Source: a virus
IMG/VR virus record: IMGVR_UViG_3300035667_000105
Span: 1 to 53,931 of that record
Direction: 5' to 3' (one strand)
Length of the DNA: 53,931 nucleotides
Every line of letters starts with the position of its first letter. Positions within the stretch are counted from its first letter, which is position 1. Of the stretch, positions 1 through 53,931 are shown piece after piece. The notes below the pieces were generated by a model. It was not told where the DNA came from. It searched no databases and saw only the letters and a program-made list of their open reading frames with translations. The position numbers and the translations under genes were made by a program.

Positions 1-1326
1 TTACCCTGTTCCGCCATCGTTTTCGGCTGCGCGCCGGGCGCGCCGTTTATCGGCGATTGCATTGCCTTTGGCGCCGCGGGTCCGGATGTAGCGAATAGTC
101 GTCTCGGTGTTCGTGTGCGTGAGCCCGTCGCGGATCTCCTCGATCGTCGCGCCGGCCTCATCCGCCTCGCCAGCTCCGCCGGCGCGGGCGTCCATGTTCC
201 AGACGGCGTCGGGAATGCCGGCGGCGCGGGCAATGTCACGAAACCAGTTGCCGTAGCTGCGCGCGCGGATCGGCAGGCCGTGCTGGCCCTTTACGATCGC
301 GCCGGTGCGTTAATCGTACGGGACGCTCTCAAGCAGGGGATGCAAGAGCGAGTAACGCGTGAGATCGAAGTCGTTGCCGGCCTTATATTTCGACTTCGAG
401 GTCTTCATATGCCAACGCCAGCCGGCGAGCCGTTCCCAGGTAAAGAAACCCGCCCACTGTTCGGTCGGCTTCACCGCCGGCAGATCCAGCGTCACGATGC
501 CCGCAGGCAGCTTGCGCTTGGCGCCGATCGGTGCCCATTCGCCGATGATGTCCATCTGGCGCAGCATCATCTCGAATTGAGCAGCAACGCCGATCGACAT
601 CATCCGTGCGCGCTCAACAGGAATGACGCCTTTGCGGCTCAATTCGAACGCGTTCCGGATGAACGCGGTGGCGTGCTGATAGGTGAGTTCTTCTTGGCGC
701 GCGCCGCCCTTCTCGAACTTGATCTTGGAGATGCGTTCGGCGAGCTTCTCGCAATCCTTGTGACCCAACGCCGCCATGAAATAGATCACGGTGCGCACCA
801 TGCTGACGGTGTCATGGGCGCGATCAATGCGCTCGGGTCCCCCCTCGAAAGCTGGCTGGCGCCAGCTCTTGTACCATTTGTTTTTTATATCGAGCACGGT
901 GACGTTGCGGATTAGCCTGGCCCCGACAGTCAACTCGATTCGACGCAGGGACTTGAGATAGAAAACCTGCGTCGTGAATTTTACCGTGTGGAAATCCGAA
1001 AGCGGATGTTCCTGATAGATCTTGCTGGCGGTCAGCATGGTGCCATCGTAACGAGTTTTGGTGAGTTGAGGCTCGGCCGCGCCGTTCGCGATGTGCTCTC
1101 GCAGTTCGGCGGTATGATCCTGGCAAAGCCGCGCGAGTTCATCGTCGGTCGCGCCCGGAGGCAACGGCCGCAAGGGATCGGGGAAGTCCATTGGAACGTC
1201 CCGCCTTACCTGTTTCGCATACCAGTACGGCAGGTTGTTGCGGCCGACTTTGAAGCCCGGTTTTTTTCCGCGGGGCGGCACCGAAGTTCTCCAGTCCGTC
1301 CTGGACATCAGCGGGGACACCGTCAT
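1..1326 (-). pseudogene. Phage tyrosine-recombinase integrase split by an in-frame TAA
   Basis: One leftward reading frame runs from an ATG at 1326 (GGAG just upstream; an earlier start at 1398 is possible) to the stop at 1-3 and is broken only by TAA at 310-312. The frame is unchanged across the stop. Residues typical of phage tyrosine recombinases are divided between the pieces. The first Arg (LRQMD, near 560) and Lys (TSKSK, near 395) lie before the stop. The second Arg (NMDAR, near 185), His (LTHTN, near 116) and nucleophile Tyr (IRYIR, near 89) lie after it. The truncated product would lack the Tyr and be inactive. A GAA to TAA change would explain it. It is the last gene of the leftward early operon. 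Readthrough or an assembly error are alternatives. A second, intact recombinase lies at 40940-41866. Confidence 0.85.
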
Positions 1327-1552
1327 CTGCTCCAACCCTGTTGTCATTGTCCAGCCAGCGCCGGACGCTTGGCCAATAAAAGCCGTTCCATTCATCACGA
1401 AACGGTGGAAAACCGCTTCTGTCGATCTTGCCGCGGATCAGCGCGCGGAATCGATCGCGGCCGAGTTTGGGCGAGACGAGGTCGTTGAGCTCGTCCCATC
1501 CCACGTAGAGACCGCCCGATTCGCCGGTGGATTTGGAGAGTAGCTCGGTCAT
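1139..1552 (-). CDS. Small protein preceding the integrase, unknown function
   Basis: The frame encodes 137 residues. The first 90 or so look like real protein (GWDELNDLVSPKLGRDRFRA, then GFPPFRDEWNGFYWPSVRRWLD), a pattern resembling the small DNA-binding or excisionase-like proteins often found just before integrases. The C-terminal 45 residues are Arg/Pro-rich and overlap the integrase start in another frame, so that tail may be an artefact of a lost stop or a frameshift. The start overlaps the stop of the upstream gene (ATGA), which supports the start at 1552. Function is inferred only from context. Confidence 0.6.
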   Translation of the reverse strand: MTELLSKSTGESGGLYVGWDELNDLVSPKLGRDRFRALIRGKIDRSGFPPFRDEWNGFYWPSVRRWLDNDNRVGADDGVPADVQDGLENFGAAPRKKTGLQSRPQQPAVLVCETGKAGRSNGLPRSLAAVASGRDRR

Positions 1553-1815
1553 CGCCTCTCCGAAGCGCGAATCGCGGCGTTCGTCTCCGCCATCATTTCA
1601 ACGACCAGATCGTGGGCCGCGACGGTCGGGTTAGCAACACGCGGAACCGCCAAATGGCATAAGCCTCGTTTCCACAGCGCCTCAATCGTGGCGTGCCTAT
1701 GAATGCACGTTCCATCCCATCCAGCCTCAATCCGACAAAGACCATTGCGCGCAACGATGTCGATCAGCGCGCGCTGTTGAGGCTTTGAAAGATCGTCGAA
1801 GGTTGACGTCGTCAT
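1549..1815 (-). CDS. Hypothetical protein, 88 aa
   Basis: Encodes 88 residues with a helix-rich N-terminus (FDDLSKPQQRALIDIVARNGLCRI) and a central IHRHATIEALWKRGL segment that could be part of a winged helix. It is coupled to both neighbours by ATGA-type overlaps (1812-1815 and 1549-1552), which fixes the start. It belongs to the leftward cassette that ends in the integrase. I do not recognise the family. Confidence 0.65.
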   Translation of the reverse strand: MTTSTFDDLSKPQQRALIDIVARNGLCRIEAGWDGTCIHRHATIEALWKRGLCHLAVPRVANPTVAAHDLVVEMMAETNAAIRASERR

Positions 1816-2075
1816 GCGGCAAGACCCTCCGCCGACGCGATGACGTCGCGCAGGTGTCCGTCGATCGCGACGTCCTGATCCGCGATCTCGCTGACCTCAA
1901 CACGGCTGCGCCATCTGCAGGTGCAAGTGGCAATGCAGAATACGTCGCTGCCGGCGACGTCGCGGGTTGTGGCGATGACATGCCGCCCTGCTACCGCCGG
2001 GTGCAGCCGCGGGCTATCCGAACGATGCCGATACCGGATGCGTGCTGCCAGGGCATTGCCGATCGCGGACGTCAT
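1812..2075 (-). CDS. Hypothetical basic protein, 87 aa
   Basis: The start at 2075 is chosen because it overlaps the stop of the ribbon-helix-helix gene (ATGA, 2072-2075); the frame is open further upstream to 2114. The product begins MTSAIGNALAARIRYRHRSD, contains a Cys pair (FCIATCTCRW) and is Arg/His-rich in its first half. Its stop overlaps the next start at 1815. Function unknown. Confidence 0.55.
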   Translation of the reverse strand: MTSAIGNALAARIRYRHRSDSPRLHPAVAGRHVIATTRDVAGSDVFCIATCTCRWRSRVEVSEIADQDVAIDGHLRDVIASAEGLAA

Positions 2076-2281
2076 GCTGCTTTTCCTTGAGACTTCGCAA
2101 CTTCGAAGCCCCATTCAACCAGCAGCCGAACCTGTTCCGAAAAGCTGGTTTGCTCAGAAACGGCCTGCGCACGGATCTGCGCGAATGTTTTCCGGTCGAA
2201 GCGCACCACGGTCTGCGGCGAAAGACGGTTGACGTCATCCGGGCTACAACATCCTTTTGCTGGTTCGCGCCGCCGCGTCAT
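2072..2281 (-). CDS. Ribbon-helix-helix-like DNA-binding protein
   Basis: Encodes 69 residues. Residues from about 24 fit a MetJ/Arc (CopG-type) fold: a strand VVRFDRKTFAQI, then helices QAVSEQTS and FSEQVRLLVEWGFEVA. Such proteins bind operators as dimers. The same pattern recurs in the protein at 44613-44849 (FDEETFAQI ... FAERVRELVELGLE), so the two are probable paralogues. It is coupled to neighbours on both sides by ATGA overlaps. It may regulate the cassette, but no target is visible. Confidence 0.7.
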   Translation of the reverse strand: MTRRREPAKGCCSPDDVNRLSPQTVVRFDRKTFAQIRAQAVSEQTSFSEQVRLLVEWGFEVAKSQGKAA

Positions 2282-2508
2282 GCCGCGTCCTCGCTGCGAT
2301 CGCGCCAGCCGAGCCGGGCTTGCTGCAGTGTCAGTTCATCGAGCAGCAGCCTGCCGCTGCCGCTGCGGATCGCGGCGCTAAGCGAGCGCTCGCGATCGGA
2401 ATGCGGCTTTGAAGAATGCGCGGCATTGACGCAGCCGCGGGTGATCAGCGGCGTCAGCTTGGTCGCCGCGGTGACGCAGGCGGAGAGCGGGATGCGTTCG
2501 TCGCTCAC
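2278..2508 (-). CDS. Hypothetical protein, 76 aa (GTG start)
   Basis: The frame is open to 2601, but a GTG at 2508 overlaps the TGA of the preceding gene (GTGA), as in the rest of the cassette, so this start is preferred. The product starts with SDERIPLSACVTAATKLTPLI, a segment with a helical pattern, and ends with LLLDELTLQQARLGWRDRSEDAA. No known domain is recognised. Confidence 0.55.
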   Translation of the reverse strand: MSDERIPLSACVTAATKLTPLITRGCVNAAHSSKPHSDRERSLSAAIRSGSGRLLLDELTLQQARLGWRDRSEDAA

Positions 2509-2690
2509 GCGAAAAACCCCATTCTGCAGCGCGCGCAGTAGCCGGAAACGCCGTCGGTCCAAATCGGGGCGTGAAGTGCCGGCGTCGCTGACGCAGGGCA
2601 TCGCTCGGCGCCGAAGAACTCACTATCGATCGGAGCGGCGCCGGCGGGATCGTCGACCTCTTCGAAATCCTCGACCGGCTCGCAGCTCAT
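2505..2690 (-). CDS. Small Cys-containing protein, 61 aa
   Basis: The ATG at 2690 overlaps the TGA of the upstream gene (ATGA); an alternative ATG lies at 2699. The product is acidic at its N-terminus (MSCEPVEDFEEVDDPAG) and ends in GYCARCRMGFFA, a CxxC pair that may bind zinc together with an earlier Cys. Function unknown; one of several zinc-ribbon-like small proteins in this operon. Confidence 0.6.
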   Translation of the reverse strand: MSCEPVEDFEEVDDPAGAAPIDSEFFGAERCPASATPALHAPIWTDGVSGYCARCRMGFFA

Positions 2691-2905
2691 CCCTCGCATC
2701 GCATCCTCCTGCCGGTTCCGGTGATGATCAGCAGCCCTTCGTCACGCCGCGGCAGCCAGCTTGCGATGCGGCCGATGTTGTCATGCAGCAGCGACAGCAC
2801 GCCGCTCTCGACGCAGGCCGAGCATTTCGGCGGATTGACGCAAAGCCAGGAGCAGCCGCCGACGCAGGCGCGGTTCTCGGTGCAGCCACAGCCGATGCAA
2901 CGCAT
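2687..2905 (-). CDS. Cysteine-rich small protein, probable zinc binder
   Basis: Starting at the ATG at 2905 the product has 72 residues with eight cysteines in the first third (CIGCGCTEN, CVGGCSWLCV, KCSAC), the pattern of a compact zinc-binding module. Residues 45-72 form a separate basic tail. The ATG follows the upstream stop by one base. Similar short Cys-rich proteins are common in phages of Rhizobiales; role unknown. Confidence 0.7.
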   Translation of the reverse strand: MRCIGCGCTENRACVGGCSWLCVNPPKCSACVESGVLSLLHDNIGRIASWLPRRDEGLLIITGTGRRMRCEG

Positions 2906-2906
2906 G

Positions 2907-3182
2907 TCAGTTTCCCCGCCGTTGGCGCCGGGCCTGGTGAAAGCCGTTGAGGTAGGCGAGCGCCTCCTCGGGCTTGCCGACGATGTCATCCGCGGTGAGC
3001 CGAAACAGGTTGGCGTCGCCATCGGCGCGGCCGCGCGCCACGATCGCGGGATCCATCCGGAAGCCGCCCTTGGCCATCGCTTGTGCGCCTGACACGATGG
3101 AGCGGGGCCCCGGGCTCGATACCGGTATCTCCCGCCTGGAGGGCGGACGCTCTGCTTGAGCTATCCCCGCGAACTTTTTCAT
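2907..3182 (-). CDS. Hypothetical protein, 91 aa
   Basis: The ATG at 3182 overlaps the upstream TGA (ATGA) and gives MKKFAGIAQAERPPSRRE. The C-terminal half (FRLTADDIVGKPEEALAYLNGFHQARR) looks like two short helices. Nothing allows a functional assignment. It is part of the tightly coupled leftward cassette. Confidence 0.6.
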   Translation of the reverse strand: MKKFAGIAQAERPPSRREIPVSSPGPRSIVSGAQAMAKGGFRMDPAIVARGRADGDANLFRLTADDIVGKPEEALAYLNGFHQARRQRRGN

Positions 3183-3436
3183 CGGCGGTCCCATGGCGTG
3201 ATCGCGCCGCGGTCGTAATCGAGGCAGTACTGCGCGCGGCGCAGATAGACGTGGTGTTCGTGGACGAAGCCGAAATGCGGCTCGTCATTGTCCGGAATGG
3301 CAATGTCGCCAGGCCGGGCAGGGCGCACGAACCAGCGGTCGGCATCGAGGCTCCAGCCCGCCGGCGCGTTGTCGTTACCTGGCGGCGCATCGAGGTTCCT
3401 CGCCATCGCAGCGACGGGATCGGAATCGGTGCTCAT
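3179..3436 (-). CDS. Hypothetical acidic protein, 85 aa
   Basis: The start at 3436 is set by an ATGA overlap with the preceding gene. The product has an extended Asp/Pro-rich N-terminus (DAPPGNDNAPAGWSLDADRW) and an aromatic, His-rich C-terminus (EPHFGFVHEHHVYLRRAQYCLDYDRG). No domain is recognised. Confidence 0.6.
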   Translation of the reverse strand: MSTDSDPVAAMARNLDAPPGNDNAPAGWSLDADRWFVRPARPGDIAIPDNDEPHFGFVHEHHVYLRRAQYCLDYDRGAITPWDRR

Positions 3437-3927
3437 GACGCCGCCGCTCCCGCTTCTGTGGGCGCCCAACCAAGTCCGCGCAACTCCGTCTCGACCGCCT
3501 GCAGCCGGTCGGGGGTTTGGCCGTCGCGGAACGCGCCGTTGCCAAAGCCGTTCAGCAATTCGTTGCGTTCGTTTTCGAGATTTTCGCGCCGCAGGTCCGC
3601 GCGCTTGGTGACAGCCTCGGCGATGACGAACAGGCCGGGCAAATGCGACAGTACGCAGGATTCGCAGACTAGCACCTGGTGCGGGCCGTAGACCGCCTTG
3701 GCGAGGTCAGCGTCGGGGCCCATCGCCCGGGCGAGCGCGGGCGAACCGAGCATGAGTTCGAACCCGTGCTGGCGCTGGACCGATGCAACGTCGATCGCGA
3801 AGCGCTGCATTCGAAGCCGCCAGAACAGCGGATAGTTGCCGTGCCCGACGCCATTGTCGCACAACGCGCACGGCTGCAGCTCGCGCTGCTTGATGCCGGG
3901 GAGCTTGTCGATATCGCCCCGGGTCAT
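3433..3927 (-). CDS. Putative zinc-binding protein, 164 aa
   Basis: Two CxxC pairs, CALC near residue 20 and CESC near residue 90, frame a hydrophobic middle and suggest a split zinc ribbon. A coiled-coil-like segment follows (RADLRRENLENERNELLNGFGN). The ATG overlaps the upstream stop (ATGA), fixing the start. Such proteins may bind nucleic acid, but no specific role can be given. Confidence 0.65.
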   Translation of the reverse strand: MTRGDIDKLPGIKQRELQPCALCDNGVGHGNYPLFWRLRMQRFAIDVASVQRQHGFELMLGSPALARAMGPDADLAKAVYGPHQVLVCESCVLSHLPGLFVIAEAVTKRADLRRENLENERNELLNGFGNGAFRDGQTPDRLQAVETELRGLGWAPTEAGAAAS

Positions 3928-4193
3928 GATGGGCGCGCCGCGTTGATTGCGCTAACGTTGATGGCTATTTTTTTGCCCATCGCATCGTCTCGGACCCACA
4001 CCATGGTCCAGTACCACCACTCGCTTTTGGTTCCGTGTTCGACAATGCGGCCCGTGCGAACAACGCCGTCCCGCAGGTACTGCACCTCGCGCCCAATCGT
4101 CAGGATGTTGAAGGCAGTGTTTTGGAACGCGCGGTCTGCGGCCCGCGCAACATCGCGGGCAATATTCAGATCGCTGAGGGGCGCTTCGGTCAT
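3924..4193 (-). CDS. Hypothetical protein, 89 aa
   Basis: The product has an N-terminal helix (DLNIARDVARAADRAFQNTAF) followed by a beta-rich part (EVQYLRDGVVRTGRIVEHG, EWWYWTMVWVRDDAMGKKIAI) that reads like a small SH3/KOW-type barrel. This resemblance is weak. It overlaps both neighbours by four bases and is the second gene of the leftward operon. Confidence 0.6.
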   Translation of the reverse strand: MTEAPLSDLNIARDVARAADRAFQNTAFNILTIGREVQYLRDGVVRTGRIVEHGTKSEWWYWTMVWVRDDAMGKKIAINVSAINAARPS

Positions 4194-4528
4194 GGCCGCG
4201 CCTCATTTGCGACGGCGGCTTTCGGCTTCTTCGACCACACGTTGACGTCGGCCGGCGCGTGTTCAGATATCCATTTCAGCCACGCCAACAACGCGTCGAC
4301 AGCGGCGAGTTGGTCGGGAGCCTCGGGCACGCCCGGCACGAGCAGGCAATCAGACCCCGGGATTTTGGTGACCCGGCCGCGCACCTTGTGCGTCTTGTAG
4401 CCGTGGCGAGCCTTTGCATCGATAAAATCGCGAAGCTGGCTCGCGGGTCCGCTCGCGATCGGCAAAGCGCCGTCAGGCATCGACCGGCCGAACTCGATCA
4501 AGCCGGAGGCGTAGCAGAATGCGCGCAT
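4190..4528 (-). CDS. Hypothetical protein, 112 aa, first gene of the leftward operon
   Basis: AGGA lies four bases before the ATG at 4528, so initiation here is convincing. The product starts MRAFCYASGLIEFG and mixes short strands with a helix (DQLAAVDALLAWLKWISEHA). It is the first gene after the leftward promoter and leader terminator at 4541-4602, so its expression should depend directly on antitermination. Function unknown. Confidence 0.65.
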   Translation of the reverse strand: MRAFCYASGLIEFGRSMPDGALPIASGPASQLRDFIDAKARHGYKTHKVRGRVTKIPGSDCLLVPGVPEAPDQLAAVDALLAWLKWISEHAPADVNVWSKKPKAAVANEARP

Positions 4529-4540
4529 CGGTTCCTCATC

Positions 4541-4602
4541 AAAAAATCACGCGGGCCGGGTCCTAGATCGAAGCCAAGGCTGGTTTCAAAACCGGCCCGC
4601 GT
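4541..4602 (-). terminator. Leader intrinsic terminator (attenuator) of the leftward operon
   Basis: Reading leftward, a perfect 11-bp stem (arms 4592-4602 and 4549-4559, left arm ACGCGGGCCGG) closes over a loop of about 32 bases. After two bases it is followed by six T (4546-4541). The T-run ends only 12 bases before the first start codon at 4528. A terminator between promoter and first gene implies control by attenuation or antitermination. The 320-base stretch 4529-4848 holds no convincing gene apart from these control signals. Confidence 0.7.
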
Positions 4603-4698
4603 GGCCGCCGGACGCACACTGAAAACACACCGGCGGAAGGTTACGGGAGTGACCGGGCATCACCTTGCCGGCCGCGCGACTCACGCCGCGGTCCCCGA

Positions 4699-4727
4699 GT
4701 CGTATTCCTAAAAATTAGGATATTCAA
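4699..4727 (-). promoter_or_regulatory. Candidate leftward promoter with operator in its spacer (PL-like)
   Basis: On the minus strand -35 TTGAAT (4727-4722) and -10 TACGAC (4704-4699) are separated by exactly 17 bases. The spacer is one base, the 15-base palindrome TCCTAATTTTTAGGA (4720-4706), and one base. A bound dimer would sit between the two hexamers. The promoter would drive the operon starting at 4528. The promoter at 5391-5419 has the same geometry. Confidence 0.65.
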
Positions 4728-4735
4728 GAAAAAAT

Positions 4736-4752
4736 ATCCTAAAAAATAGGAT
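4736..4752. promoter_or_regulatory. Second repressor operator beside the leftward promoter
   Basis: ATCCTA-AAAAA-TAGGAT is a perfect 17-base palindrome with the same half-sites as the operators at 4706-4720 and 5398-5412. Its centre is 31 bases (about three helical turns) from the 4706-4720 copy, a spacing that would allow side-by-side binding on one DNA face. Confidence 0.65.
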
Positions 4753-4848
4753 GCCCGTCTAGGTTGGTAGAGGAAAGCGAGTTTTAATGATGAGCTAGCG
4801 CGTTGCGTGAGTTTTCAACGACCAATAAAATTGCGTGGAGAAAACAAA

Positions 4849-5099
4849 TGACAGCGGCAGCTCGTGAAGCCCGGCATTGGAGCCTGGCGTTACAAATCGC
4901 AGCCCAAGTGCCGGTCGAGGAGCCGGATGCGTGGATTGTGCTAGCTTGCGTAAAAGATTTGATGGAGGAAGTTTTTAAAAACCGGGACGGGAGCGAACTC
5001 GCGCTTGGCGAGAATCAGCTCTTATTTTTTCCATCCGACGGCAAGAGCCCAAGGCGCCGAAGGACGTCGAGAGGCAGCCCTTCGGCCTTTCCGAAGTAG
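4849..5099 (+). CDS. Hypothetical protein, 83 aa, between the operators and the repressor
   Basis: GGAG precedes the ATG at 4849 by eight bases. The first 57 residues (MTAAAREARHWSLALQIAA, then DAWIVLACVKDLMEEVFKN) look like genuine helices. The last 25 residues are antisense to the repressor's 3' end and Arg/Ser-rich, so part of the tail may be incidental. The gene converges with the repressor and overlaps it by 85 bases, which could let its transcript interfere with repressor mRNA. Confidence 0.5.
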
Positions 5100-5380
5100 A
5101 GCCAATCGAGGGTTACGCCGGGAAGTCGTTGCACGATCTTGAAGGCGGCCTGCCGGCTTAGCGCCCCGCCATTTTCGAACGTACTCAATGTGGTCACTGG
5201 AATGCCCAGGAAGACTGCAAACGCTGTCGTTGTGCCAAAATCATAGGCCACGCGAAGGCGTATCAAGCGATCGCCTTGACCCGGTATTTCCTCTATTCGT
5301 GTCGGCTTTTTTGCCGGTCGACCCTTCTTCGCCATGGGGTGGGAGGGTGCCGCGTCGGCAGATTCGGCACCATTGAACAT
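5015..5380 (-). CDS. XRE-family phage repressor (CI-like)
   Basis: Encodes 121 residues. After a basic stretch (MAKKGRPAKKPTR) a helix-turn-helix spans about residues 38-90: RLIRLRVAYDF, TTTAFAVFLGIPVTTLSTFENG (scaffold and recognition helices), then LSRQAAFKIVQRLPGVTLDWLYFG, typical of lambda-repressor-like domains. There is no peptidase domain, so it is a short repressor. AAGG lies nine bases before the ATG. An operator (5398-5412) starts 18 bases upstream, so it probably controls itself and the Cro-like gene. Its role in lysogeny is inferred from this arrangement. Confidence 0.85.
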   Translation of the reverse strand: MFNGAESADAAPSHPMAKKGRPAKKPTRIEEIPGQGDRLIRLRVAYDFGTTTAFAVFLGIPVTTLSTFENGGALSRQAAFKIVQRLPGVTLDWLYFGKAEGLPLDVLRRLGLLPSDGKNKS

Positions 5381-5390
5381 TTTCGGTACC

Positions 5391-5419
5391 TTGCACTTCC
5401 TAAAAATCAGGATATTGAT
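5391..5419 (+). promoter_or_regulatory. Candidate rightward promoter with operator in its spacer (PR-like)
   Basis: -35 TTGCAC (5391-5396) and -10 ATTGAT (5414-5419) flank a 17-base spacer made of one base, the operator TCCTAAAAATCAGGA (5398-5412, one mismatch from perfect symmetry) and one base. This is the same geometry as the leftward promoter. The expected transcription start falls within a base or two of the ATG at 5426, so the Cro-like message may be leaderless. Confidence 0.6.
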
Positions 5420-5425
5420 TCCAGC

Positions 5426-5677
5426 ATGGCCCGAAATGGCGAATCGCGAACGCTTGGTTCGACCGCGGAAGTGATGACCGCCCTCGACGGTATCACTGGC
5501 GTGATGAAGCTGACCGGCGCGCCGTATAAGCGCGTCTGGGAATGGGATAAGGACCGGACGTTTCCGTCAAAATATTTTGCGGTGATGGATTGGGCTTTGC
5601 GAAAAAAGCGGCTCCGCGCGCCGCCTTCACTTTGGGGGCAGGTGACGGTACCGGAAATGCAAAAGGTGGCGGCATGA
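5426..5677 (+). CDS. Cro/YdaS-like regulator
   Basis: Encodes 83 residues. Residues 13-65 fit a Cro-type helix-turn-helix: TAEVMTALDGITGVMKLTGAPYKRVWEWDKDRTFPSKYFAVMDWALRKKRL reads as helix, turn, recognition helix (here quoted in overlapping parts: TAEVMTALDGITGVMKLTG, APYKRVWEWDKDRTFPSKY, FAVMDWALRKKRL). It is divergent from the repressor and starts just after the operator-containing promoter, the usual place of a Cro antagonist. No Shine-Dalgarno site is evident, in line with a leaderless transcript. Confidence 0.8.
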   Translation: MARNGESRTLGSTAEVMTALDGITGVMKLTGAPYKRVWEWDKDRTFPSKYFAVMDWALRKKRLRAPPSLWGQVTVPEMQKVAA

Positions 5678-5814
5678 TCGTGACGAGCACTCAACGCTGG
5701 ATACACGCGAAAGCTTTGGGGCCGGCTGCCACAGAGTCGAGTCGCCGTCGAGCGGCTTTTCGCGCCTGTGGAAAACTGGCGATAGGACCGTTGTCCAATC
5801 GCGCCTGTGGATAA
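5674..5814 (+). CDS. Small basic protein, 46 aa
   Basis: The ATG at 5674 overlaps the TGA of the Cro-like gene (ATGA). The product MIVTSTQRWIHAKALG... is Arg/Ala-rich and has two cysteines in the second half. Coupling is the main support; it could be a chance frame. Confidence 0.35.
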   Translation: MIVTSTQRWIHAKALGPAATESSRRRAAFRACGKLAIGPLSNRACG

Positions 5815-5881
5815 CCGTTTTTACATTTTGGTCTGTTCTGTTGCGTTCGCGTCCCTATCCCCGCAAGTCCCTGAGGACGCG

Positions 5882-6100
5882 ATGACTTTGCTGCGCGATC
5901 GGCGCCTTCCACCATTTCAGACGAACGCGCCGCTGCAGGAACGCGCGGCGTTGATCGTCATCGCCGCCTTCGGGCTGGCCATCGTGCTGGTCTTTGTCGG
6001 CGTGGTGGCGTTGCTCAGCTCGCTGCTGCCGGCGCCGGCGCCGCCGCAGCGCTTCACCGCGCCGCCGTTCACACTCGATTTTGCGGCGGTGACCCGATGA
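5882..6100 (+). CDS. Small membrane protein, 72 aa
   Basis: GAGGA lies six bases before the ATG at 5882. One strong transmembrane segment covers residues 20-45 (ALIVIAAFGLAIVLVFVGVV, then ALLSSLL), preceded by a charged cytoplasmic-type N-terminus and followed by a Pro-rich tail. Its stop overlaps the start of another one-span protein. Function unknown. Confidence 0.65.
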   Translation: MTLLRDRRLPPFQTNAPLQERAALIVIAAFGLAIVLVFVGVVALLSSLLPAPAPPQRFTAPPFTLDFAAVTR

Positions 6101-6216
6101 CGCCGGCGGCGGAAAAAATCCGTGTCGCGCGGCAGTTGATCATCGTGCTGATCGTCTCCGCGATCTGCACGCTAGCCGCGGCCTACATCGCAACAATTAC
6201 AGCGACGCCGGTGTGA
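6097..6216 (+). CDS. Very small membrane protein, 39 aa
   Basis: The ATG at 6097 overlaps the TGA of the preceding membrane protein (ATGA). The product starts MTPAAEKIRVARQ and then has a single hydrophobic segment (LIIVLIVSAICTLAAAYIA), ending TITATPV. The tandem of two one-span proteins suggests a membrane-acting early function, for example superinfection exclusion, but this is speculation. Confidence 0.6.
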   Translation: MTPAAEKIRVARQLIIVLIVSAICTLAAAYIATITATPV

Positions 6217-6219
6217 ACG

Positions 6220-6606
6220 ATGGCGGTGCCGCGTAACAGCATCAGGAATTCCGCGCCGGCCGGACGCCCGGTACTCCAGACTAAGAAAGGCACTCATCGA
6301 AAGTTGGAAGGGAAAGCTGCCGCCGGGTGCTCAGACCCGGCGGTTCCTCTCATAATCGACCCATTCGGCATGAACCCGTTACGGCTTGGGGCGCGGTGCA
6401 CCATACGGCAGACCACCACCAAGCGCCTGTCCGTTCCGCGCACGCGCCGCCGCGATTACCGATACGTGGTCTCCTTCGCGGTTGAGTTGGACGGCCGCGC
6501 GCGATGGACCGGCGGTGTTGAGCCGACCGATCTAACCTTGGTCAACGTTCAACGAATGATCGATCGCCGATTCTGCAGCGAGCGCCATGCCGGAGCGCTG
6601 CGATGA
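6220..6606 (+). CDS. Hypothetical protein ahead of the replication initiator
   Basis: The frame is open from 6220 (128 residues), but an ATG at 6370 would give 78 residues starting MNPLRLGARCTIRQTTTKRL and would leave the hairpin 6320-6343 untranslated. The C-terminal part (RRDYRYVVSFAVELDGRARW, PTDLTLVNVQRMIDRRF) looks like a small alpha/beta protein. The stop overlaps the initiator start (ATGA at 6603). Start uncertain, function unknown. Confidence 0.5.
   Translation: MAVPRNSIRNSAPAGRPVLQTKKGTHRKLEGKAAAGCSDPAVPLIIDPFGMNPLRLGARCTIRQTTTKRLSVPRTRRRDYRYVVSFAVELDGRARWTGGVEPTDLTLVNVQRMIDRRFCSERHAGALR
6320..6343 (+). terminator. Strong hairpin, possible early terminator
   Basis: CCGCCGGGT (6320-6328) and ACCCGGCGG (6335-6343) form a perfect 9-bp stem with a 6-base loop, followed by TTCCTCTC, a poor U-tract. 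If the next gene starts at 6370 rather than 6220, the hairpin lies in its leader, mirroring the attenuator on the leftward side. Confidence 0.35.
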
Positions 6607-7667
6607 CCCGCGAGGAGCGCGAGAAAAAATTCAATTACGACCGGCTCGCGTTGTCGGACCGCATCCGGCGCGACGACCGGCTCACCGGCTCATTCCGTAT
6701 CGTCGGCGCCGAGCTGGCGTCGCGGCTGTCGTTCAGTTCCGGAGTTGCGGAGGCGGACCAGCTCTTTCTCGAGAAAGAACTCGGGCTGTCGCTGCGAACG
6801 GTGAAGATGGCAGTCAAGGCGCTGCAGCTGACCGGGTACTTCGAGGTGGTGCGGCCCGGACGGCGCAGCAGCAATCGCTACCGGCCGATTTTCGACGCTC
6901 CAGAGGTGCAGAATTTGCACCTGCCGGAAAGCCGAGAGGTGCAGAATTTGCCCCTGCCAGAGGCTGGGAGGGGCAAAAAAGGGTCGCCAGAGGTGCAAAA
7001 AACGACCGCCGGGAGGGGCAAAATTTGCCCCACTAGTACTTTCTTTAAAGATTTCTTTCCCTCTCTTTCTGGCAGCGCCGCGGGCGCGGCCGCCAGCGCG
7101 CCTGACGGCGCTGGCGGCTCGCCGCGGCAAAACCTCGACCGCCTGAGTGCGCGGCTGCAGCAGCGGCTTGGCGATGGGGTATTCGCGGCCTGGTTCGGAG
7201 CAAAACTCACAGGGGCACATTTTGCACCTGACGCCGTGACGCTCAGTTTCCCGACCGAGTTTCACGCCAACCACGTCCGCACCCATTTCGAGGCTGCGAT
7301 CCTGGAATGCGGCCGCGCCGATCTTCCCGACCTGCAGCGCGTCGCGATCGCCGTCGCCAGGGCCGCACCGGCGCGGCCTGAAAATCCGGACGCGCGCTGG
7401 CTGCTCGACGAAGGCGCGCCGCTGGTCGGCGATGCGATGGGCTTTGCCCCCGACAAGGCGGCGGCGGCGGTGTGGGAATGGCTGAAGCGCTGCGGCGACG
7501 ATCCCGCAGGCCTGCGCCGCATCATCGCCGACGCCGCGGCGCGCGGGCTCACCGGCGATCAATTCCGCGACGTCCTGCAGCTGCGCACCAAGGAGCTGCT
7601 GTTCGCCGACCAGAAGAAGCTGCCGTTCAAACCCACGGCGGTGAACACCGAAAGGAAAGCGTCATGA
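6603..7667 (+). CDS. Replication initiator: winged helix plus DnaA-N-like domain
   Basis: Encodes 354 residues. Residues 1-97 form a winged helix (ELASRLSFSSGVAEADQLFL, KELGLSLRTVKMAVKALQLT, GYFEVVRPGRRSSNRYRP) for DNA binding. Residues 100-155 are low-complexity and contain VQN(L)xLP repeats encoded by iterons. Residues 175-235 resemble DnaA domain I: LQQRLGDGVFAAWFGAKLTG, DAVTLSFPTEFHANHVRTHF, with the typical Trp-Phe and buried strand. The C-terminal 100 residues are helical. Domain I of DnaA recruits DnaB, and a phage DnaB is encoded at 47121-48596. The layout parallels lambda O, whose gene also carries the origin. Confidence 0.75.
   Translation: MTREEREKKFNYDRLALSDRIRRDDRLTGSFRIVGAELASRLSFSSGVAEADQLFLEKELGLSLRTVKMAVKALQLTGYFEVVRPGRRSSNRYRPIFDAPEVQNLHLPESREVQNLPLPEAGRGKKGSPEVQKTTAGRGKICPTSTFFKDFFPSLSGSAAGAAASAPDGAGGSPRQNLDRLSARLQQRLGDGVFAAWFGAKLTGAHFAPDAVTLSFPTEFHANHVRTHFEAAILECGRADLPDLQRVAIAVARAAPARPENPDARWLLDEGAPLVGDAMGFAPDKAAAAVWEWLKRCGDDPAGLRRIIADAAARGLTGDQFRDVLQLRTKELLFADQKKLPFKPTAVNTERKAS
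6904..7229. repeat. Iteron-like palindromes inside the initiator gene, candidate replication origin
   Basis: A 19-base imperfect palindrome AGGKGCA-N5-TGCMCCT occurs at 6904-6922 (perfect arms AGGTGCA/TGCACCT), 6937-6955, 7014-7032 and 7211-7229. Half-sites AGGGGCA at 6969-6975 and AGGTGCA at 6991-6997 lie between them. The array is followed at 7032-7072 by an AT-rich, pyrimidine-rich stretch in otherwise GC-rich DNA. Iterons beside an unwinding element within the initiator gene match the layout of lambda ori. Confidence 0.7.
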
Positions 7668-7987
7668 CTGATACCGAAATTGATCAATCCGCAGCGGCCG
7701 CGTTGGTGGCGACTAGCGTGGCTTCGGGATTCCGGTCGGACGGCCAGATCCTGCTCGATCGCTATCTCGCCCAGTTCAATCGGTTGCTGGAGCTGCATCG
7801 CCGCCTGGTCACGCTGCGCGGCGCGATCGTGGCCACGCCTGCGCCGAGCACGGGCGCCGACAAGCCGGAACAACCGCAGCCAAAATCGACGCCGTTGTTT
7901 GCCGGCCTAAGCATGATCGCGGACGCCGACGAGACCGTCATCAAGGCGCTCGAAAATGACATCGACGATCTGACGAAGCTGTTCTGA
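7664..7987 (+). CDS. Hypothetical protein, 107 aa
   Basis: AGGAAAG precedes the ATG, which overlaps the initiator stop (ATGA). The product is helical ([20 protein letters not shown]) with a Pro-rich linker and an acidic C-terminal helix ([20 protein letters not shown]). Its place after the initiator suggests a replication accessory role, which remains inference. Confidence 0.65.
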
Positions 7988-8253
7988 TGCCCACCGCTGC
8001 AGCGAAAGAAGAGCCAGCGACCAAGTTCGCCAAGGATCAGCTGAAGGCGATCGTCGAGCGCATCGAGCGGCTCGAGGAGGAAAAGAAAACCATCTCCGAC
8101 GACATCCGCGACGTCTACGCCGAAGCCAAGGGCAACGGTTTTGACGTCAAGGCGCTGCGTAGCGTGGTGCGGCTGCGCAAGATGGACGCCAACGAGCGCC
8201 AGGAACACGAGACCATCCTGGAAACCTATCTGCAGGCGCTGGGAATGCTGTGA
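7987..8253 (+). CDS. GapR-family (DUF2312) DNA-binding protein
   Basis: Encodes 88 residues that match the GapR/DUF2312 signature nearly throughout: [60 protein letters not shown]. GapR is an alphaproteobacterial nucleoid protein that clamps overtwisted DNA ahead of replication and transcription and assists topoisomerases. A phage copy next to the initiator and origin suggests a role in phage replication. The start overlaps the previous stop by one base. Confidence 0.85.
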
Positions 8254-8287
8254 TGAACGCTCATTCCCAAGACCGGAGAATCGGCCC

Positions 8288-8590
8288 ATGGCCAAGATAG
8301 AGCAGCGTGCACAAATCACGTGCGACGTCGTCGTGCGCCTTACGGAGGCTGAAATACGTTTTCTTGACGCCCTCGTCGGGTACGGCTGGAAGAGCTTCAT
8401 TAAAGTCTTCGAAGCGCAACTTGGATCCGCCTATAGCCAGGACCATCATGACGGCGGCAAGCTTTTCTTTGAAACGATCGGCTGCGCTACGGGGATATTG
8501 CGACGGGTTGATGAAGCTCGCGCTGTATTCTCGGACGAGAAAGAGGCGCGCAGGCCATCACCTAAACCGGAAGGCCAGGTCGCCTCATGA
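8288..8590 (+). CDS. Hypothetical protein, 100 aa
   Basis: Starts MAKIEQRAQITCDVVVRLTE at 8288. Helical segments AEIRFLDALVGYGWKSFIKVF and KLFFETIGCATGILRRVDEA are followed by a charged tail. GGAGAATCGG lies upstream at a slightly long distance. The stop overlaps the HNH start (ATGA). Function unknown. Confidence 0.6.
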   Translation: MAKIEQRAQITCDVVVRLTEAEIRFLDALVGYGWKSFIKVFEAQLGSAYSQDHHDGGKLFFETIGCATGILRRVDEARAVFSDEKEARRPSPKPEGQVAS

Positions 8591-9102
8591 ACGCGCCGCA
8601 ACCCAGCGCCACCTTCATCCAGGCGATACGGTCCAATTTCGGCCCGCTGCCGATCGAGCAGTCGCTGCAGACACGGTTCGATCTATCGGCGACGCCATGG
8701 CGGCTGATCGTACTGAACTATCGAAACGACATTTGCTGCCTGGTCGACGCGATCGATTATGCCTGGCTTGTCGAACACACCTGGAACGAATGGTGGAGCG
8801 GGCGCGCGCGCTGGCAGCTCTATGCCAAGCGCAACATCGGCCCCGACCGCGCCACGCTGCGGATGCATCGCGAGATCCTGAAAATCGCCGATCCGCGCAC
8901 CGAGCGCGCGATGCTCGATCTGCATGGCGATCACCGCAACGGGCAGACGCTGGACAACCGGCGCGCCAATCTGCGCTGGCTGACGCCGGCGGATAACCGC
9001 GCCAACACTCACGCGCGTGAGCGCATTCCAACGCTCGAGCTGATCATCGGCCGGTTGCTGGCGGGGCTGCCGGCGGACGGTGCCCATGACATTCCGTTCT
9101 AA
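8587..9102 (+). CDS. HNH endonuclease
   Basis: Encodes 171 residues. The HNH core lies at about residues 98-140: RMHREIL, then DLHGDHRNGQTLDNRRANLR, then WLTPADNRANTHAR, with the conserved His, Asn and Arg pattern of the AP2-like or homing HNH family. The N-terminal 90 residues are probably a target-recognition region (VDAIDYAWLVEHTWNEWWSG). It sits among replication genes, so it may be a free-standing homing endonuclease rather than a packaging nuclease. Confidence 0.8.
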   Translation: MNAPQPSATFIQAIRSNFGPLPIEQSLQTRFDLSATPWRLIVLNYRNDICCLVDAIDYAWLVEHTWNEWWSGRARWQLYAKRNIGPDRATLRMHREILKIADPRTERAMLDLHGDHRNGQTLDNRRANLRWLTPADNRANTHARERIPTLELIIGRLLAGLPADGAHDIPF

Positions 9103-9120
9103 GGAGGGATATACCCGTTC

Positions 9121-9522
9121 TTATCGGCGGGGAGGGAGGTCAAGAGGATTGCCCGGCCCCAGTCGCCCGATCAGCTCGTCAATCTGCGGTTTCGAAAAAC
9201 CGACATCCTGTAAAAACCGACGGGTGAGTCCAGCCTCGTCCCTTACCGGCAATTCCTGCTTAACAAGTGCAGCTCGTTGCGCCGGTGTGAACTTCCGACC
9301 CGAGCTATTCTCGATCGTATCGATCGCCCAGGAACGGATCAGGGCGATGTCGTCATTCGGCGGTGCGCGCAGGATGCTGACACCGATTTCTACCATCTTG
9401 ATGTCCATCTGCCGCTCATTGGTCCAGTAGTTCACGAGCGGGGCCGCCGTGCCGCCCAAAATCGTACCGGCGAGGGCGGCGATGCTGAGCCACAGAGCAT
9501 TCGGGGGCGACTTGTCGGCCAT
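9121..9522 (-). CDS. Single-span membrane protein on the opposite strand (cargo-like)
   Basis: Encodes 133 residues with one N-terminal membrane segment (ALWLSIAALAGTILGGTAAP) and a soluble domain with helices (NERQMDIKMVEIGVSILRA, DDIALIRSWAIDTIENSSGR). I recall similar proteins of unknown role from other phages. It is transcribed against the surrounding early genes and has its own promoter-like sequence (9529-9556), so it fits the definition of a moron expressed from the prophage. Confidence 0.75.
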   Translation of the reverse strand: MADKSPPNALWLSIAALAGTILGGTAAPLVNYWTNERQMDIKMVEIGVSILRAPPNDDIALIRSWAIDTIENSSGRKFTPAQRAALVKQELPVRDEAGLTRRFLQDVGFSKPQIDELIGRLGPGNPLDLPPRR

Positions 9523-9528
9523 CTAGCG

Positions 9529-9556
9529 ACTGTAAAATGGGACAGCTGAATTTCAA
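9529..9556 (-). promoter_or_regulatory. Candidate promoter of the membrane-protein cargo gene
   Basis: On the minus strand TTGAAA (9556-9551), a 16-base spacer and TACAGT (9534-9529) make a fair sigma-70-type promoter. The start site would fall at or next to the ATG at 9522, and no Shine-Dalgarno sequence is present, so the message may be leaderless. Confidence 0.45.
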
Positions 9557-9665
9557 AGCCGCAGGTTCGATTCGTCCACATCGCAAAAGCAGGGGTGACC
9601 ACCGGTTCCGTCCCCTACATCTAGCCGGATTCGACAATGCTCCGCGGCGGCGCTTTGATGCGCCG

Positions 9666-10145
9666 ATGTCCCCGCGGGTGATCCAGCTTCCGATGTCCGG
9701 CCGGGACCGCCGGCACTATGTCCGCGAGCTCGCCCGCGTCGAGCAGTTGCACGTCTCGCTGCTGCGCAAAGTCGAGGACGCCTTCGCCGCGGCCGACGCT
9801 CAGTTGCGCCAGGCGCATTTTCTGGCGTGCGAGGAGTGGAACGCGCGCCAGTTTATCGGTGGCCCGGCCGAACCGTCGCCGACGATATCGGACGCCATCC
9901 ACGGCGGCGTCGAAATGCTCGAGGTGCGCTGCAAGCGCTGCGGTCATGCCGATCTGGTCGACCTGGTGCTTGTGATCTGGCCGCGCGATCGCCAAGTGCA
10001 TACGCTTGCGCGCGCGCTTGGTTGCCTGCCCTGCAGGGCGGCGGGCCGGCCCAAACAGCGGCCAGAGTTGGTCGCGCTGCGCACCCGCCATCCGATCGAG
10101 CCGGATCCGGCGCCGGCGGCTGCACGGCGCCGAAAAACCGGATAG
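9666..10145 (+). CDS. Putative zinc-ribbon protein, 159 aa
   Basis: The frame is open from 9537, but coding character improves from the ATG at 9666 (MSPRVIQLPMSGRDRRHYVR). A helical N-terminal half (ELARVEQLHVSLLRKVEDAF) precedes a C4 zinc-ribbon pattern: CKRC at about residue 108 and CLPC at about 137. Function unknown; nucleic-acid binding is plausible. Confidence 0.6.
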   Translation: MSPRVIQLPMSGRDRRHYVRELARVEQLHVSLLRKVEDAFAAADAQLRQAHFLACEEWNARQFIGGPAEPSPTISDAIHGGVEMLEVRCKRCGHADLVDLVLVIWPRDRQVHTLARALGCLPCRAAGRPKQRPELVALRTRHPIEPDPAPAAARRRKTG

Positions 10146-10155
10146 AACCCGTCCC

Positions 10156-10419
10156 ATGACGAAGTTCGTCGAACCCCATCCGCTGTCCGATCCCGCCGCC
10201 GCGGCGCGCCAGCTGCTCGAGCTCGCCAATGCAATCGAGGCCGATCAGATGGGTCGGATTTCCGTGGCCTCTCTCAATGCGCAATTCATCGCCGCCGGCG
10301 CCGGCGCCGCGCAATACCGCGCCGCGGTGGCGGCCGCGATCGCCGGCGGCTGGCTCGTGTCGCATCCGTCCGGCGCCTATCTCAGCTTCACCCAGGCCGG
10401 CGCGGACCTGTTCGCGTGA
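10156..10419 (+). CDS. Hypothetical winged-helix-like protein, 87 aa
   Basis: Product starts MTKFVEPHPLSDPAAAARQL. The order helix (ARQLLELANAIEADQ), helix (ISVASLNAQFIAAGAG), helix (YRAAVAAAIAGGWLVS) and a short hairpin (SGAYLSFTQAGADLF) resembles a small winged helix, but this is a visual judgement only. Confidence 0.6.
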   Translation: MTKFVEPHPLSDPAAAARQLLELANAIEADQMGRISVASLNAQFIAAGAGAAQYRAAVAAAIAGGWLVSHPSGAYLSFTQAGADLFA

Positions 10420-10429
10420 AGGATGCACA

Positions 10430-10627
10430 ATGAAATATCGCGGCAAACACTACATCGTGGTGCAGGGCATCGAGCCCAACAGCTGGAAATGGTCGGTCGA
10501 CGTCGACGAGCGCACCGTGAAGACGGGCGCTGCAAAAAGCAGGCTCGCTGCCGTGAAGGCCGTTGAACGTGTGGTTGATCGATCGCAGATGCCGAAAAAA
10601 CGCCGGTTGGCGAAGCCCGATCGCTGA
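10430..10627 (+). CDS. Hypothetical basic protein, 65 aa
   Basis: AAGGA lies six bases before the ATG at 10430. The product has a beta-rich N-terminus (KYRGKHYIVVQGIEPNSWKW) and a basic helical C-terminus (RLAAVKAVERVVDRSQMPKK). I recall similar short proteins in Bradyrhizobium-type genomes; role unknown. Confidence 0.65.
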   Translation: MKYRGKHYIVVQGIEPNSWKWSVDVDERTVKTGAAKSRLAAVKAVERVVDRSQMPKKRRLAKPDR

Positions 10628-10810
10628 TCAGGATTTTTCTTGCCGCACGCCCTTGAATTTCTTCTTGCTCTTCTTCACTGCCATGAACTCGCCGGAGCTC
10701 TTGTCGCGCTTGGTCCAGGCCGGCTCGCCCATCACCGCAGTCTTGCGTTGCGTCCGCTTCTTCACTGCACCCTTGCGCGCATTGTCGCCGACCGGCTTGT
10801 TTACCGCCAT
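10628..10810 (-). CDS. Small lysine-rich protein, 60 aa
   Basis: GGAG lies six bases before the ATG at 10810. The product is very basic (KPVGDNARKGAVKKRTQ, then AWTKRDKSSGEFMAVKKSKK). The pattern is one I associate with small uncharacterised proteins of Bradyrhizobium and its phages. It is transcribed against its neighbours and abuts the 3' end of the preceding gene. DNA or RNA binding is likely from composition alone. Confidence 0.7.
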   Translation of the reverse strand: MAVNKPVGDNARKGAVKKRTQRKTAVMGEPAWTKRDKSSGEFMAVKKSKKKFKGVRQEKS

Positions 10811-10952
10811 CATGATCTCCCGTTGCCTCGCCGCGCCGTCGCGGCCTGGCATTCGGAACGGAGCAGCCGCGCCAAAGGTTCCAGGCCGGAACGATTCAGC
10901 CCGGTCGCGCTTTTGAAGTTGCAGTTTGCGCGGCGTTGAGTGGAGTTGTGTG

Positions 10953-11315
10953 ATGCGTAAGTCCGGCTGGACCCCGTCGATCGTTCCGCGAGACGACGAT
11001 CAGAATGTTTACCTGGTGCTGGACGATTTAGACCGCGGCGGCCGGGTCTGGTGCGAAGCCGGCGCGGAGACCGCGGATCTCGAAACCGTCATCGTCGACC
11101 TGCTCGATGGCCGGTACAAAAATCCGGCTCGGGTGGTTTGCTTCAATACCGCGGAAGCGTGGTCGCAGGATGTGTCTGGTGACGTCGCCCAGGAGTTGCG
11201 CCGGCGCTGTGATCTGCAGCTGCGCGACGTACCGTTCTTCCTGCAAGATTTTGTCGATCGCTACGAAGGGCGCTGGGGCGACTACCAGCTGCCGCTGCCG
11301 ATCCGGCTGGTGTGA
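10953..11315 (+). CDS. Conserved hypothetical protein upstream of the ligase, 120 aa
   Basis: Starts MRKSGWTPSIVPRDDDQNVY at 10953. Segments TADLETVIVDLLDGRYKNPA, RVVCFNTAEAWSQDVSGDV and LRDVPFFLQDFVDRYEGRWG look like a compact alpha/beta protein that I recall as widespread in Bradyrhizobium. Its TGA overlaps the ligase ATG (TGATG), so the two genes are co-translated. No biochemical role is known to me. Confidence 0.75.
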   Translation: MRKSGWTPSIVPRDDDQNVYLVLDDLDRGGRVWCEAGAETADLETVIVDLLDGRYKNPARVVCFNTAEAWSQDVSGDVAQELRRRCDLQLRDVPFFLQDFVDRYEGRWGDYQLPLPIRLV

Positions 11316-12235
11316 TGGCTTTCCCTCGAACCAGGTCTGCGCCCTTAGGCGTCAAGGCGCCGTTTCCCGGCTTCGTCCCGCCGGCGCTGGCGAGCAAGAT
11401 CGGCAAGGTGCCGTCGGGCGAGCGCTGGATCCATGAAATCAAGTTCGACGGCTACCGGGTCCAGCTGCACATCGCCAACGAGGCGGCCAAGGTGTTCACC
11501 CGTCGCGGCATCGACTGGACCGGGCGATTCCGCAAAGTCGCCGCCGACGCCTTCCTGATCAGCGCCCGCTCGGCGATCATCGATGGCGAGGTGGTGGTGC
11601 CGGCGGCGGACGGCACTACCGATTTCTCAGTGCTGCAGAACGAGCTCAAGGGCGCTTCCGGCAAGATCGTGATGGTGGCGTTCGATCTGCTTTATCTCAA
11701 CGGTTATGACCTGCGCAAAATCCCGCTGCTCGAGCGCAAGGCCGCGCTGCGCAAGCTGATCGCAAATTCCGCGATCCAGTTCAGCGAAAGCTTTGAGCTC
11801 GATGGCCCGACGATGTTCAAGCACGCCTGCAAGACCGGCCTCGAGGGCGTGGTTTCCAAGGTGCGCGACAGCCGCTACCCGGTCGACCGCACCAATGACT
11901 GGGTCAAGGTCACCTGCGCGCAGCGCGAGACACTGCCGATCGCCGGCTTCGCGCTGGACGGCAACAAATTCGACGGCATCTATCTCGGCCGCCGCAAGGG
12001 CAGGGACCTCGTCTATGCCGGCAAGGTCGATCACGGCTTCACGCCGGATTCGGCAAAAGAGTTGCGGGCACGGCTGACGCCGCTGCAGCGCAAGACGCAA
12101 CCTTACGCCAAAAAAATCGCGCACCGCGCCTTTTGGGTCGAGCCGTCGTTGCTGGCCGAGATCGAGTACCGGGCGAAGTCGACCGAGGGCAAGCTGCGAC
12201 ATCCGTTTTTCAAGGGACTGCGGGAGGATTTATGA
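11315..12235 (+). CDS. ATP-dependent DNA ligase
   Basis: Encodes 306 residues with the nucleotidyltransferase motifs in order: motif I EIKFDGYR (Lys 43 is the AMP acceptor), motif III near residue 88-95 (IIDGEVVVP), motif IIIa (VAFDLLYLNG), motif IV (LEGVVSKVRDSRY) and motif V (DWVKVTC). An OB-fold domain follows (KFDGIYLGRRKGRDLVYAGK, motif VI region). It resembles the stand-alone ligase domain of LigD/LigC enzymes. It seals nicks in DNA and may serve phage replication or repair. Start chosen at the ATG in TGATG. Confidence 0.92.
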   Translation: MAFPRTRSAPLGVKAPFPGFVPPALASKIGKVPSGERWIHEIKFDGYRVQLHIANEAAKVFTRRGIDWTGRFRKVAADAFLISARSAIIDGEVVVPAADGTTDFSVLQNELKGASGKIVMVAFDLLYLNGYDLRKIPLLERKAALRKLIANSAIQFSESFELDGPTMFKHACKTGLEGVVSKVRDSRYPVDRTNDWVKVTCAQRETLPIAGFALDGNKFDGIYLGRRKGRDLVYAGKVDHGFTPDSAKELRARLTPLQRKTQPYAKKIAHRAFWVEPSLLAEIEYRAKSTEGKLRHPFFKGLREDL

Positions 12236-12236
12236 A

Positions 12237-12461
12237 ATGAAGGCGATCATCGAATACGAGTCGTTCCCGCGAAACAAGCGCTTGCGGGATGACGGCCAGG
12301 ACGCAAAGGGGTGGAAGTTTGAGACCCTTGAACACGATGAAATGACGTTTCCGCACCTCATCCGAGCCACCGACGCCGGAGGACGGTCCTGCTACTACAT
12401 TGCAGTTGGTCCTGAAGGCTATGCCGTCGACATCAAAAAGGTGGAGGTCGAACAGCCATGA
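12237..12461 (+). CDS. Hypothetical protein, 74 aa
   Basis: GGGAGGATTT precedes the ATG, which follows the ligase stop by one base. The product (MKAIIEYESFPRNKRLRDDG, then TFPHLIRATDAGGRSCYYIA) is a small beta-rich protein. The stop overlaps the next start (ATGA). Function unknown. Confidence 0.65.
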   Translation: MKAIIEYESFPRNKRLRDDGQDAKGWKFETLEHDEMTFPHLIRATDAGGRSCYYIAVGPEGYAVDIKKVEVEQP

Positions 12462-12685
12462 GGAGGATGATGCCACAGATTCCGCACGGCCAGGTAATCG
12501 GCCGGCCGGAAGGTTGGACGCCTGAAACAGAGGAGGATCATTTCACGGTCTGCCCGGTCTGCAAACAAAGGCTGGACATGCGCGATCTCGGCCAGGTGCT
12601 CGATCATTGGCATGGCGGGCCGCGGTGGCTAACCATCAACGGGAGGACTACTTATATGCCCATCAAGGGCAAATTGCACTGGTGA
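12458..12685 (+). CDS. Small zinc-finger-like protein, 75 aa
   Basis: Contains CPVCKQRLDMRDLGQVLDHW, a CxxC followed by an Asp-His-Trp-His cluster, suggesting a zinc finger of the treble-clef or HNH-remnant type. The ATG at 12458 overlaps the upstream stop; a start at 12467 with GAGGAGG before it is also possible. Role unknown. Confidence 0.65.
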   Translation: MRRMMPQIPHGQVIGRPEGWTPETEEDHFTVCPVCKQRLDMRDLGQVLDHWHGGPRWLTINGRTTYMPIKGKLHW

Positions 12686-12779
12686 AGGCCTGCGAGGATG
12701 CCCCAACTCACCGCCGCAGATCGCAGCGATTAGAGCGGCTTGAAACCGTCCGTTAACCCGGAAGTGGAAGGTTTCGGGG

Positions 12780-13133
12780 ATGGCCCCGCCGAAATTCCAT
12801 AACGAACGCCGCGCGCAGGCGCACGAGCTGCTCGGTCTGTATCTTAAGATAGGGCCCGACGTCGCCAAGATGGAAGACATCAAGCGGGCGCTGCGCGAGA
12901 GCGCGACCGAGGGCGGCGAGAACTTCAAGGAAGAGTTCGCCGGTGAAGGCGTCGTCAAGGTCGCCGGCAAAAAGGACGGTGCGTTCAAGGGCATCGTGCC
13001 GACGGTGGATCCCGATATCTTCTTGTCATTGAGTGAACGCCGCCGCCAAACCCTGGTCGAGCAGGGCATCATCAAGATGACCAACACCTACGGCAAGCCG
13101 TTCTACGGCAGCGTCACCATCGAGGGCTTCTGA
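12780..13133 (+). CDS. Hypothetical protein, 117 aa
   Basis: Starts MAPPKFHNERRAQAHELLGL, with helices (GPDVAKMEDIKRALRESATE) and a C-terminal GIIKMTNTYGKPFYGSVTIE. Codon use matches its neighbours. The 94 bases before it (12686-12779) hold nothing I can identify. It is followed by an overlapping frame that starts with CTG. Confidence 0.65.
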   Translation: MAPPKFHNERRAQAHELLGLYLKIGPDVAKMEDIKRALRESATEGGENFKEEFAGEGVVKVAGKKDGAFKGIVPTVDPDIFLSLSERRRQTLVEQGIIKMTNTYGKPFYGSVTIEGF

Positions 13134-13360
13134 GAACCGCCGTCATCGTCAGCCGCGGCCGCTGGCGCGGCCGGCGCGGCTGGATCGCAGGCGCCCTCGA
13201 CGATCTTCACCCGCTTGCCACGCGCACTGCCGTGTTTTCCGGCACCGGTGTCCAGGTGCTCGACATCGCCAACCTCGATCGTGCCAATCGCCAGCTCGAG
13301 CTCGCACTGTCCGATGCAGAAACAAAAACGCCGCCGGCACGGGTGCCGACGGCGCTCTGA
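13130..13360 (+). CDS. Probable 76-aa protein with a CTG start
   Basis: An open frame in the +2 register encodes RTAVIVSRGRWRGRRGWIAG, ALDDLHPLATRTAVFSGTGV and QVLDIANLDRANRQLELALS, which reads as real protein. No ATG, GTG or TTG lies between the last upstream stop and this stretch. CTG at 13130 overlaps the TGA of the previous gene (CTGA) and has GAGGG three bases upstream. The 3' end also encodes the leftward terminator at 13321-13354. The start codon is an inference. Confidence 0.5.
   Translation: MRTAVIVSRGRWRGRRGWIAGALDDLHPLATRTAVFSGTGVQVLDIANLDRANRQLELALSDAETKTPPARVPTAL
13321..13354 (-). terminator. Intrinsic terminator of the leftward late operon
   Basis: Reading leftward, arms 13344-13354 and 13329-13339 pair over 11 bases with a single mismatch and a 4-base loop, followed by TTTTTGTT (13328-13321). 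It lies 31 bases after the last late gene (stop at 13385) and inside the 3' end of the converging rightward frame. Confidence 0.8.
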
Positions 13361-13384
13361 TGCAAAATGATGAATGATGGTGAG

Positions 13385-13630
13385 CTAGTGGCCGATCAGG
13401 AGCCGCTGGATCCCGGTGATGACTGTCAGCACCACAGCGCAAAATCCGACGACGCCACCAATGTACGCTGCGACCTTGACCAGGAACCAGTTGATATTCT
13501 TCAGCCTGATATAGGCTTCATGCATCTCCCCGACCTGGCCAGCCATTGCATCGTGCGCGTCCGCACGTCTTTCGAGCGCGGCGATGCGGTCGCGGTCAGA
13601 TGAAACGAGGCGCGCTGCAGCTGTTCGCAT
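13385..13630 (-). CDS. Coiled-coil plus one-span membrane protein of the lysis cassette
   Basis: The start at 13630 forms TAATG with the stop of the Rz1-like gene. The product has a charged helical N-terminus (SSDRDRIAALERRADAHDAM) and a C-terminal membrane segment (FLVKVAAYIGGVVGFCAVVL). This order recalls XhlA-type holin-associated proteins. No other holin is obvious, so it is a candidate for the holin function, but the family is not certain. Confidence 0.6.
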   Translation of the reverse strand: MRTAAARLVSSDRDRIAALERRADAHDAMAGQVGEMHEAYIRLKNINWFLVKVAAYIGGVVGFCAVVLTVITGIQRLLIGH

Positions 13631-13944
13631 TAGTTGCTTCCCTTGCCGGCATAGTCCTGCCGCTGGTCGCGCACGCAATTGCGGCCGGCTATAATTGTGG
13701 CCACGGCGACTTTTGCCGTATCTCGATTCTCACGGTAAGCGGCGATGGCGTCGCCGTCCGTTCCGCGCGCCGGCGGGATCTCCGGCTCCGTCAAGACTTC
13801 CTCGCACACGGTCGATAGATCAACTGCGAGTGGTGCAGGGAGATTGTCAGCCGGGCGCCACGTACTACAGGAGGCCAGCGGCCCCGAGCTTGCAAGTAAC
13901 AGGAGCTTTAGCCCCAGCAGCAGTCGGTTTTTGTGGTTTCGCAT
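13630..13944 (-). CDS. Rz1-like outer-membrane lipoprotein (o-spanin)
   Basis: Encodes 104 residues with a lipoprotein signal (NRLLLGLKLLLLASSGPLAS then Cys), giving a lipobox LASC at about residue 26. Its start lies inside the 3' end of the Rz-like gene in another frame (80-base overlap), the classical Rz/Rz1 arrangement. Spanins fuse the inner and outer membranes at the end of lysis. It is longer than lambda Rz1 and not strongly Pro-rich, so the assignment rests on position and lipobox. Confidence 0.75.
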   Translation of the reverse strand: MRNHKNRLLLGLKLLLLASSGPLASCSTWRPADNLPAPLAVDLSTVCEEVLTEPEIPPARGTDGDAIAAYRENRDTAKVAVATIIAGRNCVRDQRQDYAGKGSN

Positions 13945-14293
13945 TTGTCTTCACCTTCACTTGAAGCACTGAGTTCTCTTTGCTGAGCCTGTCGATCTCT
14001 GGCTGATATTTTTTGCGGAGGTCAGCGCCGATGCCCTTGTCGCGATCGATCCGCGCGGCCTCGGCCTTTTCGTGATCGTCCTCGATGCGCGCGGTGCAGC
14101 CGGCGACGTCGGCGCGGTGAATGTGGATCGCGGTCCAGGCGCAGAGAGCGGCGGTCCCGATCGCGTAAAGGCACGGCTTGCAACGGAGAATGGCACCGCC
14201 GACCCGCGCGGCGATGGCCCAGACCGAGCCGAAGCCTGGAATGAGCGCGGCCCCGTTGGCGAGCAGCGCCAGGAGTGCACCTGCTGACAGCAT
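13865..14293 (-). CDS. Rz-like inner-membrane spanin (i-spanin)
   Basis: Encodes 142 residues. Hydrophobic stretches cover residues 2-20 and 40-58 (CLYAIGTAALCAWTAIHIH), followed by a periplasmic coiled coil (ARIEDDHEKAEAARIDRDKG, KYQPEIDRLSKENSVLQVKV). It follows the endolysin by two bases and contains the start of the Rz1-like gene. Expected to span the periplasm with Rz1. Confidence 0.75.
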   Translation of the reverse strand: MLSAGALLALLANGAALIPGFGSVWAIAARVGGAILRCKPCLYAIGTAALCAWTAIHIHRADVAGCTARIEDDHEKAEAARIDRDKGIGADLRKKYQPEIDRLSKENSVLQVKVKTNAKPQKPTAAGAKAPVTCKLGAAGLL

Positions 14294-14295
14294 GA

Positions 14296-15549
14296 TCAGC
14301 GCCCCATATTCGCGGCGGAGCGGTGATCGTCGAGCCGGGCCTTGCCGATCTTGCGCGCCTCGATCAGCACCAGGACGCCGATAGCCGCCAGCGCGGCCCC
14401 GATCGGCAACGCGAAGGGATTGGTGAAAATCGCGTGCAGCACCGGCTTGACCTGGTCGAACATGCCGGCAGCCTGTTGTGCCTTGTCGATTCCGGACTGC
14501 ACCTTGTCGATATCGAACGCGCCGGCGCTGCCGGCCATCGCGCCGCCGGCGGTGCCGAGGCCGAGCATCGTTTTCAGCCTGGCCAGGACACCGAGGCGGT
14601 CGGTGCCGGCAATGGTGCGGGATCCAGCCTCGCGCAGGTCCTGCACGGTGGCGGTGGCGCGGGACTCGCCGATCGGCATGCCCGGGGAGCGCGCCAAGGC
14701 ATCCTTGGTGGCCTGGTCGACCACGCCGGTGGACGGCAGCCCATGGTCGAGCTGGAAGCCGGCAACCGCGCGGCGGGTGGCTTCGTGGAATTCGCCGTTA
14801 TCGATGCCGACGGCGTAGCCTTTGTCGGCCAGGTCCTGCTGCAGCCCCTTGACCTCGAAGCCGGTGTCGCCGAACCGCAATTCGCCGGGCGCCCGCGGCA
14901 CCACAGGAGGCGACACGGCGTCCGCGCCGTGCTCGGGGGCAAGTGCCACCTCCCAGCGCTTGAGCCACTGCTCGACCTCCGCAAGCCCGATCAGGCCGCC
15001 ATTGAGGGCATGGCGCTCGCCGCGGATATCGCCTTTCTCGGCGAACGGGACGCAGCCGCATAGGATGAAATCGACCACCGCGCATTCCAGGAAACATTTT
15101 GGGTCGTTGACGAGGTCCGGGTTGCTGAGCAGATCCAGCGCCGTTTTCTTGGCGAGCGCGTAATAGCCGTCATGGCCGGTGGTGTTGGTGCCGCCGCGGC
15201 CGCGGAACAGAAAGCCGTCGCCAGGCCGCGTATTGCCCATGCGGCGGCCGTAGACATTGTTGAACAGCTTCTCCGCGTTGTGGGCATAGGGAATCGCCTC
15301 CGAGAGCGAGTGGAAGCGCGACGGCCAGGTCTTGACGATACCCTCGGGCGAGTAATTGCCGTTCTCGACCAGCTCGTGGCCGGCACCGCATTCGTGGCTG
15401 ATCTCTGCCATGACGTGGCAGATCACCCGCGGCGATAAACCGTATTTGGCGAACACCGCCGGCGCCTGCTCGGTGATGCCGGCGAGCAGATGCGGGCTTG
15501 CGGTGTGCCACAGGCGCGACAACGCTGCGCCGAAAGACGGTTCGGTCAT
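14296..15549 (-). CDS. Endolysin: GH19-type muramidase/chitinase domain, peptidoglycan-binding domain, membrane tail
   Basis: Encodes 417 residues from the ATG at 15549. Residues 10-195 fit glycoside hydrolase family 19: VMAEISHECGAG (Glu 53 as likely acid), EKLFNNVYGRRMGNTRPGDG and FLFRGRGGTNTTGHDGYYAL. Residues 205-268 fit a PG_binding_1 module (GLQQDLADKGYAVGIDNGEF, AVAGFQLDHGLPSTGVVDQA). The last 40 residues contain a membrane-spanning helix (PIGAALAAIGVLVLIEARKI), unusual for a soluble endolysin. It cuts peptidoglycan glycan strands at lysis. Confidence 0.88.
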   Translation of the reverse strand: MTEPSFGAALSRLWHTASPHLLAGITEQAPAVFAKYGLSPRVICHVMAEISHECGAGHELVENGNYSPEGIVKTWPSRFHSLSEAIPYAHNAEKLFNNVYGRRMGNTRPGDGFLFRGRGGTNTTGHDGYYALAKKTALDLLSNPDLVNDPKCFLECAVVDFILCGCVPFAEKGDIRGERHALNGGLIGLAEVEQWLKRWEVALAPEHGADAVSPPVVPRAPGELRFGDTGFEVKGLQQDLADKGYAVGIDNGEFHEATRRAVAGFQLDHGLPSTGVVDQATKDALARSPGMPIGESRATATVQDLREAGSRTIAGTDRLGVLARLKTMLGLGTAGGAMAGSAGAFDIDKVQSGIDKAQQAAGMFDQVKPVLHAIFTNPFALPIGAALAAIGVLVLIEARKIGKARLDDHRSAANMGR

Positions 15550-15642
15550 GTCTCGGTTTCCTTCGCGGGGGAGAGATTGGTCGCGGGGTCTATGCCCGGC
15601 ACGGTTGTGGTGGTAATTCTGTGTCCGGGGGATATACCGGGT

Positions 15643-16092
15643 ATGCGTCACTTAACGGCAGTTGCGCTCTGCTTCGCGCTCGGCGGCTGCGCGACCATCA
15701 CCGAAGGCACGACGCAGAACATCCGGGTTGAAGTGGTGCCGGACACCGGCACCTGCCTGTTGAGCCGCAAGGGCGAACCGCTCGGCGCCTCGACGCCGGA
15801 TCATCGCATCGTCAACGTTTCGAAGTCGATGAATGACATCGAGTTCAAATGTTCGGCGCCGGGCTACCAGGACAAAGACGACCTCCTCACCTCCAGCCTG
15901 TCGCCGGCGACGGTGGCGAGCTTCCTGTTGCTGGATCTCGGCATCGTCGATGCCGCCACCGGCGCCTGGAAGAAATATCCGGAGCGGCTCACGGTGGTGA
16001 TGCAGCCGATCGCCGGGCCGCCGAAGGCGCTGCCGGCACCGCCGCCACGTAGTTCAAAGCGGCCGACGCCGATCGTGGTGCCATCCCAGTAA
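15643..16092 (+). CDS. Cargo lipoprotein on the opposite strand of the late operon
   Basis: Encodes 149 residues with signal peptide MRHLTAVALCFALGG and a lipobox LGGC, so it should be lipid-anchored. The mature part (TQNIRVEVVPDTGTCLLSRK, SMNDIEFKCSAPGYQDKDDL) resembles small chromosomally encoded surface lipoproteins. It runs against the late genes, between endolysin and tail spike, as expected for a moron expressed in the lysogen. A role in surface change or superinfection exclusion is inference. Confidence 0.75.
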   Translation: MRHLTAVALCFALGGCATITEGTTQNIRVEVVPDTGTCLLSRKGEPLGASTPDHRIVNVSKSMNDIEFKCSAPGYQDKDDLLTSSLSPATVASFLLLDLGIVDAATGAWKKYPERLTVVMQPIAGPPKALPAPPPRSSKRPTPIVVPSQ

Positions 16093-16095
16093 GCC

Positions 16096-17352
16096 TCAGT
16101 TCTTGTCGGCCGCGCCGGCGCAATCGCGAATCCGGGTCGAGGTATCGGTGTCGACGAAAGCGCCGCCGCCATCCAGGATGCAGTCGAGCAGTTTATTGAC
16201 GCCGTTGGTGCTCACTACGTGGAGCGAATCGATGCGGCTGGTTTCGAGGCGATTATGCGTCCCGGTGATCCGCGAACCGGCGGCCGTGTTGGCGCCGACG
16301 CTGCCGACCATGTTGTTGTAGCTGCCCTCGATCCAGTAATCCCAACCGGCGCCGCCCGACTCGGCATCGAACAGATCGATCTTGTTGCGCAGGCAATTCA
16401 CATCGAGATGAAGATTGCCGCCGTAGCAGGCCTCGGCAGTGCCGGTGATGAGGTTGGTGGCGCTGTTCTTGAACGTGACGGCATGGTGGGCCGGGTCGCC
16501 GACGCCTTCGATGATCATGTCCCATTTGCACGAAAACTGAAACTCGGCATCGATTCCTACGACGGGGATCGTCGTAAAGTCGGCGGCGGTGTCTTCATTT
16601 GAGGAACAGATCACCTCGTACTTGTTGAGGACACTGGAGACCGCCCGAAAGGCGCAGGCACAGTTGAGCGCCTTGACCCGAAAATCGGTGTGGTTTGAGA
16701 ACTTGGTGTATAAAGCGTCGGTGGTGTCCGGATTGCCATCGATGATGAAATGGTTCGGGCCACCGAAGGTCTGATAGGTGTGACCGGCCGGATTGGCCGA
16801 AGGCACGCCCTCGCCGTCAAAGCTCACGGCACGGCCGGCGCCGACATGCAAAAAGCGGCAGGCGCCGCCGAGCGCCAGAACATGCAGCCCGGAGTGAATC
16901 AGCTTCAATTCGTCTTCGATGGTGTAGTCGCCGTTGGTAAAGGCGAGCGACTTGCCATAGGCCTTGGCGTCGTCGAGCGCGGCGTTGACCGCCGCATCGT
17001 CGAAACCGTATTTGGCGGGATGAACGAAGCCATAGGTAAGATCCAGCTCCCACCAGGAACCGCCCGCATCTTCTATCGCATTCGGGCCGGCCGAAGTTCC
17101 AACGACGTAAGGAACTCCCCTGACGTAGACGTGCTCGATGCCGGCGGCGACGATCGACAGCGACAAATGGGTTCGCGAGATGAAATATCGCGCCGAGCCG
17201 ACCGGCCCGTCGTTGCCGAGCGTGTTGAGCCAAGCCCCATAGCTGCCGTCCGGCACCTGGAAGCGGATCCGCGGGCCGTCGACCTGATGGTTGGGAATCG
17301 GGCCGCGCAAGCCTTGCGGCCCGCGCGCCAGGGCGGCGACGAGTTGATCCAT
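16096..17352 (-). CDS. Tail spike/fibre with pectate-lyase-like beta-helix
   Basis: Encodes 418 residues. After an N-terminal attachment part (RGPQGLRGPIPNHQVDGPRI), a Pectate_lyase_3-type start is visible near 105-135 (PAKYGFDDAAVNAALDDAKA, SLAFTNGDYTIEDELKLIHS). Irregular beta-strand repeats with many Asn, Gly and Thr follow, as in right-handed parallel beta-helices. Such proteins bind or cleave surface polysaccharide. It is the last tail gene before lysis. Confidence 0.75.
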   Translation of the reverse strand: MDQLVAALARGPQGLRGPIPNHQVDGPRIRFQVPDGSYGAWLNTLGNDGPVGSARYFISRTHLSLSIVAAGIEHVYVRGVPYVVGTSAGPNAIEDAGGSWWELDLTYGFVHPAKYGFDDAAVNAALDDAKAYGKSLAFTNGDYTIEDELKLIHSGLHVLALGGACRFLHVGAGRAVSFDGEGVPSANPAGHTYQTFGGPNHFIIDGNPDTTDALYTKFSNHTDFRVKALNCACAFRAVSSVLNKYEVICSSNEDTAADFTTIPVVGIDAEFQFSCKWDMIIEGVGDPAHHAVTFKNSATNLITGTAEACYGGNLHLDVNCLRNKIDLFDAESGGAGWDYWIEGSYNNMVGSVGANTAAGSRITGTHNRLETSRIDSLHVVSTNGVNKLLDCILDGGGAFVDTDTSTRIRDCAGAADKN

Positions 17353-17370
17353 CTGTTATGACTCCCCGCT

Positions 17371-17910
17371 TTACGCGGTGGCCGGTGTCGCCAGCGCCAG
17401 CGCGGCAGCGGCGTTGCGCGCGATCACGTCCTGATGCGCGGAAGTAAGCGCCAGGATTTGAGCGTCGCGATTGGCTAGCTCCGCGGCATTCGCGGCAGTG
17501 AGCGTTGCGATTTGCCCCTTAAAACCCTCGATGTCGGCGTCCCGTGCAGCGATCTCCTTCGAGGCGGTTTCGGCCGCGGCCCTGATGGCGTCGGTTACGG
17601 CGGCCAGGTCTGATGCGGCGTCGGATTTTGTCTTTGCCAGCTCGGCCTGAACGGCCGCGAGCTGTGCGGCGAACGTGGCGAATTCTTCCCCCAGCACGCC
17701 TGCGACCTTGGCCGGGTCCAGCTTTTGCGCCGCGCCGTTGAGTGGATTGGAGGTTTGCCCCAACACTTTGCCGGTAGCTTCATCGATAAAATATTCCACC
17801 TCGCTGAAGTGCGCGCCTTCAAGCTGGCCGAGTGCGGCCGCCTGATGCTCGCCGCCATAGGAGAATTGCAGCGTGATGTGATCGAGAAGAGTTTTGGCAA
17901 TGATAGGCAT
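17371..17910 (-). CDS. Coiled-coil tail fibre accessory protein, 179 aa
   Basis: AGGAG lies six bases before the ATG at 17910. Residues 1-60 look like a small folded domain (IAKTLLDHITLQFSYGGEHQ, SEVEYFIDEATGKVLGQTSN). Residues 75-179 are a long Ala-rich coiled coil (AQLAAVQAELAKTKSDAASD and onwards). It sits between two fibre genes, so a fibre-attachment or assembly role is likely but not shown. Confidence 0.65.
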   Translation of the reverse strand: MPIIAKTLLDHITLQFSYGGEHQAAALGQLEGAHFSEVEYFIDEATGKVLGQTSNPLNGAAQKLDPAKVAGVLGEEFATFAAQLAAVQAELAKTKSDAASDLAAVTDAIRAAAETASKEIAARDADIEGFKGQIATLTAANAAELANRDAQILALTSAHQDVIARNAAAALALATPATA

Positions 17911-17920
17911 GGAAGCTCCT

Positions 17921-20149
17921 TTAAGCGGCTGCGGTGATGTTGGTGCCGGCGATCTTCCACGCCGCGCTGTTGTAGATGACGAGACACCCGGTGCCGACGC
18001 CCGCGCCTTCCTGCACGCCAGCGCCGTTGAAGGCGCGGCAGTTGCTGCACCACACGGTTTTGCCGGTGGCGCCGGCCGGCAGAGTCGCCACGGTGAACGA
18101 CCCGGGAATGAGCCCGCCGGCGACAATCAGGTTGCCGCTGCCGGGATCCGACGTGGTGCCCACTGAAAAACCGCCGGCAATACGGGCCGACTCGGCATTG
18201 TTCATCCCGAGCACGATCGGCATTGCCGGACCGTTGGTGTAGATTTCCAGGCCGTTGCCGCCCTGGCTGATGATCTGCTGGATGAATGAAGCGCCGCCGA
18301 TGCCGTTGCCGCTGTTTTTGATACGGACATAGAGGCCTTCGGCCGGCGTTGCTGCATCGGTTATCGCAAGTGCTGATCCGGTCTGCGTGTTGTTCGCGGC
18401 GGACGAGGCTCCCACAACATGCAGCGCGAAGAGCGGCGCGGCAGTGCCAATGCCGAGGCGGTGATTGCTCGCATCCCAGAACAGGTTGGCGTTGTCCTGG
18501 CTGTAGACGCCGCTGACGCCCGCGAATGTCACGGAGCCTTGCGTGAACGCGGTGCCGGTACCGGTGCCGCCGCGCGCCACGGCCGCGGTGCCGGCGGAAA
18601 GATCGCTGGCGCTGGCGCTGGTGGCGATTGTCGCGAACGCGACGCCGCCGGTCTTGGTCACACTGATGGCGGGACCGGACATCGTCGCATCGCCGCTCAT
18701 GGTCTGAAATGCGACCGCGGTGCCGGCCGAGTTGACACCGAGGAACTGGCTGGCCGTGCCCTGGATGTCGGCGACGTTGGCGGTGGCGTTGCCGGCGACA
18801 CCGATCACCGATCGTGCCACGCCCTGCGCCTGCATCGCGCGGGCAACGACGTTGGCCCCGATCGCTGTCGTGATCGCTCCAGTGCCGGATCCGGACACGT
18901 CGCCGGACATCGTAATGGTCTGGTCGCCGGTGTTGGTGCCGGAATGCGTCCCGCCGTTGATCGTTGGGTTGCCGCCGAGCGTGAGGCTGCGGTCGGCGTT
19001 GCCGAGATTGACCGACAATGTGTGGTTGGCGGTCAGCACTTCGCTGCTGGCGATCTTCAGATCGAACGCCGCGCCGGTCGATCGGACACCCAGGCTGGTC
19101 AGCGCATCGTGCGTGCCGCCGGTGATTGCAGGGGATGTGAGCGCCTTGTTCGTCAGCGTGACAGCCGCGCTGTTCTTGGTCGCGTCCGAAGTGTTGTCGA
19201 CATTGCCAAGGCCAACATCAGCCTTTGCCAGCGAAAGCAGCGTCTTCATTGCTGCGTAACTGGCCGCCGTGATCAACGAGCGGCCGTTTGACGAGGCGTC
19301 GGTGATGTCGGCCGCCGTGATCGCGAGCAACGTTTTCATCGCCGCGTAGTCGGCGGCGGTGAGCAGCGATCGGCCGTTGGCGGATGCGTTCGTAATATCG
19401 GCGGCGGTGATGGCAAGGAGCGTCTTCATCGCCGCGTAGCTGACAGCGGTGATGAGTGACCGGCCATTCGCCGATGCATCGGAGATATCGGCGGCTGCAA
19501 ACGCAATCGCTGCCTTGAGCGCCGCAGCGGTTATGGTGCCGGTGAGTCCAGCGACGCTGTTGACACGATCGGTGTTGTCGATCTTGTCCCACGCCGCGCC
19601 ATCGGAAACCAGCCAGTCACCCACCAGCCAGTCGGTGAAGCCGCCGACGTTGGTGGCGCCGGCGGTGCCGACGATATAGTACCAGCCCTGATTTGCGAGT
19701 GCCGCGGCCGGAATGGCCGGCGTGTTGGTGTTGGCGTTCCAGGTGGCTTGAAACTTCACGGCCCCAAGCACGGATGCCGGAAGTTGCGACGTCGGCAGCT
19801 TGCCGGCGCCGTCGAGACTGGCGATGCCATTGGCCGCGCCCTTGGTGATCAGGACGTCGGCGATTGCGTTGACGATCTCCTGGTGCGTGAACGCCGTGGT
19901 GGCGATGCTGGTGGAATTGTTGCCGGCGCTTTGCGTCGTGGCGGTGGCGTGGGTCAGGTCGGCGCCGTCCAGCGTGGCGCGCAGCAGGATCAGCGCATAG
20001 AGCTCTGCGAGCGTATCGCCGGCAGGATCGACGCCGCTTTTCAGCGCCGCGATCGCGGCGTTGAGTTGGGCGGTCGAGACATCGCCAGGGTCGCCCTTGG
20101 GCCCGCGGACTTGGGCGATCACGGTGTCGGCGGCATTGGTCTGGAACAT
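17921..20149 (-). CDS. Large tail fibre protein, 742 aa
   Basis: Starts with a short collagen-like GPKGDPGD segment (residues 16-23). A repeat zone (residues 220-309) and long beta-rich Gly/Thr/Ser-rich shaft follow (for example SPAITGGTHDALTSLGVRST, GNADRSLTLGGNPTINGGTH). Near the C-terminus FWDASNHRLGIGTAAPLFAL is typical of phage fibre shafts. Its start overlaps the upstream stop by one base. Expected role is receptor binding. Confidence 0.85.
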   Translation of the reverse strand: MFQTNAADTVIAQVRGPKGDPGDVSTAQLNAAIAALKSGVDPAGDTLAELYALILLRATLDGADLTHATATTQSAGNNSTSIATTAFTHQEIVNAIADVLITKGAANGIASLDGAGKLPTSQLPASVLGAVKFQATWNANTNTPAIPAAALANQGWYYIVGTAGATNVGGFTDWLVGDWLVSDGAAWDKIDNTDRVNSVAGLTGTITAAALKAAIAFAAADISDASANGRSLITAVSYAAMKTLLAITAADITNASANGRSLLTAADYAAMKTLLAITAADITDASSNGRSLITAASYAAMKTLLSLAKADVGLGNVDNTSDATKNSAAVTLTNKALTSPAITGGTHDALTSLGVRSTGAAFDLKIASSEVLTANHTLSVNLGNADRSLTLGGNPTINGGTHSGTNTGDQTITMSGDVSGSGTGAITTAIGANVVARAMQAQGVARSVIGVAGNATANVADIQGTASQFLGVNSAGTAVAFQTMSGDATMSGPAISVTKTGGVAFATIATSASASDLSAGTAAVARGGTGTGTAFTQGSVTFAGVSGVYSQDNANLFWDASNHRLGIGTAAPLFALHVVGASSAANNTQTGSALAITDAATPAEGLYVRIKNSGNGIGGASFIQQIISQGGNGLEIYTNGPAMPIVLGMNNAESARIAGGFSVGTTSDPGSGNLIVAGGLIPGSFTVATLPAGATGKTVWCSNCRAFNGAGVQEGAGVGTGCLVIYNSAAWKIAGTNITAAA
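19223..19492 (-). repeat. Three tandem 90-base repeats in the tail fibre gene
   Basis: Residues 220-249, 250-279 and 280-309 of the fibre are near-identical 30-residue units (consensus ADITDASANGRSLITAASYA then AMKTLLAITA), encoded by three in-frame 90-base repeats. A fourth, diverged start (ADVGLGNVDN) follows. Such repeats can expand or contract by recombination and change fibre length. Confidence 0.85.
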
Positions 20150-20496
20150 CAGTTCGTCACTCCGAGCCGGACATCGATGACGCCCTCGACGATGCGATCG
20201 ACCTGGCCGCCGGTGGCGGTGCCGACGATGTCGTAGTCGTAGATCCCGAACATGGTCTGCAGCGTCGCTAGCGGAACGGTGCCTGAGATGGTACCGGCGC
20301 CGGCATCGATGGTGAGGCCGTCGGCATCGGTGAGCTCGATCTCGGCCACGGGATGCAGCCTTGAGGCCTTCACCTGCATCCGGAACGCTGTATAGCCGGC
20401 GAACGGAAACGGGCTGCCGTCGCCCATCGTCAGGGCAATCACAAAACCGCCGTCCTCGTTGTTGCCGGTGGCAAAATCGACGCGCGCGGGTTTCAT
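20149..20496 (-). CDS. Tail or baseplate protein, 115 aa
   Basis: Beta-rich sequence (ARVDFATGNNEDGGFVIALT, YTAFRMQVKASRLHPVAEIE, TISGTVPLATLQTMFGIYDY) resembling small immunoglobulin-like domains found next to fibre genes (BppU-N-like). Overlaps both neighbours by one to four bases. Structural role inferred from position. Confidence 0.65.
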   Translation of the reverse strand: MKPARVDFATGNNEDGGFVIALTMGDGSPFPFAGYTAFRMQVKASRLHPVAEIELTDADGLTIDAGAGTISGTVPLATLQTMFGIYDYDIVGTATGGQVDRIVEGVIDVRLGVTN

Positions 20497-20885
20497 GAGG
20501 TGCGGGCCTCGCGGACGATCAGCGGCCGGCGCCAGATCTGGACCTTGTCGCCGCTGCCGTAGACCGCGCGCAAGAACTGCGACCAGCCGGTATTAGGCGA
20601 AGCCGGGATCAGGCTTGCGACGTCGGCCTGCGCCATGGCGATGTGCGCGGCAGCCTTCGCCGCGTCATCGATGAAGAGCTCGGGGGTGCCGGCCGCCGAT
20701 GTCAGCTTGTGGATCAGCGTGGCGTGCCCAAAACTCGGCCGAATCCACAGTTCCAGCGTGGCATCGGTGAGATCCAGCGGCCGCACGCCTTCAAGCGCGC
20801 AAAACGCAAAATTCCAGTCCTCATCGCGGAAGATTTCCTGCTCGCCGAGCGGAATGCCGCGATGGATCAAAACGCGATTGGTCAT
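20493..20885 (-). CDS. Tail-tip associated protein, 130 aa
   Basis: Product begins MTNRVLIHRGIPLGEQEIFR and contains DLTDATLELWIRPSFGHATL and DKVQIWRRPLIVREARTS, a beta-sandwich-like pattern similar in tone to the next gene. ATGA overlaps on both sides show tight co-translation. Unknown function within the tail-tip cluster. Confidence 0.65.
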   Translation of the reverse strand: MTNRVLIHRGIPLGEQEIFRDEDWNFAFCALEGVRPLDLTDATLELWIRPSFGHATLIHKLTSAAGTPELFIDDAAKAAAHIAMAQADVASLIPASPNTGWSQFLRAVYGSGDKVQIWRRPLIVREARTS

Positions 20886-21571
20886 GCCGGCGATGCCTCG
20901 TCGAAATTCAGTGTCAGCGAACCGAACCGGAGCTGATCGAGCGATTTGAGCGCGTCGGCACCTTCGCTGTCGGTAGCGAAGCGCATCTCGCAGACAGGCG
21001 AGGTGAAGTTGACGGATTGGCCGCTACTCGCTGCGACGCGAAGCCATGGCCAAATTTCCAACGTGTAGGGACCTGCGCCCGTCACGGACTGAACGGCGTA
21101 GCCGCGCGTTCCAAGACTGAAGAAATGGCCTGGCCGCGGTGCCGAGCCGGCCGCGACCGCGACCGAAAGCTGGATTGCATTCAGCGCAGCCAGGCTGGTT
21201 ATCGAGGCTCTGATCAGCCCATCCCGGAGATTTGCGGCGTCGGCGAACGGCGTTCCGTCCAGTGAGGGTGTGCGGACGGCGCCTGGCGTCTGTTTGATCC
21301 CCTGCGCATTTACAGCCCAGGGTGCCCTTGCGAGGTCGAACATCGGCAATGCGACGGTGCTGGCGCGGCCGCGCATGGACATGACGAAGGCGCGCAGCGC
21401 GAGGACGTCGTCATCGGTCCTGACGGGAAACCGGTAGCTCGCCTGCCAGCGATCGTTCATGGTCGAGGCAACCTGCTCGATCCCGGAAAGCGACTGGCCG
21501 CCGCCAAGCGTTTTTGCATAATTGATAAAGCCGCCGGCGATCGGCCGGAGCCCTGAGGGGAACGTCAGCAT
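20882..21571 (-). CDS. Tail-tip protein, 229 aa
   Basis: Encodes 229 residues: an N-terminal part that reads like a distal-tail or baseplate strand-rich domain (RWQASYRFPVRTDDDVLALR, AFVMSMRGRASTVALPMFDL) and a C-terminal part ending in MRFATDSEGADALKSLDQLR and GSLTLNFDEASPA. It lies between the J-like tip protein and fibre genes. Probably structural; exact family not recognised. Confidence 0.65.
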   Translation of the reverse strand: MLTFPSGLRPIAGGFINYAKTLGGGQSLSGIEQVASTMNDRWQASYRFPVRTDDDVLALRAFVMSMRGRASTVALPMFDLARAPWAVNAQGIKQTPGAVRTPSLDGTPFADAANLRDGLIRASITSLAALNAIQLSVAVAAGSAPRPGHFFSLGTRGYAVQSVTGAGPYTLEIWPWLRVAASSGQSVNFTSPVCEMRFATDSEGADALKSLDQLRFGSLTLNFDEASPA

Positions 21572-21584
21572 TGCGGCCTCGCGG

Positions 21585-23351
21585 TCAGCTTACGGTGATC
21601 CCGAACACCGGGACCCAATCGCTGCGCTGCGAGCCGGAGCGGAAACGCACCTGGACGTCGTAATCGTCGGGCGGAAGCGCCGGCGTTACCGCAGAATCCT
21701 GGGTTTCGGCGACCGAGGCGTCGAACCAGTTGTGCGCGCCGCTCACGCTGTATTGCGCCTGGGCAGTAATGAAGCCTGGAACGGGCGCGGTCCAGGTGAT
21801 GGTGATGACGCCGGCATCCGAAGAAGCGACGACGTTAACCGGGGCGGTAATTCCGCCGCTGCTATCATCCACCGGCGGCGGCTCCGGCTCGCTGCCTTCC
21901 TCTGTGTCGGCATCCCAGTCGAAGGCCGACTGGTCTAGCGCGGAAATGCCAATGCTGCATTTCAGCGATGCGGTGTTGAAGTTGAACGACGTGACCTCAA
22001 AGGTGTGGTCGATCTCGAGTTCCGAAATCCTGACGCGGATATAGCGCTCGCCCCATGCACGCAGGCCGCCAATCTCGGTGACGATCGTTCCCGACCATTC
22101 CGGAGTGAAGCGGGCCAACGCCAGCTTCATCAGCCGTCGCGCCTGCGGATGGAAATAGACCCACCTCAGGTCGACATCGCGGCTTTCTTCTTTGGCGGCC
22201 TCGTCGATCGCGGCTTCATCGCGCCAGGCCTGGGCGTCGTTCTCCTGAAAGTCTAAGTTGGCCGCGGTATATTTGGCGGTGACCTGGTTGACCGGGATCA
22301 GCGAGTTCGAAGGACCGCGCCGCAGCGAATCGTATCCGATGATGTCGTCGTCATCCAGCGTCACCGTTGGCGCGATGGTCTTGCCGACGCGGATGCCGAT
22401 CGCACCGTCCGCGCGCTGATAGGTCTGGCCGTCGCAGGTGGAATGGATCGAAGCCAGCACGGTTTTCGGCGGCGACGGCAGGTCATAGCCGCCGGCGCAG
22501 GCATAGCGCGGCGCAGTTCCGCCACCCCTCAGCGCCATCGACTCGTCGCAAATGTCGGCGGCGGGTATCCAGTCCTCATTGATGGCGGCATCGGTAAAAA
22601 GGATGTCGTCGAAGACCGCGAGGCCCATGCCCTTCTTGACGCGGTGATAATCGAGCGAATGCAGAACGCCGTTGACGCTGTACTTCCACGTGCTCTTGTC
22701 GTCGCGATGCTGGGAAACGTCGCGCGGATCCCAGACCTTGGCGGATCGCAGCACGGCACGATAAACCGGCGGAACGCCGCCCGGGTAGACGGTGGTGAAA
22801 TCCTCGGCCTTGGGCTGCTCGAAGATGGCGAGCACCTTGGCGATGCCGTTGCCCCGATGCGCTGATGTCCACAGCGCAGGAAAGGCCGTAACCAAAGGTT
22901 CGAACGCCACGTCGCTGTCGGTGCCCAGGGTTTTGAAGATCTGGGCATAATGGTGGTCGCCGAGCCGGAAGCCGGAGGTGACCGTACCAGAGCCGTCGAC
23001 GTCGCCGCCGTTCTGGTCGAAGAAATGATCCTGAAAGCTGTCGATTTCGTCGGCGTTGAGGGCAATCACTTGATAGCGGCGGCCGTCCTTGACCTCCGAC
23101 AGCAAAATCGGGCCGGCCACCTTGACCAGGCCGTAGTTGCGCCGGCGCGCCTGCGCAGACTGGCGCACCGTCAGCTGGCCGTCCTGCGGCTTCGGCGCGT
23201 CGGGACGGTTGAGCAGGAGGCTGCCGCCGATCGCCGCGCTCGCCAGCGCCACGTTGCCGACGACGGCGGCGCTCTCGGCGGTTATGGCGAACCCCGCGAT
23301 TTCCGCGATGCCGGCCGCATTAAGGATCAAAAAGCCGACTGCCGTGGGCAT
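21585..23351 (-). CDS. Tail tip/host-specificity protein (J-like), 588 aa
   Basis: The start at 23351 overlaps the preceding stop (TAATG). The N-terminus is hydrophobic (VGFLILNAAGIAEIAGFAIT, NVALASAAIGGSLLLN), as in many J-like tip proteins. The centre contains AVLRSAKVWDPRDVSQHRDD and a phage tail-hub-like beta domain. A fibronectin-III-like module occupies the last 95 residues (APVNVVASSDAGVITITWTA, DDYDVQVRFRSGSQRSDWVP). It should form the tail tip and contact the cell surface. Confidence 0.8.
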   Translation of the reverse strand: MPTAVGFLILNAAGIAEIAGFAITAESAAVVGNVALASAAIGGSLLLNRPDAPKPQDGQLTVRQSAQARRRNYGLVKVAGPILLSEVKDGRRYQVIALNADEIDSFQDHFFDQNGGDVDGSGTVTSGFRLGDHHYAQIFKTLGTDSDVAFEPLVTAFPALWTSAHRGNGIAKVLAIFEQPKAEDFTTVYPGGVPPVYRAVLRSAKVWDPRDVSQHRDDKSTWKYSVNGVLHSLDYHRVKKGMGLAVFDDILFTDAAINEDWIPAADICDESMALRGGGTAPRYACAGGYDLPSPPKTVLASIHSTCDGQTYQRADGAIGIRVGKTIAPTVTLDDDDIIGYDSLRRGPSNSLIPVNQVTAKYTAANLDFQENDAQAWRDEAAIDEAAKEESRDVDLRWVYFHPQARRLMKLALARFTPEWSGTIVTEIGGLRAWGERYIRVRISELEIDHTFEVTSFNFNTASLKCSIGISALDQSAFDWDADTEEGSEPEPPPVDDSSGGITAPVNVVASSDAGVITITWTAPVPGFITAQAQYSVSGAHNWFDASVAETQDSAVTPALPPDDYDVQVRFRSGSQRSDWVPVFGITVS

Positions 23352-23761
23352 TAAACCGACCAGGCCGCAACGAGGCGCGCTATCCCGATATCCACGCGCG
23401 ACAGGCCGTTTTCGCCGAGAAGGACATAACCTGCGCCGGCCATGATCGATCCGCGTGCAACCCCATCTGCCAACGCTATTAAGGCAACGTCGCCGGGTTC
23501 CGGCGACCGCGTCCGGCGTAAGCCCGAAGCGCCGAGGACACGATGAAAACCGACCGGCAAGCTGCGCGCACCGGCAAGCGCGAGGCCTTCGGATAGATCG
23601 TCGTAACGGCCCCGGATGTGCGACGCAGGATCGACCCCCCGCATCTCCGCGCACCAGTCCGCGACGAACAGAAAACAATCGAACGAGCCATATTTGAAAC
23701 GTCTCGCGGCTGCCCGCCGCAGATATGCGGGAAGTGCTTCAGTAATTCGGGAACGCTTCAC
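23351..23761 (-). CDS. Small tail-tip peptidase-like protein (NlpC/P60 or DUF6950 type)
   Basis: A GTG at 23761 gives 136 residues; the frame is open further but overlaps the upstream gene. YGSFDCFLFVADWCAEMRGV has the Cys placement of NlpC/P60-like phage tail proteins. The pattern EPGDVALIALADGVARGSIM matches the following strand pair with a Gly-Asp turn. A matching catalytic His is not clear, so activity is uncertain. Usual role: local peptidoglycan cutting during DNA entry, or tail assembly. Confidence 0.65.
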   Translation of the reverse strand: MKRSRITEALPAYLRRAAARRFKYGSFDCFLFVADWCAEMRGVDPASHIRGRYDDLSEGLALAGARSLPVGFHRVLGASGLRRTRSPEPGDVALIALADGVARGSIMAGAGYVLLGENGLSRVDIGIARLVAAWSV

Positions 23762-24299
23762 GTTTGAAGACGAGGTACGGCGTGCGCTCACAGGCGCGAT
23801 CGCCGGGAAATTCGCGCTGCTGGTCCTGGTCGGTGTAGTAACCATTGGCGCCGTTGTTCCGTCCGATGTAGGGCGATTCGTGGATGATCGCGATCGACCG
23901 TGTGTCGCCATCGCGGCTGACCTCCATGCCTGTCATGATGCGCAGCGCCAGCGCGCAGGGATTGCTGACCAGCCGGCGGTCTTTGAAGCCTTGCAGAAAG
24001 ATCGAGACCGGGCGCTGCAGATATTCCGGCTCTTCGCCGATCGCTGTTGCGAGCAGACTTGGCGACACCCCGGAAACCGTGAGCCGGCCGGCGGTGGCCG
24101 CGGTCGACGACAACTGCGCCAGGCCCTCGATCGAAACCACCTCGCCGAGACCGCCCCAGAGATTGCCGTCGAGCGTCTTGAGCGGGCCGAAGCCGGTCCA
24201 GACGCGTTTGGTCGCGGAAACGAAGTTGAACTTGATCAGGAACGCTACCGCGGGATCGCGGGACGCGATGACGTCGTTGACCGCAGTGGGGAATGCCAT
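23739..24299 (-). CDS. Tail protein downstream of the tape measure, 186 aa
   Basis: Encodes 186 residues starting MAFPTAVNDVIASRDPAVAF. Beta-rich (FLIKFNFVSATKRVWTGFGP, AATAGRLTVSGVSPSLLATA, PVSIFLQGFKDRRLVSNPCA), resembling baseplate hub or DUF2163-like tail proteins of gene-transfer-agent-like phages. The start is one base from the tape-measure stop. Confidence 0.65.
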   Translation of the reverse strand: MAFPTAVNDVIASRDPAVAFLIKFNFVSATKRVWTGFGPLKTLDGNLWGGLGEVVSIEGLAQLSSTAATAGRLTVSGVSPSLLATAIGEEPEYLQRPVSIFLQGFKDRRLVSNPCALALRIMTGMEVSRDGDTRSIAIIHESPYIGRNNGANGYYTDQDQQREFPGDRACERTPYLVFKREAFPNY

Positions 24300-26380
24300 C
24301 AGGCGACGCGCTGCAGATGTTCATTGACGGCTTTCAAGGCGAGGCCGGGCACCTGGCTGAGAACGGCGCGCGCACCCTGGGCTGTGCCCTGCGCGACCAT
24401 CTGACGGATGGCGGCGTCGCCATTGGCGCCGGCAAGACTGACGGTGAGTGCGAAACTGTTGCCGCCGCCGGACCGGGTCGCGACATTGTTTGGAATGATC
24501 TGCGCGCCCTTGGGCACGTTGAGGATCTCCGGGCCCTTTTCGCCCACCCAGGTGGGTCCGCCGCCCCAGTTATCGGTGCCCTCGGCATTGCGGCCGATAC
24601 CTCCGAGCCCGAGGGCAGCCGTGAACGGACTGAGCCCGCCGGAAGCCGGCGCGTTGAAGAAGGATGCAAAAAGAGAATTAATGCCGGCCCGCCCCATCGT
24701 TTTGAGCAGGCTCTGCAGGACGTCGTTGAGCTTTTTTGACTCCAGCACGGCATCGCCAAAGGCCGTCGACAGTCCGGAGCCGAACTGCTGGCTGGCGCTG
24801 TTGATCTTGTCGAGCGATTCCTTGGCCTGGTCGTATTTGGCTGTCGCAGTAGCGACGTTCTGCGACACCGTCAGAAACGAATTGGCGTGGTCCTTGTTGA
24901 GCGTGATGCCGGCGCCGGCGAGCGCCTGCTGCGCCGACATCGACTGCCGCAACCGCTCATAGGTGTCGATCTGCTTCTGATCGACCTCGCCCTTGTCGCG
25001 CATGATGGCGGTGAGTAATTGAAACTCGGCGCGGAATTGGGCCTGGGCGGCGTTGTTCTGAAACACCGCCGCGGTGTCGGCATTGATCGTCGCGGTGCGC
25101 TTGGTGATGGAGTCGACGCCTTTGTCGAATTGATCGCGCGCCTCCGCTGCCACCTTCTGTCCCGGATTGACGCTCGGGTTGCCTTTGTCAGGCTTTCCCG
25201 CGACCGTGCCGTCGAGCTTCTTCTGGGCCTCCTCGAGCCGCTTGATCGTATCGTTGACGGCGTCGAGTGCGGATTGACCGGCATCCTTACGGTAAACATT
25301 GGCCTTCAAAGCATCACTCGGATTAAGAGCTTCGCCGGCACGTTCGACCGGCTCGCTCCTGGTGCCCGTGACCAGGTCCGCATAGCGATTGAACTTACTC
25401 TGTCCGCTCTCGGCTGGGGCAGCCTTTTGAAGTTCGTCGCGGATACGACGATACTCGGCGAGCTCGTTTTCAATTTTCCCCTTGCTCAGCGATGCGATGT
25501 CAGGCGGACGATAAAAATCCTGGATATTCTTGATGAAGCTGTAAGCCGACTGTACCGCGCTGATGACCTTCACCGCGCCGTTGACGGCTTCATTCAGCAG
25601 CGGCAACACGCCGGCGACGGCCGACTTCATCTGCGCGCCCCAAACCGAGGATGCCTTGTTCCACTCGGTATCGAACTCCTTGGCCTTTTTGATCGTGGCG
25701 TCGTCGATGACGGCACCGGCCTTGTTGGCCTCCGATGCCAGCTGCAGGAACCGGCCGCTGCTCTCGAAAATCCGCTGCGAAAAGTCCCGCGTCAGGCCGA
25801 TCATCTGGCCCATTTGCAGGGCGTCCTGCAGGCTCGGCGCCCGCTGGATGACGTCAACAGAGGCCCTGAGCAACTTGTCCATGTCGACAAGCTTGCCGTT
25901 TGTATCCTTCAACGGCACACCGTTTGCCGCCATCACCCGGTTAAGGTCATTGGCCTCGAATTTTGCGCGCTGCAGGTTTTCCGCCACACGGTCGATCGAA
26001 CTCGAGAAGTCGGTGTCCGAGACGCCGATCGCGCCGGCGCCGAACTTGTATTCCTGAAACCGGCGCAGCGAGAGACCGGCGCGGTTTGCGGCCGAATCCA
26101 TATCGGCCAGATATTTGTTGGCCTGCACAACCCCGGCAATGACGGCCGCGAATGCGAGGCCGGCGATTCCGGCGATGCCACCGAATGTGCTGGCCGCTCC
26201 GACCACCATGCCGGTGAGCGATGCATTGTAGTTTTGCGTCGAAAACGACGGGTTGAAGGCCGCGAACTTGCCCTCGATCGCCGACACGGCCTGGTCTGCC
26301 TTGCCGCCCAGCTGGTTCATTTTTCCATTGAACTTGTCGAGCTTCGCATCGACGTCGACGGAAAGGGCGGGCAATCCCAT
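24299..26380 (-). CDS. Tail tape measure protein, 693 aa
   Basis: Long, Ala-rich and helical. A hydrophobic membrane-active region lies near residues 55-90 (GMVVGAASTFGGIAGIAGLA, FAAVIAGVVQANKYLADMDS), followed by coiled coil and a Gly-rich C-terminus (GGLSPFTAALGLGGIGRNAE, RSGGGNSFALTVSLAGANGD). GAGG lies eight bases before the ATG. Directly downstream of the frameshifted assembly chaperone, the conserved position. By the usual length rule (about 1.5 angstrom per residue) it predicts a tail of roughly 100 nm. Confidence 0.9.
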   Translation of the reverse strand: MGLPALSVDVDAKLDKFNGKMNQLGGKADQAVSAIEGKFAAFNPSFSTQNYNASLTGMVVGAASTFGGIAGIAGLAFAAVIAGVVQANKYLADMDSAANRAGLSLRRFQEYKFGAGAIGVSDTDFSSSIDRVAENLQRAKFEANDLNRVMAANGVPLKDTNGKLVDMDKLLRASVDVIQRAPSLQDALQMGQMIGLTRDFSQRIFESSGRFLQLASEANKAGAVIDDATIKKAKEFDTEWNKASSVWGAQMKSAVAGVLPLLNEAVNGAVKVISAVQSAYSFIKNIQDFYRPPDIASLSKGKIENELAEYRRIRDELQKAAPAESGQSKFNRYADLVTGTRSEPVERAGEALNPSDALKANVYRKDAGQSALDAVNDTIKRLEEAQKKLDGTVAGKPDKGNPSVNPGQKVAAEARDQFDKGVDSITKRTATINADTAAVFQNNAAQAQFRAEFQLLTAIMRDKGEVDQKQIDTYERLRQSMSAQQALAGAGITLNKDHANSFLTVSQNVATATAKYDQAKESLDKINSASQQFGSGLSTAFGDAVLESKKLNDVLQSLLKTMGRAGINSLFASFFNAPASGGLSPFTAALGLGGIGRNAEGTDNWGGGPTWVGEKGPEILNVPKGAQIIPNNVATRSGGGNSFALTVSLAGANGDAAIRQMVAQGTAQGARAVLSQVPGLALKAVNEHLQRVA

Positions 26381-26390
26381 CTTAAGTACC

Positions 26391-26636
26391 TCAACTCAAC
26401 AGATGGGCGTATTTATCGACCAGCTCGCGCTCGCGCGCTTCGCTCATCGGCTCCGGCGCCGAGGTTTCCGAACCGTGGCACGCGTTCCAGCCTTCGACCG
26501 CGGCTGCGAGCTCCCACGGCGTGATTTGATCGATCTCGCGGGGACCGAGGCCGATGGCGGCTCCGGATCCATAGGCTGCGGAGCGGGTGAAGTAGAATCT
26601 GCCTCTACCTCGCTCTTGACCCCCTCCGCCGTCGTT
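26391..26636 (-). CDS. -1 frame extension of the tail assembly chaperone (T part)
   Basis: From the slip site to TGA at 26393-26391 the -1 frame encodes 81 residues without an initiating codon near its start. It includes FYFTRSAAYGSGAAIGLGPR and EIDQITPWELAAAVEGWNAC, the conserved pattern of gene-transfer-agent and siphovirus tail assembly chaperones, ending YAHLLS. Joined to residues 1-124 of the 0 frame it makes a 205-residue fusion. This is not visible from normal gene calling because it has no start. Confidence 0.75.
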   Translation of the reverse strand, partial: NDGGGGQERGRGRFYFTRSAAYGSGAAIGLGPREIDQITPWELAAAVEGWNACHGSETSAPEPMSEARERELVDKYAHLLS

Positions 26637-27007
26637 TTTCCCAATTCGTCTCCGGGCGGGCCCACCAGGGCGGCCGCCAGGATGCGCCAGGCGAGCTCTA
26701 CGTTCTCCACCTGCGGCCGGGCGTCGACATAGCGCTGCACCAGCACCAGGGCCTCAGTGGGCTTGGCGCCGCCGCCGATCAAGCCGAGCCGGATGGTTTC
26801 GCGGATGTCGGCAAGGCGCCAGGAGCCGAGCCGGAGCCGGTCGTAGGTTTCCTTCGGACCGGACGGGATCAGGATGCGGCTGTCATCAGCGCCGACCGCG
26901 GTGATGCCGCATTTATCCTGGTGTTCGAAGATCTGGGCATATTGCGACAGGCAGAAATTGTAGACGCCGTCGCCGAACGGCAGCTCGATGGTGCCGAAGG
27001 CGCTCAC
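26444..27007 (-). CDS. Tail assembly chaperone, 0-frame product (G part)
   Basis: Residues 1-115 look like the GTA-gp10/TAC_11 family: GTIELPFGDGVYNFCLSQYA, YDRLRLGSWRLADIRETIRL, GLIGGGAKPTEALVLVQRYV. After residue 124 the 0-frame sequence becomes Pro/Ser/Arg-rich (RKPRRRSR end) and is probably a by-product of overlapping coding. The start overlaps the tube-protein stop (ATGA). It should bind tape measure and tube protein during tail assembly and is not in the final tail. Confidence 0.8.
   Translation of the reverse strand: MSAFGTIELPFGDGVYNFCLSQYAQIFEHQDKCGITAVGADDSRILIPSGPKETYDRLRLGSWRLADIRETIRLGLIGGGAKPTEALVLVQRYVDARPQVENVELAWRILAAALVGPPGDELGKTTAEGVKSEVEADSTSPAPQPMDPEPPSASVPARSIKSRRGSSQPRSKAGTRATVRKPRRRSR
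26636..26642 (-). other. Programmed -1 ribosomal frameshift site GGGAAAA
   Basis: Codons 122-124 of the 0 frame read TTG GGA AAA, giving the slippery heptamer G-GGA-AAA in the required X-XXY-YYZ register. Slipping back one base leads into the only frame that carries the conserved WELAAAVEGWN domain. The site lies between tube and tape-measure genes, where long-tailed phages conserve a frameshift. Confidence 0.8.
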
Positions 27008-27423
27008 GAAACCCTCGTAATCTTGCCATCCGAGGTCAGCTTGCCCTGGAACGTGACCTTCTTGCCCTTCTCAGCTGAGGCCGTCAGCGAGATCTTGAAC
27101 GCGCCGTCAAGGCGTCGGTTCTTGATAATCAGCCGGGCATTGCGGGAATCGCCGGACAGCGCCCAATCGAGCAGCGCATCGAAATCGTCGTCATCGAGGG
27201 TGCCGGCAATGTTGCCGGACGCCGACATGGAGACGGTGTCTCGATCGAGCCAGGCCGGTAAGTCCTCGTCGCTGCAGTCAGGGAGCGCAGTATCCGATGT
27301 GTTGGGTTCGATCGCAAAATCACGCGAAGTCACGCCGCAGGGCCTGGAGAACGTTTCCGGCGCAGCCCCGTCACCGAACTGAAAGACGAATTCCGAGTAT
27401 TTTAGCGAATTGGCAGCGGCCAT
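27004..27423 (-). CDS. Major tail tube protein
   Basis: Encodes 139 residues (MAAANSLKYSEFVFQFGDGA, CGVTSRDFAIEPNTSDTALP, LDDDDFDALLDWALSGDSRN, ITASAEKGKKVTFQG-type end), matching gene-transfer-agent-like TP901-1 tube proteins. ATGA overlap with the chaperone and the place before it support the call. Polymerises around the tape measure. Confidence 0.8.
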   Translation of the reverse strand: MAAANSLKYSEFVFQFGDGAAPETFSRPCGVTSRDFAIEPNTSDTALPDCSDEDLPAWLDRDTVSMSASGNIAGTLDDDDFDALLDWALSGDSRNARLIIKNRRLDGAFKISLTASAEKGKKVTFQGKLTSDGKITRVS

Positions 27424-27436
27424 GGCTGTTGGCTCC

Positions 27437-27847
27437 TCAGTCGGTCAGGATGGAAAAAACGAGGACGCCGTGGCTGGTCTTGCCATCGGGGTCGGCGAGA
27501 TAGTTCAGGGTTTCGAGCAGGCAGGAATTGACGCGGACGTCCGGCGTGGTCAGGTCCGCGTCATCGAGCGCCGCGACTATCGCGCGGCCCAATTTCTTGT
27601 TTTCGGTCGAGCCGACCTTTTCTTCCGGCCGCGACCAGGTGTGCAGCGTCATAAAAACCTGAGCGCCCTGCAGGCAATCGCCGCTCTCTGGGATCACCTG
27701 AAAGTCGCCGAAGCTTGTGCAAGGAAAGATCGCGTTCGGCGGCACCTCGTCGTAAACCCGCTTCGATATCATCCCCGACACTGCGGCGTCGGCGATCAAC
27801 GTTGCATAGACCGATCGTTGCAGCGCTTCGGAGGGATCGTTGATCAA
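27437..27847 (-). CDS. Tail completion/terminator protein (DUF3168)
   Basis: Encodes 136 residues: SEALQRSVYATLIADAAVSG, MISKRVYDEVPPNAIFPCTS, VFMTLHTWSRPEEKVGSTEN, as in DUF3168 proteins that cap the tail and join it to the head. It overlaps the previous gene by four bases. Confidence 0.8.
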   Translation of the reverse strand: MINDPSEALQRSVYATLIADAAVSGMISKRVYDEVPPNAIFPCTSFGDFQVIPESGDCLQGAQVFMTLHTWSRPEEKVGSTENKKLGRAIVAALDDADLTTPDVRVNSCLLETLNYLADPDGKTSHGVLVFSILTD

Positions 27848-28242
27848 GATGTGATGTCCGACGCGATGCCGTCCGCGATGCGCTTCTTCATTTCAGCTTT
27901 GCGCGCCCGGTAAGTGGTGAAGAAAAATGGGATTGCCGGCATCGTGACCGTGCTGAATTCCTCGCCTCGGACATAGTCGAATGTCTTGCCGGAGCCCTTG
28001 CGGACTTCCTTGGTTGTGAGGTCGCCGCCGGCGGTGACACGAAACCGACTCGCCTTGCTGGTCTTGGCGACCTGGATTGATTCGACGGTGTTGCCGGAGC
28101 GGCGGTGCGCGCCGGCGGCATCCTTCATTGCCGCGGCAAGACCGTTCGCCTCGTTTTCGACGCGCGCCGGCAGCCTGGCTTTCGCTCGAGCGGAGATGTC
28201 GCGAAGCGCGGCCTTGAATGCCTGGACCGACGCGTTCGCCAT
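27844..28242 (-). CDS. HK97 gp10-like tail-head joining protein
   Basis: Encodes 132 residues with an N-terminal helix (VQAFKAALRDISARAKARLP), a central beta part (TVESIQVAKTSKASRFRVTA) and PAIPFFFTTYRARKAEMKKR, a pattern typical of HK97 gp10 family proteins. It overlaps the head-closure gene by one base and the DUF3168 gene by four, the usual order. Confidence 0.75.
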   Translation of the reverse strand: MANASVQAFKAALRDISARAKARLPARVENEANGLAAAMKDAAGAHRRSGNTVESIQVAKTSKASRFRVTAGGDLTTKEVRKGSGKTFDYVRGEEFSTVTMPAIPFFFTTYRARKAEMKKRIADGIASDITS

Positions 28243-28604
28243 CAGGTCGCAACTCCGCTATCGCAGAGAAAATCGATATATTCGCGCTTCTCGTCCGTGT
28301 TCATGAAGGACCGGATGTTGTAGGCGGTCGGATCGCCCTTCACATCGCGCAGCCTGGCGTTGAGAATACGCCAGTCAGTGGTCACCTCGCGGCATTGCGC
28401 CGAGGAGCGAACCTTGATGATTAAGGGCTGATTTCCGGCAAGCCGCGAGGCGATGACGGTTTCCGATCCCTTCAAGGGCGTTAGCCGCGCAGCGCAGCGA
28501 AACCGCTCCTGCCACGCACCTTCGAAGTTGCCGGCGCCATCGCCATCTTCCGCAGGGGTGCGGCTTTGGAAGATGACGCGCTCGCGCAGTTCGCCGGCGG
28601 ACAT
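28242..28604 (-). CDS. Head closure/head-tail adaptor (SPP1 gp16-like)
   Basis: Encodes 120 residues: AGELRERVIFQSRTPAEDGD, WQERFRCAARLTPLKGSETV, WRILNARLRDVKGDPTAYNI. The arginine-led first strand with a Gly/Asp-rich loop is the hallmark of phage head-tail adaptors of the gp16 fold, which seal the portal after packaging. Confidence 0.8.
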   Translation of the reverse strand: MSAGELRERVIFQSRTPAEDGDGAGNFEGAWQERFRCAARLTPLKGSETVIASRLAGNQPLIIKVRSSAQCREVTTDWRILNARLRDVKGDPTAYNIRSFMNTDEKREYIDFLCDSGVAT

Positions 28605-28614
28605 CGGGCGGAGA

Positions 28615-29022
28615 TCAGTTCGCGACGTTCGGGAATTGGATGTTCAGATCCAGCACGGTGGTGGATTCGGCGAGCCCAAGCTGGCAGATATATTCGCCCG
28701 AACCGACGTCGGCCAATACGCAGATGCCGCCAGGTGTATCACTGACAAAATAGGCTATGCCGGCGGTCAGCACCGCGCCGAGCGTGATCTTGCCGCCAGT
28801 CTGGACATGCAGCGGCTGATTGAGCGCGGCGCCGTTCAAGGCGACGCCCACTGCATGGCGCGCGGCGGCCGTCGCCGAATTGTTGTCCGCAAGCAGGTAT
28901 TTCTTGCTGGTCGCATCGAGATAGACCAGCTTGCCCGCCGCGATCGCTTCGCCGGCGAGACCCTGCTTGGTTGCGGCGTCTTCGCCAGCGACGACATTGG
29001 CGGCGGTGATGGAAAGGTCCAT
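28615..29022 (-). CDS. DUF2190-like capsid or neck protein, 135 aa
   Basis: Encodes 135 residues with AGEDAATKQGLAGEAIAAGK, LVYLDATSKKYLLADNNSAT, AVGVALNGAALNQPLHVQTG, which resembles DUF2190-type decoration proteins (beta-rich, Ala/Gly-rich). Located between connector and adaptor genes. Structural role likely, exact place unknown. Confidence 0.65.
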   Translation of the reverse strand: MDLSITAANVVAGEDAATKQGLAGEAIAAGKLVYLDATSKKYLLADNNSATAAARHAVGVALNGAALNQPLHVQTGGKITLGAVLTAGIAYFVSDTPGGICVLADVGSGEYICQLGLAESTTVLDLNIQFPNVAN

Positions 29023-29060
29023 TTTTAAGATGCTCCTGGTTGTAAAAAATTTATAGGAAG

Positions 29061-29708
29061 TCAGACCAGCGGGATCACACGATACGGCCTGACGTGGTCC
29101 GCGTAGCCGAACGGCAGCGAGAAGCTCTGGCCGCGAGCGTCGGCATAGATGCCTTGGCGGTTCTCATAGAGGTGACCGATATGCAGCAGCATCGCCTCGA
29201 CCAGGCTGGCCGGGATATCCCCAGCCGTAGACCCATAGCCACAGACATAGGTGACCTTGAACGCGTCCTCGCGGACATCGTGTTGCGGAAACGATGACCC
29301 GGACACCGGCGCGATGAAGGCGCTGCCGTCGCGAAAGCCGAGACGATAGTTCGCTGGATCCCAAGTTGTGTAGACGCCGGCGCTCATCACCTCGACACTA
29401 GTCACGCTCCGCACCAGGCCATACTCGATCGCGATGCGACCGCGCTCCGGACGTTCGGCCTCGAGCACCCAGGTCTGGTTAATCAGCGCGCGGCCGAGGT
29501 GGCCATCACGTTCGCGGCCGGAGCCGTCGAGATGGGAAATCGCAGCATTGATGAAGCGCTGGATGTCGGCGTCGTCATCGTCGTGATCGACCCGCAGAAA
29601 GCTCTTGGCGGCCTGCAGCGTGATCGGTGCGGCCGTGGGCGCGTCCAAACGATAATAGCGCCGTGCCGGCGGCGGTAATCGGGTGGCAAAGATGTCGAGC
29701 GTGTGCAT
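29061..29708 (-). CDS. Head-tail connector (HK97 gp6-like)
   Basis: Encodes 215 residues. APITLQAAKSFLRVDHDDDD and ADIQRFINAAISHLDGSGRE match the gp6/gp15 connector start; AFKVTYVCGYGSTAGDIPAS, LVEAMLLHIGHLYENRQGIY match its C-terminal helix after a strand. Starting Met at 29708 (MHTLDIFATRL). Forms the ring under the portal. Confidence 0.85.
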   Translation of the reverse strand: MHTLDIFATRLPPPARRYYRLDAPTAAPITLQAAKSFLRVDHDDDDADIQRFINAAISHLDGSGRERDGHLGRALINQTWVLEAERPERGRIAIEYGLVRSVTSVEVMSAGVYTTWDPANYRLGFRDGSAFIAPVSGSSFPQHDVREDAFKVTYVCGYGSTAGDIPASLVEAMLLHIGHLYENRQGIYADARGQSFSLPFGYADHVRPYRVIPLV

Positions 29709-29715
29709 CGGGTGA

Positions 29716-30027
29716 TCAAGCAACGGTCTGGATGCTGGGCCGGCCGGCGACGCGGATATCCGAGACCCGGACAATGCGCTGCCACCCGGAGGCCTCCGCG
29801 GTAAATACCGGCTGGATAATGCGCCAGCCTTCGGAACATTCGGTCGGCAGGGCATCGCCTTGTACAATCAGGCGAACGAATCCCGGGGGCGCCGAAACGC
29901 TGCCGACGACGCTGAGGCCGTAGACTTGCATGGCATCGATGATGCGGCCCAAGCCGTCGCGAAAGCAGCTGTCGGGTCGCGGCGTAAACCACAACTCGGC
30001 GTCGATGTCGATCAGCGCCTGGCGCAT
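29716..30027 (-). CDS. Hypothetical head-region protein, 103 aa
   Basis: Start at 30027 overlaps the preceding stop (TGATG). Product MRQALIDIDAELWFTPRPDS followed by GLGRIIDAMQVYGLSVVGSV and PPGFVRLIVQGDALPTECSE. Mixed alpha/beta; no family recognised. Co-translated with its upstream gene in the late operon. Confidence 0.6.
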   Translation of the reverse strand: MRQALIDIDAELWFTPRPDSCFRDGLGRIIDAMQVYGLSVVGSVSAPPGFVRLIVQGDALPTECSEGWRIIQPVFTAEASGWQRIVRVSDIRVAGRPSIQTVA

Positions 30028-30287
30028 CAGTACAGCGCCGAAAGCTTGGTCGCCGTGCTGCCGGTCGACCACACCAGCGAGACGCGGATCGGCAGGATGG
30101 TGCCGGCCGGGATCGACTGGATGACGTCGACCGAGCCGTCCTGGTAGGTGACCTTGAGGTCGCCGGTGCCGCCGACATAAATCGCGCGCGTGATCTCGAT
30201 CGCGACGGTGTCGCTTTTGACGATCGCGGCGCCGCCGATATAAGGCGACGACAGCGATGGCGACATTCCCTGGTAACGGTCGACCAT
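30027..30287 (-). CDS. Hypothetical head-region protein, 86 aa
   Basis: Product contains VKSDTVAIEITRAIYVGGTG and DLKVTYQDGSVDVIQSIPAG, a small beta barrel pattern of the kind seen in minor capsid proteins (spike or stabiliser). The stop overlaps the next start. Role inferred only from location. Confidence 0.65.
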   Translation of the reverse strand: MVDRYQGMSPSLSSPYIGGAAIVKSDTVAIEITRAIYVGGTGDLKVTYQDGSVDVIQSIPAGTILPIRVSLVWSTGSTATKLSALY

Positions 30288-30307
30288 GAGTAGCTTCCCT
30301 CAGGGAT

Positions 30308-30529
30308 TTATTTCTTCTTGATGGTCAGGACCGGCTTCTTCGCCGGCGGCTCGATCGGTTTGGTCGAGGGCGGCTGATAGCCGGCCTCGTGGGCGTGAGG
30401 ATTGTCTGGAAACGCGTAAGGCTCGGCCTCTTTGGAGGCGAATAGGGTGTTGGCGGCGCCATCCGGCAGCAGGGCGGTGTCGCCGGCGCCGAACGGCGCC
30501 ATCGGTGTGGTGAATCTGACGCCCTTCAT
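30308..30529 (-). CDS. Small hypothetical late protein, 73 aa
   Basis: Product MKGVRFTTPMAPFGAGDTAL continues with a Pro-rich, Lys-ended tail (STKPIEPPAKKPVLTIKKK). The ATG overlaps the upstream stop (ATGA at 30526). Possibly an extended capsid-associated peptide; unknown. Confidence 0.6.
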   Translation of the reverse strand: MKGVRFTTPMAPFGAGDTALLPDGAANTLFASKEAEPYAFPDNPHAHEAGYQPPSTKPIEPPAKKPVLTIKKK

Positions 30530-30840
30530 GCCGGCACCTGCGGGGCGCTGGCGGGCTCGGCTGTCTGACCACCCTCCGGCGCCGCGGCGGGCGCATCAGT
30601 CGTGTCCGGGGCTGCGGCGGGTGCCGGGAGCGCCGCGGGTACGTCGGCCGCCACAGGCGCCGCTGGGCTGGTTTGCGGAGCCGGGGCGGGCCGGAGCAGG
30701 GCTGCGATCGCCGCATCCTTCTCCCGGGCGATTTCGGCCACCAGGTCCGACGCGGCCGCATGCACATGGACAACGGCGACCGGCACACCATCGTGCAGCG
30801 CGCGCTCGAGCGCCCAGGCCTCGATCAATGCTCGTATCAT
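30526..30840 (-). CDS. Hypothetical Ala/Pro-rich late protein, 104 aa
   Basis: The start at 30840 overlaps the glycosyltransferase stop (ATGA). An N-terminal helical part (MIRALIEAWALERALHDGVP, AASDLVAEIAREKDAAIAAL) is followed by 55 residues that are almost only Ala, Pro, Thr and acidic residues. The tail looks like a disordered linker. Function unknown. Confidence 0.6.
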   Translation of the reverse strand: MIRALIEAWALERALHDGVPVAVVHVHAAASDLVAEIAREKDAAIAALLRPAPAPQTSPAAPVAADVPAALPAPAAAPDTTDAPAAAPEGGQTAEPASAPQVPA

Positions 30841-31616
30841 GCAGCTTTCTCCGCGGTTTCGGCCGGCACTAGGACGGCGTCCTCGATGCTGCCCTGATAG
30901 GTCCAGGAGCCGACATGGCCAAGCTGGATGGTGGGATCGACCCAGACCGATTGGCCGTGGCGGCGCCAGCGATCGCAGAAAACGTAGTCCTCGCTGGTCT
31001 CGCCCTCGTCGCCTTCGTGGTTCTGGCGGAAGAATTCGAAATAGTGGTCGCGCAGATCCTGCGGCCAATCGTTGGCGCCGGGGCGCTTCCAGTCCGGATG
31101 TGCGGTCGCGAGCTCGTGCAGCACGCGGCGGTTAATCAGCATGAAGGCGGCGCCGAAGCCCAACGCCTCGATCGCACCCATGTCATCCTGACGCAGCTGG
31201 CCGCCGGCATCGTGCAGCGGCCGCCAGCACCACACGGCGGGGTCGCTGTTCGGCTTTTGCACCCGCATCCGGCCGACACCGCCGATCAGCGGCTTATCCG
31301 AGGCCAGCAGGCGCAGCACCGCGTTCGGGCTCCACTGCATGTCGTCATCGATGAACAATAGATCGGTAAAGTCCGACATCAGGAAGTGCGCGCAGAGTTC
31401 GTTGCGAGCTTTCGAGATAACAGATGATCCGACCACGAATTGATAGCTGCAGCGCATGCCCTGCTCGGGGAGGAACAGCAGCGTCGAGGCGAGCGACGAC
31501 GTGTATTGCCAGGCCGGATTGCGCGCGATCGGCGTGCAGATCATGACTGATCGCTGCCGCGCGCGCGCAAGCCTGTCCGCAGGCGCGACGGAAACCGCCG
31601 CGCCATTTTTATTCAT
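30837..31616 (-). CDS. GT-A-fold glycosyltransferase in the head gene cluster
   Basis: Encodes 259 residues. SVMICTPIARNPAWQYTSSL opens like a GT-A enzyme and TDLLFIDDDMQWSPNAV (Asp 90-92) is a DxD metal and nucleotide-sugar site. GFGAAFMLINRRVLHELATA and EDYVFCDRWRRHGQSVWVDP follow, as in family-2-like transferases that keep a late acidic catalytic residue. It sits between capsid and connector genes, so it may glycosylate virion protein; the acceptor and sugar are not known. Confidence 0.8.
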   Translation of the reverse strand: MNKNGAAVSVAPADRLARARQRSVMICTPIARNPAWQYTSSLASTLLFLPEQGMRCSYQFVVGSSVISKARNELCAHFLMSDFTDLLFIDDDMQWSPNAVLRLLASDKPLIGGVGRMRVQKPNSDPAVWCWRPLHDAGGQLRQDDMGAIEALGFGAAFMLINRRVLHELATAHPDWKRPGANDWPQDLRDHYFEFFRQNHEGDEGETSEDYVFCDRWRRHGQSVWVDPTIQLGHVGSWTYQGSIEDAVLVPAETAEKAA

Positions 31617-31622
31617 TGTCGA

Positions 31623-32090
31623 TCACGCCGGCAGGCGGTCGAAGCCGGCGAAGAAGCCGACGGCGCGGGATGCCGCGGTGTCGGTTTGGGTTGCCGACAG
31701 ATCCAGCGCATGGTTTGCGCGGACATAGCGGCGTGCCGAGGTCAGGTTGACGCTGACCTCCAGCTGCCCGGCCGCGGCCGAAGCTGCGGTCGAACCAGTC
31801 GCCATGACGGCATAGGTCGCGGTCTGATAGTCCGACCAGTTGGAGTTGTCGGCGCTGTCCTGGACGGCATAGCCGATCGAGAGCGTCTTGGCGGTCGCCA
31901 GCACCGCTTCCCAGGGGAAGGCCAGCGCCAGACTGTTCGGCATCGAGCCGTTCGGAAAGCCCATGCGGTCGATGGTGACGCCCGTGACAGTGGTGGAATC
32001 GCCGGCGCCGGCGGCGACGGCAGACGCGGCCGCCGAAAGGCGCTTGAGCGCACCCAGGCTGCCGACGTCGCGCTGAAGAACGATGTTCAT
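31623..32090 (-). CDS. Putative capsid-associated protein, 155 aa
   Basis: Encodes 155 residues, Ala/Thr-rich and beta-rich (GDSTTVTGVTIDRMGFPNGS, LSIGYAVQDSADNSNWSDYQ, QLEVSVNLTSARRYVRANHA). Next gene after the major capsid protein, where decoration or head fibre proteins commonly lie. The family is not recognised. Confidence 0.65.
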   Translation of the reverse strand: MNIVLQRDVGSLGALKRLSAAASAVAAGAGDSTTVTGVTIDRMGFPNGSMPNSLALAFPWEAVLATAKTLSIGYAVQDSADNSNWSDYQTATYAVMATGSTAASAAAGQLEVSVNLTSARRYVRANHALDLSATQTDTAASRAVGFFAGFDRLPA

Positions 32091-32162
32091 GGTTGAATTT
32101 CCTTCAGATGATGGGAATGGCCCGGCTGATGCCGCGCCGCGTATGGTTGAAATGCCCGTGCC

Positions 32163-32184
32163 GGGCCCGGCCGGAGCCGGACCC
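32163..32184 (-). terminator. GC-rich hairpin after the capsid gene
   Basis: Arms 32176-32184 and 32163-32171 pair over 9 bp (one G-U) with a 4-base loop, about 20 bases after the capsid stop when read leftward. There is no T-run, so it may be an mRNA stabiliser or weak attenuator that raises capsid mRNA relative to downstream genes. Confidence 0.35.
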
Positions 32185-32202
32185 GCTGATCAGCTTGGGT
32201 GG

Positions 32203-33564
32203 TTAGGAGATCGCCGGCGCCCAGCGGACGAACTGGATGATCGCCACCGCGGAGTCGTGACGCATCTGGAAATCGTGTTCGGCGATGGCGCGGATCACGG
32301 TTTCGTCCTTGGCGAAGGCGGAAACGAGATTGCCGTTCTCGTCGTAATAGGTGCCTTCGCGGGAGACGGCGAGTTCGAGCTGCATCGAATCGAGGATGAT
32401 CGCTTCGGTCATCTCGGCCAACATCACGAACGAGCAATCCTGGTTGGCGCCGGTCGTATCGTACAGGTTGATCGGGAACTGCGTCGACTTCTTGAAGGGA
32501 TAGCTGAGCAGCGTTCCCTTGTTGAGTTCGTCGCGATAGACGTAAACGCCGAGCGAATTCTGCACGTTGTAAAGATAGTTGAACGACCTCGGGTGCATGA
32601 ACCAGCAGCGCTTGTCATCCGGCACGTCGGCGGTATCAAGCTTGTTGACGGCACCGCCGAGTTCGGCGGCCACCGTCGCCAGGGTGTAGGCCAGCGTGGA
32701 CGTGATCCAGTTGCCGCCGGCGGCAGCCGTGCTGTTGGCGCTGTTGAAATAGACGCCGGCCGTGGTGCCGTAGGCATTGGCAAAGGACAGGAAGCCCCGC
32801 GGGGTGTCCTGGGTGCCGTCATCGAGCAGGAAGGCTTTGTCCTCGCGCAACGCCACGACCTTAACCAGGTCGTCGCGGACGAAGGCGTCGACCGCGGGAT
32901 TGGCGTAGCGCATCATGTCGTTCGACACCGGCACCAGCGCGGTCATCTTCTTGAAGCTGGCAACGATGCCCTTCAGCGTCTGCTGGCTCTTGCTGATCTT
33001 GCTGCCTTCGGCGCCGTAACCGGCGGTCGCGGCGCTGCCCTGGCCGGGCAATGTCATGGTGCCGCGAGGCATCGGAAGCAATCGTGGACCGGCCGCGCGA
33101 ACAACGGCCCTGGGGCGCAGCAGCTCGATGATCTCAGCTGAGACGTCGGGCGGCACGATCAGGCCGCCGGAGGCGCCGACCGACGTCACCAGGGCTTTGG
33201 TCACGGGATGGTTCTCGCCGTAGAGGTCAGCCGCGGCCTGGCGAGCACCGTAGATATTGCCGCCGCCCATGCCGAGCATCTTGCAGACGCCGCCGATGAT
33301 CAGCGACTTCTCCTTGACGTATTTGTCGGTTTCGGCTGCAGCGGGACCGGTCTGAGTTTCCTGGCCAGCGACAGGCACGGCAGACTTTGCCGCCAGTTCC
33401 TGGGTTTCCTTGGCGCGGGTGATTTCGCCGTCGAGGCGGATCACGTCGGCCTTGAGGCGATCGTATTCCGGCTGGTCGGCCGGGGCGAAATCCTTCTTGG
33501 TGCCGTGCGCCTGCAAGGCATCGAACGCCTTGCCGCGAGCGGCCATCAGTTTGGCAATGGTCAT
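32203..33564 (-). CDS. Major capsid protein (HK97 fold)
   Basis: Encodes 453 residues from the ATG at 33564 (GGAG nine bases upstream; a start at 33579 is possible). Residues 1-90 form a helical delta domain (RQ-rich and charged; KADVIRLDGEITRAKETQEL) that protease should remove. The HK97 core follows: LVTSVGASGGLIVPPDVSAE, IIELLRPRAVVRAAGPRLLP, ALREDKAFLLDDGTQDTPRG, KRCWFMHPRSFNYLYNVQNS, and EGTYYDENGNLVSAFAKDET. Order and length fit the family. Confidence 0.92.
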   Translation of the reverse strand: MTIAKLMAARGKAFDALQAHGTKKDFAPADQPEYDRLKADVIRLDGEITRAKETQELAAKSAVPVAGQETQTGPAAAETDKYVKEKSLIIGGVCKMLGMGGGNIYGARQAAADLYGENHPVTKALVTSVGASGGLIVPPDVSAEIIELLRPRAVVRAAGPRLLPMPRGTMTLPGQGSAATAGYGAEGSKISKSQQTLKGIVASFKKMTALVPVSNDMMRYANPAVDAFVRDDLVKVVALREDKAFLLDDGTQDTPRGFLSFANAYGTTAGVYFNSANSTAAAGGNWITSTLAYTLATVAAELGGAVNKLDTADVPDDKRCWFMHPRSFNYLYNVQNSLGVYVYRDELNKGTLLSYPFKKSTQFPINLYDTTGANQDCSFVMLAEMTEAIILDSMQLELAVSREGTYYDENGNLVSAFAKDETVIRAIAEHDFQMRHDSAVAIIQFVRWAPAIS

Positions 33565-33649
33565 GGTAATAGGCTCCATCTAAGGGGTGCGGCGTCATCA
33601 CGACGCTGCGGACAGCTTGCCCAAGGCTCCGGAAAGGGGGCGGGGGAGG

Positions 33650-33666
33650 CGCGCCGTGTCGGCGCG
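33650..33666 (-). other. Short hairpin between protease and capsid genes
   Basis: CGCGCCG (33666-33660 on the minus strand) and CGGCGCG (33656-33650) make a perfect 7-bp stem with a 3-base loop just after the protease stop, then a C-rich stretch. It could protect or process the abundant capsid message. No U-tract is present. Confidence 0.3.
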
Positions 33667-33667
33667 T

Positions 33668-35029
33668 TCAGCAGCTCTGCAGCCGCAGCAGTTCGAGATC
33701 CCGTTCGCGCTCTGACAGCACGCCGGTTGGCAGCGCCTTCTCCGTGTCGGTTTCGGCATCCGGCTCATCGCCGGAGTCGGTGTCATCGAACATCGCCTTG
33801 ATGGCGTCATGCCCGGCGAGAATGCTCTTGCAGGCATCCTCCATGGATTTCTGGTTGGCGGCGGAAAACTTGCGGCCGGCCTTGGTGCTGGCGGCCGCGA
33901 GCCGCAGCGCCTTAACCGCCGGGCTCTTGCCGGCTTCGATGAAGGACTTCTGTTCGGTTGGGAGGTTCGACAGCCGCGCGATTAGCTCGGCGACTTCCTC
34001 AGCGGTCATCGCCACCAGGGCGGCGCCGGCGTCGCGCGCGATCGCGGCGAGCATCTCGGGCAGCTTGCTGTCGTCGCCCTCGCTCTCGCGTTCCCAGTCC
34101 GCCCAGTTCGCGAGCGAGACCAGCGTCTGCACCACGCTGGCGAGGCTCGATGCGTCGTAGAGGTCCTTGCTGGCAAAGAAACGCTGTTGCTTGGTGGCGA
34201 TGTCGCCGGCGTCCTTGGTCTTGCTCATCTCACCCTCGTAATGGCTCAAGACGGCGCGCGCCTTGTCGGCGACGTCGTCGGGAAGATTGATGGATTTCAA
34301 TTTCTCTGCGGCGCCCGCGATGCTTTCCCGTGTCACCATCAGGCGGCCGTCGAAAAGTTTGGCGAAGGGGACCTGGTAGGAGGCAACGTCATCGGCGTGG
34401 CCGGCGTCGTAGACCAGGAAGCCCTTGCGCGCGAAGCCGGTGTCGGCGTCGTCGCCGTCAAAGTCAGCCTTTTCGAAAATGCCCTTGGCGGCCGCGGTGC
34501 CGTCCCAGGCGGAATCTGTCGCGATCGGCAGGTTGCGTGAGGCGCCCACCTTCCAGTTGGTGTTGGCAGCCTCAAGCGAGCGAGCGGTAACGATCGCGTC
34601 CGGCTGCGCCGGCACGGCGACGCCCGACAATTCGAGCAGCTCCCAGCGCTTGATGTGCGAGCCGCCGCCGGGCAAGGGCGCAACCTCAAGCTCGCGAAAG
34701 CCCGGGCTGACCGTGTTCAGTACGCCGGCCTTGTAGAGGCCGCAATATTCGTCCGCCTTTACCGAGATCCCTGCCGGCGCGAAGGTAATCACTGCCTCAA
34801 CGCGGTCCGATTTGATCTCCACCGCGGCCGTGCCGACCGGCGCCTTGGTGTTGTGGTCGGCCAGCACGATCGGATTGCGCTTATAGTTCGACAGGTCGCA
34901 GCCCGAGGGCTCCATGACGTCCTTGACGCGGTCCGGCGCCGGCGTCGACACCACAACGCGGATCTGACGATCGGTGAGCGTGTCATCCTTGATGACCGCG
35001 CCGGTGAGATATTTGTGCTTCAACTCCAT
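33668..35029 (-). CDS. HK97-type prohead protease fused to a scaffold-like C-terminus
   Basis: Encodes 453 residues. Residues 1-150 are a peptidase S78 domain: VVVSTPAPDRVKDVMEPSGC, RNPIVLADHNTKAPVG (His 59) and WELLELSGVAVPAQPDA (Ser 135). Residues 160-270 form a second module (NLPIATDSAWDGTAAAKGIF, SYQVPFAKLFDGRLMVTRES). The last 180 residues are helical, acidic and Ala-rich, as expected of a built-in scaffold. It precedes the capsid gene and should cleave the capsid delta domain. Confidence 0.9.
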   Translation of the reverse strand: MELKHKYLTGAVIKDDTLTDRQIRVVVSTPAPDRVKDVMEPSGCDLSNYKRNPIVLADHNTKAPVGTAAVEIKSDRVEAVITFAPAGISVKADEYCGLYKAGVLNTVSPGFRELEVAPLPGGGSHIKRWELLELSGVAVPAQPDAIVTARSLEAANTNWKVGASRNLPIATDSAWDGTAAAKGIFEKADFDGDDADTGFARKGFLVYDAGHADDVASYQVPFAKLFDGRLMVTRESIAGAAEKLKSINLPDDVADKARAVLSHYEGEMSKTKDAGDIATKQQRFFASKDLYDASSLASVVQTLVSLANWADWERESEGDDSKLPEMLAAIARDAGAALVAMTAEEVAELIARLSNLPTEQKSFIEAGKSPAVKALRLAAASTKAGRKFSAANQKSMEDACKSILAGHDAIKAMFDDTDSGDEPDAETDTEKALPTGVLSERERDLELLRLQSC

Positions 35030-35043
35030 CGGGCGATGGTCCT

Positions 35044-36444
35044 CTAGCTTTCGGAAAGTTCGGTACGCGCGGGCGGGTGCGGATCCTGCACGAATGCGCT
35101 CTGGTCTTTCATCACGTAAGGCGCGATCGCGGACTTCTCGGCATTTGCAGCACCAGGATCGGGCGGCGCGCCGCCGGCGGGCCGGCCGGCACCGTCAGGC
35201 GCGGTGCCGCTCATGTCGGAGCCGGAGGAGGCGAGGTTGACCGGGGTCAGCAGCACGTCGCCGCCAGCCAGCGGCGGGTCGCCGTTTTCGGCGCGGCATT
35301 CATTCTGGGTCGATATCCCGGACATGATCTTGAGCCGCTGGTTATTTATGCGCGCGGCCTCGGAGGGATGCAGCAGCTCGCGCTCGTTGAGATCGGTAGT
35401 CAGGCCGTCGGCTTCGAGATTAAAGGTCTGGTTGAATTTCTGCTGGATGGCTTCCAGATCAGGCTTCACCGTGGTGTTGACGTAGTCGACCTGGGCGTCA
35501 TCCATCTTGATGCGGGCGAGTTCGGCGGTGACCGCCAGTTTCCACAGCGGCACGCCCATCCAGCGTGCGCATTCCTCGACCGACAATTTGCGCTGCTCGA
35601 TGAACTGCATGTCCACCGACGTCAGCTGCAGCGCTTCCCACTCCAGGCCTTCCTCGAGCAGGATAGTGCGGCCGACGTTTTCGACGCCGGCACGGATTTC
35701 TTCCCACTGCGCCTTGAGCCGTTTCGCGGCGTCTTCCGATATAAGTCCTTTGTGTTTAAGTACGCCGCCAGGACGGGCGCCATTGCCGATCAGGCGGGCA
35801 GTCTGCTGCTCGAGCCCCAGCGCCACGCCGATCGAATCCTGGGCGAGCCCGATCGTGGGCATGCCGAACAGCATGTTGAAAGACAATCCGCGCAGGTGCA
35901 GCATGTCCTCGGCCGGGATCGCCATGGGCAGATCCTTCAGCGCGAACATCTGGAACAGGCCGATGCGGCTGGTCTGGTAGAAGATCATCCCGTTCGATGC
36001 TTCCAGCACCGTAACGCCGTCCGGGTTGATCGGGATCAGGTTGATCGGGTTGCCGCGGCGATCGCGCAGGATCGCCGCATAGGCGTTCTGGCGCAGGATA
36101 TGGGCCGCCTCCATCTGGCCGGCGAATTCAAACCAGGTCTGCATCCAGTTCGGCCGCTTGAACAGCTTTGCCACCGGGTGGCTAGTGTTAGGTTTGCCGC
36201 TGCGCGGCGCACCGATCGGCATCACCCGCGGCGTGCAGCGCGCCACGTCGTTGGACCGGATCATGGTGCAGCGATAGATTACCGACGACGCCAACGCACT
36301 GGCTTGGTTGATGACGAGGCCGCTGGCGGACCTGCTAGCGCCGAGCAGGGGGAGGAAACCGCCTCCGCCTTGCGCAGCAATGCCGGTATCGGATTTGATG
36401 TGCGGCGCGGACATGCTGCGCGACATCGTCGTCAGGAGAGACAT
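35044..36444 (-). CDS. Portal protein (HK97 family)
   Basis: Encodes 466 residues. Typical HK97-type portal segments are visible: GKPNTSHPVAKLFKRPNWMQ, AYAAILRDRRGNPINLIPIN, DMLHLRGLSFNMLFGMPTIG, GARPGGVLKHKGLISEDAAK, SVEECARWMGVPLWKLAVTA. The N-terminal 20 residues may be dispensable (a second Met, MSAPHIKSD, follows). It forms the dodecameric ring for DNA entry and exit. Confidence 0.92.
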   Translation of the reverse strand: MSLLTTMSRSMSAPHIKSDTGIAAQGGGGFLPLLGASRSASGLVINQASALASSVIYRCTMIRSNDVARCTPRVMPIGAPRSGKPNTSHPVAKLFKRPNWMQTWFEFAGQMEAAHILRQNAYAAILRDRRGNPINLIPINPDGVTVLEASNGMIFYQTSRIGLFQMFALKDLPMAIPAEDMLHLRGLSFNMLFGMPTIGLAQDSIGVALGLEQQTARLIGNGARPGGVLKHKGLISEDAAKRLKAQWEEIRAGVENVGRTILLEEGLEWEALQLTSVDMQFIEQRKLSVEECARWMGVPLWKLAVTAELARIKMDDAQVDYVNTTVKPDLEAIQQKFNQTFNLEADGLTTDLNERELLHPSEAARINNQRLKIMSGISTQNECRAENGDPPLAGGDVLLTPVNLASSGSDMSGTAPDGAGRPAGGAPPDPGAANAEKSAIAPYVMKDQSAFVQDPHPPARTELSES

Positions 36445-36449
36445 TGCGG

Positions 36450-36698
36450 TCAGGCCCTGACGTTGAAGATCGCGACATAGACGAAGATTGCGCCAGGCAC
36501 GATGAAGGCTGCGGGAAGCCAGACGGGCGCAAGGCCGTAACCGACCAAGCCCGAGCCGCCGAGCAGCAGAAGATCCCGGAACCCGATCGGGGCTAGAAGC
36601 CGGGTAGAGAGAAATGCAATCGCGTTGACGACGGGGCGCGTGACCGCACGGCCGGCATAGCGGACCAGAAGCCAGAGTTGGGCAAGTTTCTGGCGCAT
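36450..36698 (-). CDS. Small membrane protein between terminase and portal, 82 aa
   Basis: Two hydrophobic segments: about residues 42-58 (DLLLLGGSGLVGYGLAPVW) and 60-80 (PAAFIVPGAIFVYVAIF), after a basic N-terminus (QKLAQLWLLVRYAGRAVTRP). Such two-span proteins are often found between terminase and portal genes. Role unknown. Confidence 0.65.
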   Translation of the reverse strand: MRQKLAQLWLLVRYAGRAVTRPVVNAIAFLSTRLLAPIGFRDLLLLGGSGLVGYGLAPVWLPAAFIVPGAIFVYVAIFNVRA

Positions 36699-36716
36699 TT
36701 CAGCGGTCGTCCTTTG

Positions 36717-38627
36717 CTACAGTACCAGCAGGCCGCGACGTTCGTAGACCGACTTGCCGCTGTGGTGTTTGAAGGTGGCGGCGCCGACACCCATGCAGAT
36801 GGTCACCAGGCCGTCGATCGGTCCGCGCGAGCGGTTCTTTTCAAAGCAACGGTTGTTCTGGCCGTCGGCGAGCACATAGGCATTGCCGGCGCAGAAATAG
36901 GTGACCGGCGAATGCTCGATGGTGATGCCGCCGTTGAGGACGCGGTCCTCGAGCCGCTCGATCGAGCGCGGCATGCACAGCCGCTCGATCGGCTTCTTGT
37001 CGGCATCCAGTTCCTTGTAGAACAGGACCTTGTTGCCTTGTCCGTGCGAAGCCATCATCAGGCCGGAACCAGGCTGAGTGTCCGGACCTTCCCAGAGCCA
37101 CACCGGAAAACCGATGTCGCCGCAGGCTTGCATGAAGTCGCCGATCTTTGCGGGATCGAAGACCAGGAACTGGACGTCGAACTCCTGATCCAGCTTCTGC
37201 ACCTGGGCGGCGACGAAGGTGTAATCGATCACCGGGCCGTCGACGTCGATAAGATGCTTTTCCTCCACCCACTTTTCATAGGGCGCGTTGGCCTTCTTGG
37301 CGCGATCGGCAAGGCCCGACTTCGTGGTCCAGTACCAGGTCTTGGCCCAGAGGTGCCCTTTTTCGTCAATCCATACCGCGGTCAGCGCCGTGAGGTCGTT
37401 CTTCTTCGACAGATCCAGCGAAAGCCAGCAGCGGCATTTCTTCAGGGCAGGGAGGTCGACCTTGCCCTGGACCGCCGCCCAGGCTTCTTCGGCAATCCAG
37501 AAATCGACCGAGCCGAGCGGAATCCCGAAATATAGCCGCTTCACCGACATCGCGGTGGAGATCAGCTCTTTAGCGCTTCTGACCCGGCCGCGGATGTTCT
37601 CGATAGGGAAGGTGATGCCTAGCGCTGGCAGCGCTTTGATCCAGCAGGCCTCGTTGTCAAAAACTGTCTCGCGATCCTTCTTGTCGACGCGGGCAATATA
37701 AGCAAAAGCCTCGTCGTCCTCGACATCGCCCTTCGCTACCTTTTGGTAAAACTCCGAGAGCTCGGTGCCGACGATTTGCGTCGAGGCAGGCGTGTTCGTA
37801 CCCAGCAACATCAGCGCATCGCCCGGTTGCTTGACGACCGCTTCCTCCCAGGTCTTGATCGGGGCAACGTCCTTGAACTCGTGGATTTCGTCGGCCGCCA
37901 CCACGATCGGCCGAGGCCCAGATTTGGCGGGGCCGTTGGCCAGTGCCTTGAACTTTGATTGCGTGGCCGGGCGTTCAATCTGCCAAGCGAGATCTCCCTC
38001 ACCGCGAATCACCACCTCGCCGCGGCCTTCTAGGGTATCGGTGTCATCCTCCAACGTACCCGGAATGTTGGCCCGGCACATGCCGACTGCGTCCTTGAAC
38101 AGCACGTTCGATGTGGCCTTGTCCTGGCCGATCGAATAGGCCTCAGCGCGCTTCACGCCGTACCAGCCCATCAGGTAGAGACAGATGCCACCCATCAGCG
38201 GCGACTTGGCCTGGCCTTTGCCGGTCTCGATATAGCCGCAGCGGAAGCGCAGACGGCCCGAGGCGAGCAGCCAGCCAAAGAGAGAGCCGACCGTGAACAT
38301 ATGCCAGGGCAGCAGCTCGAACGGCTGGCCGGCCTTGGCGCCGGCAGTGATGGAGAGCACAGCCGGAAAGAATTCGAGTGCGCGGAAGGCCTTCATCTCG
38401 GGGCGCCAGAACAGGCCGCGCTTCTCGCCGTCGATGATGTCCTTTAGATGCCGTTCGCCGGCAGCGATCGCGAGCTCGCCGGCGACGATCCGGGCGTGCA
38501 GCATGTCCAGCGCATAGCGGGTGACCGGATCGTCAGGATACCGATCGGAGGTGATCCGGTTTAGGTTTGGAGAGGAAAGCGTCGGCCCGGCTGGTGCGGG
38601 TTTGTTTGCGCTCGACCTTTCCGCCAT
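36717..38627 (-). CDS. Terminase large subunit (TerL)
   Basis: Encodes 636 residues. The ATPase part has a Walker A variant YIETGKGQAKSPL (134-144) and Walker B IVVAADEIHEF (Asp 246, Glu 247), with a coupling motif MLLGTNTP near 274. The nuclease part begins LSLDLSKKNDLTAL (Asp 405, Asp 411), includes QFLVFDPAKIGDFMQACGDI and ends with FCAGNAYVLADGQNNRCFEK and an acidic GPIDGLVTICMG segment. It cuts and packages phage DNA. It overlaps the small subunit by 95 bases. Confidence 0.93.
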   Translation of the reverse strand: MAERSSANKPAPAGPTLSSPNLNRITSDRYPDDPVTRYALDMLHARIVAGELAIAAGERHLKDIIDGEKRGLFWRPEMKAFRALEFFPAVLSITAGAKAGQPFELLPWHMFTVGSLFGWLLASGRLRFRCGYIETGKGQAKSPLMGGICLYLMGWYGVKRAEAYSIGQDKATSNVLFKDAVGMCRANIPGTLEDDTDTLEGRGEVVIRGEGDLAWQIERPATQSKFKALANGPAKSGPRPIVVAADEIHEFKDVAPIKTWEEAVVKQPGDALMLLGTNTPASTQIVGTELSEFYQKVAKGDVEDDEAFAYIARVDKKDRETVFDNEACWIKALPALGITFPIENIRGRVRSAKELISTAMSVKRLYFGIPLGSVDFWIAEEAWAAVQGKVDLPALKKCRCWLSLDLSKKNDLTALTAVWIDEKGHLWAKTWYWTTKSGLADRAKKANAPYEKWVEEKHLIDVDGPVIDYTFVAAQVQKLDQEFDVQFLVFDPAKIGDFMQACGDIGFPVWLWEGPDTQPGSGLMMASHGQGNKVLFYKELDADKKPIERLCMPRSIERLEDRVLNGGITIEHSPVTYFCAGNAYVLADGQNNRCFEKNRSRGPIDGLVTICMGVGAATFKHHSGKSVYERRGLLVL

Positions 38628-38982
38628 TGTTACGCCGCCGCGGACTGATGGCGAGCTCGGCCTCGAGCGTCGCCGCGGCCTCGGCCGCCTGCTTCAGAAT
38701 GCTCCATGCCGGGTGAACCATCGGCACTTTGGTTTTCTTGGCTTTACGGATCACGCCACTCATGCCGATGGTGCGGGACTGCCGCTCGCATTCGACCTGG
38801 AAGATCACATAGCGCTTGATCGCCGGACCGTTGACGATCGACAGCGTGTTCGCCGCGGTCATCTCGGCGACGACGTCGCTCCACAGCTGATGCGCGAATT
38901 CGCGATCGACCTTGGTCCGGTAGAGCTTGGCCCAGTCCGGCTCGGCCGGTGCTGCGCTGCTGCCAGGATTGATTTCAGCCAT
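38533..38982 (-). CDS. Terminase small subunit (P27-type)
   Basis: Encodes 149 residues: PDWAKLYRTKVDREFAHQLW, VAEMTAANTLSIVNGPAIKR, RTIGMSGVIRKAKKTKVPMV, HPAWSILKQAAEAAATLEAE, the pattern of the P27 family that recognises the packaging site. It starts 101 bases after the HNH gene and overlaps TerL. Confidence 0.8.
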   Translation of the reverse strand: MAEINPGSSAAPAEPDWAKLYRTKVDREFAHQLWSDVVAEMTAANTLSIVNGPAIKRYVIFQVECERQSRTIGMSGVIRKAKKTKVPMVHPAWSILKQAAEAAATLEAELAISPRRRNNGGKVERKQTRTSRADAFLSKPKPDHLRSVS

Positions 38983-39083
38983 TTGGAGCCGAAACCCCCC
39001 TTCATATTTTTGCTCCCCGCGCGCAGGCAGCTTGGGGGCCGGTCAGCGGGGCGGGGGGCTCGTACTGCGAAACCCCCCACCCC
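38983..39083. other. Candidate packaging (cos) region between HNH and small terminase
   Basis: This 101-base gap is GC-skewed and has two direct copies of GAAACCCCCC (38991-39000 and 39069-39078), a GGGGGCC block and a GGGGCGGGGGG run. In HNH-encoding cos phages the cohesive-end site lies next to HNH and TerS. The exact cut site cannot be read from sequence. Confidence 0.4.
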
Positions 39084-39434
39084 TTATGCGCGTTTGTTTG
39101 CATTCCACGGATGATCGCTGGCGATCGGCCGTCCGTTATCGTCACAACCAACCTCGAAGCCTCGCACCTCGATGGCTTGCTCGATGATGTCGTGGCATGG
39201 CTTGCAGTCGGATAGGAGTCTGCCGTACCAGAACAACTTCGGGTTGCCGTTATGTTTCTTGACGTGATGGACGACAGTTGCTGGTACCGTCAGGCCGCGC
39301 TCTTTGCAGCGCTGGCAGTTCGGTTCGGCCTCGAGCTGGGCTGTGCGCCGGCGCTTCCATCTGGCTAACGAGTACCACTTACGCCACGGCTTCTCGGCTC
39401 GGCGATGGGCGTCGTATGCCCGGTCCCCCGTCAC
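39084..39434 (-). CDS. HNH endonuclease of the packaging module (GTG start)
   Basis: Encodes 116 residues from a GTG overlapping the upstream TGA (GTGA). The order C40-x2-C43, HH at 56-57, C77-x2-C80-H81 is a zinc-bound HNH core (NCQRCKERG, TVVHHVKKHNGN, LLSDCKPCHDIIEQ). HNH proteins beside TerS are needed for cos cleavage in HK97-like phages, and that role is the best inference here. Confidence 0.85.
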   Translation of the reverse strand: MTGDRAYDAHRRAEKPWRKWYSLARWKRRRTAQLEAEPNCQRCKERGLTVPATVVHHVKKHNGNPKLFWYGRLLSDCKPCHDIIEQAIEVRGFEVGCDDNGRPIASDHPWNANKRA

Positions 39435-39637
39435 GGCGTGTGCAGAATGGCGTCGACGTAGCCGTTGAGAACCACAGCCCTGACGATCGTGGCTGTTAGT
39501 CTGTCCGGATGCTGGCCCAGACGATCTGCCTCGAGCAGAAGCTGTTGATATTCGGGCGACGTCAACCACGCATGCGCGACGCTGTTGCGCGGCGGCGAAA
39601 GCTTCGGTGCAGCAGCTGCAGGCTGGGCTTGCGTCAT
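39431..39637 (-). CDS. Small hypothetical protein, 68 aa, first gene of the late operon
   Basis: Product MTQAQPAAAAPKLSPPRNSV is followed by AHAWLTSPEYQQLLLEADRL and PDRLTATIVRAVVLNGYVDA, helices resembling a ribbon-helix-helix or small regulator tail. It overlaps the HNH GTG start. Function unknown; coupling suggests a helper role in packaging or regulation. Confidence 0.6.
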   Translation of the reverse strand: MTQAQPAAAAPKLSPPRNSVAHAWLTSPEYQQLLLEADRLGQHPDRLTATIVRAVVLNGYVDAILHTP

Positions 39638-39654
39638 GCGCTCCTCGCAATGAG

Positions 39655-39680
39655 AGAGGCCGCCGATCGCGGCGGCCTCT
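39655..39680 (-). terminator. Hairpin separating accessory region and late operon
   Basis: AGAGGCCGCC (39655-39664) and GGCGGCCTCT (39671-39680) form a perfect 10-bp stem with a 6-base loop. Read leftward it follows the small basic gene at 39707 by 26 bases and is followed by CTCATTG, so it can end that transcript, although the U-tract is weak. Confidence 0.5.
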
Positions 39681-39706
39681 TCAACTGAAGCGCGGCGCGT
39701 AGAACG

Positions 39707-39820
39707 TCAGCGCTTGGTGGTGCGCTTGGTTGCTGACGACCTTCGCGCCGTGGACTTTGCCGGACGTTTCGCCATCTTCATCTTGGCGGCCGGCTTGCGT
39801 TTCGTTGTGCTCGTGGCCAT
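39707..39820 (-). CDS. Very small histone-like peptide, 37 aa (copy A)
   Basis: ATG at 39820 with AGGAG five bases upstream. Product MATSTTKRKPAAKMKMAKRP then AKSTARRSSATKRTTKR: about 40 percent Lys/Arg, rich in Ala, Ser and Thr, like the tails of H1- or HU-like peptides. A degenerate second copy lies at 40132-40245. DNA or RNA binding is likely by composition. Confidence 0.6.
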   Translation of the reverse strand: MATSTTKRKPAAKMKMAKRPAKSTARRSSATKRTTKR

Positions 39821-39883
39821 GCTGGCTCCTGTGTCAACGCAGGCAAATCACCTGCAGCACAGAGAGAATCACGGTCGACTCGG
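39731..39883. repeat. Duplicated block, copy A, with nested palindrome
   Basis: About 150 bases nearly identical to 40158-40308. It covers the 5' part of the 37-aa gene and its leader. A 50-base core from TCCTGTGTC to CACGGTCGA is identical. Within it lies a nested inverted repeat: CTGTG (39829-39833) with CACAG (39858-39862), and GCAGG (39839-39843) with CCTGC (39851-39855). Confidence 0.85.
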
Positions 39884-39908
39884 TCGATCAAGAGTCGGGA
39901 GCGCACGA

Positions 39909-40163
39909 ATGGTAGACGTTGAAGCAATCCGCAGAATACACGAAGCGCGGCTAACGATAGCCAAAGCCTCCCAGATTGATTACGCGGATGGCATCCAATG
40001 CATGGTGGACTGCACCGAGCTACTGCAAGAGATCGCTCGGCTCAATAACGAGGTGGCCGATCTGAACGGGTTGATCGCTGCATACCGCAAATGGGCGCGC
40101 GAGTGTCCGATCTTGGAGATGCCGGGCGTGATTACCTTGGGAAATACCGAACAGGCCTGCTGA
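39909..40163 (+). CDS. Small coiled-coil protein, 84 aa
   Basis: Starts MVDVEAIRRIHEARLTIAKA 25 bases after repeat copy A. The middle (CTELLQEIARLNNEVADLNG) is a short coiled coil and ends ECPILEMPGVITLGNTEQAC. No clear Shine-Dalgarno site. Its 3' end overlaps the antisense relic peptide. Function unknown. Confidence 0.55.
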   Translation: MVDVEAIRRIHEARLTIAKASQIDYADGIQCMVDCTELLQEIARLNNEVADLNGLIAAYRKWARECPILEMPGVITLGNTEQAC

Positions 40164-40245
40164 CGTCCTGCGCGCCGTGGAACTTGGCCGGACGTTTCGC
40201 CTTCATGTTGGCGACCGGCTTGCGTTTGGTAGTGCTCGTGGCCAT
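40132..40245 (-). pseudogene. Degenerate second copy of the 37-aa basic peptide (copy B)
   Basis: Starts MATSTTKRKPVANMKAKRPA, matching copy A for its first 21 residues. One extra T in a stretch matching AAGTCCACGG of copy A then shifts the frame, so the end reads KFHGAQDVSRPVRYFPR. The AGGAG leader is retained. It looks like a duplicated gene that has lost its original C-terminus, although a 37-residue product is still encoded. Confidence 0.6.
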
Positions 40246-40308
40246 GGTCTCTCCTGTGTCAACGCAGGCAAATCACCTGCAGCACAGAGAGAATCACGGT
40301 CGATTCGG
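40158..40308. repeat. Duplicated block, copy B, with nested palindrome
   Basis: Second copy of the block at 39731-39883, offset about 426 bases. The nested palindrome is conserved without change (outer arms 40254-40258 and 40283-40287). As in copy A, a rightward gene begins 20-25 bases beyond the block and a leftward basic peptide begins inside it. Confidence 0.85.
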
Positions 40309-40330
40309 CGACGCAAGATGGAGATGCTCG

Positions 40331-40666
40331 ATGCCGTTGGTGAACTTGAGTGACGACGATATTTTTACGCTGCGGGCGGCGGTTGAAAATCTTCGTTCTC
40401 CGGACAAGGCGCAAGAGCGAACCATCGAAGCCGCATGGCGCATTGCCTCCAAGCTTGAAGCGATAACGGCCCGGACATCGGCAGCGGGGCCGGCATTGAA
40501 AGACAGACTGCTAGGAGTTGCGCTTTTGTCGCTGATAGCCGGCGCAATCTTCGGTCTCGTAGCAGCGCACATAGGGACTGCGATGTCTCTCGCAAGCACA
40601 ATCGGCGCTTTCCTTGCCATTGCCCTGGTGTGGCGGGTCTTGTTTACAAAGGCTGGTGTCCGATAA
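40331..40666 (+). CDS. Two-span membrane protein, 111 aa
   Basis: N-terminal cytoplasmic helix region (LSDDDIFTLRAAVENLRSPD, TIEAAWRIASKLEAITARTS) followed by two hydrophobic segments (LLGVALLSLIAGAIFGLVAA; MSLASTIGAFLAIALVWRVL). Starts 22 bases after repeat copy B. The stop codon is inside a 34-base palindrome. Possibly a superinfection-exclusion type membrane protein, by analogy only. Confidence 0.6.
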   Translation: MPLVNLSDDDIFTLRAAVENLRSPDKAQERTIEAAWRIASKLEAITARTSAAGPALKDRLLGVALLSLIAGAIFGLVAAHIGTAMSLASTIGAFLAIALVWRVLFTKAGVR

Positions 40667-40686
40667 CGGCGGTTATCGGACACCAG
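40653..40686. repeat. Perfect 34-base inverted repeat
   Basis: Arms CTGGTGTCCGATAAC (40653-40667) and its exact complement (40672-40686) surround a 4-base loop. The TAA stop of the 40331 gene lies in the first arm. No U-tract follows on either strand. It may be a terminator without a tail or a recombination or protein-binding site; the intact recombinase lies 250 bases away. Confidence 0.7.
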
Positions 40687-40774
40687 ACCTATGCCAAGGC
40701 CGTCCCGATCATGGCGTTGCCAAGCTCGCCAAGAGGTTTAGGGTGGTGGCCCTACCACTTAAGGGAGAGACAAA

Positions 40775-40933
40775 ATGGCTGTCGGACCGAACAATCCAGC
40801 TGAAGGCGACAAAAGAGTGAACCAAGGCAACGACCAGAAAGATAACAAGAGAGCGCACGGAGGCGGCGAATCCGATGCGGACAAGATCGGAAAGGGTATC
40901 GACGCGGTCGATAAGATAAACAAGGGCAAGTAG
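40775..40933 (+). CDS. Small hydrophilic protein, 52 aa
   Basis: GGGAG lies eight bases before the ATG at 40775. The product (MAVGPNNPAEGDKRVNQGND, DADKIGKGIDAVDKINKGK end) is charged, Gly/Asn/Lys-rich and probably disordered. It converges with the recombinase gene, with 6 bases between stops. Confidence 0.5.
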   Translation: MAVGPNNPAEGDKRVNQGNDQKDNKRAHGGGESDADKIGKGIDAVDKINKGK

Positions 40934-40939
40934 ACCCGG

Positions 40940-41866
40940 TCAAAGAAAATCCCCGCCGGCGTGGGTGTCGAAGTCGTTCTCGCGCCGGTCGTATTCCTTC
41001 AACGTGTCGACCTTCACGTGGCAGGTGATCGGCATGATCTTGAGCGGGTCGACGCCGGCATCGAGCGCCGAGGTGACGAAGCCGGCACGCAGCGAGTGTC
41101 CTGAGAAAACCTTCGCATCGATGCCGGCGGCCGCCACGGCGCGTTTGACGATGCGGGCGACGTCGCGATCGGAAAGCCGCTGCTCGAGCAGCGCGCCGGA
41201 TCGGTGCACCGATCGGAAAATCGGGCCTTCAGTGATCCCGGAGGCGTTCAGCCAGGCTTCGAGCGCGTCGACCGGCCGCAGCGCATTGCCGCGCGGCACG
41301 GGAATAAACGCGCCCTTGCCCTCCTGGTCCGTCTTGGACCGACGTTTATGCAATACCACGCCCTTGCGGCGCCATTCGATGTCCGGAACATCCAGGGCGA
41401 CCAGCTCGGAGCGGCGGAGCGCCGCGGCGAACCCCATCAGTACGATGGCGCGATCGCGGTGGCCTGCGAGCGTGTTCGGAAACACCGCCTGCAGCTTGGT
41501 GATGATCTCGGCCGTCGCCGGCGCCTTCTTGGTCGGTCTGGTGCCAAGCGTGCGCCGGATCCCGCGCATCGTCGCCTTGACGCCTTCGGCGTTGGTTGGC
41601 GGCTCTTTGTTGGCGGCCAGGTGAGCCGCCCGGATTGACGCCACGTGTCGCTGAATGGTTGCGGCCTTCAGCCCGCGATCGGCGAGCTGGGCCAGATAGC
41701 GGGCCACCGCGATGGGCTCCGCCGGCATACTGTTCAGACTTACAGTATCGCACCAGGCGCAGAAGTCGGCCCAATCCGATTTGTAGGCGCGCCGGGTGCC
41801 GACAGCTTTTTCGGCCTCGATATAGGCGCGGACCGATGCTCGCGGGTCGACGAGTTCGGTGGGCAT
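40940..41866 (-). CDS. Tyrosine recombinase/integrase (intact)
   Basis: Encodes 308 residues. Residues 8-105 form the SAM-like core-binding domain (VRAYIEAEKAVGTRRAYKSD). The catalytic domain has all expected residues: Arg 151 in AALRRSELVAL, Lys 178 in RRSKTDQEGKG, His 257 and Arg 260 in GHSLR, His 283 in TCHVKVD and Tyr 292 in LKEYDRR. The form resembles XerC/D-like integrases. It probably replaces the broken integrase at 1-1326 in integration and excision, unless it serves resolution of multimers. No attachment site can be proven within the window. Confidence 0.9.
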   Translation of the reverse strand: MPTELVDPRASVRAYIEAEKAVGTRRAYKSDWADFCAWCDTVSLNSMPAEPIAVARYLAQLADRGLKAATIQRHVASIRAAHLAANKEPPTNAEGVKATMRGIRRTLGTRPTKKAPATAEIITKLQAVFPNTLAGHRDRAIVLMGFAAALRRSELVALDVPDIEWRRKGVVLHKRRSKTDQEGKGAFIPVPRGNALRPVDALEAWLNASGITEGPIFRSVHRSGALLEQRLSDRDVARIVKRAVAAAGIDAKVFSGHSLRAGFVTSALDAGVDPLKIMPITCHVKVDTLKEYDRRENDFDTHAGGDFL

Positions 41867-41915
41867 CGGGCACCCTCAGACGAGGGAGAAAAAATAAGTT
41901 TTGTTAGAAGGTTAC

Positions 41916-41943
41916 TTGCGTTTGTACACTTTTAGTGTACACT
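41916..41943 (+). promoter_or_regulatory. Promoter with perfect 19-base operator palindrome
   Basis: TGTACACT-TTT-AGTGTACA (41923-41941) is a perfect palindrome lying between and over a -35 like TTGCGT (41916-41921) and a -10 like TACACT (41938-41943), spaced by 16 bases. It should control the gene at 41994. Its sequence differs from the CI operators, so another regulator is expected, perhaps the helix-turn-helix protein at 42350. Confidence 0.6.
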
Positions 41944-41993
41944 GTTTTGAGCGTTGGGAATTACCCCGACGCGAAAGGGAAAGGACCCCTAAG

Positions 41994-42284
41994 ATGTTTA
42001 ACTTCTTCTCCAAATCGAACCCGCTCAAAGAAGTGCAGTTGCTTCGCGACAAGGCCGAACGGATCGGGCTTGCCTATCTCGAGGAACTGGCAGTGAACGG
42101 GAAAATCACCCGCCCGCTGATCATTCAGATGGCTCGCACGATGAACGAGCATCCGGATGAAATCATTGAGCGGATTCCGGATCGTCGTCGCCCCTCGCGT
42201 TATGAGAAGGCGATGGCGGGTCTGCGGGCAGCCAATCTGGTTGGCGAACGTCAGACGTTCCACGAGCAATTCGATAATAACTAA
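41994..42284 (+). CDS. Hypothetical protein, 96 aa, single-gene transcription unit
   Basis: AAGGA lies eight bases before the ATG. The product (MFNFFSKSNPLKEVQLLRDK, GLAYLEELAVNGKITRPLII, SRYEKAMAGLRAANLVGERQ) is helical and may be a small DNA-binding or regulatory protein. It has its own operator-promoter and terminator, so it is independently regulated and probably expressed in the lysogen. Confidence 0.7.
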   Translation: MFNFFSKSNPLKEVQLLRDKAERIGLAYLEELAVNGKITRPLIIQMARTMNEHPDEIIERIPDRRRPSRYEKAMAGLRAANLVGERQTFHEQFDNN

Positions 42285-42290
42285 AACGAG

Positions 42291-42325
42291 AAACGCGGTC
42301 CCCGGAAACGGGGACCGCACGTTTT
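42291..42325 (+). terminator. Intrinsic terminator with GAAA tetraloop
   Basis: GCGGTCCCCG (42295-42304) pairs perfectly with CGGGGACCGC (42309-42318) around a GAAA tetraloop, and ACGTTTTC follows. It lies 10 bases after the stop of the 41994 gene. Confidence 0.85.
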
Positions 42326-42349
42326 CAACTGGCAAAAAGGAGAGCAGCC

Positions 42350-42847
42350 TTGGCGAGTGTCTATGATGTATTGCGCAGGCGGTGCGGCCTCTCGCAACAG
42401 GAGGCTGCTGATCTTCGCGGCGTGCGGCTCGATTCGGTGAAATCGTGGTGCAGCGATCGGCGGCCTGCGCCGGCTGAAGCGATCGAGGAGCTGCGTGACC
42501 TCGAGGCGAAAATAGCCGCGGCCGGCGCGCGCTACGCGAAGGAAGTAACAGCAAAGTCAAAATTCGACGGCGATCCCGGCGAGCGCGTCTTTTCGGTTGC
42601 CGAGCCGATGGATGAACTGCAGGCCGTGGCATTCGGCTGGCCGACATCGAGCGTTTGCCTGGCCGCGGTGGCCGCCGCGATCGCGGCGCTTCCCGCCGGC
42701 GCGACGATCAGGATGGTCAACCAGGACCTAGGTGTAGGGATCCCGCGAGCGCCTGCGGCGCCACGCGCCCGTGATGATGTTCCGAACCCTGCACCCGGTG
42801 GTTTTCAGTCGAACGTCAATCCTGAAATGCGCCGTCCGCGGCGTTAG
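42350..42847 (+). CDS. Helix-turn-helix regulator with TTG start, 165 aa
   Basis: AAGGAG lies seven bases before a TTG at 42350. Residues 1-45 are an XRE-type helix-turn-helix (VYDVLRRRCGLSQQEAADLR, GVRLDSVKSWCSDRRPAPAE), then a helix (AIEELRDLEAKIAAAGARYA) and a C-terminal domain (LQAVAFGWPTSSVCLAAVAA). It converges with the leftward cluster and overlaps its last gene by four bases. A role as second prophage regulator is inferred. Confidence 0.7.
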   Translation: MASVYDVLRRRCGLSQQEAADLRGVRLDSVKSWCSDRRPAPAEAIEELRDLEAKIAAAGARYAKEVTAKSKFDGDPGERVFSVAEPMDELQAVAFGWPTSSVCLAAVAAAIAALPAGATIRMVNQDLGVGIPRAPAAPRARDDVPNPAPGGFQSNVNPEMRRPRR

Positions 42848-43020
42848 TCCGGAATGCCCGGTCTAACTTCTGCGGCCGGCGCCTCCTCGTTGGCTGCTGG
42901 CGCGCTTACGCTTCGGCGGCTTCGCAGCTGGACAAGTTCTTGTTCGTGCCGGGCCAACCGGCGTTCAAACAAGCTGCCGCCTGCCGTGCCAGCCTTCGCG
43001 TCTGTGACGTTGTCGGTCAT
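42844..43020 (-). CDS. Hypothetical protein, 58 aa
   Basis: ATG at 43020 gives MTDNVTDAKAGTAGGSLFER and RRLARHEQELVQLRSRRSVS; a GTG-type start at 43068 is possible. Charged and mostly helical, perhaps a coiled coil. It lies after the methyltransferase relic. Support is only moderate. Confidence 0.4.
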   Translation of the reverse strand: MTDNVTDAKAGTAGGSLFERRLARHEQELVQLRSRRSVSAPAANEEAPAAEVRPGIPD

Positions 43021-43107
43021 TCGAGAGAGCCCCATCCGTTCCGTTACATCCACGGCCGCAGCGCCCACGCCTATCGCTGCCCTCAGCGCTTTCGCGCCTC
43101 TCGAGTT

Positions 43108-43464
43108 TCAAAGTCGCTTGGCGTGGCCCGTCAGCTGCTCCCACCGCGCGATCGCCAGCCCGCAATATTCCGGACTGAGCTCGATGGCGTAGCAGCGGCG
43201 GCGGGTCATTTCGGCCGCGATGATGGTGGTCCCGCCAAGCTTGGTTCGCCATTCCGGCTCATAGCCGACACCGTATGGAGGATCGGTGGCCATCAACCGC
43301 GGCCGGGCATGGCCTAACAGCTGATGGACAATGGCGGGATCGGTGGCGTCTCCGCAGGCGAGCCGGTGTTTGCCGAGCTGCCAGATGTCGCCGTTAACGA
43401 CGTGGACGAATTTGTCCGGCCGAATGAACGCCGGGGACTCCAGTGAAGGCATGATCTGAGACAC
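43108..43464 (-). pseudogene. DNA methyltransferase relic with internal deletion
   Basis: Encodes 118 residues. The first 75 match the start of a phage or plasmid DNA adenine methyltransferase (DKFVHVVNGDIWQLGKHRLA, then MATDPPYGVGYEPEW with the DPPY motif IV). After WRTKLGG it jumps to TTIIAAEMTRRRCYAIELSP, the region just behind motif I near the C-terminus of beta-class enzymes. The usual 120-150 residues between, with the target recognition domain and the FxGxG start of motif I, are missing. It should be inactive. The intact methyltransferase at 52555-53931 is a different gene. Confidence 0.75.
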
Positions 43465-43588
43465 GATTGATCCCGCCGTGTGCGCGGTGGCGGGATGGCC
43501 GGATGCCGGCCGGGTCAGGTCATGCGAGTGAGTAGCTCGCGGCTTGGGTGACGCACCCTGGCCCCCGTCTTTTCAGAGGGAGCAAATT

Positions 43589-43843
43589 CTATTCTCTCGG
43601 TGGCCAAGTCCAATAGCGGTTCGGATTGCTTTCCGAGCCCCGCGTAACAGACCCTTCGTCCCACGCATCGACGCCCCAACCAATCACCTTCAGGTTGGCG
43701 TACTGATCGCCGCTGGTTTGAATGACGGTCGCGACATATGGGCCTGCGCCCTGTCCATTGAGGCCATAGCCGGGTTTTGCGGGATCGCGGTCGGCGATTG
43801 CCTTACTGAAAAAATGGACCGTGCGGCCAACAGTGGCTTTCAA
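43589..43843 (-). CDS. Small phage protein, 84 aa
   Basis: Product MKATVGRTVHFFSKAIADRD, then GPYVATVIQTSGDQYANLKV and WDEGSVTRGSESNPNRYWTW PPRE at the end. I recall similar small beta-rich proteins as common in phages (VGRTVHY start, Trp-rich end). The gaps on both sides (43465-43588 and 43844-44038) hold no gene I can support. Confidence 0.7.
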   Translation of the reverse strand: MKATVGRTVHFFSKAIADRDPAKPGYGLNGQGAGPYVATVIQTSGDQYANLKVIGWGVDAWDEGSVTRGSESNPNRYWTWPPRE

Positions 43844-44038
43844 ATCATAATCCTCGACGCCTCGCGACTAGCTAACCTCCGTAGAGGCCGCTGCTGTGGC
43901 AGCGCTTGCGCGCCGCGCCGTGACACTCCCCTTGTGATCGGTCGATGCCGCGGCCCGCGCCGCCTGAGAACGGCGCGTTCACGTGTACGCGACGATCATG
44001 GATCGGCCGGAAGACAATGTGGTTCACATCGCAGCTTT

Positions 44039-44635
44039 TTATTCGGCCGCGGGCAGGATGTGATCCAGGTCCACTTCAATGACGTCGCGGCCGAACAGTG
44101 TCGTCCCCGCGAGCCGCACCTTGACATGCCCGCGCGCGTCTATGGTGTGGACCTTGGCGCGCATGCGAACGAACCCCACGGTGACGTCGACCTCTTCGCC
44201 GATCATGAACCGGCTGTCGCCGCATCCGCCGAGCCGTTGCCGACGCAGCTGCTCGATGCGGCGCTCTTCGGCCGCCACCCGCTGGATTTCGCTGTCGGGA
44301 AGGATGGCCAGTCGGTCGTTGAGCCAAAGGAAATCCATGACGCCGGGTGTGGACCGCACCGCCTGGAACTGTTCGTCACTCAGCACGGCCGGCACGAAGA
44401 AGTAGGGCCGCAGCATGGGCTCCTCGACGTCGCGCACGCGATTGCGCCCGGCGCGGCGCTGCCGCGTGACGATCGGGATGTAGGGATCGATCTGCAGTTC
44501 GAGATCGCCGAATCGCTGGCAGGTGGCGCATTCGCGCTGGGCCTTCGCGATCACGATCAGCCAGTGGCTCGGCCGCGGCGCTGGCGGCGACGCATCGGAA
44601 ACGGCCAAGCCCTCAGCTTTTATTTCCTGCAGCAT
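44039..44635 (-). CDS. NusG-family transcription factor (phage paralogue)
   Basis: Encodes 198 residues. Residues 23-120 read as a NusG N-terminal domain: HWLIVIAKAQRECATCQRFG, LELQIDPYIPIVTRQRRAGR, VEEPMLRPYFFVPAVLSDEQ, QAVRSTPGVMDFL. A charged helix (EERRIEQLRRQRLGG) links to a KOW barrel at 141-195 (FMIGEEVDVTVGFVRMRAKV, HVKVRLAGTTLFGRDVIEVD). NusG paralogues such as RfaH or LoaP bind elongating RNA polymerase and suppress pausing or termination. With an attenuator in the leftward leader, an antiterminator role is attractive. It overlaps the RHH gene by 23 bases. Confidence 0.85.
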   Translation of the reverse strand: MLQEIKAEGLAVSDASPPAPRPSHWLIVIAKAQRECATCQRFGDLELQIDPYIPIVTRQRRAGRNRVRDVEEPMLRPYFFVPAVLSDEQFQAVRSTPGVMDFLWLNDRLAILPDSEIQRVAAEERRIEQLRRQRLGGCGDSRFMIGEEVDVTVGFVRMRAKVHTIDARGHVKVRLAGTTLFGRDVIEVDLDHILPAAE

Positions 44636-44849
44636 GCGACCGGGCCTTTTCTTGTTTTTCGGTTTCGAGGCCGAGTTCGACCAACTCGCGCACCCGCTCA
44701 GCGAAACTGATTCCGGCGCGGCCGGCGCCAGCGTCGATCTGCGCGAACGTCTCCTCGTCGAAGCCGATCGGCAGGCGCCGCATTGCGGCACCGCCGGCGC
44801 AGTGGCCGCGCGCGCGGCGTGATTGGCAGTTCGTTTGCGCCGCCGTCAT
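44613..44849 (-). CDS. Ribbon-helix-helix-like protein, paralogue of 2072-2281
   Basis: Start at 44849 forms TGATG with the upstream stop. Residues 23-60 give MRRLPIGFDEETFAQIDAGA and GISFAERVRELVELGLETEK, a strand-helix-helix pattern. The similarity to the protein at 2072-2281 in spacing and residues suggests duplication or two related acquisitions. Probably a DNA-binding regulator placed just before the NusG gene. Confidence 0.65.
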   Translation of the reverse strand: MTAAQTNCQSRRARGHCAGGAAMRRLPIGFDEETFAQIDAGAGRAGISFAERVRELVELGLETEKQEKARSHAAGNKS

Positions 44850-45070
44850 CACGCCGCGCGCTGCGCGCCTCCCAATAGCCAGGCAATCCGCGCGTCGATG
44901 AAATCGGGGGTCCGCTCTTTCTCGTCCGGCACCAGTTCCTGCAGCCGCAGCTTCAGCCACTGCGCGCGCCGCTCGGTGTCGTCGTCAATTGCCGGCGTGG
45001 ACAACAAAAGGTTAAGCACGCCGATGTGGGCGCGCGCCTGGTCGCGGTCGATGCCGGTGGGCGGGGACAT
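44849..45070 (-). CDS. Hypothetical protein, 73 aa
   Basis: Product MSPPTGIDRDQARAHIGVLN, LLLSTPAIDDDTERRAQWLK, LRLQELVPDEKERTPDFIDA is fully helical. It is co-translated with the RHH gene. Function unknown. Confidence 0.6.
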   Translation of the reverse strand: MSPPTGIDRDQARAHIGVLNLLLSTPAIDDDTERRAQWLKLRLQELVPDEKERTPDFIDARIAWLLGGAQRAA

Positions 45071-45101
45071 GGCCGGATTAAGGGGCGGAGCAGGGCGGCG
45101 A

Positions 45102-45341
45102 TCAAACGGATGTTCCTCGGTCAGTTAATTCGCGGTACTTCGGAAACGGGTCGTGCGCCTTGAGGCGGCCGCGAAAGTCCTTGGCCGAGCCACGCACGCG
45201 CAGGACCAGCAGCTTGGCGCTGACCTCGCGCGCGCTGTGCCCGGGGAATTCCGCGCGGTAGCGCAGCAACGCCGCCCGATCGTTGGGCGGGATCCCCGCC
45301 AGCGCTTTCAGCTCGGCATCGGACCAGGAACGGCTAGGCAA
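45102..45341 (-). CDS. Hypothetical protein, 79 aa (TTG start)
   Basis: The frame has no ATG near its sensible start; a TTG at 45341 gives LPSRSWSDAELKALAGIPPN, AALLRYRAEFPGHSAREVSA, KLLVLRVRGSAKDFRGRLKA. The first 55 residues resemble a small helical DNA-binding fold (homeodomain-like spacing). It overlaps the preceding gene's stop by a few bases. Confidence 0.5.
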   Translation of the reverse strand: MPSRSWSDAELKALAGIPPNDRAALLRYRAEFPGHSAREVSAKLLVLRVRGSAKDFRGRLKAHDPFPKYRELTDRGTSV

Positions 45342-45678
45342 TGGCGCGCTCCGGAAACTGCACGCCGAGCGCGGTCGGCGCAAAGGCAATGTCGGCGCCG
45401 ACGATAATGGTCCAGCCGTCGCGGCCGGCCACCGGCGGCGGCGATTCCAGCAGCGCGTCGATCGACAGATCGCGGCAGCCAAGGCAGATCACGCGCACCA
45501 CGCGCGCGGCCTGTTCGATCACGGCATCCTTCGACGGGCCGGTGATGACGGCGCGGACGCGATCGATCTCGACCGCGCAGCCTGGCACCCAATTGTCATA
45601 GGCGCCGGGCGCCGCGGTGGAGCCCGCCGGCAGCAGAAACGATAATCGGAATGATCCGGGGAATGAACGCATTACCAT
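45334..45678 (-). CDS. Hypothetical protein, 114 aa
   Basis: AAGGGG precedes the start (45678, or a second ATG at 45672). Central sequence (AYDNWVPGCAVEIDRVRAVI, VIEQAARVVRVICLGCRDLS, AGRDGWTIIVGADIAFAPTA) is alpha/beta with two cysteines in CLGC. Family not recognised. Confidence 0.6.
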   Translation of the reverse strand: MVMRSFPGSFRLSFLLPAGSTAAPGAYDNWVPGCAVEIDRVRAVITGPSKDAVIEQAARVVRVICLGCRDLSIDALLESPPPVAGRDGWTIIVGADIAFAPTALGVQFPERAIA

Positions 45679-45698
45679 AACCCCTTGGAGGGTCAGGT

Positions 45699-45998
45699 TT
45701 AGGCGAGAGTGGTTGCCGGGCTGTTAACGACGCGGGCCAGCGCCGGGTCGAGTGCGCGGACTTCGTCCTCGTGGAGCTTCAACACCTCGAAAATCCGCTC
45801 TGCCTGCAGCAACAGCCTTGACCGGCGCACCCATTCGCCGATCTCGATGCTGCCGGGGTCCCGGGCGTTGCCGGTGCCGATCAAATGCTCGGTGACGGCG
45901 ATGCGATGCCGCTCCCACGTCGTGATGTTGCTCACCGCCCATGCGATGTCGGTAAAGCTGTCATTGAGCCCCAACATCTGCTGCTGATCGATGGTCAC
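45699..45998 (-). CDS. Hypothetical protein, 99 aa, first gene of the NusG operon (GTG start)
   Basis: GGAGGGGG lies just before a GTG at 45998 (VTIDQQQMLGLNDSFTDIAW); the frame is open to 46028. The rest is helical (ITTWERHRIAVTEHLIGTGN, VRRSRLLLQAERIFEVLKLH). As first gene of the leftward unit that carries NusG and RHH proteins it may be an early regulator, but nothing specific is visible. Confidence 0.6.
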   Translation of the reverse strand: MTIDQQQMLGLNDSFTDIAWAVSNITTWERHRIAVTEHLIGTGNARDPGSIEIGEWVRRSRLLLQAERIFEVLKLHEDEVRALDPALARVVNSPATTLA

Positions 45999-46122
45999 AA
46001 CCCCCTCCGGCAAGCGGATGGGTAGCACAAAGTTGGTGCAAACAAAAGCAATTGCAAGAGGTTAATCCCTGCTCTTCGAGCGATGCTTTGCGAATCTGCG
46101 GACAACGCATCCAAATCTGGCA

Positions 46123-46151
46123 TTGACTTCCAAAAATGTATGCAACAGACT
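46123..46151 (+). promoter_or_regulatory. Possible promoter in the divergent region 45999-46232
   Basis: TTGACT (46123-46128), a 17-base spacer and CAGACT (46146-46151): good -35, weak -10. The 234-base region between the leftward 45998 gene and the rightward 46233 gene is AT-richer than its surroundings and must hold promoters for both; I see no clear operator repeat. Confidence 0.35.
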
Positions 46152-46232
46152 TTGGTGGCCTAGGGCTGCCTGGGCGCCCAACAGCCGAGCTCTCGTAAGA
46201 GGAATGCCCGGCTCAAAAGCGAAGGATCAATC

Positions 46233-46709
46233 ATGAAGACTTACGTCGACATAATTAACCGCGACGATCATCGTTGCATTGTAAAACTTGTTGCCGGTTT
46301 CGTTGACAAATTCCTTGCTCAACGCGACGCCGCAATCAGTATGTGCATGGAGACGATTGCTGCCAATTCGCCGGAGGGCTTTGATTGGCTTTCGGCACCG
46401 TCTGCGCGCACACTTGGCGCAGGCCTTTACAAGCAGATCTCCGATGAAGCTGACACCTTCGACGGCTCGGACGTCCTGATCTTGACCCGCCGATTCGCTG
46501 GCGAAGCGATGCCGCTGAATACGGTGTATCGAGCCTTGGAGGAGTTGACTGGACAAGGCCTGGTCGAAAGCCGCGGTCTTGGCATCAACGCCAACAAGCG
46601 TCCGTCACAGCAGTACGCAGTCAACACGAATGGGCAGCGAGCCTTGGGGCTCGCGATCATGCTTTCCAATCATCTGCATCACTGCCGGACGTCAGACCGG
46701 GCGGCCTGA
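46233..46709 (+). CDS. Winged-helix transcriptional regulator (PadR/MarR-like), 158 aa
   Basis: AAGGATC lies nine bases before the ATG. The C-terminal half has a wing pattern: PLNTVYRALEELTGQGLVES, RGLGINANKRPSQQYAVNTN, GQRALGLAIMLSNHLHHC. The N-terminal half (CIVKLVAGFVDKFLAQRDAA) is helical. Divergent from the NusG operon, so it may control both directions. Confidence 0.6.
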   Translation: MKTYVDIINRDDHRCIVKLVAGFVDKFLAQRDAAISMCMETIAANSPEGFDWLSAPSARTLGAGLYKQISDEADTFDGSDVLILTRRFAGEAMPLNTVYRALEELTGQGLVESRGLGINANKRPSQQYAVNTNGQRALGLAIMLSNHLHHCRTSDRAA

Positions 46710-46746
46710 CGACTGTACGATCCATGCCCGCCATAAGGAGACGCAT

Positions 46747-47055
46747 GTGACAATACGAGGACTCACGGAGCTGCCTTTGCCGCCGTCGTTTCGGCGGCAT
46801 GGACAGCAGGCCCATCCTGACCCAAATAAGTGGCTAAGGACGCTGCAGGACACCGAAAACTATCTCGACTATCTTGCGGCGGCTGGGCGAATTGCGGAAG
46901 GTGAAGCGTTTCTTCGGGAAACAGAAGGCGGCTTCATCGCAGAAATCGCAGCGAACAGGCGCAGGACGCGCTTTCGGGTCGTGACCGTCGTCGTCGGCCT
47001 CCTTACGACCGTGGCTGGGTGCGCTACGAAGGTGTGGACCTCTTTGTTTAGTTAG
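46747..47055 (+). CDS. Membrane-anchored protein, 102 aa (GTG start)
   Basis: GGAG lies six bases before the GTG at 46747. A soluble N-terminus (TIRGLTELPLPPSFRRHGQQ, LRTLQDTENYLDYLAAAGRI) leads to a C-terminal hydrophobic segment (FRVVTVVVGLLTTVAGCATK). Cotranscribed with the winged-helix gene. Function unknown. Confidence 0.6.
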   Translation: MTIRGLTELPLPPSFRRHGQQAHPDPNKWLRTLQDTENYLDYLAAAGRIAEGEAFLRETEGGFIAEIAANRRRTRFRVVTVVVGLLTTVAGCATKVWTSLFS

Positions 47056-47080
47056 GCCGGCTCTCCGTGGCTCTGAACAA

Positions 47081-47106
47081 GCGCGTCGGGTTCAAGCCCG
47101 ACGCGC
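47081..47106. terminator. Bidirectional hairpin between converging genes
   Basis: GCGCGTCGGG (47081-47090) and CCCGACGCGC (47097-47106) form a perfect 10-bp stem with a 6-base loop. ATTGATTT follows to the right and TTGTTC to the left. It separates the rightward 46747 gene and the leftward helicase operon. Confidence 0.75.
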
Positions 47107-47120
47107 ATTGATTTCCCTCA

Positions 47121-48596
47121 TCACGGTATGCTCCCGGCACTCGCCATGTCGGAAAACCGGGTCAACGCGGCCTCGAACTGCAATTCCACGCTGCCGGTCG
47201 GGCCGTGACGCTGCTTGGCGATGATGATCTCGGCCTTGCCGTGGACGGCGGCCATGTCCAGCTGCCATTTTTCATATTCCGGCGTGCCGACGCGGGGCTC
47301 TTTGTTGGCGAGATAGTACTCCTCGCGGAACACGAACAGCACGACGTCGGCGTCCTGTTCGATCGAGCCGGATTCGCGCAGGTCCGCCAGCTGCGGCTGG
47401 TGATCGTCGCGCTCCTCGACCTTTCGCGACAGTTGCGACAGCGCGACGATCGGGATGTTGAGCTCCTTGGCGAGCGCCTTCAGCCCGGTGGTGATCTCGG
47501 TCACCTCCTGGACGCGGTTGTCGGTGCGCCGGTTGCCCGAGCCCTGCAGCAGCTGGATATAATCGACCACCAGCACGTCGAGGCCCTTCTGCCGCTTCAG
47601 CCGACGCGCCCGCGCGGTCAGCTGCGAAATCGACAGCCCGCCGGTTTCGTCGACATAGAGCGGCAGCGATTGCAGCTCGATCGAATAATCCCGGATCTTC
47701 TCGAAGTCGGCCTCGGTGATGCCGCCGCGGCGGATGGTCGACGATGCGATCCCGGTCTGCTCGGCCAGGATCCGCGTCGCCAGCTGCTCGGCCGACATTT
47801 CGCAGGAGAAAAAACCGACAATGCCGCCGTTGACCGATTTCAGGCTGCCATCGGCCTGCACTTCGCTGCGATGGGCGCGTGCGATGTTGTAGGCGATGTT
47901 GGTCGCCAGCGCGGTCTTGCCCATGCCCGGACGGCCGGCAATGATGATCAGGTCGGACGCCTGCAGCCCGCCCATCTTGAAGTCGAGATCGCGCAGGCCG
48001 GTGGCGACCCCCGATAGCCGGCCGTCGCGCTGGAACGCCTGCGCCGCCATGTCGACCGCCACCGTCAGCGCCTGGGCAAAGCGCATGAAGCCGCCGTCAT
48101 AGCGGCCGGATTCGGCGATCTCGTAGAGCCGGCGTTCGGCGTCCTCGATCTGCGCCTTCGGCGCAAAGTCCACCGGCGCATCGAACGCGACGTTGACCAT
48201 GTCCTCGCCGATCCGGATCAGGTCCCGCCGCTGCGCCAGGTCGTAGACGGTGCGGCCATAATCGTGGGCGTTGATGATGGTGGTCGCTTCCGCCGCCAGC
48301 CGGGCCAGATATTGCCCGACCGTCATGCCGCCGAGTTCGGTCTCCGCCGGCAGGAAGGTTTTCAGCGTGATCGGGGTGGCCACCTTGCCGGCGCGGACCA
48401 GGCTTGCGGCGGTTTCGAAGATCAGCTGATGCACCGGCTCGTAGAAGTGCTCGGGCTTGAGGAAGTCCGACACCCGGTAGAACGCGTCGTTATTGACCAG
48501 GATGGCGCCGAGCAGGCTTTGCTCGGCCTCGATGTTATGAGGCGGCGCGCGAAACGCCGGCTTCGTGGGGTCGCGGGAAAGGGCGAGAACAGTCAT
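47121..48596 (-). CDS. dnaB: Replicative DNA helicase (DnaB family)
   Basis: Encodes 491 residues. The N-terminal domain (residues 20-130) has PPHNIEAEQSLLGAILVNND and HFYEPVHQLIFETAASLVRA. The RecA-like motor has Walker A IIAGRPGMGKTAL (about 218-230), FSCEMSAEQLATRI, Walker B LVVDYIQLL (Asp 345), the arginine and sensor regions ALSQLSRKVEERDDHQPQLA DLRESG (quoted in two parts) and a C-terminal FDRF-like end. It unwinds DNA at the phage fork and probably works with the initiator at 6603. Last gene of the leftward early operon. Confidence 0.93.
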   Translation of the reverse strand: MTVLALSRDPTKPAFRAPPHNIEAEQSLLGAILVNNDAFYRVSDFLKPEHFYEPVHQLIFETAASLVRAGKVATPITLKTFLPAETELGGMTVGQYLARLAAEATTIINAHDYGRTVYDLAQRRDLIRIGEDMVNVAFDAPVDFAPKAQIEDAERRLYEIAESGRYDGGFMRFAQALTVAVDMAAQAFQRDGRLSGVATGLRDLDFKMGGLQASDLIIIAGRPGMGKTALATNIAYNIARAHRSEVQADGSLKSVNGGIVGFFSCEMSAEQLATRILAEQTGIASSTIRRGGITEADFEKIRDYSIELQSLPLYVDETGGLSISQLTARARRLKRQKGLDVLVVDYIQLLQGSGNRRTDNRVQEVTEITTGLKALAKELNIPIVALSQLSRKVEERDDHQPQLADLRESGSIEQDADVVLFVFREEYYLANKEPRVGTPEYEKWQLDMAAVHGKAEIIIAKQRHGPTGSVELQFEAALTRFSDMASAGSIP

Positions 48597-49207
48597 TGGG
48601 GCAGTTCCGCTGGAACGCGCTGCGCGGCCCGCCTGGAGGCGTCCAATTCGCGCCAGGCGCGATTGGCGGCGTGCATCGTGCTTTCGTCCCCAGCCGCCTG
48701 CGCGGCCGTGGAAAGCCGGGAGAGTGCCATCATGGCGACGTCGCGCATTTCCGGCAGATCCACCGGCGCAACCACCAGGCGGCGCTGGCGCGCCTTCGCC
48801 TCGGCCTTGGCGCGCTCGGCGACCAGCTCGGCCTTGTAGAGCTTGCAGGCGCCGATCGCGGCGCGCTTGTCCCGGATGGCTTCGAACCGGTCGCGGCGGA
48901 CGCCCTTGGCCGTGGCGGTTTCCCGGAACACCAGGAATCGGCCGGCGGCGTTGCGGTTGACGGTCCAGCAGAAGCGGATGGCCGGCCGGCCCTTGGCCTT
49001 CACCGCGACATAGCGATAGCGGGCGTCGACGCCGGGATCGAAAACCCGCACGCCGCGATTGGCTTTCGGATCGCGCTTCGCCAGGATCACATCGTGTTCG
49101 CGCGCGGACCGCTCCAGTTCCTCGAACGCCAGCTGCAGCGATGGCGCTGCCTCGATCGCCTGAAACGGAAAACCTTGCGGATTAGGCGCATGCACGGTGC
49201 GAATCAT
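48593..49207 (-). CDS. Hypothetical protein upstream of the helicase, 204 aa
   Basis: ATG at 49207 overlaps the previous stop; its own stop overlaps the helicase start (ATGA). Product: IEAAPSLQLAFEELERSARE, YRYVAVKAKGRPAIRFCWTV, then a long basic helical segment (YKAELVAERAKAEAKARQRR). Position and coupling suggest a replication partner such as a loader or adaptor, but there is no AAA motif, so this is open. Confidence 0.65.
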   Translation of the reverse strand: MIRTVHAPNPQGFPFQAIEAAPSLQLAFEELERSAREHDVILAKRDPKANRGVRVFDPGVDARYRYVAVKAKGRPAIRFCWTVNRNAAGRFLVFRETATAKGVRRDRFEAIRDKRAAIGACKLYKAELVAERAKAEAKARQRRLVVAPVDLPEMRDVAMMALSRLSTAAQAAGDESTMHAANRAWRELDASRRAAQRVPAELPQ

Positions 49208-49434
49208 CCCAGCCACTCCTTGACGTCGTCCGCATCCTCTAGCGAGACGCACAGCGTGTCCGCGCCCTTCGGGATCTCGAAGATGTTGCCGAGCGCAGCG
49301 ACGTCGGCATAGCCCAGGATCTTCCGGCCGCGGCAGAACATGACGCGGCCAGGCGTTACGGTGCCGGTGCGCTGCAGCTCGAGCTCCTTGAACACGGTGC
49401 GATCGCCGGCGAGCTTGAAGGGCGGTGGTTTCAC
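49204..49434 (-). CDS. Hypothetical protein, 76 aa (GTG start)
   Basis: GTG at 49434 overlaps the TGA that ends the -1 frame of the ASCH gene (GTGA). Product: KPPPFKLAGDRTVFKELELQ, RTGTVTPGRVMFCRGRKILG, GNIFEIPKGADTLCVSLEDA, a small beta-rich protein. Function unknown. Confidence 0.6.
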   Translation of the reverse strand: MKPPPFKLAGDRTVFKELELQRTGTVTPGRVMFCRGRKILGYADVAALGNIFEIPKGADTLCVSLEDADDVKEWLG

Positions 49435-49456
49435 GGCTTTATCTCCAGGTCCCAAT

Positions 49457-49819
49457 TTAGGACGTCGCGCGGATCCGTGTCGTGCGGGATGAAGGGCTCG
49501 AAGTCTCCGCGGCGAATCCCCATCGGCCGCACCCGAGCGGCAATGCTTGGTACTTAACGGCGGCGCGGCAGCGCTCAAGGACCTGCCGCGCAATCGCCGC
49601 ATAGAGGCCGGTTGCGGTGTTGTCCTCGACGTCGATCCGTTTAAGAAGATCCTCGACCTCGGCCGGCTTCACCGGCCGGGCGCCGGCGTGAATGATGATG
49701 CGCTCACCGATCGCCGGCGCGTTGATGTAGCGCAGATAGCTTTTTGGCCGGAACTCGAACGGCTTGGCGCCGACCATGATCAGCGAAGCCCAGGGCTGCC
49801 AGATGGTGAGGGCCTTCAC
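49457..49819 (-). CDS. ASCH-domain protein with a probable frameshift
   Basis: Residues 1-95 are a clear ASCH domain start: KALTIWQPWASLIMVGAKPF, EFRPKSYLRYINAPAIGERI, IIHAGARPVKPAEVEDLLKR. After LPLGCGR the frame ends in low-quality Ser/Thr/Arg sequence. The -1 frame instead continues MGIRRGDFEPFIPHDTDPRD and VLNWDLEIKP to TGA at 49433-49431, which fits the expected C-terminus. So the gene has probably suffered an indel near 49520-49555, or the last part is a separate short gene. ASCH proteins are PUA-like and may bind RNA or modified nucleotides. Confidence 0.75.
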   Translation of the reverse strand: MKALTIWQPWASLIMVGAKPFEFRPKSYLRYINAPAIGERIIIHAGARPVKPAEVEDLLKRIDVEDNTATGLYAAIARQVLERCRAAVKYQALPLGCGRWGFAAETSSPSSRTTRIRATS

Positions 49820-50052
49820 GACTGGTGCCTTTCGAGAAAGTTTAACAGAGCTCCGGCGGTGAACTTGCCATCGCGAATCCCCTTCCGACAGAAGCTGGCT
49901 ATCATCAGCTTGACGGTACTCTCCTCATCCGAGTTGAGAGGTCCATGCGCTGCCGTCCACACTGCAGCCAGATCGATCTTGGCTTTGAAAGCATAGACGT
50001 CATCAATCAGCATCCAGCCGGCGACGACGTCACGGAACCCGTCTCGCATCAT
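49816..50052 (-). CDS. Hypothetical protein, 78 aa
   Basis: Product MMRDGFRDVVAGWMLIDDVY, AFKAKIDLAAVWTAAHGPLN, SVKLMIASFCRKGI-like helices ending LLNFLERHQS. ATGA overlaps on both sides. No family recognised. Confidence 0.6.
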   Translation of the reverse strand: MMRDGFRDVVAGWMLIDDVYAFKAKIDLAAVWTAAHGPLNSDEESTVKLMIASFCRKGIRDGKFTAGALLNFLERHQS

Positions 50053-50312
50053 CTGCCTTTGTCCTCGTCCCCGTAGAGCGTGGCGCCCATTTCGGAAGTC
50101 AGGTCAGCGTAGAGATAAAGCCGCCGGCGCAGCTGGTCGACCTCGTACATCTCGCGAAGGCTGCAACCGAGCCAGCTGACAAACTTTTCGCCCTCGCCGG
50201 CGGCTTCCTTTGCGCGGTCGATCACTTGCATGAAGAACGTCGCAAGCGGGTGATCCCAGCCGACGATGATTTTGTGCGCCGGATCCCGCGCGGGGATTTC
50301 GTGACGGCTCAT
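50049..50312 (-). CDS. Hypothetical protein, 87 aa
   Basis: Start at 50312 overlaps the upstream stop (ATGA). Product: SRHEIPARDPAHKIIVGWDH, PLATFFMQVIDRAKEAAGEG, EVDQLRRRLYLYADLTSEMG. Compact helical protein of unknown role in the leftward cassette. Confidence 0.6.
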   Translation of the reverse strand: MSRHEIPARDPAHKIIVGWDHPLATFFMQVIDRAKEAAGEGEKFVSWLGCSLREMYEVDQLRRRLYLYADLTSEMGATLYGDEDKGR

Positions 50313-50530
50313 GGCTTCACTACCGCCGGCTTGTCGATCGACATCGTGGCGCTGCAGCACTTCGGCCATCCGGAGCGCAGGCATTGCGTGGAATCGACTT
50401 TGCGAGGCTTGCCGCAGCGGCCGCACCACACGAGGCCGGCGAGCAGGGAAGGGTGCGACGCCGCGATGGTGTCGTAGAGCGCCTGGTGGCGGCGGTGCGC
50501 GGTGGCCAGGTAGTCCAGAAAATCGCTCAC
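50309..50530 (-). CDS. Small zinc-ribbon-like protein, 73 aa
   Basis: An N-terminal helix (DFLDYLATAHRRHQALYDTI) precedes CGRCGKPRKVD and a second pair of Cys in WPKCCSATMSID, a four-Cys pattern that can bind zinc. Coupled to neighbours by four-base overlaps. Unknown function. Confidence 0.6.
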   Translation of the reverse strand: MSDFLDYLATAHRRHQALYDTIAASHPSLLAGLVWCGRCGKPRKVDSTQCLRSGWPKCCSATMSIDKPAVVKP

Positions 50531-50778
50531 GGGATATCTCCGGCTTGCGCCCTCAAAGCATCACCGAGCGCGCTGCGGACCCCTCGCTCGCCCGGCGTCA
50601 CCGTCAGGATATTGTGAAAGTTGTTGACCAGCCAAACCAGCCCTTCGGCAAACTCGCGCGCGCCGACGCATTCGATCGTAATGGTTTCTTCCTCGTGGCC
50701 GTTGATCAGGATCACGGCTTCGTCGAAGTCGGGAACGGCGTCGGCGAGCTCGAGATAGGGGAAGGTGGCGGCGGTCAT
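50527..50778 (-). CDS. Hypothetical protein, 83 aa
   Basis: Start at 50778 overlaps the DUF5131 stop (ATGA). Product: FPYLELADAVPDFDEAVILI, NGHEEETITIECVGAREFAE, GLVWLVNNFHNILTVTPGER. A small alpha/beta protein with no family that I recognise. Confidence 0.6.
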   Translation of the reverse strand: MTAATFPYLELADAVPDFDEAVILINGHEEETITIECVGAREFAEGLVWLVNNFHNILTVTPGERGVRSALGDALRAQAGDIP

Positions 50779-51923
50779 GCGGCAGCTCCCACGCGCACGA
50801 GCGGCGGCATGCCGCTGTATTCGACGCCGTCGAGCCGCCGGCCAGCCTTTTTCTTTCCTATCGCAAACATCTGCATCGCCCCAGATCCAGCGGCGAAGGC
50901 GTTTGGCGCGGTAACGTCCGTGAAAGAGGTCCCGTCGGCATGCATCACCATCTGCGGCACGAGGCACTGCCTCGTTGCGTCCGGATCGCGCACCGGCGCA
51001 GGCTTGTAGAGCTTGTCGATTGCTTGATCGTTCAGCGCGCAGACTGGCGCCCACCGACCCCATTGCTTGAAGAAAAACTTCACGCCAGCTGCATTGCATT
51101 GCTGCTGCAGCGACCGCGCCCAGCCGGGGTGCATCGGCCGCGCCTTTGGACCGCTCTCGCCGCCGCAAATGACCCAATCCAATCCCTCGATCAAAGTCAT
51201 CGCTCCGATATCTGTCAGCGTGTGACCAACCTTGGGAGTATCGGGCCCGTGAAACTGATTGAGATCGATCGGCCCGAGCAACGGCTCGGCGCTGACGAAC
51301 CGCACCGCGGCCGGCGTCTGCAGGAGCAGCGGGATTCTTTCGTCGGCTTCCTGCTGCCGCTCGGTGGAAACGCCAAGCCAGACGTTGGGGAGCGGCTCCC
51401 AACCGTGCCCTCTCGCGCCTGATACCCGAGTGATGGCGCGGCAACGCTCGATGGTGTCTTCTGCGACGATCGTCCTGATCTGATCGCGAATCTCCGACTG
51501 ATGTCCAAGCTTGGCGCCGCAGGCGAGCAAGTAGTCTCGCATCCGCGATGCGCGTTTCGTCAAAGGCTGATAGGTGTGGTGCGGCGTCAATGCCACCACC
51601 GCGAAAATCCGGTGCAGCCATTCATCCCGCACGAAATCGGCGAACAGGTCGGTCATCGAGCCCGGGAAGATCACCCGCGGCCTTTTCCAGCGCAGCGGCT
51701 GCAGCAGTGTTTCCTCACAGAGGAAAATCTCGATATCCTTGCGATGCCCCGGCTTGAACGCCAGACCGGTACCGAGCCGCTTGTTGAAACCCTCCGCGTA
51801 GCAGAACTCGCAGCCGGTAGTGGTGTGCTCGCAATGCCAGCCTAACTTGCCGGTTTTCAGGTTGCGCGCGCGGATGGGATTCCAGGTCGCGTCGGTCCAC
51901 TCGATCGCGGAGTTGTCGCTCAT
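50775..51923 (-). CDS. DUF5131 (phage Gp37/Gp68 family) protein
   Basis: Encodes 382 residues starting SDNSAIEWTDATWNPI, the family signature. HCEHTTTGCEFCYAEGFNKR holds Cys 31, 38 and 41, a cluster suggestive of a radical-SAM-like [4Fe-4S] site with unusual spacing. Further family segments: PRVIFPGSMTDLFADFVRDE, YQPLTKRASRMRDYLLACGA, VWLGVSTERQQEADERIPLL, DWVICGGESGPKARPMHPGW. The family is widespread in phages of Proteobacteria and Actinobacteria. Its reaction is not established to my knowledge. Confidence 0.88.
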   Translation of the reverse strand: MSDNSAIEWTDATWNPIRARNLKTGKLGWHCEHTTTGCEFCYAEGFNKRLGTGLAFKPGHRKDIEIFLCEETLLQPLRWKRPRVIFPGSMTDLFADFVRDEWLHRIFAVVALTPHHTYQPLTKRASRMRDYLLACGAKLGHQSEIRDQIRTIVAEDTIERCRAITRVSGARGHGWEPLPNVWLGVSTERQQEADERIPLLLQTPAAVRFVSAEPLLGPIDLNQFHGPDTPKVGHTLTDIGAMTLIEGLDWVICGGESGPKARPMHPGWARSLQQQCNAAGVKFFFKQWGRWAPVCALNDQAIDKLYKPAPVRDPDATRQCLVPQMVMHADGTSFTDVTAPNAFAAGSGAMQMFAIGKKKAGRRLDGVEYSGMPPLVRVGAAA

Positions 51924-52558
51924 GGCCGCCTCGCTGCGTTGATGCTGTCGATTGCGAGCCGCCCGATCGGCGGCTCGCCCATCAGCTCTGCGGCAGCGCT
52001 GGCATGCTCCGGATAGCCGTCCCGGCGCGGATCGAATGCGGCATTGCGCGGATCAGGCCCGCGCGCTTGGGAGCCGCTGCCGTTGTTTCGCGCGGCGCCG
52101 CGCAAGATCCGGCGCGGGTGCAGATACTCGTACAAAATTCCGACGCGGCTTGCTGCGACGTCCCGTTTTGGCCCCGTCCGCGCGTTTTCGCGGCCGGCCC
52201 GCTTGCCACTGCGCCAGCGTCTCATGTCGGCGAAAACCGACAGCAGCTTCAGGTCCGCGAGGCACTCGATCGAAACCACCCGCGCCTGCGGATGTTCGGC
52301 GCCGTACAGCGCGAAAGCCGTGGCCTCGAGCTCGAAGCCGACTTCCTCGCGGATCGCGGCCACGGCGAACGCCACTTCGCGCGCGTTCATGCGGCGGCCG
52401 TTGCTCTCTTGGAATGCCGTCAGCTGCGTAGCGATATCGCCGAACGCCAGGTCATAGGGCGCCTCGGCAAAGGCGCGCCGGATCTCCGCCGGCAACGCAT
52501 CGAACGCCGCAAAGTCCGCGTCCTCGCGCCACCCGGCCCAACCGCCATTGTTGCTCAT
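51920..52558 (-). CDS. Hypothetical protein, 212 aa
   Basis: Helical N-terminal two thirds (FAAFDALPAEIRRAFAEAPY, ATQLTAFQESNGRRMNAREV, FAVAAIREEVGFELEATAFA) and an Arg/Ala-rich, less ordered end (RNAAFDPRRDGYPEHASAAA). Overlaps the methyltransferase stop and the DUF5131 start (ATGA both). Perhaps a partner of either enzyme; no domain identified. Confidence 0.6.
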   Translation of the reverse strand: MSNNGGWAGWREDADFAAFDALPAEIRRAFAEAPYDLAFGDIATQLTAFQESNGRRMNAREVAFAVAAIREEVGFELEATAFALYGAEHPQARVVSIECLADLKLLSVFADMRRWRSGKRAGRENARTGPKRDVAASRVGILYEYLHPRRILRGAARNNGSGSQARGPDPRNAAFDPRRDGYPEHASAAAELMGEPPIGRLAIDSINAARRP

Positions 52559-53931
52559 GGCAGCACCACGGCCGCAGGAATCGCCACGCCGAAGTCATAG
52601 GCCGCGCCGTCGACCAGGCGCACGAGGCAACCCCGCCCGTTCTTCGCGATTCTGGCCTTTGCCATTTTCGCGTATTTCCGGTTTTTCTCGATCAGGATGG
52701 AGTTGCGGCCTTTGAGAGCCGCCACCAGGCCGGTCGTGCCGGCGCCGGCGAAAGGATCGAGCACGATTCCGCCGGCGGGACAGCCGGCCAGGATGCACGG
52801 TTCGATCAGCGCCGGCGGGAACGTCGCGAAGTGGGCTTCCTTGAAGGGTTGGCTCGCGATCGACCAAACGCTGCGCTTGTTGCGCCTGGCTACCAGGCCG
52901 CCGGTTCCGATCGCTGCGTCGAACTTTTCGTTTTGCTTTGAAACGGTACCGGTACCGTTGCCATAATCACTCAGCTTGCGCCGGCCTAGGCGATGGACCG
53001 AGCCATGATGACCAGCGCCATCGTCCCAGCCTGTGGGCGCCAGAATCGGCGCGGCGGCCACACGCGCGTGGCTGTTCGGCGATGACGGCTCCATGATGGC
53101 TTCGAAGTCGTAATAGTAATCGAACCCGCTCCACAGATTAAACCGAAACCAATCTTTACCTACTTGCGGTTTTGCCGAGAGCTCGCGCGTAATCCGGTGG
53201 CGCCAGCGCCATTCGGGGGCTGGCTTATCCTCAACCCATATTCCGGTTTCGTCATGCCGCCAGAGCAATGTGTTTCCTGATTTTGTCAGCAGGAAAACGT
53301 ACTCGTGCGCGGTGGTTGGCCGGTCGTAAACCGTTTCCGGCATCGGGTTCTTTTTGTGCCACACGATGTCTCGGCGCAGATACCAGCCGGCTTCCTGCAG
53401 CGCGAGCGCGGCCCGCCATGGCATGCCCATGAGGTCCTTTTCCTTGAACCCGAGTGCAGCGGCGTCGAATGGGTTGTCGACGAAACGATGGTCGTAGCCA
53501 TCATCCTTGTATCGGGCGGCCGACCAGCCGCTGCGACGTGTCGCATATCTGTCGCCCATATTCAGCCAAAGGGTGCCATCATCGCGCAGTACCCTGCTGA
53601 CTTCGCGGAAAATCTCGACCATATGCGCGATGTAAAGTTGGTAGGTCGGCTCAAGGCCGAGGCATCCGCGCCAGGCAATGCAGCGGCGGCAGAAGCTCGA
53701 AGGGGACCGCGCTGGCTTACTACTTTTTTCCCACCTGTGCCGGCATCCGGGAGATCCGCCCCAGATCGAAGCCGCGACGCCGAAGTCCTGAGCGCCGTAG
53801 TAGGGCGGGCTGGTAGCGACGGTCTGCACAGATCCCGCCGGCATCCTGCGCAGCACGTCGAGGCAATCGCCGACGACGATCTCGACGGACGAAACAGACT
53901 TAAGATCGTTGGCTGAAAGCTGGAGGTTCAT
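52555..53931 (-). CDS. Site-specific DNA methyltransferase (N4-cytosine or N6-adenine)
   Basis: Encodes 458 residues. Motif IV TSPPY lies at 40-44 (QTVATSPPYYGAQDF) and motif I DPFAGAGTTG at 392-401. With motif IV before the target recognition region and motif I near the end, this is the beta order; TSPPY is more common in N4-cytosine enzymes. No restriction endonuclease is adjacent, so it is an orphan enzyme that may protect phage DNA or regulate. The ATG is the final base triplet of the window; with the window closed into a circle it would follow the integrase TAA directly. Confidence 0.9.
   Translation of the reverse strand: MNLQLSANDLKSVSSVEIVVGDCLDVLRRMPAGSVQTVATSPPYYGAQDFGVAASIWGGSPGCRHRWEKSSKPARSPSSFCRRCIAWRGCLGLEPTYQLYIAHMVEIFREVSRVLRDDGTLWLNMGDRYATRRSGWSAARYKDDGYDHRFVDNPFDAAALGFKEKDLMGMPWRAALALQEAGWYLRRDIVWHKKNPMPETVYDRPTTAHEYVFLLTKSGNTLLWRHDETGIWVEDKPAPEWRWRHRITRELSAKPQVGKDWFRFNLWSGFDYYYDFEAIMEPSSPNSHARVAAAPILAPTGWDDGAGHHGSVHRLGRRKLSDYGNGTGTVSKQNEKFDAAIGTGGLVARRNKRSVWSIASQPFKEAHFATFPPALIEPCILAGCPAGGIVLDPFAGAGTTGLVAALKGRNSILIEKNRKYAKMAKARIAKNGRGCLVRLVDGAAYDFGVAIPAAVVLP

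Follow-up and report, generated by a model that had tools for sequence, protein, structure and literature searches.

A block of about 150 bases that occurs twice in this viral DNA (a stretch of 53,931 nt, hereafter the window) carries the control region of what appears to be a portable one-gene cassette of temperate phages. On the leftward strand, a leader RNA hairpin takes in the Shine-Dalgarno sequence (SD) and the start codon of a tiny basic peptide gene, and promoter-like boxes overlap the 5' arm of this hairpin. Comparison with 14 other IMG/VR contigs that have the leader in common, and with a distant, reversed member (L227), shows that the cassette recurs as a unit, that its RNA arms pair and co-evolve, and that the box spacing and a pair of GANTC sites are retained. 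We propose, as a serious possibility somewhat short of probable, that the start-masking hairpin silences RNA reading through from upstream, and that RNA begun at an internal promoter, without the 5' arm, is translated, as in genes e and soc of phage T4.

Within the window, blocks A (39731-39883) and B (40158-40308) are about 90% identical and are offset by 425 to 428 nt from small indels. Their longest stretch without a difference measures 53 nt (39826-39878 and 40251-40303), in agreement with the original prediction, made from the letters of the DNA, of two copies some 426 bases apart with a 50-base identical core. The nested inverted repeats that it described (CTGTG-N5-GCAGG-N7-CCTGC-N2-CACAG) occur exactly twice (39829-39862 and 40254-40287), against 0.02 expected by chance in the window with three mismatches allowed. 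As it also stated, the outer arm overlaps the AGGAG ribosome site, and the palindrome is intact in copy B despite the frameshift of its peptide, whose frame stays homologous for only some 22 residues; that the copy B open reading frame is again 37 aa long is a coincidence. Around the block, Pfam and PHROG searches recognized a tyrosine recombinase, an HNH protein and the small and large terminase subunits (Table 1).

Table 1. Coordinates of the leader copies and neighboring features in the window.
Feature	Position	Strand	Basis or remarks
Leader hairpin, copy A	39817..39874	-	Consensus fold, single-sequence folds, covariation
Copy A, helix 1	CCGTG 39870-39874 with CATGG 39817-39821		Holds start codon
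Copy A, helix 2			C/U-rich arm with CACAGGAG
Copy A, apical helix	TGCAGGT 39850-39856 with GCCTGCG 39838-39844		Loop GATTT
Leader hairpin, copy B	40242..40299	-	Helices as copy A, offset 425; 53-nt run identical to A
SD AGGAG of peptide A, inside helix 2	39826..39830	-	Sequence
Tiny basic peptide gene A, 37 aa, intact (MATSTTKRKPAAKMKMAKRPAKSTARRSSATKRTTKR)	39707..39820	-	Open reading frame; kept in 14 relatives
Peptide gene remnant, copy B	40132..40245	-	Start retained, homologous frame gone after ~22 residues, no terminator
Promoter-like boxes, copy A	39866..39891	-	TTG 39889-39891, GAGTC 39877-39881, GATTC 39866-39870
Promoter-like boxes, copy B	40291..40316	-	TTG 40314-40316, GAATC 40302-40306, GATTC 40291-40295
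Terminator-like hairpin 3' of peptide A, abutting the next gene's ribosome binding site	39656..39679	-	Stem GAGGCCGCCGCGATCGGCGGCCTC, fold
Rightward gene between copies, 84 aa	39909..40163	+	Open reading frame; no family in Pfam/PHROG searches
Rightward gene past copy B, 111 aa	40331..40666	+	Open reading frame; no family in Pfam/PHROG searches
Tyrosine recombinase (integrase)	40940..41866	-	Pfam PF00589 and PHROG integrase matches; synteny in relatives

The further claim that only the non-coding element is under selection, and not the peptide, does not hold. The peptide is kept in the 14 relatives, and the differences between the copies at leader sites (3/50) and in the coding part (8/84) are not significantly distinct (Fisher p = 0.54), so that copy B alone gives no sign of selection on the leader. 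The divergence between A and B is about equal to that between copy A and its relative in L105, and thus the 53-nt identity by itself proves nothing. Copy B is explained as a duplicate or recombinant copy, formed by duplication or by unequal recombination with a related phage, in which the control region was kept and the peptide lost. A merely recent duplication, with identity that reflects age and a leader devoid of function, would agree with the lack of a significant difference between leader and coding parts, but we give it hardly any credence: the core is conserved, with covariation, in the 14 other contigs, which refutes this explanation.

Relatives were gathered with four kinds of query: the large terminase, the integrase, an integrase alignment and the core sequence, whose search elsewhere in phages had been advised at the outset. 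Together these searches led to the 14 virus contigs that share both the leader and the order of its parts. The exact arm pattern had no match in IMG/VR; a relaxed pattern recovered members in viral contigs and was absent from 84,980 bacterial and archaeal species genomes. An RNA model built from 10 sequences retrieved diverged members, with E-values that are rough due to a short calibration, and an RNA model run against 397 genomes from a single order, an insensitive search, gave no match. Blast against named phages and plasmids returned chance matches only, and the integrase relatives found in bacterial genomes lack the leader. Matches in L193-L198, L200-L207 and L209-L210 were inspected and judged to be due to chance.

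The cassette consists of TTG and GATTC boxes separated by 18 nt (usually with CGANTCG between them), the hairpin, the SD, an ATG, a Lys/Arg-rich peptide of 31-41 aa and, usually, a terminator. Typically the integrase is followed by variable genes, then by leader, peptide and terminator, and after these by a small protein that carries HAWL close to its start (HAWL protein) and by the packaging genes. The integrase is upstream and co-directional wherever the contig covers that side, except in L227 and perhaps L108, and in L222 and L226 the leader directly follows the integrase stop codon. The large terminase varies among members, from TerL_ATPase/TerL_nuclease in the window to the gpA type in L105. 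In L227 (5770-5990) the cassette relative is reversed inside structural (late) genes, and in L108 (1-290) a glycosidase-like gene, which may be host DNA, has its stop codon ahead of the cassette's inverted repeat. The carriers are temperate phages, probably of Alphaproteobacteria, a host suggested by the GANTC sites, by integrase relatives in Methylobacterium and other genomes, and by a helicase closest to that of a Caulobacter phage.

Phage morons are autonomous promoter-gene-terminator inserts. Like them, the cassette is found between a given pair of genes in some phages and is missing there in others (L085, L091, L225 and L241, whose integrase directly adjoins HAWL), and it has promoter-like boxes and a terminator of its own; it differs from morons in its structured, start-masking leader. 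The terminator is a stable hairpin found 3' of the stop codon in most members; none follows copy B, and it is not evident in L219. A simple terminator scan of the window did not list the hairpin of copy A because its tail, TCTCATTG, has no T run. The 15 peptides, of 31-41 residues and with a high content of Lys, Arg, Ala and Thr, can be aligned on KRKPA and ARR and have no Pfam, NCBIfam or PHROG family; they are probably nucleic-acid-binding, resembling DNA-binding peptides.

That the element acts as RNA, one of the options of the original prediction, is supported by a structured leader RNA which is kept outside the window with co-evolving arms. The RNAalifold consensus comprises three nested helices on the peptide strand that take in the SD and the start codon; it exceeds the two nested repeats initially described by a third, outermost helix (CCGTG/CATGG) that includes the start codon. 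In an alignment-free arm-swap test, own arms gave -23.0 kcal/mol and foreign ones -16.4 kcal/mol (0/100,000 permutations; inner arms 0/50,000, outer arms 62/50,000), counts that are not strict probabilities as the member sequences are related. In a 15-sequence alignment, itself fitted to the RNA model, 96% of the cells were paired and 13 were compensatory, against 3.1 in shuffles, and control structures slid along these sequences were paired in 28 to 52%. In nearly all members the leader strand is more stably folded than its shuffles, with z from -1.8 in copy A, a modest gain (opposite strand, -1.2), to -6.7 in L224. Rfam yielded no family at gathering score, and a lax scan gave chance-level matches only. 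An RNA thermometer (ROSE, FourU) or a known Rfam leader was considered and rejected, no curated covariance model having been reached.

A DNA operator or recombination site, in which a protein binds the palindrome and possibly acts in both directions, is very unlikely on this evidence. Its perfect nested repeats and the divergent rightward genes of the window had made it attractive, but the arms change while pairing holds (e.g. CTCCGTGT/ACACGGAG in L222), which largely refutes it, and the better fold is that of the peptide strand. The two-way operator originally suggested is likewise unsupported: rightward neighbors differ or are absent in relatives, the 84-aa and 111-aa genes have no relatives beside other members' leaders, no divergent gene pair is conserved, and in L222 and L226 what precedes the leader is the end of a co-directional integrase gene.

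Upstream of the GATTC box, TTG is found at a distance of exactly 18 nt in 14/16 members and TTC in the other 2, and columns further upstream are poorly conserved; in L227 the spacing is 17. A consensus sigma-70 promoter scan found none at the leaders, so that a promoter is what we infer here; its -10-like GATTCY, at a short spacing, fits sigma-70 poorly. We likewise infer where RNA starts and that read-through is silenced in vivo. The motif between the boxes, CGANTCG in most members, contains GANTC, the methylation site of CcrM. In the window GANTC is seen 94 times against about 250 expected (0.38 of expected, about 2.6-fold depleted), the lowest ratio among 16 palindromic XYN motifs. GANTC-N6-GANTC pairs number just two in the 53.9 kb, one at each leader copy, and most members likewise have such a pair at their leader. 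The first site, which usually fits YGAKTCG, is missing or displaced in L108, L218, L222 and L226 (4/16), and the second is GGTTC in L106. Strong depletion of GANTC, to 0.17-0.55 of expected, was observed in all checked loci of this phage group. N6/N4 DNA methylases, which could be GANTC-specific, are encoded at 52555-53931 of the window (minus strand) and at L217:3114-3908.

In the mechanism that we propose, RNA from upstream, e.g. from the integrase gene, would fold into the long three-helix hairpin, pairing the SD and start codon of the peptide, and no peptide would be made. Given that the promoter-like TTG-N18-GATTC, with its methylatable GANTC, overlaps the 5' arm, RNA begun just after GATTCY would lack that arm, leave the start free for translation of the basic peptide, and end at the terminator before the packaging genes. 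Without the 5' arm, the start region is predicted to be unpaired with a mean probability of 0.57 instead of 0.28, a gain that is partly trivial, and the SD of peptide A with one of 0.59 instead of 0.07. Selection on the outer arms implies that there is longer RNA as well, in keeping with read-through out of the co-directional integrase gene. The reversed cassette of L227, inside late genes, speaks against the proposal, as integrase read-through cannot apply there.

The same logic of hairpin and internal promoter is known for T4 e, soc, 49 and I-TevI (PMC3014915, PMC2988022), in which long transcripts from upstream hide the ribosome binding site and start codon in a hairpin. A promoter, or in the cassette a promoter-like site, lies over the 5' arm, such that short transcripts would be translatable. 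The cassette matches the e/soc type in that its hairpin covers SD and start codon and its pairing is kept by compensatory change. It differs from the T4 leaders in being carried by temperate phages, in encoding a tiny basic peptide and in having host-type boxes with GANTC rather than a T4 late promoter, and it is known here from sequence alone.

Two other readings of the leader have to be weighed. In one, all transcripts start upstream of the hairpin of an ordinary regulated 5' leader, and this hairpin is opened or locked by a ligand, an RNase III cut, temperature or, by feedback, the peptide. A covarying hairpin that spans SD and start codon would be expected of such a leader, the basic peptide could bind it, and many members share the loop TGATTTG. 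However, L218, L222, L226 and L236 do not have this loop, no upstream promoter is seen, no Rfam family matches, the stability of the stems (near -30 kcal/mol) is high for a thermosensor, and the fixed boxes over the 5' arm would go unexplained, all of which renders this reading rather unlikely.

In phage lambda, pR'-6S-tR' provides a short transcript and a terminator ahead of the late genes. A comparable arrangement, with the promoter driving the packaging genes, the terminator blocking them until antitermination and the hairpin forming part of the switch, would account for the co-directional position of the cassette just before HAWL and the packaging genes, with a terminator-like hairpin preceding the next ribosome binding site, and for its retention although the large terminases differ. 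It is also in line with the GcrA-dependent 26-gene prophage operon of Brevundimonas, which includes packaging genes (terminase, portal) (PMC7987155). We nevertheless consider it improbable: no antiterminator was identified, and the cassette, which differs from the lambda region in coding for a peptide, is reversed within the late genes of L227 and absent from the four close relatives in which integrase adjoins HAWL.

Returning to the proposed internal promoter within the hairpin, for methylated promoters that GcrA activates YGAKTCG has been cited as the motif (PMC7987155), and GANTC sites, commonly in this form, occur in the promoter-like region of the cassette. Alphaproteobacterial GcrA/CcrM promoters such as mipZ and ctrAP1 similarly contain GANTC, paired as here in the case of mipZ (PMC3667746, PMC7987155). 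In contrast to these, the cassette sites are on phage DNA and overlap an RNA hairpin, and their methylation and GcrA binding are assumed. By analogy, the leader may be under CcrM/GcrA methylation control. It is conceivable, if doubtful, that these phages read the cell-cycle GANTC mark of the host at a promoter placed over a hairpin that masks the ribosome binding site, so that a given methylation or replication state would be needed for the peptide to be made, and read-through RNA would never yield it.

The leader constitutes an RNA family absent from Rfam, with its own covariance model, and is coupled to a new family of tiny phage peptides. It further provides a connection, open to testing, between epigenetic timing in the host and the control of phage genes, and it raises the possibility that the promoter-in-hairpin silencing of T4 had a separate origin in temperate phages.

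Two further elements deserve mention. A perfect inverted repeat (CTGGTGTCCGATAAC-GGCG-GTTATCGGACACCAG) at 40653-40686 of the window, at the end of the 111-aa gene, is a candidate recombinase core site. Similar repeats with a 6-bp spacer are found 3' of the integrase in L083, L084 and L214-L218 and twice around that of L105, and related ones near the integrase relatives L124 and L183. A role of the window's repeat as an attP split on integration is weakened by its being intact, and followed by packaging genes, in the isolate-derived L215 and L217. L215, L217 and L111 have another leader in common, GGGAGCGCGTGCTCAGACCACGCGG, which is hairpin-like and located just before the small terminase gene.
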